Positions 1-28,413 of a stretch of DNA of 28,413 bases are shown one piece after another. The notes below the pieces were generated by a model. That model saw only the letters and a program-made list of their open reading frames with translations, did no database searches and was not told where the DNA came from. The position numbers were made by a program, and so were the translations under genes. The DNA comes from a virus, in IMG/VR virus record IMGVR_UViG_3300042321_000958, positions 1 through 28,413 of that record, one strand, 5' to 3'. Within the stretch, counting starts at the first letter, position 1. Each line of letters opens with the position of its first letter.

Positions 1-240
1 TTCGGCTGGCTGACCACGCAGGAGTACTTCAAGGAACTGGTCAGCCTTGATGTCCGCAAGCGGCTTTTTGAGGAGAAACTGCGGAAACTGGAGGACGAGT
101 TGACCCCCTTCGGCTTCTTCGGGGGAGCCGATGATGATTTTGAGGAAGCCTCCAAGGAACTGGCTAGGGAGAGGGAAGTGTCGGAAAGGTCCAGAAGAAG
201 GGACCGGTCGTGGATGGACGATGCCGACGAGATTCTCTGA
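1..240 (+). CDS. 17: Terminase large subunit gp17, C-terminal end (partial)
   Basis: The frame is open from the left edge to TGA at 238-240 and gives 79 residues; the 5' part lies outside the window. The start of the segment (FGWLTTQEYFKELVSLDVR) and the following LTPFGFF resemble the C-terminal tail of T4-like large terminases, and the rest is an acidic/basic low-complexity tail. The large terminase is the ATPase-nuclease motor that packages DNA through the portal. No catalytic motif lies in this piece. Its place directly before the sheath gene matches the T4 17-18-19-20 order, which supports the call more than the short sequence alone. Confidence 0.75.
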   Translation, partial: FGWLTTQEYFKELVSLDVRKRLFEEKLRKLEDELTPFGFFGGADDDFEEASKELAREREVSERSRRRDRSWMDDADEIL

Positions 241-251
241 AAGTGGGCAAT

Positions 252-259
252 GATAAATA
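252..259 (+). promoter_or_regulatory. Late promoter box (GATAAATA) for tail sheath gene
   Basis: GATAAATAC differs by one base from the T4 late promoter TATAAATA, which is recognised by the phage sigma gp55 with the sliding clamp. It sits 34 nt before the sheath ATG, with AAGGAGA at 280-286 as ribosome binding site. It is one of eight such boxes in the + strand block. Confidence 0.7.
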
Positions 260-293
260 CACTCGTCTATCCATACTTCAAGGAGATTGAGCA

Positions 294-2159
294 ATGGCAT
301 TCCAACTCTCGCCCGGCGTAAATGTCACGGAAAAGGATCTTACCACGATTGTCCCTGCGGTCGCAACGACCCGTGCAGGCTTCGCGGGTGTCTTCAACTG
401 GGGTCCGGTCAACAAGCGAGTCCTCGTTGACTCGGAGAACAACCTCGTCTCCCTCTATGGAACCCCCGACGATAACTGCGCCGAGTGGTGGTTCTGTGCT
501 GCCAACTTCCTCGGCTACGGCAACAACCTTCAGGTGGTCCGTTGCAAGGTCGGGGACATGGCGAATGCCAATCCGGCAGGCAAGACAGCAGCCGATTGCT
601 ACATCCCCAACGATGACTACAACGACAGCAAAGCAGCCGCAACGGTCGGTGGCTTCGTCGCCAAGTATCCCGGTTCGCTCGGCAACAGCCTTGAGGTTCA
701 GGTTTGCGGTTCCGGCACCCTTGTCGGGTTGACCGCTCCTGCCGGTGCGACCATGGGCGGACTGACCGCTTATGGCACCAACTTCAACAACTGGACCTAT
801 ATCAACCAGTTTGATGCCAATCCCGGCTCCTCCACCGTGGTCACCGACCTCGGAGGAACGGGAGACGAGTTCCACATGGTGGTGATTGACCGCAAGGGCT
901 TGTTCTCTGGTTCAAAGGGCACCGTCCTTGAGAAGTTCGCCGGACTGTCCATCGTGGACAACCTCACGGACTCGTTGGGCAACAGCCTGAACTATCGCGA
1001 CAAGATCAACGCCAACTCGGCCTACATCCTCGCTCCGGCACGCACCGGCAACACTTACCGTGACATCTTCACGGGAGCGACCGGAGCACAGTTCCATCAG
1101 AATGGCGGCATTACGGCATGGAACACCAGTTCCTTCACCACGGTTTCTGCCACCGGCACGAATACCTCTTTCGGCGTTGGTGTCTACATCATGGCGAACG
1201 GCAACGATGGATTCACCGCCGGATTCACTCCCGATTACAAGGACATCGTCCTCGGTCAGGATGCAGCCGAAGGCGAGGAAGGATACTACCTTTTCCGAGA
1301 TTCCGACACCGTGGATGTCAACCTTCTCATCGGTGGACCGGAGCCGGTTGCAAGCATCAGCACCGCGACCAACACAGAATGGGTCGGATCATCCCTCAAG
1401 GACATCGCCGATGCTCGCAAGGACTGCGTCCTCTTCCTCTCCTGCCCCGTCAAGGATCCCCTTGAGACCGAGCAGAAGAAGTTGGACCGCTGCCTGACCT
1501 ACCGCAACTCCATCGGTTCCTCGTCGTACACCTTGATTGATAGCGGTTACAAGTATCAGTACGACATCTACAACGACACCTATCGCTGGATCCCGCTGAA
1601 CGGCGACATCGCAGGCATTGCCGTCCGTTCGGATGTGAACTTTGACCCGTGGTGGTCACCGGCTGGGTTCAACCGCGGTCAGGTCCGTGGCGTGGTCAAG
1701 TTGGCCTACAACCCACGGCAGTCGGCACGGGACGAGTTGTACAAGAACAACATCAACCCCGTGGTCACCTTCCCCGGCGAGGGAACGGTCCTCTATGGAG
1801 ACAAGACCGCCCAGACCAAGCCCTCGGCGTTTGACCGCATCAATGTCCGCAGGCTCTTCATCGTGCTTGAGAAGGCAATCGCGACCGCTGCCAAGTACAG
1901 CCTCTTTGAGTTCAATGATGCCTTCACTCGGGCACAGTTCCGCTCGCTGGTGGATCCGTTCCTCCGCGACATTCAGGCTCGTCGGGGCATCTTTGAGTAC
2001 AAGGTTGTCTGTGACGAGAAGAACAACACCCCGACCGTCATTGACAGCAACCGTTTCGTTGCGGACATCTACATCAAGCCGACCCGCAGCATCAACTTCA
2101 TCCAGTTGAACTTCATCGCCACCAAGACCGGCGTGTCGTTCAGCGAGGTGGGTGCCTGA
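294..2159 (+). CDS. 18: Tail sheath protein gp18
   Basis: The 621-residue product begins MAFQLSPGVNVTEKDLTT and continues with FAGVFNWGPVNKRVLVDSE, the typical N-terminus of T4-like sheath proteins. The C-terminal domain holds ARRGIFEYKVVCDEKNNTP and IYIKPTRSINFIQL, also characteristic. T4 gp18 has 659 residues, so this is full length. The sheath polymerises around the tail tube and contracts to drive the tube through the host envelope. The ATG is set by AAGGAGA seven bases upstream. It follows terminase and precedes the tube gene, each of the two tail genes having its own late promoter box. Confidence 0.95.
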   Translation: MAFQLSPGVNVTEKDLTTIVPAVATTRAGFAGVFNWGPVNKRVLVDSENNLVSLYGTPDDNCAEWWFCAANFLGYGNNLQVVRCKVGDMANANPAGKTAADCYIPNDDYNDSKAAATVGGFVAKYPGSLGNSLEVQVCGSGTLVGLTAPAGATMGGLTAYGTNFNNWTYINQFDANPGSSTVVTDLGGTGDEFHMVVIDRKGLFSGSKGTVLEKFAGLSIVDNLTDSLGNSLNYRDKINANSAYILAPARTGNTYRDIFTGATGAQFHQNGGITAWNTSSFTTVSATGTNTSFGVGVYIMANGNDGFTAGFTPDYKDIVLGQDAAEGEEGYYLFRDSDTVDVNLLIGGPEPVASISTATNTEWVGSSLKDIADARKDCVLFLSCPVKDPLETEQKKLDRCLTYRNSIGSSSYTLIDSGYKYQYDIYNDTYRWIPLNGDIAGIAVRSDVNFDPWWSPAGFNRGQVRGVVKLAYNPRQSARDELYKNNINPVVTFPGEGTVLYGDKTAQTKPSAFDRINVRRLFIVLEKAIATAAKYSLFEFNDAFTRAQFRSLVDPFLRDIQARRGIFEYKVVCDEKNNTPTVIDSNRFVADIYIKPTRSINFIQLNFIATKTGVSFSEVGA

Positions 2160-2179
2160 TTCGTCATGCAGGAAGCCCT

Positions 2180-2186
2180 CTAAATA
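2180..2186 (+). promoter_or_regulatory. Late promoter box (CTAAATA) for tail tube gene
   Basis: CTAAATAC lies 21 nt before the tube ATG in the 48-nt gap after the sheath gene, followed by AAAAGGAGT at 2191-2199 as ribosome binding site. A separate promoter for gp19 would fit the high copy number needed. Confidence 0.7.
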
Positions 2187-2207
2187 CGGTAAAAGGAGTC
2201 CTAGCAC

Positions 2208-2834
2208 ATGTCACAGTTCAGCATTGACGCTTTCAGAGCCAACCTCATCAACGGTCTGGCCCGCAACAACCTCTTCCTCATTCAGGGGAACTTCCCCGGT
2301 GCGAACACCAGTTCCATTCAGGGAGCCGCTGCCGTCGCCGGAGCACTTTTCGGCGGGGCTGTGTCGGGTGCCATCAATGCCGTAGCAGCCGCTGCGGGTG
2401 GTGGAAATCCGAGTGCTCAGGTGTCGTTCCTCTGCAAGGCATCCAAGTTGCCGGTATCCACCATCAACATCAACAACGCCATGTACATGGGTCGCCAGTT
2501 CAAGTATCCGGGTGACCGCTCGTTCGCCGACTGGTCGGTGACCTGCTATAACGACGGGTCATATGGTCTTCGCAAGGCGTTTGAGTCGTGGATGAACCTC
2601 ATCAACACCAACCGCAGCAATGTCGGTCCGAACGCGATGAACCAGTTCATGACCGACTGGACGGTCACTCCTCTCACCCGCGAGGGCAATCCCATCACTA
2701 CCTATAAGTTGGTGGGATGCTGGCCTTCAACCTTCGGTGATGTGACCCTTGACATGGCGGCACAGTCCGAGCCGTCCACCTTTGATGTCACCATTGCCTA
2801 TCAGTACTTTGAGATTGATGGCACGACCACCTGA
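2208..2834 (+). CDS. 19: Tail tube protein gp19
   Basis: A 208-residue protein, longer than T4 gp19 (163). It has a hydrophobic Ala/Gly insertion near residues 40-65 (GAAAVAGALFGGAVSGAINAV...) and then the conserved tube features: FLCKASKLPVSTI, GRQFKYPGDRSFADWSVTCYND, a helical RKAFESWMNLIN and a closing beta section ending ITIAYQYFEID-like. Gp19 hexamers stack into the rigid tube inside the sheath. The ATG at 2208 follows a strong AAAAGGAG. The Ala/Gly insert looks unusual for gp19 and might line the tube lumen or outer face; I cannot tell which. Confidence 0.9.
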   Translation: MSQFSIDAFRANLINGLARNNLFLIQGNFPGANTSSIQGAAAVAGALFGGAVSGAINAVAAAAGGGNPSAQVSFLCKASKLPVSTININNAMYMGRQFKYPGDRSFADWSVTCYNDGSYGLRKAFESWMNLINTNRSNVGPNAMNQFMTDWTVTPLTREGNPITTYKLVGCWPSTFGDVTLDMAAQSEPSTFDVTIAYQYFEIDGTTT

Positions 2835-2859
2835 CCCCCAACCATGAGGTATCTACATA

Positions 2860-4365
2860 ATGGCCGAGTTCTTTGGCTTTCGCCTTGAGCGAAGTAAGAA
2901 GGAGAAGAAGCAGGCGAAAGACCTGAAATCATTTGTCGTTCCGACATTTGATGACGGTGCTATCCCTGTTGAGGCGGGTGGTTTCTACGGACAGTATGTT
3001 GATCTGGACGGCACGGTCCGGAACGACTTTGAACTGACGATGAAGTACCGTGAGATGGCGCAAGACCCCATCGTGGAAGTCGCCATTGATGACATCGTCA
3101 ACGAGTCCATCATCATGGGTGAAAACAAGGCACCCGTCAAGATTCAGATGGATCGCATGAAATCCACGGAGACGGTGAAGGAACGCATCCACGATGAGTT
3201 CCGGAACCTGCTACGGGTCATGCAGTTTGAGACCAAGGGTTCCGAGATCTTCCGCCGCTGGTATGTGGACGGCAAGATATTCTTCCACCTCATCATTGAC
3301 GAGGACAACCCACAAAAGGGCATCCTTGAGTTGCGGTATGTGGACCCGATGAACATCCAGAAGATCCGTGAGTACAAGAAGGAGACCCTTCCCAACGGGA
3401 CCAAGGTCATCTCCGGCTACACGGACTTCTACCTGTACAACAAGGACAATCCCCGTTCGGGTGGCAATCCGTCGGGCATCAAGATCAGCGAGGACGCGAT
3501 CGCGTTCTGCTCGTCGGGTCTGATGGACACCCGCTACAAGCGGACGGTCGGCTTCCTCCACAAGGCCATCAAGCCCCTGAATCAGTTGCGGATGCTTGAG
3601 GATGCCGTGGTCATCTACCGCATCAGCCGAGCACCTGAACGCCGCATCTTTTACATAGATGTCGGTAACCTGCCGAAGACCAAGGCGGAGCAGTATGTGA
3701 AAGACCTCATGGGCAAGTACCGCAATCGGCTCGTATACGACGCTTCCACGGGAGAGGTGCGAGATGACCGCAAGTTCATGTCCATGCTTGAGGACTACTG
3801 GTTGCCCCGTCGCGAAGGTTCAAGAGGAACCGAAATCCAGACCCTCACCGGTGGTGCGAACCTCGGCGAGTTGACGGACATCGTGTACTTTCAGAAGAAA
3901 CTCTATCGTGCCCTGTCTGTCCCGCCGGGTCGCCTTGAGCAGGACAAGCAGTTCATGCTCGGGCGTGCGAGCGAGATCAGCCGTGACGAGGTCCGGTTCG
4001 CCAAGTTCGTCCACCGGCTCCGGACCAAGTTCTCGGAACTCCTGTACGACATCCTCAAGAAGCAGTTGATCCTCAAGAAGATCATCACGGCAGACGAATG
4101 GCCGGAGATCAGGGAGGCGATCTACTTTGACTTCCTCAAGGACAACCTGTTCACCGAACTCAAGAACTCGGAACTCCGAAAGACGCAGATTGAGGAGTTG
4201 GGGAACATCAAACCCTACATAGGTAAGTATTATTCTCACCTATGGGTCCAGAAGAATGTGCTCGGCTTCAGCGAGTCCGAAATCAAGGACATGGAGCGTC
4301 AGATTGAGCGTGAACGCAACGCCGGTAAGATTGAGCCGGATAACACCCAGTTCGGTCTCGTATAA
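2860..4365 (+). CDS. 20: Portal vertex protein gp20
   Basis: The 501-residue product (T4: 524) shows the portal family signature: YREMAQDPIVEVAIDDIVNE near residues 62-81, FRRWYVDGKIFFHLIID around 134-150, LRYVDPMNIQKIREY, YRISRAPERRIFYIDVGNLP around 252-271, and GANLGELTDIVYFQKKLYRAL followed by PPGRLEQDKQF. The portal is the dodecamer at one capsid vertex; it nucleates prohead assembly and is the channel for packaging and ejection. It lies 25 nt after the tube gene with no late box of its own, so it is probably read from the gp19 promoter. The ATG is preceded by TGAGG. Confidence 0.96.
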   Translation: MAEFFGFRLERSKKEKKQAKDLKSFVVPTFDDGAIPVEAGGFYGQYVDLDGTVRNDFELTMKYREMAQDPIVEVAIDDIVNESIIMGENKAPVKIQMDRMKSTETVKERIHDEFRNLLRVMQFETKGSEIFRRWYVDGKIFFHLIIDEDNPQKGILELRYVDPMNIQKIREYKKETLPNGTKVISGYTDFYLYNKDNPRSGGNPSGIKISEDAIAFCSSGLMDTRYKRTVGFLHKAIKPLNQLRMLEDAVVIYRISRAPERRIFYIDVGNLPKTKAEQYVKDLMGKYRNRLVYDASTGEVRDDRKFMSMLEDYWLPRREGSRGTEIQTLTGGANLGELTDIVYFQKKLYRALSVPPGRLEQDKQFMLGRASEISRDEVRFAKFVHRLRTKFSELLYDILKKQLILKKIITADEWPEIREAIYFDFLKDNLFTELKNSELRKTQIEELGNIKPYIGKYYSHLWVQKNVLGFSESEIKDMERQIERERNAGKIEPDNTQFGLV

Positions 4366-4374
4366 GGGAAGCAC

Positions 4375-5142
4375 ATGGAACAGCAGAAGCCATCTGAAAC
4401 CGACAAGTTGCTCAAGTCCGTCATCGAGACCCTCATCAAGAAGGAGACTCCGAAGTTCAAGAGCCTCATTCAGAAGGAACTCGCGACACGGATCCATGCC
4501 AAGTTGGAGGAGTTGAAGAAGGCTCTGTCGGGTGGCTCGCTGGGTGTGACCGAACCCATCAAGCAACCCATCGGTGAGAACCTCCCCGGTGCTCCTACTG
4601 CCCCACCCGCTACCGACCCGAACGCCACGGCACAGGGAGCACAGCCCCCTACACCGCAACCGGCACCTCTCAAGCCAGTCAAGCCCAAGGATATCAAGAT
4701 CGTTCCGACGGCGGCTGGTTCGGCAAAGGATGACATGTCCCTTGACCCGAACTTTGAGAAGGAGTTCTACCATAGCAACGAGAAGTACAAGAATCAGGAC
4801 ATCCTGATCAAGCAACTCGGAACAGGCTTCGGCAAGCCTGTCCGTGTGTACATCAACGGTCGCCGGTGGGAGTTCTTCCCCGGACCCAAGGCTGCGATGA
4901 AGGCCACCCGTGCCTACATTGACGGCATGATGAAGGATGTCCGCAAGGATCCGGAGATGGCTGCGAACATGACGCAGCAGATCAAGAACGACAAGAAGGG
5001 CGGGGTTGCCTCGGTTCCGGCACCGGTTGATGCCGGTAAGCCGAACGAGGTCGCCGATGCCGAACTGAAGAAAAAGGAACTGGTGAAGGGCAAGCCGCCG
5101 GAAGGCAAGGCACCACCTAAGCCAGCAGCGAAGAAGAAATAA
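4375..5142 (+). CDS. Unknown protein in prohead-core position (gp67/68 slot)
   Basis: A 255-residue protein 9 nt after the portal stop, with AAGGGA six bases before the ATG. Residues 1-52 are charged and helical. A Pro/Ala-rich linker covers about 60-105. A compact folded segment follows (about 123-185: DPNFEKEFYHSNEKY, VRVYINGRRWEFFPGPKAA), and the end is a Lys/Pro-rich tail finishing KPAAKKK. In T4 this place holds the prohead core proteins gp67 and gp68; I see no clear similarity to either, so only position, charge and low complexity suggest an internal head or core protein. Confidence 0.6.
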   Translation: MEQQKPSETDKLLKSVIETLIKKETPKFKSLIQKELATRIHAKLEELKKALSGGSLGVTEPIKQPIGENLPGAPTAPPATDPNATAQGAQPPTPQPAPLKPVKPKDIKIVPTAAGSAKDDMSLDPNFEKEFYHSNEKYKNQDILIKQLGTGFGKPVRVYINGRRWEFFPGPKAAMKATRAYIDGMMKDVRKDPEMAANMTQQIKNDKKGGVASVPAPVDAGKPNEVADAELKKKELVKGKPPEGKAPPKPAAKKK

Positions 5143-5156
5143 GGGAGCAAGCAGCA

Positions 5157-6371
5157 ATGGAACACGAACGGATCAACGAAGCCGCCATGAACCCGATGAA
5201 ATGGAAGTCCGAGCCTAACAGCAAGGAAGGGTACAACGCCGAGAGCCAGCCATACAAGGCCAAGAACGGCAAGACCTACATGATCTATCGCGTGGGTCTT
5301 GACCCCGGCAAGGGTTCCACCACGGTGTTCAAGGTCAAGGGAGACAAGAAGCACCACAAGAACCTTGCGGACTTGCTGAAGCACCTTGACGCAATGAAAG
5401 AGTCCGTTGAACTTGACGAGGGTGCGGTCAAGGATGCCATCATGAACTTCTTTGAGAGCCTCCCCAAGGCATCTCATGCCGAACTGCTGAAGGCAGCGAA
5501 GGCCAAAGATCGTGGTGCTGTTGCTGCTGCCCTGAAGAAGCACAAGGTCAAGCCTGTCGGCGGGATGGCTCGCAACGAGAAGGAGATGGTTGACCTGATC
5601 ATTGACTGGTGGCCCGACATGTACGACATGTTTGAGGAGACCGAGGTCAGCGGCGACGAGATCAGCGAGAAGGTTGACCTCGATGCCCGCACCGGTCCTT
5701 ATCGTCGCACCGTGGAGCGTCTGTCCTACCAGCGTGCCATGCGAGAGAGCAAGTTGAAGGGCAAGAAGTGGGATGGTCTCTACAACGACGGCAGCGGCAA
5801 GGGTGCTTCCATCCCCGAGCCGATTGACTTCAACAAGGAGAGCCGACGCTACGAGAAGGAAGTGGACGGTCGCGTGCGTGCCTTCAAGGAAGCCATGCGA
5901 CGGGTTGAGATGTACCGCAAGTTGCGCGAGTCCAAGAAGAAGACCATCATGGGAAGTTCGGTCAAAGAGAGCATTTCCGAAGCCGCGGACATGATCACGA
6001 AATCTGGTATTGAGATGATCGGAAATTCCTATGCGATTGCGGAAGCGGATCTGTCGCCAGCACAGAAGAAGTATCGCGAGTTCTTTGAGAAGGCACTGAA
6101 GAAGTTCGGAGCCGATTCGCCTGCCGACATGGACGATGCCCAGAAGAAGAAGTTCTTCAACTACATCAAGGCCAACTACAAGGAGTCCGCCGACATCCTC
6201 CCCCCGCACGGGCGCACGCTTGACGAGGAGGAACTCTCAAAGAAGCAGAAGGAGTATCGTGCCTTCTTTGACAAGGCTCTTGAGAAGTTCGGGGCTGAGT
6301 CGCCCGCCAAGATGGACGATGCCCAGAAGAAGAAGTTCTTCAACTATGTCAAGGCCAACTGGAAGGGCTGA
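5157..6371 (+). CDS. Unknown prohead-region protein with scaffold-like motif and tandem C-terminal repeats
   Basis: A 404-residue, Lys/Glu-rich protein in the prohead gene group, 14 nt after its neighbour, with GGGAG upstream of the ATG. Residues 202-222 carry GLYxDGxGKGAxxPEP, which occurs nearly unchanged in scaffold gp22 of this window (residues 70-89). The C-terminus has two 40-residue repeats (QKxYRxFFxKALxKFGAxSPAxMDDAQKKKFFNYxKANxK), encoded at 6063-6182 and 6246-6365. I do not recognise the family. Position, composition and the shared motif suggest a prohead core or scaffold-associated protein, perhaps the equivalent of gp67/gp68, which are otherwise missing. Confidence 0.65.
   Translation: MEHERINEAAMNPMKWKSEPNSKEGYNAESQPYKAKNGKTYMIYRVGLDPGKGSTTVFKVKGDKKHHKNLADLLKHLDAMKESVELDEGAVKDAIMNFFESLPKASHAELLKAAKAKDRGAVAAALKKHKVKPVGGMARNEKEMVDLIIDWWPDMYDMFEETEVSGDEISEKVDLDARTGPYRRTVERLSYQRAMRESKLKGKKWDGLYNDGSGKGASIPEPIDFNKESRRYEKEVDGRVRAFKEAMRRVEMYRKLRESKKKTIMGSSVKESISEAADMITKSGIEMIGNSYAIAEADLSPAQKKYREFFEKALKKFGADSPADMDDAQKKKFFNYIKANYKESADILPPHGRTLDEEELSKKQKEYRAFFDKALEKFGAESPAKMDDAQKKKFFNYVKANWKG
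6063..6365 (+). repeat. Two 120-nt in-frame direct repeats
   Basis: Repeat 1 is 6063-6182 and repeat 2 is 6246-6365, separated by 63 nt. Each encodes 40 residues of the pattern QKxYRxFFxKALxKFG...DDAQKKKFFNYxKANxK. A stretch of about 35 nt (from ATGGACGATGCC to TTCTTCAACTA) is identical in both, while other parts differ at third and some first positions. This suggests a duplication older than the last common changes but held by selection or conversion. Confidence 0.9.
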
Positions 6372-6380
6372 CCCACACAC

Positions 6381-6806
6381 ATGAAGACACTCACCATAAG
6401 ACTCCGTGACGATGACGCTGCGAATGCCTTCGCTGGTCACTTTTCGTCCATGGATCCGGTCGTGTCCGTGCTGGTGGAAGGGAATGTCGTGACCCTGCGT
6501 TCGGAGGATCCGAGGCTGGTCGCGATGGTTCGGGAGATGCAGGAGGATAGCAAGATGCGGTCCATGGCTGACTCCATGTTGAAGGCTATCGTTGAGTGCC
6601 TCACCGACAAGACGCTCAAGCAGGTCACTTTCATGGACGGGAGCGTCGGACGCATGACCCGCCAGCAGGCACAGGCAATGTCAAGGGTCCATGACCGGCT
6701 GGACGAGAGCAACAGGGCTGCTTTCCTGATCCTCGCCTCGCAGGATAAGTACTCGTTTGACAAGGTGGTTGAGTTCTCAAGACGCAACGAAGGAGAGGTA
6801 GCATGA
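6381..6806 (+). CDS. Unknown protein in prohead gene group
   Basis: A 141-residue protein with a beta-type start (MKTLTIRLRDDDAANAFAGHF...VVSVLVEGNVVTLRSEDP), which resembles a small ferredoxin-like or ACT-like fold by alternation of hydrophobics only, followed by a helical, charged second half (about 45-141). There are no motifs I can name. It starts 9 nt after the 404-residue protein gene; the only purine-rich stretch (GGAAGGG) is 13 nt from the ATG, so initiation may depend on coupling. The stop overlaps the next ATG (ATGA). Probably a head or core component by context. Confidence 0.55.
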   Translation: MKTLTIRLRDDDAANAFAGHFSSMDPVVSVLVEGNVVTLRSEDPRLVAMVREMQEDSKMRSMADSMLKAIVECLTDKTLKQVTFMDGSVGRMTRQQAQAMSRVHDRLDESNRAAFLILASQDKYSFDKVVEFSRRNEGEVA

Positions 6807-7162
6807 CAACCAGACAGATCGTAAAGACACAGAAGAGAGCGGTGTTCCTGACATCGCCGAACAGCACCGGAGACATCATCGGGCTGACTGCCAGTGCCTA
6901 TTGGAACTACAGCAATCCCGATGGTGCCACATCAGGGGAGATTGCCCACCGCAACGGCAGCATCACCGGCGGATCGGCGGCATTGTCCAAGGTGGTTTGC
7001 GGGGACTCCTGCATCGTTGAGCAGAAGGGCGACATCATCTTCAGGTCAGCCAGTAATGGCGACTTCGCGTTTGAGCGTTTCACCATCAAGTCATCCTCTG
7101 CGGGAATCACGGCGGCGATCACCACCGGCAATGGAACCGCCATCACCGAGTTCGTCCTCTGA
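6803..7162 (+). CDS. Unknown small beta-rich protein, possible head decoration
   Basis: A 119-residue protein starting in an ATGA overlap with the previous gene, with GGAGAGG five bases before the ATG. It is Gly/Ser/Thr/Ile-rich with alternating polar and hydrophobic residues (GSITGGSAALSKVVCGDSCIVEQKGDIIF...SSSAGITAAITTGNGTAITEFVL), as expected for an all-beta virion protein. No membrane segment or signal peptide is visible. Co-translation with the prohead genes suggests a structural role such as a small capsid or decoration protein, but no family was recognised. Confidence 0.55.
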   Translation: MTTRQIVKTQKRAVFLTSPNSTGDIIGLTASAYWNYSNPDGATSGEIAHRNGSITGGSAALSKVVCGDSCIVEQKGDIIFRSASNGDFAFERFTIKSSSAGITAAITTGNGTAITEFVL

Positions 7163-7174
7163 CCGAGGGATAGG

Positions 7175-7181
7175 CTAAATA
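7175..7181 (+). promoter_or_regulatory. Late promoter box (CTAAATA) for prohead protease
   Basis: GCTAAATAAG lies 26 nt before the gp21 ATG in a 45-nt gap; ACAGGAGA at 7191-7198 follows as ribosome binding site. Confidence 0.7.
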
Positions 7182-7207
7182 AGACAAGGCACAGGAGACA
7201 CCGACAC

Positions 7208-7852
7208 ATGAAACTCATCTGCGAGATCAACGAGGACATTGAGGTTCTGACCGAGGACAAGAACGGGCAGAAGAGTTACTTCATTGAGGGCACCTTCCTA
7301 CAGGGAGACATCAAGAATCGCAACGGGCGGGTCTATGAGTTCAAGATGCTCAAGGACAAGGTGGAGCAGTACCGCAAGGAGTTCGTGGAGCAGAAGCGTG
7401 CGTTCGGCGAGTTGGGTCACCCCGAGGGTCCGACCATCAACCTTGAGCGAGTGTCCCACATGATCACCGAACTCAAGCCGGACGGCAAGAACTTCTACGG
7501 CAAGGCCAAGGTCATGGACACCCCCTATGGCAAGATCGTCAAGAACCTCATGGACGAGGGTGCCAAGTTGGGCGTGTCTTCCCGTGGCGTTGGTTCCATT
7601 GAGGAGAAGAACGGGGCCAACTATGTGAAGGACGATTTCCGTCTCTCCACCGCAGCCGACATCGTAGCAGACCCCTCCGCCCCCGAGGCATTCGTGCGTG
7701 GCGTGATGGAAGGAAGAGAGTGGGTCTACGAGAACGGCGTGCTCAAGGCAAGAGAGATTGAAGAGATCAAGGAATCCATCAGGCGGGCATCGTCCCGCAA
7801 CCTTGAAGAGCAGCAGATCAAGGCGTTCGCACGATTCATCCGCAGTCTGTGA
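7208..7852 (+). CDS. 21: Prohead core protease gp21
   Basis: The 214-residue protein (T4: 212) has the hallmarks of the herpes/T4 prohead serine protease family: GDIKNRNGRVY at 33-43, FGELGHPEGP with the catalytic His at 71, GKAKVMDTPYGKIVKNLMDEG, and the nucleophile motif GVSSRG at 122-127, followed by LSTAADIVADPSAPEAFV. The enzyme sits in the prohead core and cleaves scaffold and capsid proteins after L/I-x-E sites during maturation. It has its own late promoter box and a good AGGAGA. Order 21-22-23 is as in T4. Confidence 0.95.
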   Translation: MKLICEINEDIEVLTEDKNGQKSYFIEGTFLQGDIKNRNGRVYEFKMLKDKVEQYRKEFVEQKRAFGELGHPEGPTINLERVSHMITELKPDGKNFYGKAKVMDTPYGKIVKNLMDEGAKLGVSSRGVGSIEEKNGANYVKDDFRLSTAADIVADPSAPEAFVRGVMEGREWVYENGVLKAREIEEIKESIRRASSRNLEEQQIKAFARFIRSL

Positions 7853-7870
7853 CCGACCGATGGAGTTAGC

Positions 7871-7877
7871 ATAAATA
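7871..7877 (+). promoter_or_regulatory. Late promoter box (CATAAATAC) for scaffold gene
   Basis: ATAAATA preceded by C lies 21 nt before the gp22 ATG, with AAGGAGAT at 7887-7894 as ribosome binding site. Confidence 0.7.
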
Positions 7878-7898
7878 CCAGTTACCAAGGAGATACCC

Positions 7899-8993
7899 AT
7901 GGACTACAACGAAGTAGAGGAAATCGAGGAGGTCATTTTGGACGAGGATGAGACCGAGTCCGATGACACCATTGAAGAGGCCAGTGCTCAGGAGAAGCAG
8001 GCCAAGAATCTCAGTGCCAAGCGTGGCATGGCAGAGGAAGAAGAAGAAGAGGAGCCGAAGAGCGGTGCCGCCAACAAGTCCCCCGCAGCAGCAGGGGCTG
8101 GCAAGGGCAAGTACAAGGGTCTCTACAAGGACGGCACCGGCAAGGGTGCTATCGTTCCGGAGCCGGTTGAGACCGGTCTGCCGGGTGGGGATGCCGCTTC
8201 CAAGTTCAAGGCGAATGTCGCCGCCAAGAAGGGTATGCGTGAGGACATTGATGTCCACATGGATGCCCTGTTCAACGGCGAGGAACTCAGCGAGGACTTC
8301 AAGACCAAGGCTTCCACCATCTTTGAGGCTGCGCTCACCGAGCGTGTTGATGCCATCCGTGCCGAGTTGGAGGAGGAGTACAACAATCGCCTCATCACAT
8401 CAATTGACGAGAGCAAGGCTTCGCTCACGGAGCAGTTGGACTCGTACCTCTCGTATGTCGTGGAAGAGTGGATGACCGAGAACAAGTTGGCGATTGATCG
8501 CGGTGTCCGCACCGAGATCGCCGAGGAGTTCATGAGCGGTCTTCGCAACCTCTTCCTTGAGCACGACATCGTTGTCCCCGAGAACAAGGTTGATCTCGCC
8601 GACGAGATGGCCGAGGCGGTGGACAGCCTCAAGGAGTCGCTTGACGAGGAGATGAAGAAGAACATCGCCTTGACCAAGGAGATTCGCGGCTTCCGCAAGC
8701 AGCAGATCCTTGACGAGATGGCTCATGACCTGACCCTCACACAGAAGGAAAGATTCCGCACCCTAGCCGAAGGCGTTAGCCTAGACGGCGAGGACGATGA
8801 TGTCCGCAACAAGTTGGGTGTCATCAAGGAGTCCTACTTCGGCAACGGCAAGACTCAGGTTCTCACCGAAGTGACTTCGGCCACCATCGAGGAGAACCTT
8901 GATGGCGAAGTCGCCTCCAGCGAGCCGGTCCAGAGACTCACCGAGTCCATGGAAACCTACGCCAAGACACTCAGCAGACTCAGCAAGCGATAA
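7899..8993 (+). CDS. 22: Prohead core scaffold protein gp22
   Basis: A 364-residue protein, longer than T4 gp22 (269). The N-terminal third is acidic and low-complexity (VILDEDETESDD, EEEEEEEPKS) and carries GLYxDGxGKGAxxPEP at about 74-89. From about residue 120 it is almost wholly helical and highly charged, containing the gp22-like block FKTKASTIFEAALTERV near 130-146 and LSRLSKR at the end. Gp22 is the main internal scaffold, degraded by gp21. Its place between 21 and 23 and its own late box support the call. The N-terminal motif shared with the 404-residue protein upstream is unexplained. Confidence 0.88.
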   Translation: MDYNEVEEIEEVILDEDETESDDTIEEASAQEKQAKNLSAKRGMAEEEEEEEPKSGAANKSPAAAGAGKGKYKGLYKDGTGKGAIVPEPVETGLPGGDAASKFKANVAAKKGMREDIDVHMDALFNGEELSEDFKTKASTIFEAALTERVDAIRAELEEEYNNRLITSIDESKASLTEQLDSYLSYVVEEWMTENKLAIDRGVRTEIAEEFMSGLRNLFLEHDIVVPENKVDLADEMAEAVDSLKESLDEEMKKNIALTKEIRGFRKQQILDEMAHDLTLTQKERFRTLAEGVSLDGEDDDVRNKLGVIKESYFGNGKTQVLTEVTSATIEENLDGEVASSEPVQRLTESMETYAKTLSRLSKR

Positions 8994-8999
8994 GTATCG

Positions 9000-9006
9000 C
9001 TAAATA
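9000..9006 (+). promoter_or_regulatory. Late promoter box (CTAAATA) for major capsid gene
   Basis: GCTAAATAATT lies 45 nt before the gp23 ATG; AAAGGAGA at 9037-9044 is the ribosome binding site. This is the longest leader of the late genes in the window, reasonable for the most abundant protein. Confidence 0.72.
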
Positions 9007-9051
9007 ATTCGTTCGCTTTCAGCAACACCAAAACCCAAAGGAGAATTTTAC

Positions 9052-10407
9052 ATGGAACTCACCATTTCAGAAGCCCTTCAGAAGAAGTGGCAACCCATCC
9101 TTGAGCATCCGGACCTTCCGGAGATCAAGGACTCGTACCGTCGTACAGTCACGACCATGCTTCTTGAGAATCAGGAGCAGTACCTCAAGGAAGCAGTCCC
9201 GACGAACTTCAGCGGTGCTCAGTCGGTCGGTCAGGAAGGCGGCGGCAATGTCGCTCGCTGGGATCCGATCCTCATCTCGCTCGTTCGTCGCGCAATGCCG
9301 AACCTGATTGCCTATGACATCTGCGGCGTTCAGCCGATGAGCGGTCCGACCGGACTTATCTTCGCCATGCGTTCGCGTTACATCAATCAGACCGGTCCGG
9401 AGGCTCTGTATCAGGAAGCCGACACCTCGTTCGGTGGTTCGGGCAGCACCGGCACCACTGCCGCTGGTATCTACAGCACCGATCCGTTTGATGTCGGTGG
9501 CGTTGATCCGGTCAACGGTCTCGGTACTCCGTCGGGAGTCAAGGGAACCGCAGGATACACCACCTACAAGGGTGAGTCGCTCGGTGATACCACCAGCAAT
9601 CCGTTCCCGCAGATGGCATTCAGCATTGAGAAGACAACGGTTGAAGCAAAGACCCGCGCTCTCAAGGCTGAGTACACGATGGAACTCGCTCAGGATCTCA
9701 AGGCGATCCATGGCCTCGATGCCGAGACTGAACTCGCCAACATCCTGTCCAGCGAAATCCTCGCTGAGATCAACCGCGAAGTCGTTCGCGTGATCTATGC
9801 CAACGCCAAGTTGGGTGCCAAGAGCGGCACGACTCAGACGACTGGCGTGTTTGACCTCAATGTTGACTCCAACGGTCGTTGGAGCGTTGAGAAGTTCAAG
9901 GGTCTGCTCTTCCAGATTGAGCGCGAGTGCAACCAGATTGCCAAGGAGACTCGCCGAGGCAAGGGCAACTTCATCGTCTGCTCGTCGGATGTGGCTTCGG
10001 CCCTTTCAATGGCTGGCGTGCTTGACTACGCTCCGGCTCTCAGCACCAACCTCAATGTTGATGACACCGGCAACACCTTCGCCGGAGTCCTCAACGGCAA
10101 GTTGCGCGTGTACATTGATCCGTACTCGTCGCTCACGACCTCCCATGACTTCTTCATGGCTGGTTACAAGGGTTCGTCGGCTTACGACGCAGGTATGTTC
10201 TACTGCCCGTATGTCCCGCTACAGATGGTCCGTGCAGTCGGTGAGCAGTCCTTCCAGCCGAAGATCGGCTTCAAGACTCGCTACGGTCTCGTCAACAACC
10301 CGTTTGCCACCATCAATGCAGGATCCAGCGTTTCGGATCCGTACGATGCCAACGCCGTTCGCAAGAACATCTACTACCGCATCGTCAAGGTCACGAACCT
10401 CTTCTGA
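9052..10407 (+). CDS. 23: Major capsid protein gp23
   Basis: The 451-residue product has classic gp23 blocks: WDPILISLVRRAMPNLIAYDICGVQPMSGPTGLIFAMRSRY around 70-112, KTRALKAEYTMELAQDLKAIHGLDAE around 195-220, SSEILAEINREVV, and GYKGSSAYDAGMFYCPYVPLQ near the end. It forms the HK97-fold hexamers of the shell. A gp21-type L-x-E site, LKE at residues 45-47 before AVPTNFSG, is a good candidate for removal of the N-terminal peptide; LLE at 37-39 is an alternative. It has its own late promoter, strong ribosome binding site and a downstream terminator. Confidence 0.97.
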   Translation: MELTISEALQKKWQPILEHPDLPEIKDSYRRTVTTMLLENQEQYLKEAVPTNFSGAQSVGQEGGGNVARWDPILISLVRRAMPNLIAYDICGVQPMSGPTGLIFAMRSRYINQTGPEALYQEADTSFGGSGSTGTTAAGIYSTDPFDVGGVDPVNGLGTPSGVKGTAGYTTYKGESLGDTTSNPFPQMAFSIEKTTVEAKTRALKAEYTMELAQDLKAIHGLDAETELANILSSEILAEINREVVRVIYANAKLGAKSGTTQTTGVFDLNVDSNGRWSVEKFKGLLFQIERECNQIAKETRRGKGNFIVCSSDVASALSMAGVLDYAPALSTNLNVDDTGNTFAGVLNGKLRVYIDPYSSLTTSHDFFMAGYKGSSAYDAGMFYCPYVPLQMVRAVGEQSFQPKIGFKTRYGLVNNPFATINAGSSVSDPYDANAVRKNIYYRIVKVTNLF

Positions 10408-10434
10408 TTCGGCTCGGTAGACATCTACGCATGG

Positions 10435-10468
10435 AGGGGCTGGGAGAAATCCCAGCCCTTTCCTTTTG
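10435..10468 (+). terminator. Rho-independent terminator after the capsid gene
   Basis: GGGCTGGGA (10437-10445) pairs perfectly with TCCCAGCCC (10450-10458) around a GAAA tetraloop; A-T and G-T pairs can extend the stem to 11. It is followed by TTTCCTTTT. It should end gp23 transcripts and insulate the next gene, which has its own late box immediately after. Confidence 0.9.
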
Positions 10469-10471
10469 GTT

Positions 10472-10478
10472 CTAAATA
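10472..10478 (+). promoter_or_regulatory. Late promoter box (CTAAATA) almost touching the fusion gene start
   Basis: TTCTAAATAGG ends 8 nt before the ATG at 10487. With the usual 5-7 nt from box to start point, the transcript would begin only a few bases before the ATG, so there is no room for a ribosome binding site and none is seen. Confidence 0.6.
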
Positions 10479-10486
10479 GGTTTGGC

Positions 10487-13400
10487 ATGACCACCACCAT
10501 TACCCACACAGCACAGGGCATCACTTACGAATGGACCCTCAACCTGTCCGGTCTGACCCACGGGACATTCTGGGACGGGTCTCCATATGTCGTCGCACAG
10601 TCGGGGATGAAGGTGATGAATGTCCATATCACCAGCATCATCGGTGGGGTCAGCGTCACCGAGAATCCGTTCCGTAAGGAATATCATGCCTTGGCAACCA
10701 ATACGAATGGCAGCATATTCTACGGTCACTTATACCTGAACGGGATGGCCAAGAATCCATTGGGCATCATCGACACATCCCCCTCGGCAAATTCGAGGGA
10801 GAGATTTAATCGGTGTATTTTTGATTCCAGAACATTTGATGCGTTTGATGGAGGATGGAGGCAAAGAACCAAGTCCACCGACATTCAATCCTCTTACAGC
10901 CATTTCGCACTGGATGACTTCATGGCGAACAAGGCACTCATCGAAAATGGTACAGGCTTCACAGCCGCAGCGAATGATGTGTTTTTGGTGGCAAAATCGA
11001 ATTACGACCCCAACGACCCCAACACATATACAACTTCTCGTTCGGGGGGGTATCCGTATCAAAAACACCGTAACCGCAGCAATGTGCTCGGTTATGGCAC
11101 TCTTTTCGTTCTGGCAGAGCATCCGGAAGAGACCTGTTTCCGTCCTCCGGTATTCTGGCCAGAAGAAGACCTTGCAAATAGACCCCTTCACGCTTTGTCC
11201 GAAATAACAGGGAGAGTCCCATCGGGAGCGGAGATAAAGCCGACCATCTCCGGCTCATCTTCAAACAGACCCCCTTCATACGCGGACAACAACTTCGTGG
11301 AGTTTTGCTATGGCTTCCCCATCGGAAATGGCAACACCTACTCACAGTTCATGCCCCTGTATCCAGCACATGGCGCAAATACTCCGGGTGATTCTTACGG
11401 GGCATATTATCAGATTGGACTCTTCGATCGATTGAAGGCCATTTACTCGGATGCAAGCAACACCAGCCTGTCCGAACAGAATCGACTGAAGATACTGCGG
11501 TCTGTTGTCCAGTGGGGAATTGATGCATTTGGTGGCATCAAGTCGTTTGCATCATTGGGTAGCGGTGCCGGACAGCGACCATGCACATCAAGACCATGGT
11601 CAATTATAGCAGGATGGTTCCTCAACAATGACGACATGCGTGCTCCGGAAACTACCATGTTGTACGGCAGTTATGCAAACAGGACAACAGGAGTAATCAC
11701 ATCGAGAGCGAATGCCTATCTAAACTCGCCCGATTTGAATGACGCGGAAACCCGTACCATGAAGGGATACAGAAGCGCATCTGTCGGGGGGACCGATGGA
11801 TATGTGGTCAATAGGGGAGAGTGGGAACGACAAGTTTTCGGCAATAAAAACACCGACGCAGGCAAGAAAAGAAGACTTGCGAGACGAACATCGTTGGAAT
11901 CCATTTGCTACTTCAAGGTAAGTGGGGACATCGATCAATCGAGGATGCTCTATTACAAAAATCTAGGGAAAGTCCACAATCGTGTATTTGGACACGGCGT
12001 GACCGACTCTCCCCAAGTTACGGCAGGAACACTGGATATCACAACTCCGGTGCGATTCCTCCAAACAAAAACAAACACATTTGCGGGGACCATGGCATAC
12101 CTTCGATGGTCTCAGAATCCATTTCCCAGAGGATGGACATTCACCCATGCGGGAAAGAGTCCGACCATCGATTTTTCATACATCAGGGTGACGGAAGATC
12201 CTGACAGCAATACCAGCACCACTCAACACTATCGCATCCTTAAGTGCGCGGGGGATTTTCGCAGCAACCTACCCACCAACGGATACTACACCCTTTATCT
12301 CGACAGGGAATGGGTTGGTGGTATACCCAGCCCCAGAGCCAAGTATGAAATGGTTCCCTTCACCGAAAATGATGTTGGCGACATCTTTTATGTCATCGCA
12401 TATGTTGCTTTTGACGGTAGCGACAGTGCCCTCGTAGATGCCAATCCAAACCCATACACGATATACGGCGGGATTTGCTATCCACCCATGCTCTCGGTCT
12501 ATTCGTGGATAAAGTATGCCAAGCGAGAATTGAATGGTGGAAATCCGGTGGACCTTGACGAGGACTCGACACACGCACATGAGTTCTTGGAGCAAATCAC
12601 CCGCAAGATGGCCTACAGTTTCTACGACTACAATTTACCTTGGATGGCAGGTCTCCATGGAGCATGGGAAAAAACAGCACTGGGTAAATGGTTGAATCTC
12701 AAGAATCCGATCGAAGACGGCTGGGAGGGTGTGGCTTTCGACAAGGGGCAAAATGGATGGGAACAGGGTGCTCCTCATGTTGAGGTGTGGAATGGTGTGT
12801 CCATCATTGATTTGAATTTTGGTGACGAGGAAGACCTTCCCCTTCCCATAGACCCAGACCTACTAATCGATGACCCTATAGTCAATGAAGGCGAAAGCGA
12901 TGATGCTGACGCGGGAGGAGAAGATGAGCCTACACCCAACATCAAAAACAATCTTCTGGACCCCTTGGGTGTCGCGAAGAAGTCAAATCCATTCGGAGTT
13001 CGTGGGGTTTACTTTGACACGGACCGCAAGGCAGGCATAGCCAACCGCCAGCCCATCAACACGAACCCTGCGTTCACGACCAACTTCCGATTGATGATTC
13101 CGAAGGTGCGGGGTGGGGTGTTCTTCTGCACCGAGGTGTCCTTCCCGCAGACCACGATGGAGCCACTCAAGATTCCGGTCCCCCTGTCTCCGTCCCTGAA
13201 GTTCTTCGGCGACAAGTTGCAGCACGGCGAGATGACGGTCAAGTTCATCATCAACGAGGACTTCTCCAACTGGTTTGAGTTGACGGACTGGTTCCGCAAG
13301 ACCCAAAACTACTACGGCTTCTTTCAGGACGGGTCGCAGGCTCGCATGCTGAACGAGATCACGGACTCGGGGCAGTTGCTCATCCTCAACAACAAGAAGA

Positions 13401-13543
13401 ACCCCGTGGCTCGCATCCACTTTGATGGACTCATGATCACCGCTCTGGGCAACATGCCCATGAACTCGGCAGTTGCGGACAACAGCATCCTGTCTTGCGA
13501 TGCCACCTTCCAGTTCACCGGCTTTGACATCAAGGATCCCTGA
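10487..13543 (+). CDS. Large fusion protein: unknown ~780-residue body plus gp19-like tail-tube domain
   Basis: The start is taken as ATG 10487 (MTTTITHTAQG), because it aligns with the N-terminus of the paralogue at 15221 (MPTTIEHQTTG); the frame is also open a little upstream but only from a TTG. The 1018-residue product has three parts. Residues 1-778 are the shared body, with GTFWDGSPY, GYPYQKxRxRS, CFRPPVFWPEE, VQWGIDAFG, AGxGQ...RxWSIIAGWFL and RxPETTM. Residues 779-817 are an acidic linker rich in D/E/P. Residues 818-1018 resemble gp19 and the next gene (TNFRLMIPKV, KFIINEDFSNWFEL, LLILNNKKNPVA). The body DNA is visibly AT-richer than the flanks, while the gp19-like part has normal phage composition. 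I infer a virion protein in which the tube-like domain anchors a host-surface-acting body; the function of the body is unknown. Confidence 0.8.
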   Translation: MTTTITHTAQGITYEWTLNLSGLTHGTFWDGSPYVVAQSGMKVMNVHITSIIGGVSVTENPFRKEYHALATNTNGSIFYGHLYLNGMAKNPLGIIDTSPSANSRERFNRCIFDSRTFDAFDGGWRQRTKSTDIQSSYSHFALDDFMANKALIENGTGFTAAANDVFLVAKSNYDPNDPNTYTTSRSGGYPYQKHRNRSNVLGYGTLFVLAEHPEETCFRPPVFWPEEDLANRPLHALSEITGRVPSGAEIKPTISGSSSNRPPSYADNNFVEFCYGFPIGNGNTYSQFMPLYPAHGANTPGDSYGAYYQIGLFDRLKAIYSDASNTSLSEQNRLKILRSVVQWGIDAFGGIKSFASLGSGAGQRPCTSRPWSIIAGWFLNNDDMRAPETTMLYGSYANRTTGVITSRANAYLNSPDLNDAETRTMKGYRSASVGGTDGYVVNRGEWERQVFGNKNTDAGKKRRLARRTSLESICYFKVSGDIDQSRMLYYKNLGKVHNRVFGHGVTDSPQVTAGTLDITTPVRFLQTKTNTFAGTMAYLRWSQNPFPRGWTFTHAGKSPTIDFSYIRVTEDPDSNTSTTQHYRILKCAGDFRSNLPTNGYYTLYLDREWVGGIPSPRAKYEMVPFTENDVGDIFYVIAYVAFDGSDSALVDANPNPYTIYGGICYPPMLSVYSWIKYAKRELNGGNPVDLDEDSTHAHEFLEQITRKMAYSFYDYNLPWMAGLHGAWEKTALGKWLNLKNPIEDGWEGVAFDKGQNGWEQGAPHVEVWNGVSIIDLNFGDEEDLPLPIDPDLLIDDPIVNEGESDDADAGGEDEPTPNIKNNLLDPLGVAKKSNPFGVRGVYFDTDRKAGIANRQPINTNPAFTTNFRLMIPKVRGGVFFCTEVSFPQTTMEPLKIPVPLSPSLKFFGDKLQHGEMTVKFIINEDFSNWFELTDWFRKTQNYYGFFQDGSQARMLNEITDSGQLLILNNKKNPVARIHFDGLMITALGNMPMNSAVADNSILSCDATFQFTGFDIKDP

Positions 13544-13545
13544 CC

Positions 13546-14115
13546 ATGGCATCCCCCAACATAGACAACTGGATCGCGAGGATCAAGGAGTACGGCGTTC
13601 TACAGAACCAGCCGAACAACTACAACCTCGCGAGTTCCACCAACTTCCGGTTCATGCTGGACAAGATCCCGACGGTCACCTACTTCTGCATGTCGGCGAA
13701 TGCACCCTCGTTCTCGTCCGAGCCGCAGGAGTATCCATACATGATGGGTGTCAATCCCAAGTTCCCCGGTGGTCGCTCGTCCACGGACATCTCCATCCGG
13801 TTCATCATAGACGAGGGGTTCATCAACTACCGCGAGATGTACAAGTGGATGCGGTCGGGTTTGCCCTATCGTGACTTCACGGAGATAGTGCCGGAGTACA
13901 AGTCCACGCCGAGCGATGGCAGGCTGTTCCTCCTGAACAACAAGAAGAATCCCATCAAGTGCATGACCTTCTCCAACCTGATCCCCACCCAACTCAGTGG
14001 GTTCACGCTGACGCATAACGAGACGGAACCATCGGTGCTGACCGCGACAGTCAACTTCGTCTACGATGTGTTCAATGTGTTTGATGTGCCGAGTAGCGAC
14101 CCCAATATCTACTGA
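13546..14115 (+). CDS. gp19-like tail tube/baseplate protein
   Basis: A 189-residue protein 2 nt after the fusion gene. It aligns by eye with the C-terminal domain of that fusion: TNFRFMLDKIPTVTYFC, SIRFIIDEGFINYREMYKWM, LFLLNNKKNPIKCMTF, LSGFTL. It is more distantly like gp19 at 2208. In T4-like phages, tail-tube-fold proteins besides gp19 include the tube initiator gp54 and other baseplate parts, and marine relatives often carry extra gp19-like genes. I call it a tail-tube-fold protein of the tail or baseplate without naming the T4 counterpart. No late box precedes it, so it is likely co-transcribed with the fusion gene. Confidence 0.75.
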   Translation: MASPNIDNWIARIKEYGVLQNQPNNYNLASSTNFRFMLDKIPTVTYFCMSANAPSFSSEPQEYPYMMGVNPKFPGGRSSTDISIRFIIDEGFINYREMYKWMRSGLPYRDFTEIVPEYKSTPSDGRLFLLNNKKNPIKCMTFSNLIPTQLSGFTLTHNETEPSVLTATVNFVYDVFNVFDVPSSDPNIY

Positions 14116-14252
14116 AGCGGCGATGCCTTGCGGGACCGAGCCGGTCGCTGGGACAACTTGGTGGTCTCTTTCCGCCGCCGGTCTGCCGGATTGGCTGCTC
14201 GCTTGGGTTGGCTGGACCTCTTGGACTTCACTACGCCTTTGCGTCTGGGCAT
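14109..14252 (-). CDS. Hidden 47-residue basic protein, antisense in the late block
   Basis: An ORF of 47 residues on the - strand, starting MPRRKGVVKSKRSSQPKRAA and very rich in Lys/Arg with Ser, Pro and Ala; it has almost no hydrophobic residues. The ATG at 14252 has a perfect GGAGG (14259-14263) six bases upstream. On the same strand CATAAACA (14269-14276) is close to the late box. It fills an otherwise empty stretch between 14116 and 14278 and overlaps the end of the gp19-like gene by 7 nt. The composition fits a nucleic-acid-binding or internal DNA-associated protein, but no family was recognised and expression is unproven. Confidence 0.55.
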   Translation of the reverse strand: MPRRKGVVKSKRSSQPKRAANPADRRRKETTKLSQRPARSRKASPLQ

Positions 14253-14268
14253 GATGCACCTCCACCTG

Positions 14269-14285
14269 TGTTTATGCCATAAATA
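14269..14285. promoter_or_regulatory. Palindromic, possibly bidirectional late promoter
   Basis: TTTATG-C-CATAAA at 14271-14283 is an inverted repeat. Rightward it reads CATAAATAC (box 14279-14285), a good late promoter for the lipoprotein gene. Leftward it reads CATAAACAC (14269-14276), one base off the late consensus, and would serve the 47-residue basic ORF with its GGAGG. The rightward box ends only 5 nt before ATG 14291. Confidence 0.5.
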
Positions 14286-14290
14286 CGAGT

Positions 14291-15166
14291 ATGAGAACCC
14301 TCACCCTTCTCGCTCTAGCCGCAGCCATGCTGGCGACGGGCTGTCGTTCCACCCAACCCGAGACCGCAGTGAAGCCGACCTACAGCGTGTCCACCGACAT
14401 GGCCGTGACCACGGGATCGGTTGACCTGTCCATAGACACCATAGAGAAGGATGTCTCCGAAATCAAGGAAGAGGCATCCGTGATTCAGGTGGAGGCGGCG
14501 AAGATTATCGGGTCCAAGTCCGAGGAGCCGGTCATCCAGAGTGCCGAGGTGATTCGGGACTCGTCTACCAAGATTGAGTACAAGGCTCAGGACGCTGCCG
14601 AGGAGGTCGCCAGACTGCGAGCAGACAACCAGAGGCTTCGTGGCATGGGCGACTCTGTAGCCGCCCTACAGACCCGTATAGCCTCTCTGGAGGACTCCAT
14701 CTCCGTCCTGCGGGCGGATGCCCTGAAACGGCTCTACGCTTATGTGACGGTCTTCTGGATTATCGGCTTCGTCCTGATAACCGCCGCTGCCGTCCTTTTC
14801 TTCGTGTTCAAGAAAGCCGAGGGAGTTGCCTTGGGGTTGGTGGGGGTCACGGTCATCGGTTTTGCGTCCGCAGCACACTACTACTTGGAGCAGATCGCTC
14901 TGGTCGGTGCGTTCGTCCTCGTCGGGGCGTTCCTCGTCGCCATCTTCATGATCGGCACCACCGCCTACAAGGCCAAAGCCAACGGGATTGCCGTCGCAGA
15001 AATCGTGGAGATGGTGCAGATCCTCAAGGAGACGATGACCAAGGGAGAGCGCGAACGCATATTCGGAAAAAACGGTGTAGCCGACAGGATGCAGTCAGAC
15101 ATCACAAAAGCGGTAGTCCAACGCATCCTTGAGAAGGAAAAGGCTCCCGAGAAGCCGTCCAAGTGA
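14291..15166 (+). CDS. Membrane lipoprotein with coiled coil and three membrane segments, spanin-like candidate
   Basis: A 291-residue protein. It begins MRTLTLLALAAAMLATGC, a lipoprotein signal with lipobox LATG-C and Cys18 as the lipidated residue, which fixes the start at 14291. Residues about 45-145 are a charged helical/coiled-coil region (EIKEEASVIQVEAAKII, DAAEEVARLRADNQRLR, LQTRIASLEDSISVLRADAL). Three membrane helices follow at about 150-173, 178-197 and 202-224, then a charged cytoplasmic tail to 291. Outer-membrane lipid anchor, periplasmic coiled coil and C-terminal inner-membrane anchor are the layout of unimolecular spanins, which fuse the two membranes at lysis; known ones are shorter and have one membrane helix. 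A holin or envelope-modifying role is possible. It is late-expressed by its promoter box, but no ribosome binding site is seen. Confidence 0.6.
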   Translation: MRTLTLLALAAAMLATGCRSTQPETAVKPTYSVSTDMAVTTGSVDLSIDTIEKDVSEIKEEASVIQVEAAKIIGSKSEEPVIQSAEVIRDSSTKIEYKAQDAAEEVARLRADNQRLRGMGDSVAALQTRIASLEDSISVLRADALKRLYAYVTVFWIIGFVLITAAAVLFFVFKKAEGVALGLVGVTVIGFASAAHYYLEQIALVGAFVLVGAFLVAIFMIGTTAYKAKANGIAVAEIVEMVQILKETMTKGERERIFGKNGVADRMQSDITKAVVQRILEKEKAPEKPSK

Positions 15167-15173
15167 CCTGCTT

Positions 15174-15180
15174 CTAAATA
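15174..15180 (+). promoter_or_regulatory. Late promoter box (CTAAATA) for the dockerin-type paralogue
   Basis: TTCTAAATACCC lies 40 nt before ATG 15221 in the 54-nt gap after the lipoprotein gene; AAGGAGGGG at 15206-15214 is a strong ribosome binding site. Unlike the paralogue at 10487, this gene therefore has a normal leader. Confidence 0.7.
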
Positions 15181-15220
15181 CCCTAGATTCACAACCCAAG
15201 CCCACAAGGAGGGGCTACGC

Positions 15221-17743
15221 ATGCCAACAACGATTGAACACCAAACGACAGGCGTGAAGTATGTCTGGACCTTCAACCAAGATGTGGAGACCGGAACTTT
15301 CTGGGACGGAAGTCCCTACATCATCGCCAAACCCGATCTCAAGATGCTGTCTGTGGTCATGGAGACCGCTGACGGTGTGCTTGAGCCGAATACCATCGTC
15401 CCCGACCTTGAGTTGGGGTTCATGGGCAAGGCAGGATTCAAAGGTGAGTTGTACATCAACGGTCTCGCAAAGAACCCAAATCCATTTTCAGACATTGATT
15501 CTGAAGGCAACTTGCGATTGGATGGGCAGCCTTTTGATTGCCGCAACTTCGGTGTGTTTGACAGGGGGTGGATACAGTTCAAGACCGTAACCGACAAGAC
15601 CACCAAGAAGAGAACTAAAGTTCCGCTTCCCACAAACGATCCCGCATCTCACGGAAAGGCGTTCAATCTGGCGAAGTTCCTTGAGATGAAAAACACCCTC
15701 AAGAACGAAGGTGTATCACTAGAATCAGGAGATGTGCTTGTTCAGCAGTACTCCAACTTTGACATCAATTCGCCAGCAAAATGGGATGTAAATCGTGCGT
15801 CTGGCTATCCGTATCAGAAAGTCCGCAGTCGCTCCTGTACGATGTCGTTCGGCACATTGTTCGTCTTGGATGCTCATCCTACTGAAGTGTGCTTCCGTCC
15901 TCCGGTTTTCTGGCCAGAGGAAAACATCAAGAACAGACCGATGCATCCGGTTTCAAAACTGAATGCAACCCTTCCCACTGGCGATGATTTGGTTTCACAC
16001 CCGATCAGCGGTAAGATTCCCGCTTACGAAAAGGTTCCGACATGGGTAAATGATTCTACTTTCCGCACTTTCTGCTACGGTTTCGCAATCGGTGGGGGTA
16101 TTAATTACTCCATGTTCATGCCGCTTCTGGTAGGAGCAAAAACTCCGAATATCACGGATCAGTCAGTCATTTCGGCATATGGTGCATACTATCAGGCTCC
16201 CCTGTACACCCGTCTTTCGGCTATTTACTCGGATACGGTGTCCAGCCCGAATCGTCTTGAGGCTTTGAAATGCATTGTGCAGTGGGGAATTGATGCTTTC
16301 GGCTCTATCAAGTGCTTCGGTCAGACTGCTGCCGGTGCGGGGCAAAAGCCTGCCGGTACTCGTTCGTGGTCAATCATCGCCGGTTGGTTCTTGGGAATCC
16401 CCGAGATGAGAATGCCCGAGACCACCATGATGCAGGACCAGAAGCGTGCTGCGGGATGGTTGAGCAACAGCACTCCTCCGACCGAAACAGGAGAGGAAGA
16501 AGAGAATACGCCTTTCTCTGGCAACATCTACACGATAGATGCCCCCAGCGTTCCCGCAATCAACGGCAAGAAAATGACTGCCCTAGAAAGATATCAGATG
16601 CTTTATGGAGACGGGAACACTCTCCAAGGAAAGAAGCGACGGCTTGCACTGCGAACTTCGCAGGAAGGTACTACTTACTTCAAGGTGGTTGATGACCCGA
16701 ACAATTACATCTTCCACTACGACTACATGGGCAAAACCAAGCGTCGTAAGTTCACTGGTGTCGGGGGGATATTCACCAACACATCACTAGACGAGAAGGT
16801 TCCGCTTCCGAAGGTGCCTGGCGCGAACATGACGGGAAACTTCGCCAAGATGCATTGGATGAATGACCTGTCACCAGGACTTATTAGTTCATGGTATGGT
16901 TCTCACGATGGCAAATCGGGAAGTCTTTACTACTCATACATCAAGGTAAATTCGGGTCCGGGCGCAGGAGACACCCTCTATCGCATCATCCATACATGGG
17001 GAAGCATTCGTAGTGCCAATGCGGGTGGAAAAGCAACAGATCCTGTCTACTCGGGATACGGCTTTGTTCTAGACCGACCGTGGGCCAACGGCGTTCCGAA
17101 TGAGACATCGGAGTTTGAGATGATGACCGCAGTGAAAGAAAATGTCGGCGATGTATTCTATGTCACATCACCCTCACCCCATCATCCCGAGATTCCAGAT
17201 GCAAATCTCTCGCCGTACACCGCGTATGCCGACATTTGCGAACCGCAAGTGCTACGACACTACGGGTGGATGAACTACATCAAGATCAAGACCGGAACCA
17301 ATGCAGACCTTGATGCGGATTCAACCTTTGCACATGATTATGCTCATAGGTGTCTTTATCAGACTCCGTACAATCAAGCCACTTACAGAACAGGCTTCCT
17401 GCACACCTCTGGAATGAGACAGTGGGAGATGGCAATTGTTGGAAGATGGTATAACCGTCCTTGGAGCAATGCGGACATCGCCAAGACCATGGACTGGTCC
17501 AAGATTCCGGGAGCAAAGACATGGATGGGTGTTCCCGTGGGAGACACCTCGGGAGGCAATGAACCGCTCGTCGGGGATTTTGACGAGAATGGTGAGATCG
17601 GACCCAGCGACTTGACCATGCTGTTGGCCAAGTGGGGACAGGATGCCGGATACACGGAGTATGACCTCAATGAAGACGGGATGGTTGACGCAGCGGACCT
17701 CTCCATCCTTCAGTCAAATTGGGGCAAGAAAAAGAAGACCTGA
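15221..17743 (+). CDS. Large paralogue of the fusion protein, ending in two dockerin-type EF-hand repeats
   Basis: An 840-residue protein whose residues 1 to about 775 align over their whole length with the body of the gene at 10487: GTFWDGSPY, YINGLAKNP, GYPYQKVRSRS, FGTLFVLDAHPTEVCFRPPVFWPEE, VQWGIDAFG, AGAGQKPAGTRSWSIIAGWFL, RMPETTM, KKRRLALRTS. Instead of a gp19-like domain it ends with two calcium-loop repeats at 786-806 and 815-835 (DxDxNGxIxxxDL...KWG and DxNxDGxVxxxDL...NWG), then KKKKT. Such repeats are dockerin type I-like and typical of planctomycete proteins. There is no N-terminal signal peptide. The WGIDAFG...GWFL part vaguely recalls (alpha/alpha)-toroid glycan-active proteins, but this is from memory only. 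It may be a tail fibre, adhesin or depolymerase. Confidence 0.75.
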   Translation: MPTTIEHQTTGVKYVWTFNQDVETGTFWDGSPYIIAKPDLKMLSVVMETADGVLEPNTIVPDLELGFMGKAGFKGELYINGLAKNPNPFSDIDSEGNLRLDGQPFDCRNFGVFDRGWIQFKTVTDKTTKKRTKVPLPTNDPASHGKAFNLAKFLEMKNTLKNEGVSLESGDVLVQQYSNFDINSPAKWDVNRASGYPYQKVRSRSCTMSFGTLFVLDAHPTEVCFRPPVFWPEENIKNRPMHPVSKLNATLPTGDDLVSHPISGKIPAYEKVPTWVNDSTFRTFCYGFAIGGGINYSMFMPLLVGAKTPNITDQSVISAYGAYYQAPLYTRLSAIYSDTVSSPNRLEALKCIVQWGIDAFGSIKCFGQTAAGAGQKPAGTRSWSIIAGWFLGIPEMRMPETTMMQDQKRAAGWLSNSTPPTETGEEEENTPFSGNIYTIDAPSVPAINGKKMTALERYQMLYGDGNTLQGKKRRLALRTSQEGTTYFKVVDDPNNYIFHYDYMGKTKRRKFTGVGGIFTNTSLDEKVPLPKVPGANMTGNFAKMHWMNDLSPGLISSWYGSHDGKSGSLYYSYIKVNSGPGAGDTLYRIIHTWGSIRSANAGGKATDPVYSGYGFVLDRPWANGVPNETSEFEMMTAVKENVGDVFYVTSPSPHHPEIPDANLSPYTAYADICEPQVLRHYGWMNYIKIKTGTNADLDADSTFAHDYAHRCLYQTPYNQATYRTGFLHTSGMRQWEMAIVGRWYNRPWSNADIAKTMDWSKIPGAKTWMGVPVGDTSGGNEPLVGDFDENGEIGPSDLTMLLAKWGQDAGYTEYDLNEDGMVDAADLSILQSNWGKKKKT

Positions 17744-17817
17744 TGCTTCCCGACTGGTGGGAAGAGGACGATTGGACAGACATCGTAATGTCCGTCATTC
17801 GTGAAACGCAGACATGA
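17743..17817 (+). CDS. Possible 24-residue coupled ORF after the large paralogue
   Basis: The stop of the large gene overlaps an ATG (TGATG), which opens a 24-residue frame beginning MLPDWWEEDDW and ending before the terminator hairpin. It is acidic and Trp-rich. The perfect overlap permits translational coupling; there is no separate ribosome binding site. It may be a real tail-piece or chance. Confidence 0.3.
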   Translation: MLPDWWEEDDWTDIVMSVIRETQT

Positions 17818-17820
17818 AAC

Positions 17821-17853
17821 AGGGAGGGGGCGAAAGCCTCCTCCCTTCTCTTT
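17821..17853. terminator. Terminator hairpin between convergent late and early blocks
   Basis: AGGGAGGGGGC (17821-17831) pairs with GCCTCCTCCCT (17836-17846) around a GAAA loop with one G-T pair, followed by TCTCTTTA. On the - strand the hairpin is followed by TGTTTC, so it may also stop leftward transcripts. It has the same GAAA-loop design as the terminator after gp23 and sits where + and - strand genes converge. Confidence 0.82.
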
Positions 17854-17862
17854 AGGTGCGGT

Positions 17863-18174
17863 CTATACCCTGACCCAGCCCGACTTGATGAGTTCCGCCC
17901 AAATTTCTCTCGCGAGCGGGGCGGGCACGGCACTGCATGTCCCGTCCTCGCGGTCGCTGTTCAGCACCATTGACCACGGGCCATAGGTCGGCAGGTTGAC
18001 CTCAACCTTGGGCATCGGTTCGCCCATACCCTGAAAACCCTCACCACAGAGACGGATGCCGTTGAGGGTATCGTTGGTGTGGGAGAACGACAGACGCTTG
18101 CGTGGATGCGTGGTCTTCTCAATCGTCCACTCGTTCACCCACCACTCATCTGTCTCGTCCAGTTCATCGCTCAT
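17863..18174 (-). CDS. Small unknown protein of the AR-W-L-GW family
   Basis: A 103-residue protein, last gene of the leftward block. The ATG at 18174 has AGGAGAT seven bases upstream and overlaps the deaminase stop by 11 nt. The N-terminus is acidic and Trp-rich (DETDEWWVNEW), the middle looks beta-rich, and the end is LAREIWAELIKSGW (87-100). That final helix recurs in four other small proteins of this window. Function unknown. Confidence 0.7.
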   Translation of the reverse strand: MSDELDETDEWWVNEWTIEKTTHPRKRLSFSHTNDTLNGIRLCGEGFQGMGEPMPKVEVNLPTYGPWSMVLNSDREDGTCSAVPAPLAREIWAELIKSGWVRV

Positions 18175-18514
18175 AAGTCATCTCCTGTATCCCCTCGCCG
18201 GTCGTGTAGCAGATGCGGTCAAACACCTGAACGCACCATGGTAGGCACTTGATGCACGGCTTGCTGAACCTCTCCTCGCCCATGCGGTTGAAGCGGAAGT
18301 TCCAGAGTTCAATGCCGTCCCGTTCCCTGCACTTGCGGAAGGCATCCAATTCGGAGTGCATCTCGTCAAACAGGTAGCCGTACTTCTTGGCCATCGGGTG
18401 TGTCTTCAGTTGGTTCGTTCCCACGGAAATCACCCTGCCCTTGCGGATGATCACGCTGCAATGCTTCTTGCGGCGGTCCATCTGAAGACACATCGCTTTC
18501 GCCAGTTCGTACAT
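18164..18514 (-). CDS. Zinc-dependent (deoxy)cytidylate deaminase-like protein
   Basis: From ATG 18514 the product has 116 residues. It shows the cytidine deaminase superfamily pattern: VIIRKGRVISVGTNQLKTHP, then H-S-E (His53, Glu55) and P-C-I-K-C (Cys87, Cys90), followed by RICYTTGEG. His and the two Cys would bind zinc and Glu would be the proton shuttle. The SKPC..C and YTT arrangement is like the small deaminases of marine T4-like phages; the substrate could be dCMP or a modified or free nucleotide. The start is uncertain: no ribosome binding site is visible and the frame is open further upstream to 18595, inside the preceding ORF. Confidence 0.72.
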   Translation of the reverse strand: MYELAKAMCLQMDRRKKHCSVIIRKGRVISVGTNQLKTHPMAKKYGYLFDEMHSELDAFRKCRERDGIELWNFRFNRMGEERFSKPCIKCLPWCVQVFDRICYTTGEGIQEMTYER

Positions 18515-18653
18515 GTTGCATGGACAATCTATCGCTGAGTTCATTGACGAGTCCCTCAAGACGCTTGATCTCTCGGTTCTTGTGACCGATCTCAACTATG
18601 CAGGCGACATATGCCCGCTTCAACGCCTTGATGAATGCCTGCTCTTCCGTCAT
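18366..18653 (-). CDS. Small helical ORF overlapping the deaminase start
   Basis: A 95-residue ORF whose ATG overlaps the stop of the AdoMet decarboxylase gene (ATGA), which argues for a real start. Residues 1-48 look genuine: helical and coiled-coil-like (ALKRAYVACIVEIGHKNREI, LEGLVNELSDRL). Residues 49-95 overlap the deaminase in another frame and look like out-of-frame sequence (Gly, Pro, Asp, Gln-rich). Either the two genes overlap by 149 nt, or a frameshift (biological or sequencing) joins this helix to the deaminase. Confidence 0.45.
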   Translation of the reverse strand: MTEEQAFIKALKRAYVACIVEIGHKNREIKRLEGLVNELSDRLSMQHVRTGESDVSSDGPPQEALQRDHPQGQGDFRGNEPTEDTPDGQEVRLPV

Positions 18654-19120
18654 GCCGCTGGCTGTTCGGGGGTCGGCTCGGCTGGAGGATGTGGCTGCTC
18701 CATCGTCTTGCGACCGGCAAGGATTGACCAGTCACCGCCGCCACGGGATACGAAACGCTCGTCGCAATCGGTGAAGCCGAAGTGCTGATGGGCGAAGGTC
18801 TGCACCATCTTTGGGTTGAACTCCTTGCACGAATAGACATCCAGCGTGATGAAGTGGCTCGGCTCAATGGAGTGGATCTGGATGCCGCTCTCAATCAGAG
18901 GAACCCATCCACTCACTCCCGCCTTGTCGGGATAGACCTCGCTGCCGTCAATGTTGCTCGGAGCATGCATGACCACCGGTGCAGACATCTTGGTCATGCC
19001 CAGCAAGTCAACCAGTCGCTCAAGGAAGCGGTAGTGCAGTTCAAGATCGTTTGCCGCCCCCTCGCGGCAGTTGTACATGTCAAGGAGGTATGAATATCCA
19101 AAGGGCTTCTTCTCAGTCAT
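18650..19120 (-). CDS. speD: S-adenosylmethionine decarboxylase proenzyme (SpeD/SpeH-like)
   Basis: A 156-residue protein from ATG 19120, chosen because GAGG lies just upstream; a GTG at 19132 is the alternative. It matches the bacterial AdoMetDC family: FGYSYLLDMYNC at the N-terminus, and IES-GIQIH where Glu77-Ser78 is the self-cleavage site creating the pyruvoyl group and His83 the processing residue, then DVYSC with Cys98 as the catalytic acid. The residue after the serine is Gly rather than the common His. A Pro/Glu-rich tail (about 139-156) is extra. It decarboxylates AdoMet to the aminopropyl donor for spermidine, and speD is a known auxiliary gene of marine myoviruses. Its neighbours offer no spermidine synthase. 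Confidence 0.85.
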   Translation of the reverse strand: MTEKKPFGYSYLLDMYNCREGAANDLELHYRFLERLVDLLGMTKMSAPVVMHAPSNIDGSEVYPDKAGVSGWVPLIESGIQIHSIEPSHFITLDVYSCKEFNPKMVQTFAHQHFGFTDCDERFVSRGGGDWSILAGRKTMEQPHPPAEPTPEQPAA

Positions 19121-19128
19121 GTGTATCC

Positions 19129-19422
19129 TCACTCAGTTCCAGATGTGTTGTTATTGAATTCCTGCCACTCGGACAGGTCTTTGGGTGTCATGCCCGTCAT
19201 GCGGGCGAGTAGGTTCTCGTATTCCTCACGCCATGTGATGCCCCTCATCCCCCTGTCGGGGTGGGGAGGATACGCATAGGCGAGACCCTGTAAGTTGTGG
19301 ATCTCAATTGAGGCATCGTACAGCAGTTCCGGCAAGCCTTCGGCGGAGGGGTTCTTGTTCCCCATGGCTTGCTGCTCACGCAACTCGTAGTAGCGAAATT
19401 GTAGGCGATCAACGATGTCCAT
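19129..19422 (-). CDS. Small unknown protein
   Basis: A 97-residue, mostly helical acidic protein (MDIVDRLQFRYYELREQQAM; PELLYDASIEIHNLQGLAY; WREEYENLLARM). The ATG at 19422 follows GAGGTGA. It is 3 nt from the preceding gene and 8 nt from the AdoMetDC start, so it is part of the same leftward operon. Phage proteins starting 'DIVDRLR' with similar length are common hypothetical proteins of phages, but I cannot name a function. Confidence 0.7.
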   Translation of the reverse strand: MDIVDRLQFRYYELREQQAMGNKNPSAEGLPELLYDASIEIHNLQGLAYAYPPHPDRGMRGITWREEYENLLARMTGMTPKDLSEWQEFNNNTSGTE

Positions 19423-19425
19423 GGC

Positions 19426-19773
19426 TCACCTCGCCGAGAACAGGAAGTCAATTACGATGGAGACAAATACTCCGGCGATGATCCCGAACGAGAAGAACTG
19501 CAATCGGGAATTGGAGAAGGATTTTTGCTTTCTCCACAATGTCATGAGGTCTCTCTCCATGCGATCATACACGGAGCGACACACCACCTTTTCCCGCAGT
19601 TCTTTCTGAAGTTGCTCACAGTCTCGGATGGAGTCACTGAGTTGCTGCTTCAACTCGTTGCACCTGTTCTCCTTGCTTTCCAGTTCGGTGATGGCATCGC
19701 CGATCAGTTTGGCGTGCTTGGACGCAAACTTGGTGGTTCGCAAGGACTCTATGACTTCCTTCGTCTCGGGCAT
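19426..19773 (-). CDS. Coiled-coil protein with C-terminal membrane anchor
   Basis: A 115-residue protein. Residues about 25-85 are a charged coiled coil (AITELESKENRCNELKQQL, DCEQLQKELREK), and residues 92-112 (QFFSFGIIAGVFVSIVIDFLF) form one membrane helix followed by SAR. This tail-anchored layout puts the coiled coil in the cytoplasm or, if inverted, in the periplasm. The ATG has GGAG six bases upstream. An envelope or lysis-timing role is possible but unproven. Confidence 0.7.
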   Translation of the reverse strand: MPETKEVIESLRTTKFASKHAKLIGDAITELESKENRCNELKQQLSDSIRDCEQLQKELREKVVCRSVYDRMERDLMTLWRKQKSFSNSRLQFFSFGIIAGVFVSIVIDFLFSAR

Positions 19774-19776
19774 GGC

Positions 19777-20088
19777 TTACTCCGTGACCAACTTGAGACC
19801 GGAGGGCGTTCCCTTCACCTCATTGTCCGGCAGGACGAGATTGGAGGTAGCCTCAATGTAGTTCTTGGTCATCTCCGGCTTGGGCGTGATGGTGAACATC
19901 ACCGCATCGGCGGGAAGGTACATGCTATCAGTTTCGGCATAGGGAAGCCACGGCGCGAGACCGATGCGACCCTGACCCATGGGCACGATGAGTGCCGGAT
20001 CCTTGATGGTGTAGCCGTTGGTGGAGTCAATCACTCGGGTGAGAATCTCCTCGCCGGAGTTCAGTCTGATCAGTGTCACATTGCTCAT
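19777..20088 (-). CDS. Small Sm-like protein of T4-like phages
   Basis: A 103-residue protein with the start MSNVTLIRLNSGEEILTRVID, followed by KDPALIVPMGQGRIGLAPWLPYAE and a C-terminal LPADAVMFTITPKPEMTKNYIEAT. Short T4-like phage proteins with 'L.tGEe.i..v......i.nP..i......g...l.p.mpya' are common and have an Sm/LSm-like opening strand pattern. I recognise the family type from memory but not a proven function; RNA binding would be an inference. The ATG overlaps the upstream stop (ATGA). Confidence 0.65.
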   Translation of the reverse strand: MSNVTLIRLNSGEEILTRVIDSTNGYTIKDPALIVPMGQGRIGLAPWLPYAETDSMYLPADAVMFTITPKPEMTKNYIEATSNLVLPDNEVKGTPSGLKLVTE

Positions 20089-20288
20089 CGGTCATCCTCT
20101 TCATTATGCCAGAGAGTGGGGGTGTAGTTGTCCTCAAAGCGAGGGGTAGCCTTGCCTTGAATATATCCTTCCACATCATCAACATCGTCCGGCACATCTA
20201 CGATGCGACAATCATCAAGGACATCAAAGGTCTTGCCGTCTGGCAGGACCACATAGCGGGTGTAGGTTGTCTTAGTTGAACGGGTCAT
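20085..20288 (-). CDS. Small unknown acidic protein
   Basis: A 67-residue protein from ATG 20288 (MTRSTKTTYTRYVVLPDG), picked because GGAG lies eight bases upstream; two further in-frame ATGs upstream are alternatives. The beta-like YVVLPDGKTFDVLDDCRIVDVP is followed by an acidic end. It overlaps both neighbours (17 nt upstream, ATGA downstream), typical of this operon. Confidence 0.55.
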   Translation of the reverse strand: MTRSTKTTYTRYVVLPDGKTFDVLDDCRIVDVPDDVDDVEGYIQGKATPRFEDNYTPTLWHNEEDDR

Positions 20289-20652
20289 TGCCATCTCCAT
20301 CGTGTTGTTCTCCCTGCGACTCGGCAGTAGGGAGCACTTTCATCTCGGTGAGTCTCTTGATCAGCAGGTTCGCGATGCATGCGTCCATCATCGCCTGATC
20401 TGACGGCGGGGTGTTCATCAGGTCGTATCTGATTGTGACCGTCTGCGTAATCGGATCAATGAGTCCGATGTTGTCCGTGAAAGACAACTTGTGGAGTTCA
20501 TCGCCGCTGCCTACCAGCGTCTTGTAGAACTGGTCCACGCTGATCTCATGATAGTTTCTGGTCCAGTTGCACTGGCCCACGAAGATCGGCTTGCCGATGA
20601 TCGGGATGTGAATGCCGATCTGTGCGATGGGATAGTAGATGGTGTGCATCAT
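20272..20652 (-). CDS. Unknown protein
   Basis: A 126-residue protein taken from ATG 20652; GTG 20667 is possible and neither has a clear ribosome binding site. It starts with a beta-type hydrophobic part (TIYYPIAQIGIHIPIIGKPIF), contains LSFTDNIGLIDPITQTVTIRYDL, a helix with LLIKRLTEM, and an acidic Gln-rich tail. No signal peptide is seen. No family recognised. Confidence 0.55.
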   Translation of the reverse strand: MMHTIYYPIAQIGIHIPIIGKPIFVGQCNWTRNYHEISVDQFYKTLVGSGDELHKLSFTDNIGLIDPITQTVTIRYDLMNTPPSDQAMMDACIANLLIKRLTEMKVLPTAESQGEQHDGDGNDPFN

Positions 20653-20683
20653 GGTGTTGTATTTCACTCGGAAGGGTCAAACA

Positions 20684-20869
20684 TCAATACAGGTCTTCGT
20701 CCTCGTCTTCATCATCATCATCATCATCATCGTTGTCGTCATCATCGTCATCCTCAAACCAATCGTCCTCGTCTTCGTCGGTGTAAGGCTCGTCTTCCTC
20801 TCCGATGTCGTCTTCGTGGTCATCGTCAAGGTGATCCTCATCAAAGTTGTCCAGCCACGACTTTGCCAT
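20684..20869 (-). CDS. Extremely acidic Asp/Glu-rich protein
   Basis: A 61-residue protein from ATG 20869 (MAKSWLDNFDEDHLDDD), with GAGGAGA upstream and a sigma-70 promoter at 20919-20947. Most residues after 8 are Asp or Glu, ending EDEDEDLY. The tract is encoded by GAT/GAC/GAA repeats and so can change length by slippage. Such short polyanionic phage proteins can act as DNA mimics or chaperone-like tails, but this is only suggested by charge. Confidence 0.6.
   Translation of the reverse strand: MAKSWLDNFDEDHLDDDHEDDIGEEDEPYTDEDEDDWFEDDDDDDNDDDDDDDEDEDEDLY
20708..20760 (-). repeat. GAT/GAC trinucleotide repeat tract
   Basis: On the + strand the tract reads mostly TCA/TCG/TCATCA triplets (for example ATCATCATCATCATCATCATC from 20711). 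It codes for Asp runs in the acidic protein. Perfect triplets keep the frame when the tract grows or shrinks. Confidence 0.85.
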
Positions 20870-20918
20870 TGCAGGTCTCCTCGGGTGGTCCTGTCCACCC
20901 CTATGTATGATTGCGGTC

Positions 20919-20947
20919 AGTGTATCCCAACAGGGGATGCTTGTCAA
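20919..20947 (-). promoter_or_regulatory. Sigma-70-type promoter for the acidic protein gene
   Basis: TTGACA (20942-20947) and TACACT (20919-20924) are separated by exactly 17 nt on the - strand. The predicted start point near 20912 leaves a leader of about 43 nt containing GAGGAGA before ATG 20869. Confidence 0.8.
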
Positions 20948-20950
20948 GGG

Positions 20951-21166
20951 TCAGCCGATCCAAACTTGGTCGGCAGCGATGCGTTTCTGCTTCTCTTTTC
21001 GTTCGCTCGCCCGCTCGTTCGCCTTCCACAAGCCTTCTGTGAACCCGACATGCTTGCCGATGGAGTAGCCTCGCCCGTATGCGTACCTATAGGTCCATAT
21101 ATGAGTGGCAATGACTCCTAGAAGGAGCGATAGCGTAATCATGGTCTTTCCCAGTGTCTCTAGCAT
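20951..21166 (-). CDS. Small membrane protein
   Basis: A 71-residue protein with an N-terminal membrane helix (about 8-25, TMITLSLLLGVIATHIW) followed by a Gly/Tyr segment (YAYGRGYSIGKHVGF) and a basic, charged end (NERASERKEKQKR). The ATG follows AAGGA. The N-in helix with a soluble domain resembles inner-membrane spanin subunits in outline only; it is short and lacks a clear coiled coil. Otherwise unknown. Confidence 0.6.
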   Translation of the reverse strand: MLETLGKTMITLSLLLGVIATHIWTYRYAYGRGYSIGKHVGFTEGLWKANERASERKEKQKRIAADQVWIG

Positions 21167-21178
21167 GTCCGTGCTTCC

Positions 21179-21583
21179 TTATTTCTTGGCTTTGCGTCTT
21201 GTCTCGTAGAACATGATCGCCGCGAACAGGTCAACCGCACCCAACCTATCCCCTGTCCAGTTCATGATGACCTTGGCGGTGCTGGCTCCCTCGTAGAGCC
21301 TGTTGCCCTCAAGGGTATAGATGGCATTGGCTGTGCCTGCCCCCCTGTAGACAACGCCCTTCTGGATGTTGTACAGGACTTTGGCGGTGCTTGCTCCCAT
21401 GTAAGCGGTCGTAGCATTCGCATTCAGGAGGGGAGATGTGGTTCCGGCTCCAAGCATCAACTTGTTGCCGACGATGTTTCCCATGACCTTGCCCGTGCTT
21501 GCTGAGTCGTAGAAGACCTTCCCCCTCTTCATGAAGAGGACGGTCCCTGCGCCCGCTCCGACATAGAACATGTTCATGCTCAT
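21179..21583 (-). CDS. Beta-repeat protein (about seven 18-residue repeats)
   Basis: A 134-residue protein built almost wholly of short repeats, best seen in the second half: YMGASTAKVLYNI-QKG, YRGAGTANAIYTLEGNR, YEGASTAKVIMNWTGDR. The consensus is about Y-x-G-A-S-T-A-K-V-x-x-N-x-x-G-N/D-R. Earlier units (FYVGAGAGTVLFMKRGK, FYDSASTGKVMGNIVGNK) are more diverged. Four to seven two-strand units could close a small beta-propeller or a beta-prism. Repeat proteins with similar 'YxGxST' units occur in marine phages and bacteria; function unknown, possibly adhesion or nucleic-acid contact. The ATG is preceded by AGGG. Confidence 0.65.
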   Translation of the reverse strand: MSMNMFYVGAGAGTVLFMKRGKVFYDSASTGKVMGNIVGNKLMLGAGTTSPLLNANATTAYMGASTAKVLYNIQKGVVYRGAGTANAIYTLEGNRLYEGASTAKVIMNWTGDRLGAVDLFAAIMFYETRRKAKK

Positions 21584-21605
21584 GGTTGCACCCTATGTAG
21601 GCATG

Positions 21606-22028
21606 TCAACCATGCTCGTCTATTAAGGATTCGTGTTTCTTTTGGAGCAGGATGCGGTGAGGCACATAGGTCTTCCATGCCTTCAGTTCACGGTCGCCGA
21701 TGACGGTCTGGATGAACGCCGCGATCTTGGATGCCGCGAGGTCTCGCTCGTAGTCCGGCAGTCCGCTATGGGTGTCCTCGCTCTCGGCGAAGACCAGCCG
21801 CGTGTCGTAGTCCGTGCTCATGCCATCCTCAAAGTAATGGAACGGAATGATTTGGTCACGGAACTCAAACTCGGGTGCCACGGTGGCGAGACGATCAAGC
21901 AGGTTGGGGAACTCGTTGCCGTCCACCTTCTCGGGGAAGGCGTAGCAGAAGACCTCCTGCATGTAGCACGGGTCGTTGGTATGGTTGTAGATTTTCCGGT
22001 AGTCGTTCGCGGTGCTCATGGGATTCAT
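21606..22028 (-). CDS. Unknown protein directly behind the tRNA
   Basis: A 140-residue acidic protein (MNPMSTANDYRKIYNHTNDP; PEFEFRDQIIPFHYFEDG; LPDYERDLAASKIAAFIQTV). The first ATG (22028) is only 5 nt after the tRNA-Tyr 3' end; the second in-frame ATG at 22019 is equally possible. There is no ribosome binding site between tRNA and ATG, so 3' processing of the tRNA would leave a nearly leaderless mRNA. No family recognised. Confidence 0.6.
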   Translation of the reverse strand: MNPMSTANDYRKIYNHTNDPCYMQEVFCYAFPEKVDGNEFPNLLDRLATVAPEFEFRDQIIPFHYFEDGMSTDYDTRLVFAESEDTHSGLPDYERDLAASKIAAFIQTVIGDRELKAWKTYVPHRILLQKKHESLIDEHG

Positions 22029-22033
22029 CGGAA

Positions 22034-22116
<83 letters not shown>

Positions 22117-22177
22117 TCGTTATCATATACGGTGCTTCTCGGTCGGTCTGACAGGATGCGTTTCGGTCACTCTGAAG

Positions 22178-22885
22178 TCATGCTTCCAGAGCATATTTGT
22201 CCACCTCTCTCCACCCCACCTTCATCTCATTGCGGATGTCCTCAAAGGTGTAGTAGACCCGTTGCATGTACTTCTGCTTCTGTGCATGGCTCCCGTAGTC
22301 ATACTTGTAACAGAGTGCCTTGTTCACGCTGTCAAAGTCTATGGAGCACTCGGTAGGGCATGTCCGCTGCACCTCGGACTCTTCCTTCATGATTCGTGTG
22401 AGGACGGGGTAGTAGTGGATGACCTCGTCAGTCGGGTTATCAACACGCTCCCATCCAAGCAGGTTCAGGAAGTCCCATATGGCACGGGCGAAGTCAATGG
22501 TCTGCGAGGTCGGCTTGGCGGTGTCCTTCTCGTTCCCCTTGTAGATGAATGAGGAGAATGTGATGGAGTTGGGACCGTATGAGTACTCGTAGATGTCCCA
22601 TGACGATCCGTTGGCTGCGATGCCCCTGTGCCGTTGCGAAATGTTCCGGCTGTACCCACGCACGGACTCGGGCGTGTAGTCGCGGAAGAAGTCAGCCATG
22701 CTCATGCTCTTGGCTGCGTCTATCCCGTCAATGAGGCTGGACGACGATGCAGCATCGGTGCGGACGAATCCCATGCGGACTCGTTGGGGGTCGCCGTTCT
22801 CGGGTGGCGGCAACTTGCGGAATAGGACATAGACGCACGGGTGTGCGTCATGCCTCAAGAGGAAGTCTTGGTTCTTGTCCTTCAT
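22178..22885 (-). CDS. Unknown protein with internal AR-W-L-GW motif
   Basis: A 235-residue protein from ATG 22885; a GTG at 22900 overlapping the preceding stop is the alternative. Sections include HPCVYVLFRKLPPPENG, a Ser-rich region, WDIYEYSYGPNSITFSSFIYKG, then FARAIWDFLNLLGW, the helix shared with four other small proteins here, and a C-terminal VYYTFEDIRNEMKVGWREV. Two Cys in CPTEC and one in ALCYKY might bind metal. Function unknown. About 60 nt separate its stop from the tRNA. Confidence 0.6.
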   Translation of the reverse strand: MKDKNQDFLLRHDAHPCVYVLFRKLPPPENGDPQRVRMGFVRTDAASSSSLIDGIDAAKSMSMADFFRDYTPESVRGYSRNISQRHRGIAANGSSWDIYEYSYGPNSITFSSFIYKGNEKDTAKPTSQTIDFARAIWDFLNLLGWERVDNPTDEVIHYYPVLTRIMKEESEVQRTCPTECSIDFDSVNKALCYKYDYGSHAQKQKYMQRVYYTFEDIRNEMKVGWREVDKYALEA

Positions 22886-22896
22886 TTGCCGCTGTC

Positions 22897-23211
22897 TCAC
22901 TCGGGAACGGTCTGCTCGTAGTAGAACTGCCCCGCCTCGGTGAGGTTGTACTCGGGGTTGCCCTCCTCGTCAAACACGCTCACCTCAACGATCTTGTTCT
23001 CAGTCCCCGTGGGCAGGGTCGCGTTGTGCTCAAGCGTCTGCATGAGCAGGGAGACCGCCATGTTCGGGTTCGTGGTCAGCATCCAGACCGCGAGTTCCTG
23101 AAGGTTCATCGTCGGGGGACGATCCTTGTAGGTCGTCCAGTGAGCCTCGGGCTGGTCCTCGGGGGCGGTGTCGTAGGGGGCAACGGCGGTGGCAGTCAGG
23201 GTCTTTTTCAT
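22897..23211 (-). CDS. Small unknown acidic protein
   Basis: A 104-residue protein starting MKKTLTATAVAPYDTAPEDQ, with a helix LQELAVWMLTTNPNMAVSLLMQTLEH and an acidic C-terminus (VSVFDEEGNPEYNLTEAGQFYYEQ). The first 12 residues do not make a full signal peptide. A sigma-70 promoter lies just upstream (23233-23261) and a weak GAGAG precedes the ATG. No family recognised. Confidence 0.6.
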   Translation of the reverse strand: MKKTLTATAVAPYDTAPEDQPEAHWTTYKDRPPTMNLQELAVWMLTTNPNMAVSLLMQTLEHNATLPTGTENKIVEVSVFDEEGNPEYNLTEAGQFYYEQTVPE

Positions 23212-23232
23212 GGGGTTCTCTCTTACGCCGGT

Positions 23233-23261
23233 ATTGTAGCAGGTATCGCCTTGGGGGTCAA
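23233..23261 (-). promoter_or_regulatory. Sigma-70-type promoter
   Basis: TTGACC (23256-23261) and TACAAT (23233-23238) are 17 nt apart on the - strand. The predicted start near 23226 leaves about 15 nt before ATG 23211. The -35 overlaps the end of the preceding gene. Confidence 0.78.
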
Positions 23262-23557
23262 GCCGCCACTTTCCACTCGCAGGATATGAGTTGGGACCAT
23301 ACCAGCCTCGCCTTGTCCACGGTCAACCACCTATGGTGGCAGGCGACCAACTTGATGGCTTCGGTTCCGGCTAGCACGCTGATATCCGGACCTTGGACCA
23401 CCCCGTTGGAAGCGGTGATGGGGTTATCGGGCTTCCATTCAACGGAGACGAAACACTTGGCCGCTTCCCCCTCGGTGAACCACTTGAACTCCACCTTGCC
23501 ATGGTCGCCGAAGTTGTCTCGGATGAGTTTTGCGGTCTTCAATGTTGGACTGTTCAC
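23258..23557 (-). CDS. Small unknown protein of the AR-W-L-GW family
   Basis: A 99-residue protein starting at GTG 23557 (MNSPTLKTAKLIRDNFG), with beta-type VEFKWFTEGEAAKCFVSVEW and a final helix KARLVWSQLISCEW, a variant of the recurring AR-x-x-W-x-x-L element. Its promoter's -10 box ends 6 nt before the GTG, so a normal leader is impossible unless a TTG at 23542 is used. Function unknown. Confidence 0.55.
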   Translation of the reverse strand: MNSPTLKTAKLIRDNFGDHGKVEFKWFTEGEAAKCFVSVEWKPDNPITASNGVVQGPDISVLAGTEAIKLVACHHRWLTVDKARLVWSQLISCEWKVAA

Positions 23558-23563
23558 GGAGGT

Positions 23564-23591
23564 ATTGTACCACAGGGTGCGTTCGTGTCAA
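23564..23591 (-). promoter_or_regulatory. Sigma-70-type promoter abutting its gene
   Basis: TTGACA (23586-23591) and TACAAT (23564-23569) are 16 nt apart on the - strand. The start point is expected at about 23557, which is the proposed GTG start codon itself. Confidence 0.78.
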
Positions 23592-23601
23592 GACCCCATA
23601 A

Positions 23602-23964
23602 CTACTTGGCTTCCAATGGGTTATTGGGCATATAGCCACGCCGGATCAACTCGTCCCATGCCCGTCTCGCGGTCTCCGGCATGATCTCCTTGCCCCAATA
23701 CATGCTGTGGGTCATGTCGGGGTCAACTGGAAGGTCAAACAGGCTCAGGTTGGGAGTCATCACGGTGTCGGGAAAGTAGTAGACCCGAACCATGTCCTCG
23801 CCGGTGTGATCGTCCTGCACGACATGGAATATGACACACGAATGCGGGGACTCGGTCACGCTCGGACCCGCACGCAGGAAGAAAACCCTGTCCTCGGGAG
23901 TGATGTGACCAAGGATATCGCTGTAGTATATCGGGTAGAGGGGATTGAGTGTAGCGATGCTCAT
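23602..23964 (-). CDS. Small unknown protein of the AR-W-L-GW family
   Basis: A 120-residue protein; its ATG overlaps the upstream stop (ATGA). It has a beta-rich middle (DRVFFLRAGPSVTE, SCVIFHVVQDDHTGEDMVRVYYFP) and a C-terminal helix TARRAWDELIRRGY at 98-111. The layout, a small beta domain then the AR-W-L-GY helix, is like the 17863 and 26243 proteins. Function unknown. Confidence 0.65.
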   Translation of the reverse strand: MSIATLNPLYPIYYSDILGHITPEDRVFFLRAGPSVTESPHSCVIFHVVQDDHTGEDMVRVYYFPDTVMTPNLSLFDLPVDPDMTHSMYWGKEIMPETARRAWDELIRRGYMPNNPLEAK

Positions 23965-24317
23965 GACATGTCATCAAACAAGTCCCAGCCGCACAGGTCA
24001 GCCATGGCGTTGGGTGTCTGTCCGGTCGTTCCCGTCTCGTTCTTGAAGCAGTCCCAGCCACGAATCTTTGCGGTGTCGCGTGCGGTGTTGCCGGTGTTCA
24101 GCCCTTGCCAGACGCATACCTCCCGTCGCGCCTCGTCACGCTCCTCGCGCAACTGCTTGATGAGTTCCTTGTCATCTCGCATCCTGCGCCAACTGTGGGA
24201 CTCGTCACGCTCGGCACGCAGCCGCTGAATCTCGTCGTCCGCTCGCTTCGTATCGCTGGCATCCGATATGCGGAACACCCTGCCATCATGATGCTTGTAT
24301 GTGTTCATGTCACTCAC
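23961..24317 (-). CDS. Small protein with one ERDEARR-GWDCFK module
   Basis: A 118-residue protein from GTG 24317 (GTGAGTGAC, read MSDMNTYKHHDG), chosen because GGAGG stands seven bases upstream, exactly as at the next gene. The middle is a charged helix (about 25-66). Residues 59-92 form the module ERDEARREVC...AKIRGWDCFK with two Cys, and a degenerate copy (CGWDLFDD) lies at 109-116. The GTG overlaps the preceding stop (GTGA). Function unknown. Confidence 0.6.
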   Translation of the reverse strand: MSDMNTYKHHDGRVFRISDASDTKRADDEIQRLRAERDESHSWRRMRDDKELIKQLREERDEARREVCVWQGLNTGNTARDTAKIRGWDCFKNETGTTGQTPNAMADLCGWDLFDDMS

Positions 24318-24745
24318 TTGCCGTCCTCCTTGAAGCAGTCCCAGCCCCACCGCTTTGCGTGATTTTCTCGGTGATCATTGGTTGCATCTTCAAGCATGAC
24401 GCATATCTCCCGCCTCGCCTCGTCACGCTCGTCACGAAGCCTGTGGGCGTAGGCACTCCAGATGTCCCTGAAGTTCAGGATCTCCGCCGAAACCTCATGC
24501 TTGTCGTCCTTGAAGCAATCCCACCCACGGCTACGGGCATAGTCACCGGCAAGGAATCCGGTCCAGTGCATCATGTGGCACACATCCCGTCTCGCCTCGT
24601 CACGCTCGGCTATCACTCGGTCTACCGCTGCCATGATGTCGGCGACAAAGTCAACGGTGAAAAACTTGTCTCTGGCTCCATCGGCGACTTCCTCACGCAC
24701 ATATGAGAGGAAGTTCATGTCGCATTCTGCTTGCTTGTCGCTCAC
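24314..24745 (-). CDS. Protein with two ERDEARR-GWDCFK modules
   Basis: A 143-residue protein from GTG 24745 (GTGAGCGAC, MSDKQAECDM), with GGAGG seven bases upstream and a GTGA overlap with the preceding stop. Residues 1-46 are an unrelated helical start. Module 1 is 47-79 (ERDEARRDVC...ARSRGWDCFK) and module 2 is 106-139 (ERDEARREIC...AKRWGWDCFK). The product ends EDGK, and the DNA at its end (GAGGACGGCAAGTGAG) is the same as at the end of the preceding gene, so duplication of gene ends is likely. Function unknown. Confidence 0.6.
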   Translation of the reverse strand: MSDKQAECDMNFLSYVREEVADGARDKFFTVDFVADIMAAVDRVIAERDEARRDVCHMMHWTGFLAGDYARSRGWDCFKDDKHEVSAEILNFRDIWSAYAHRLRDERDEARREICVMLEDATNDHRENHAKRWGWDCFKEDGK

Positions 24746-24948
24746 TTGCCGTCCTCCACTTCGCCCTCAAAGTAGCCGCAGGGCATGTCCTTGTTGCCCC
24801 ACTGCTCAATCTCCCATCGTGGGTAGCCGTTCTGCACGAACCATTCGCGCAGTTGCTCACGGGTCATCTGCCGCATGTTGTCGGGGGCGGGCTTGGGGAA
24901 GCCGTACTTCCACCCGCTCGGGGGGTCAATGAATACTACCTTTTTCAT
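24742..24948 (-). CDS. Small unknown protein
   Basis: A 68-residue protein starting MKKVVFIDPPSGWKYGFPKP, with a helix-turn segment MTREQLREWFVQNGYPRWEIEQW and an end GYFEGEVEDGK. The ATG overlaps the upstream stop (ATGA); the frame is open further upstream, but there it only mirrors the neighbouring gene. Short proteins with 'PSGWKYGFPKP' are, as far as I recall, common hypothetical phage proteins; no function is known to me. Confidence 0.65.
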   Translation of the reverse strand: MKKVVFIDPPSGWKYGFPKPAPDNMRQMTREQLREWFVQNGYPRWEIEQWGNKDMPCGYFEGEVEDGK

Positions 24949-25862
24949 AGTCCTAGTTCCTCGTCCAGTCGGGCGAGTCGGTCCATTGCCTGATTGGACT
25001 TGTTCCTCTCCCGTTGCTTCTTGTACCAGTCGTTCCGTTGCTTCTTGTACCAGTCGTTCCGACAACGCTTCTTGAAGCAGTCCCACTCGCGCTCGCGGGC
25101 GATGTCCTCGCCGGTGTACTGCCACATGGACATGCCTGTCTCCCATGCCATCTGCGAACGCACCTTCGCCTCGTCCTCGCATGCCCGTCGCCGCAACTCA
25201 TCCCTCTCGTCGGGGGATAGGGGTTCAAGCCATGACATCCTTGTCCGAACCACGGGATTGGCATCCAGCCGGACCACCACATCGGTGGCCTCGTCAAGGG
25301 TGTCGGTCTTGCCGATCTCCACCACGCGGGCGATCTCCGGAATGTCTATCTCCCCTACCCACTTCACCTCGTCGCCCACCTTCAGGTCACGGATGAACCG
25401 ATCGCGTTCGGACAGCGAAAGAGGACTCGGGGGATTGGAGAAGTAATCACTCAACTCGTCCATCGCCTTCTCGTAGAACTCGGAGTTCGCCTTGCTCACC
25501 TCGGCGGACATCTCCATGTCAGTATGGAGTTCCCGTCCGCGTTCCTTCTCCTCCAGACGCTCCAGACGATCGGTCAGGTTTTCCAGCATGTCACGGGCAT
25601 CCCATGCCTGCTCCTGTAGTCCGTTCAGGCGAATGCGGACGATCTCCTCCTGCGTCTTCTCCTCGGTCATCATCTCGGCGGGCTTCACCGGCTCGCCACC
25701 CTGTAGGACAAGGAAGGCATCCTGTACCAGTGCCGCCAGACCCTCCAGATTGCCGGTCTTGGTTTCGGGGTCATAGTACCCGTCCCAGTCCGCCAGCATC
25801 ATGGATACGCTATTGATGCGGTCCATGAGAACCGCCAGTTGCTTGGTGTCCTGCTCGCTCAT
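24945..25862 (-). CDS. Coiled-coil protein with SH3-like part and GWDCFK module
   Basis: A 305-residue protein from ATG 25862 (ATGA overlap with upstream stop). Parts in order: N-terminal helix with ADWDGYYDPETKTGNLEGLAAL (24-45); coiled coil about 66-135; a probable SH3-like beta segment at 159-214 (DLKVGDEVKWVGEIDIPEIARVV...VVVRLDANPVVRTRMSWLEPL); a diverged module at 218-265 (ERDELRRRAC...AREREWDCFKK); a direct repeat of NDWYKKQR (269-284); and a basic helical tail. The open frame upstream of 25862 is a shadow. Function unknown; it shares its module with the two genes downstream. Confidence 0.65.
   Translation of the reverse strand: MSEQDTKQLAVLMDRINSVSMMLADWDGYYDPETKTGNLEGLAALVQDAFLVLQGGEPVKPAEMMTEEKTQEEIVRIRLNGLQEQAWDARDMLENLTDRLERLEEKERGRELHTDMEMSAEVSKANSEFYEKAMDELSDYFSNPPSPLSLSERDRFIRDLKVGDEVKWVGEIDIPEIARVVEIGKTDTLDEATDVVVRLDANPVVRTRMSWLEPLSPDERDELRRRACEDEAKVRSQMAWETGMSMWQYTGEDIAREREWDCFKKRCRNDWYKKQRNDWYKKQRERNKSNQAMDRLARLDEELGL
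25011..25058 (-). repeat. Perfect 24-bp tandem duplication
   Basis: 25011-25034 and 25035-25058 are identical and encode NDWYKKQR twice in the 305-residue protein. The perfect identity suggests a very recent in-frame duplication. Confidence 0.92.
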
Positions 25863-26215
25863 TTCATGTCTCCTGCACCCGCACCGATGATGCGGGTCTT
25901 GGTGTGCCGCTGCTCGTAGTCCGTCTTCCTGCTCTTCTCCGCCCAGTCCGCCGCCGCCTTGAACCACTCGGACAGTTTCCGCAGCGACGATGCATCGTGC
26001 AGGAAGATGTCCACGGAGTTCGGATGCACGGGGTCCGGATCGGTCTCCCGTACCCACATGCTCACTCCCCGTCCGCTGCCGTCAGGGTAGACGCTCGGGG
26101 TCAGTTCCATCATGGCGAACTCGGTCGCCACGATATAGGTCATGGGCGAGGTGTCCAACGCCTGCATGACTTCCCTCTCGTCGGTCTCGTTGATGTCTTG
26201 CTCTTGGTTTTCCAT
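25859..26215 (-). CDS. Small unknown protein
   Basis: A 118-residue protein, start ATG 26215 with AGGAGA eight bases upstream. It has an acidic N-terminus (ENQEQDINETDEREVM), a beta-type section TYIVATEFAMMELTPSV and GVSMWVRETDPD, then helix SSLRKLSEWFKAAADWAEKSRK. It is the first gene of a run of ATGA-linked genes (25859 to 23602). No family recognised. Confidence 0.65.
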   Translation of the reverse strand: MENQEQDINETDEREVMQALDTSPMTYIVATEFAMMELTPSVYPDGSGRGVSMWVRETDPDPVHPNSVDIFLHDASSLRKLSEWFKAAADWAEKSRKTDYEQRHTKTRIIGAGAGDMK

Positions 26216-26242
26216 GTCATTTGTCTCCTGTGTTATCGGTCA

Positions 26243-26554
26243 TCATGTCACTACGATCAGTTCCCAGCCGTTACGCATCAGGCAATCCCAGATGCACCTT
26301 CCCAGCCATGCATCCCCGAAGGTCGGGTGGTCGTCCTGTAGGCACAAGTCCTCAAAGTCCCCCATCCGCCTCACCCCGATCAGAATGAGGTAGGAAGGCA
26401 CGCCTGTATAGGGAGTGTAGTGGACGCTCACCTCACGCAGGTTCTCGTCCTCGGCTGGATCCCACATGAACATGATGCATCCGACATTCTCCTTGGCGAC
26501 CAGTGCTTTCTTGTGGGTGAGGGTTCCGGTGGGGTTGGCTTGGGTTGCTGTCAT
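26243..26554 (-). CDS. Small unknown protein of the AR-W-L-GW family
   Basis: A 103-residue protein from ATG 26554 (MTATQANPTGTLTHKKALVA); the frame opens to GTG 26578 but that overlaps the -10 box. It has a beta-rich core (CIMFMWDPAEDENLREVSVHY, SYLILIGVRRMGDFED) and a final helix LGRCIWDCLMRNGW. A consensus sigma-70 promoter ends 14 nt upstream of the ATG, and there is no ribosome binding site. Function unknown. Confidence 0.65.
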   Translation of the reverse strand: MTATQANPTGTLTHKKALVAKENVGCIMFMWDPAEDENLREVSVHYTPYTGVPSYLILIGVRRMGDFEDLCLQDDHPTFGDAWLGRCIWDCLMRNGWELIVVT

Positions 26555-26568
26555 GGTTGATTGAGAGA

Positions 26569-26597
26569 AGTATAGCACACGATCCGGTGGCTGTCAA
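26569..26597 (-). promoter_or_regulatory. Consensus sigma-70 promoter
   Basis: TTGACA (26592-26597), 17-nt spacer, TATACT (26569-26574) on the - strand. The predicted start near 26562 leaves only about 8 nt before ATG 26554. This is one of the best promoters in the window. Confidence 0.85.
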
Positions 26598-26812
26598 TAG
26601 CGGTTCTTGCTGGTCAGCAGGTCAAGGGTGAACCAGACGCAGAAGATCGCCCAGAATATGAGTCCGAAGAAGTAGCCCATGATGCTCAGGGCTTTCCATA
26701 CGGAAGACGCATCTTCCATGTCCGGTCCCCTTCCCGTGATGACGAGGAGGTTGACTGCAAAGACCAGAAGGAAGAATAAGGATTGGGGTATGCGCAAGTC
26801 CTGCCGATTCAT
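26594..26812 (-). CDS. Small two-helix membrane protein
   Basis: A 72-residue protein with hydrophobic segments at about 10-26 (QSLFFLLVFAVNLLVIT) and 41-65 (ALSIMGYFFGLIFWAIFCVWF), joined by an acidic loop and ending TSKNRY. The ATG overlaps the stop of a possible 13-residue upstream peptide (ATGA); GAAGAA is the only purine stretch before it. An inner-membrane role (early envelope change, holin or antiholin) is possible but not supported further. Confidence 0.6.
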   Translation of the reverse strand: MNRQDLRIPQSLFFLLVFAVNLLVITGRGPDMEDASSVWKALSIMGYFFGLIFWAIFCVWFTLDLLTSKNRY

Positions 26813-26850
26813 GACTTCTTCACTTTCTTGATGGGTGTCTTGGTAGGCAT
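26809..26850 (-). CDS. Possible 13-residue basic leader peptide
   Basis: ATG 26850 opens MPTKTPIKKVKKS, whose stop overlaps the ATG of the membrane protein (ATGA). The -10 box of the promoter at 26858-26886 ends 7 nt before it, so the mRNA would start at this ATG. It may be a leaderless leader peptide that couples translation to the next gene, or simply unused. Confidence 0.35.
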   Translation of the reverse strand: MPTKTPIKKVKKS

Positions 26851-26857
26851 GGTGGGG

Positions 26858-26886
26858 AGTCTATCAGAGAGGGTTGGGGGTGTCAA
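26858..26886 (-). promoter_or_regulatory. Sigma-70-type promoter
   Basis: TTGACA (26881-26886), 17-nt spacer, TAGACT (26858-26863) on the - strand, reading into the 13-residue peptide and the two-helix membrane protein. The -35 lies inside a G-quadruplex-type motif of the other strand. Confidence 0.75.
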
Positions 26887-27024
26887 CGGGTGGTTGGGGT
26901 GGTCGGGAGTGACGGGGGGTCAGTATAGGAAGAGGAGGCAAATAAGAAAGTATTGGAGATTCATGTGGGTTCTTTTGCCGATACCGCCGGTGTGGGGGCG
27001 TGGGGAATGGTGGGGAAATGTGGG
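26871..27024 (+). other. Gene-poor G-rich stretch with two potential G-quadruplexes and a 14-residue hydrophobic ORF
   Basis: Between 26851 and 27116 I see no standard gene. On the + strand two G-run series fit G3+N1-7: 26876-26919 (runs at 26876, 26888, 26896, 26905, 26914) and 26994-27024 (runs at 26994, 27002, 27012, 27022). Between them the - strand holds a 14-residue ORF at 26920-26964 (MNLQYFLICLLFLY), a possible membrane micropeptide without clear ribosome binding site. A weak sigma-70-like promoter (TTGACA 27049-27054, N17, TAAGAC 27026-27031) precedes it. Confidence 0.45.
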
Positions 27025-27116
27025 AGTCTTAGACCTCGTTGCTCCGGCTGTCAAGCACGGACCGACCATGTCGTTTCGCTAGGTTGCGTCTCCAATCAAA
27101 TCATATGCTCACGCAA

Positions 27117-27329
27117 TCACATGTACACACTCGCGATCATCACGCCAGCCCCCACGGCCACCGCGAACGGCAGCACCACGATGAGGAACCATGCCAGCCA
27201 GTCTTGTGACTTGGAACACTCGGCTCCACCACGCACTCCCGCATTGTCATGACACATACCCCACAGCATGACTTGGTAGACGACGAACACGGAACCGATT
27301 GCCGCAGCGTAACTCATGTTCTCACTCAT
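27117..27329 (-). CDS. Small two-helix membrane protein
   Basis: A 70-residue protein starting MSENMSYAAAIGSVF (ATG 27329, TGATG overlap with the VWA gene stop; GTG 27332 and ATG 27317 are alternatives). Hydrophobic segments lie at about 7-23 (AAAIGSVFVVYQVMLWG) and 43-68 (WLAWFLIVVLPFAVAVGAGVMIASVY), with two Cys in the loop between. Function unknown; co-translated with the VWA protein. Confidence 0.6.
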   Translation of the reverse strand: MSENMSYAAAIGSVFVVYQVMLWGMCHDNAGVRGGAECSKSQDWLAWFLIVVLPFAVAVGAGVMIASVYM

Positions 27330-28413
27330 CACTTGCTCACGATCTCGGCGACCCGAACCATCAGCGGACGGTTCGCACGGCGGGCGTTCATGACCTTCTT
27401 GAACTGGCTCCGCAGGGTACGCAGACCAGCCTTGTCGTTCGGGTTCGTGATCGCGGTCAGTTCCTCCTCAGCCTCAATCGTCGCGACGGGGAACACGATG
27501 TAGTCGTAGTAGCCAGCCGCACCCGACAGGTGGCACCAGTCGTTGTCCTTGATGCTCTTCTTGAGGGCATCCACGGTCTCCTGCCACTTGTCGGCACCCA
27601 CGCCCGCCCGACCCGGCAGCGACTCGGCGATGCCGTGGGCCTTCTTGGCGGTCTGGGCGACATGGATGCAGGTGGTGCGGATGCCACGGTCGGCGAGGAC
27701 TTGGAGGATGACCTCGGTCTGCTGCGAGGAGCAGGCACGGTTGTAGACCCGACCGTCATGGCTCTTCTTGGAGAAGTCATACTCCCGACGAGTCACGGGG
27801 TCACGCCAGACGAGACGGGGCCAGCCCGACTTGCCAGCCCGCTTCTCGTCCATCGCCTTGGACTGAATCTGGCTGTGGGTCAGGTCATCGCTCGCCTCGC
27901 CATCGGTCAGGACGATGAGGTTCGCGACCTGAAGCCGCTTCTCACGCTGGAACTTCGGGACGATATCCAGTGCCGCGAGGAGAGCCGCATTCAGCGGAGT
28001 CTGGTCAAGGTGGAACCAAGCGGGGATGTTGCCGTCATTCTTCGTGATGTTCGCAGCATTGAGAGCCTGAAGGGTCGGGCAGCGGTCCGAGCCGCGGTAA
28101 CCGGCACCACGGGTGGTGGCATAGGCGGTCCAGAGGAGGTAGCCGCACTGCTCGTTGAACTCCAGCGTCTTCATACCGTCCGACAGGAGGGTCAGGAGAC
28201 GGGTCCGGATCTTCTCGCCGTGGAACGAAGTCTCGGTGAAGTAGCCGGTGGTGCTGGCATAGGTGGCGGTGTTCTTGTCCGGACCATGGAACGAGGACCG
28301 GTCGGTGAACCCATAGAACCGGAACGGGATGTTGACGCGACGGCAGAAGTGTGCCAGCGTCACCAGTTGCGTCATCAGGTCAAAGAAGACCGGCTGGATA
28401 CTGCCGCTCATGT
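27329..28413 (-). CDS. VWA-domain protein, CobT-like (partial, 5' end outside)
   Basis: At least 360 residues; the frame runs off the right edge, so the visible first Met is internal. It begins (..MSGSIQPVFFDLMTQLVTLAHFCRRV.IPFRFYGFTD), matching the helix after the DxSGSM metal-site motif of phage VWA proteins, whose Asp lies outside. The third metal-site element is LIVLTDGEASDD near 165-176. Phage proteins of this type resemble the VWA domain of cobaltochelatase subunit CobT and commonly sit next to a MoxR/CobS-like AAA+ ATPase, which would be expected just beyond the edge. They probably form a chaperone-like ATPase/adaptor pair; the target is unknown. Confidence 0.75.
   Translation of the reverse strand, partial: MSGSIQPVFFDLMTQLVTLAHFCRRVNIPFRFYGFTDRSSFHGPDKNTATYASTTGYFTETSFHGEKIRTRLLTLLSDGMKTLEFNEQCGYLLWTAYATTRGAGYRGSDRCPTLQALNAANITKNDGNIPAWFHLDQTPLNAALLAALDIVPKFQREKRLQVANLIVLTDGEASDDLTHSQIQSKAMDEKRAGKSGWPRLVWRDPVTRREYDFSKKSHDGRVYNRACSSQQTEVILQVLADRGIRTTCIHVAQTAKKAHGIAESLPGRAGVGADKWQETVDALKKSIKDNDWCHLSGAAGYYDYIVFPVATIEAEEELTAITNPNDKAGLRTLRSQFKKVMNARRANRPLMVRVAEIVSK

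Follow-up and report, generated by a model that had tools for sequence, protein, structure and literature searches.

The window analysed here is a virus fragment of 28,413 bp from IMG/VR, in which Pfam and PHROG searches identified a T4-like structural gene block. The block includes genes for the sheath (294-2159), an ordinary gp19 tail tube protein that groups with T4 gp19 in a phylogenetic tree (2208-2834, plus strand; PHROG 45, E 2.4e-42), the portal (2860-4365), a protease (7208-7852), a scaffold (7899-8993), and the gp23 major capsid protein (9052-10407, plus strand; Pfam Gp23, E 5e-148). The gp23 gene fixes the synteny of the region as gp23 followed directly by gp3, an order shared with marine T4-like phages (cyanophage S-SSM7, S-CREM1, and DLP6). 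Upstream of the gp3 slot lies a putative late-promoter-like box, TCTAAATA (10471-10478, plus strand). The gene in the slot (10487-13543, plus strand) encodes a protein of 1018 residues in which an N-terminal body of about 780 residues that matches no known family (body1, 10487-12826, with cassette boundaries taken from comparison with the related contig L004) is followed by an acidic linker (12827-12940) and a gp19-fold domain of tube-terminator type with an N-terminal extension (gp3a, 12941-13543). Next is gp3b (13546-14115, plus strand; PHROG 45, E 5.2e-30), an unfused second gp3-like paralogue whose matches in phages are annotated as tail completion proteins. A lipoprotein-like gene (14291-15166, plus strand), with the lipobox LATGC, a coiled coil, and hydrophobic stretches, has no PHROG match and is kept beside gp3b in relatives (homologues L015_9059 and L019_9424). 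The gene at 15221-17743 (plus strand) encodes a protein of 840 residues, consisting of a second copy of the body (body2, 15221-17563) and a dockerin domain with two calcium-binding loops (17564-17743; Pfam PF00404). Farther downstream, a minus-strand frame at 18164-18595 has a weak dCMP-deaminase-like match (PHROG 174, E 0.0013), and a minus-strand gene cut by the window end (27329-28411) matches the peptidase family PHROG 459 (E 8.4e-33).

The initial annotation had taken the C-terminal part of the 10487 protein for a gp19-like tail-tube domain. The gp19 fold was upheld (PHROG 45, E 4.8e-25, residues 857-1015), but the tail-tube label was not, as the domain falls in the gp3 clade. Its best matches among phage genomes were cyanophage gp3 proteins, and among solved structures it matched the gp3 tube terminator 9mkb (E 2.3e-4). 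In a tree of gp3-type domains with T4 gp19, T4 gp54, and cyanophage gp19 and gp3, a branch with support of 99/99 split gp19 and gp54 from gp3. The fused gp3a domain and the standalone gp3a genes of relatives, which encode about 180 residues, formed one clade (support 100/100), with gp3b as the sister copy (88/85). Both this tree and the presence of a gp19 gene elsewhere (2208-2834) exclude identity as the major tail tube. On these sequence relationships the C-terminal domain is a tube terminator of the gp3 type and one of two gp3 copies in tandem, and body1 would thus sit at the neck and not along the tube.

A frameshift near 12940, which would make the gp3-like part a separate gene, was looked for and is absent. 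The fusion frame is open in the window and in two further contigs, L003 and L004. In L003 the fused protein is 100% identical as far as the contig reaches, while L004 carries the same in-frame fusion in a frame of 1036 codons, with a body that is 74% identical and a diverged linker. The open frame and this independent, diverged sibling rule out a frameshift or assembly artefact. In a third listed case, L117, there seems to be just an open frame upstream and no true fusion. As for an internal start yielding a separate gp3, the candidates are just TTG codons at 12812 and 12965, neither with an evident ribosome-binding site. The motif GGAGGAGAAGATGAG at the junction was considered as a relic of an old gp3 start codon, but neither L004 nor the aligned start of L028 supports this, and the motif follows from the Gly, Glu, and Asp codons.

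Relatives offer some indication of how the fusion arose. In L028, where gp3a is unfused, the gp23-gp3a interval, which contains a hairpin-like stretch and the late-promoter-like box, nearly matches the sequence preceding body1 in the window; the box also stands before the unfused gp3a gene in both L028 and L015. The upstream region of body1 is common to the unfused L028, so body1 was inserted downstream of the gp3 promoter region and directly ahead of the gp3 coding sequence. In L041, a distant virus, a body1-type gene and the gp3-type gene after it are separate, and the ATG of the second overlaps the stop codon of the first (an ATGA overlap, AGATGAG), with GGAGG upstream. This gp3-type gene forms a long branch in the tree, and no gp23-type capsid gene was found in L041. 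The two being separate but coupled in L041 and fused in the window points to a working partnership between body1 and the tail terminator.

The claim that the 10487 and 15221 proteins are homologous from their first residues was borne out by BLASTP far beyond chance (425 bits, E 2e-138), with an identity over 823 aligned columns of only 35%, which limits any inference that the two have the same activity. Both open reading frames are present at these positions, as are all of the conserved blocks reported earlier (GTFWDGSPY, CFRPPVFWPEE, VQWGIDAFG, and SIIAGWFL). The homology extends from residue 1 to about residue 780, and the C-termini differ. Of the idea of one activity with two anchors, the single body with two different C-terminal attachment modules stands, but the anchor described as a tail-tube domain is instead the gp3 tube-terminator paralogue. 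Also in line with the earlier reading, sequence and profile searches of Pfam, PHROGs, NCBIfam, and PDB sequences placed the body in no known tail-fibre family and returned no match for it. Searches of GenBank phage records and of plasmids were likewise negative at ordinary thresholds. Neither the body nor the trypsin-dockerin protein described below had a relative among 84,980 genomes at the sensitivity of the tool used, and a cellular origin for them was dropped. About nine more carriers of the body were found in IMG/VR, all of them viral contigs, in addition to a divergent member of 698 residues in L057 (28% identity, E 2e-19). Members of the body2 type have a dockerin C-terminus in every complete case (the window, L041, L042, L043/L046, L044, and L047), and in L041 the body2-dockerin and body1 genes adjoin each other. 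Ten tRNA genes (L041:1283-2916) lie immediately upstream of this tandem pair.

Structure prediction contributed less. Two AlphaFold runs on shallow alignments (10-22 rows) gave a mean pLDDT of 45 and 56, and these predicted models are too weak to yield the fold of the body. When the model was compared with the PDB using Foldseek, the dockerin was the sole confident match. A beta region of the model (499-645) had middling matches to a GTA virion chain (Z 7.5) and to tail Dit proteins (about 4.5), which may reflect merely a common arrangement. The viral protein A0A2D1GDH0 gave a structural match with E 3.3e-6 but a TM of 0.22-0.25. No catalytic or binding site was identified in the body through the sequence searches or the weak models. 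A protein of Microcystis phage Mwe-JY25 annotated as a carbohydrate esterase (XAI95886) is weakly collinear with the first ~340 columns of the body (HGQYADGS/GTFWDGS, FRP, QxxID), but has another C-terminus, with neither dockerin nor gp3. The comparison gave an hhalign E of 3.6e-4 but a probability of 37%, and a tblastn E of 0.03 from the divergent L057 body; we regard this relationship as a lead.

The two calcium-loop repeats reported at the C-terminus of the 15221 protein were confirmed as a dockerin by both sequence profile and predicted structure. The region scores 23.5 bits against Pfam Dockerin_1, for which the cut-off is 22.9, and its calcium loops read DFDENGEIGPSD and DLNEDGMVDAAD. 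When the AlphaFold model of the tail was superimposed on 2y3n_B, a type II dockerin of solved structure, 60 of 60 residues matched (Z 11.0, 1.9 A). With two calcium loops, a Pfam score above the cut-off, and the dockerin fold, the domain has the features of a Type I dockerin. The N-terminal signal peptide of a secreted cellulosome or planctosome enzyme is lacking in body2, the N-terminus of which (MPTTIEHQTTGVKYVWTF) shows no hydrophobic core on inspection.

Dockerins recur in related phages. In L042-L045 and L047 the gene immediately preceding body2 specifies a trypsin-like protein that is virus-specific and has a C-terminal dockerin; other contigs, of up to 174 kb, also encode it. Its catalytic triad (His97, Asp136, and Ser224, at alignment-reference positions) is conserved, its match to Pfam Trypsin is marginal (E 0.16), and no signal peptide was found in these proteins. 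At a neighbouring locus, several T4-like relatives encode a subtilase-dockerin with a signal-like N-terminus. In L005 (9502-10947), L008 (9480-10940), and relatives, the subtilase-dockerin gene lies next to gp3b, and in the encoded DTG motif Glu replaces the usual catalytic Asp (VFETG). A viral-contig protein of 2149 residues in L067 (3652-10098) contains about 29 dockerin-like repeats.

Cohesin-domain proteins are also encoded by related phages; G005, G027, and G033-G035 carry them together with a dockerin protein, and G003 has one cohesin-like domain. The trypsin-dockerin frame of G033-G035 is followed by the cohesin frame at a distance of 368 bp. The phage genomes of L059/L060/L061 (5941-8674), L052 (1495-7065), and L015 (13343-14458) code for a two-domain cohesin protein as well as a trypsin-like dockerin protein. 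Judged from their sequences, the neighbouring frames of L059/L060/L061 (368 bp apart in three contigs) are a possible viral cohesin-dockerin pair. The cohesin proteins of L052 (1519-2847) and L061 (7427-8674) have signal-peptide-like starts and the dockerin bodies do not, so that the partners may meet only at lysis. No cohesin was found in the 28-kb window fragment or in the other body-bearing records searched, most of which are fragments, and no multi-cohesin scaffoldin was found in the phages searched. Nor was a report of phage-encoded dockerin/cohesin pairs found in the part of the literature covered.

Proteins with a PEP-CTERM-like tail (GAIALLGLAGLFGRRRR) are encoded on the minus strand by two of the related phages (L008:16027-16761 and L015:14807-15556). 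Such tails are typical of exported planctomycete proteins. For freshwater Planctomycetes, a surface complex termed the "planctosome" has been proposed, in which peptidases are held via cohesin-dockerin contacts (PMC6461901). This proposal, together with the cohesins encoded beside dockerin proteins in relatives, strengthens the dockerin reading. Taking the style of the dockerins with the PEP-CTERM-like tails and the published planctosome, the hosts are probably freshwater planctomycete bacteria.

Comparison of sibling phages revealed replacement of the body genes. From the tube gene through the lipoprotein gene, nucleotide identity between the window and L004 is mostly 97-100%, whereas it is just 62-75% over body1 and the linker. 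The breakpoints lie at the start codon and inside the N-terminal extension of gp3, and identity returns within gp3. Across body residues 1-780, dN/dS between the two is about 0.09 with dS of about 2, near saturation, which argues that the body alleles are old and constrained and not decaying. Likewise, L047 and L043 share flanks of 93-100% identity and a protease-dockerin gene of 100% identity, while their body2 genes are 66-83% identical; L043 and L044 show the reverse, with body2 mostly at 92-99% and the protease-dockerin at 70-78%. In these three comparisons, then, a body or dockerin-protease gene has been replaced between near-identical flanks. Gene replacement of this kind is typical of phage genes whose products come into contact with the host or with its defences, and the pattern is as expected of host-interaction genes. 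To judge from these alignments, the bodies appear to be exchanged among sibling phages by recombination, like host-recognition cassettes.

We propose that the body, a protein specific to viruses, binds the host surface or acts on it and is kept in two attachment formats, with body1 displayed at the neck and body2 docked on a cohesin, a proposal to which we give an even chance of being right. With body1 joined in frame to one of the tandem gp3 copies, up to six copies of it would be displayed at the neck of the finished virion. Body2, having no signal peptide, would be made in the cytoplasm, and its dockerin would attach in a calcium-dependent manner to a cohesin encoded by the phage (as in the relatives) or present on the host surface. 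Sibling phages would exchange the bodies in the style of host-recognition cassettes. We infer the virion location, the docking partner, and the activity of the body, and it counts against the proposal that the host-surface role is drawn solely from cassette exchange and the anchors. Another point against it is that the terminator ring is partly buried beneath sheath and neck proteins, and body1 would be an 85-kDa N-terminal extension on this ring.

Other explanations have to be weighed. Of these, an artefact of assembly or sequencing, or a transient accident, is highly improbable as an account of the fusion; fused forms are confined to two distinct viruses, that of the window and L004, among about 50 distinct gp3-type domains collected, but the same in-frame fusion is present in L003 (identical) and in L004, whose body and linker have diverged at 25-38% of their bases, with a low dN/dS that indicates constraint. 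Alternatively, the fused gp3a might be an assembly accessory, its body a chaperone, scaffold, or part of a neck collar without host contact, and body2 a drifting paralogue with a host-derived dockerin. The unfused gp3b does remain as an intact terminator, and phage 812 (PMC12886913) and the Milano collar (PMC10491603) provide examples of structural proteins that decorate the neck. We nonetheless consider this account unlikely, since exchange of the body alone between near-identical phages would be unusual for an internal structural part, and since all complete copies of body2 retain the dockerin.

It could also be that neither body2 nor the dockerin proteases belong to the virion; as products released at lysis, they would dock on the host-surface cohesins of neighbouring cells and serve as decoys, exclusion factors, or scavengers. 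The lack of a signal peptide in body2 and the trypsin-like proteins, the signal-like N-termini that other dockerin proteins of the group (the subtilase-dockerins) do have, the conserved trypsin-like triad, and the planctosome on the host (PMC6461901) all fit such products. This reading is rather unlikely in our estimation, as the fusion of body1, a body of the same kind, to a virion protein makes the particle the probable site of action. Extending the two-format proposal, planctomycete phages may have adopted the cohesin-dockerin plug as an all-purpose means of attachment, in which interchangeable dockerin cargo (body2, trypsin-like proteases, and subtilase) would be carried on phage or host cohesins, or alternatively be hard-wired to the tail terminator; we advance this broader view as a tentative and somewhat doubtful one.

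The arrangement is real and unusual, but its separate parts are of known kinds. With the tail tube terminator gp3 of T4 and cyanophages (a tail completion protein and sheath stabiliser), the fused domain shares its fold family, tree clade, and position after gp23. The known gp3 proteins compared have about 170-195 residues, whereas here one of two tandem copies bears an N-terminal body and linker of ~820 residues. T4 fibritin whiskers, XM1 collar spikes, the Milano gp13 collar, and the terminator decoration proteins of phage 812 likewise represent extra protein at the neck, and the D domain of the Milano collar resembles glycan- and cell-surface-binding proteins (PMC10491603). These known appendages are separate, bound proteins; here the appendage would be a covalent part of the terminator, with a body unrelated by sequence to known families. 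With the cellulosome and planctosome (PMC6461901), the system shares a Pfam dockerin with two calcium loops, the dockerin fold, and cohesins in related phages, and proteases are among the dockerin cargo both in the planctosome model and in the related phages. Unlike these complexes, it is phage-encoded, its body2 and trypsin-like cargo have no signal peptides, and no multi-cohesin scaffoldin accompanies it in the genomes searched. Cassette-like exchange between siblings is a property the body genes have in common with tail fibres and receptor-binding proteins. No description of a body with two anchors, or of phage-borne cohesin-dockerin pairs, was found in the literature searched.

If the proposal is correct, a phage host-recognition part has two natural mounts, one genetic, through terminator fusion, and one a reversible protein plug of a type known so far from bacterial enzyme complexes. 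This would explain the dockerins and cohesins in lake viruses and would make phage attack on planctomycetes testable; no well-characterised planctomycete phage system was found in the literature searched. The sibling phages provide ready-made natural cassette exchanges for comparison. A further region of divergence between the window and L004 lies in the stretch from the portal gene to the protease gene (window 6500-7250), where identity is 82-97% and the neighbouring sequences are near identical.
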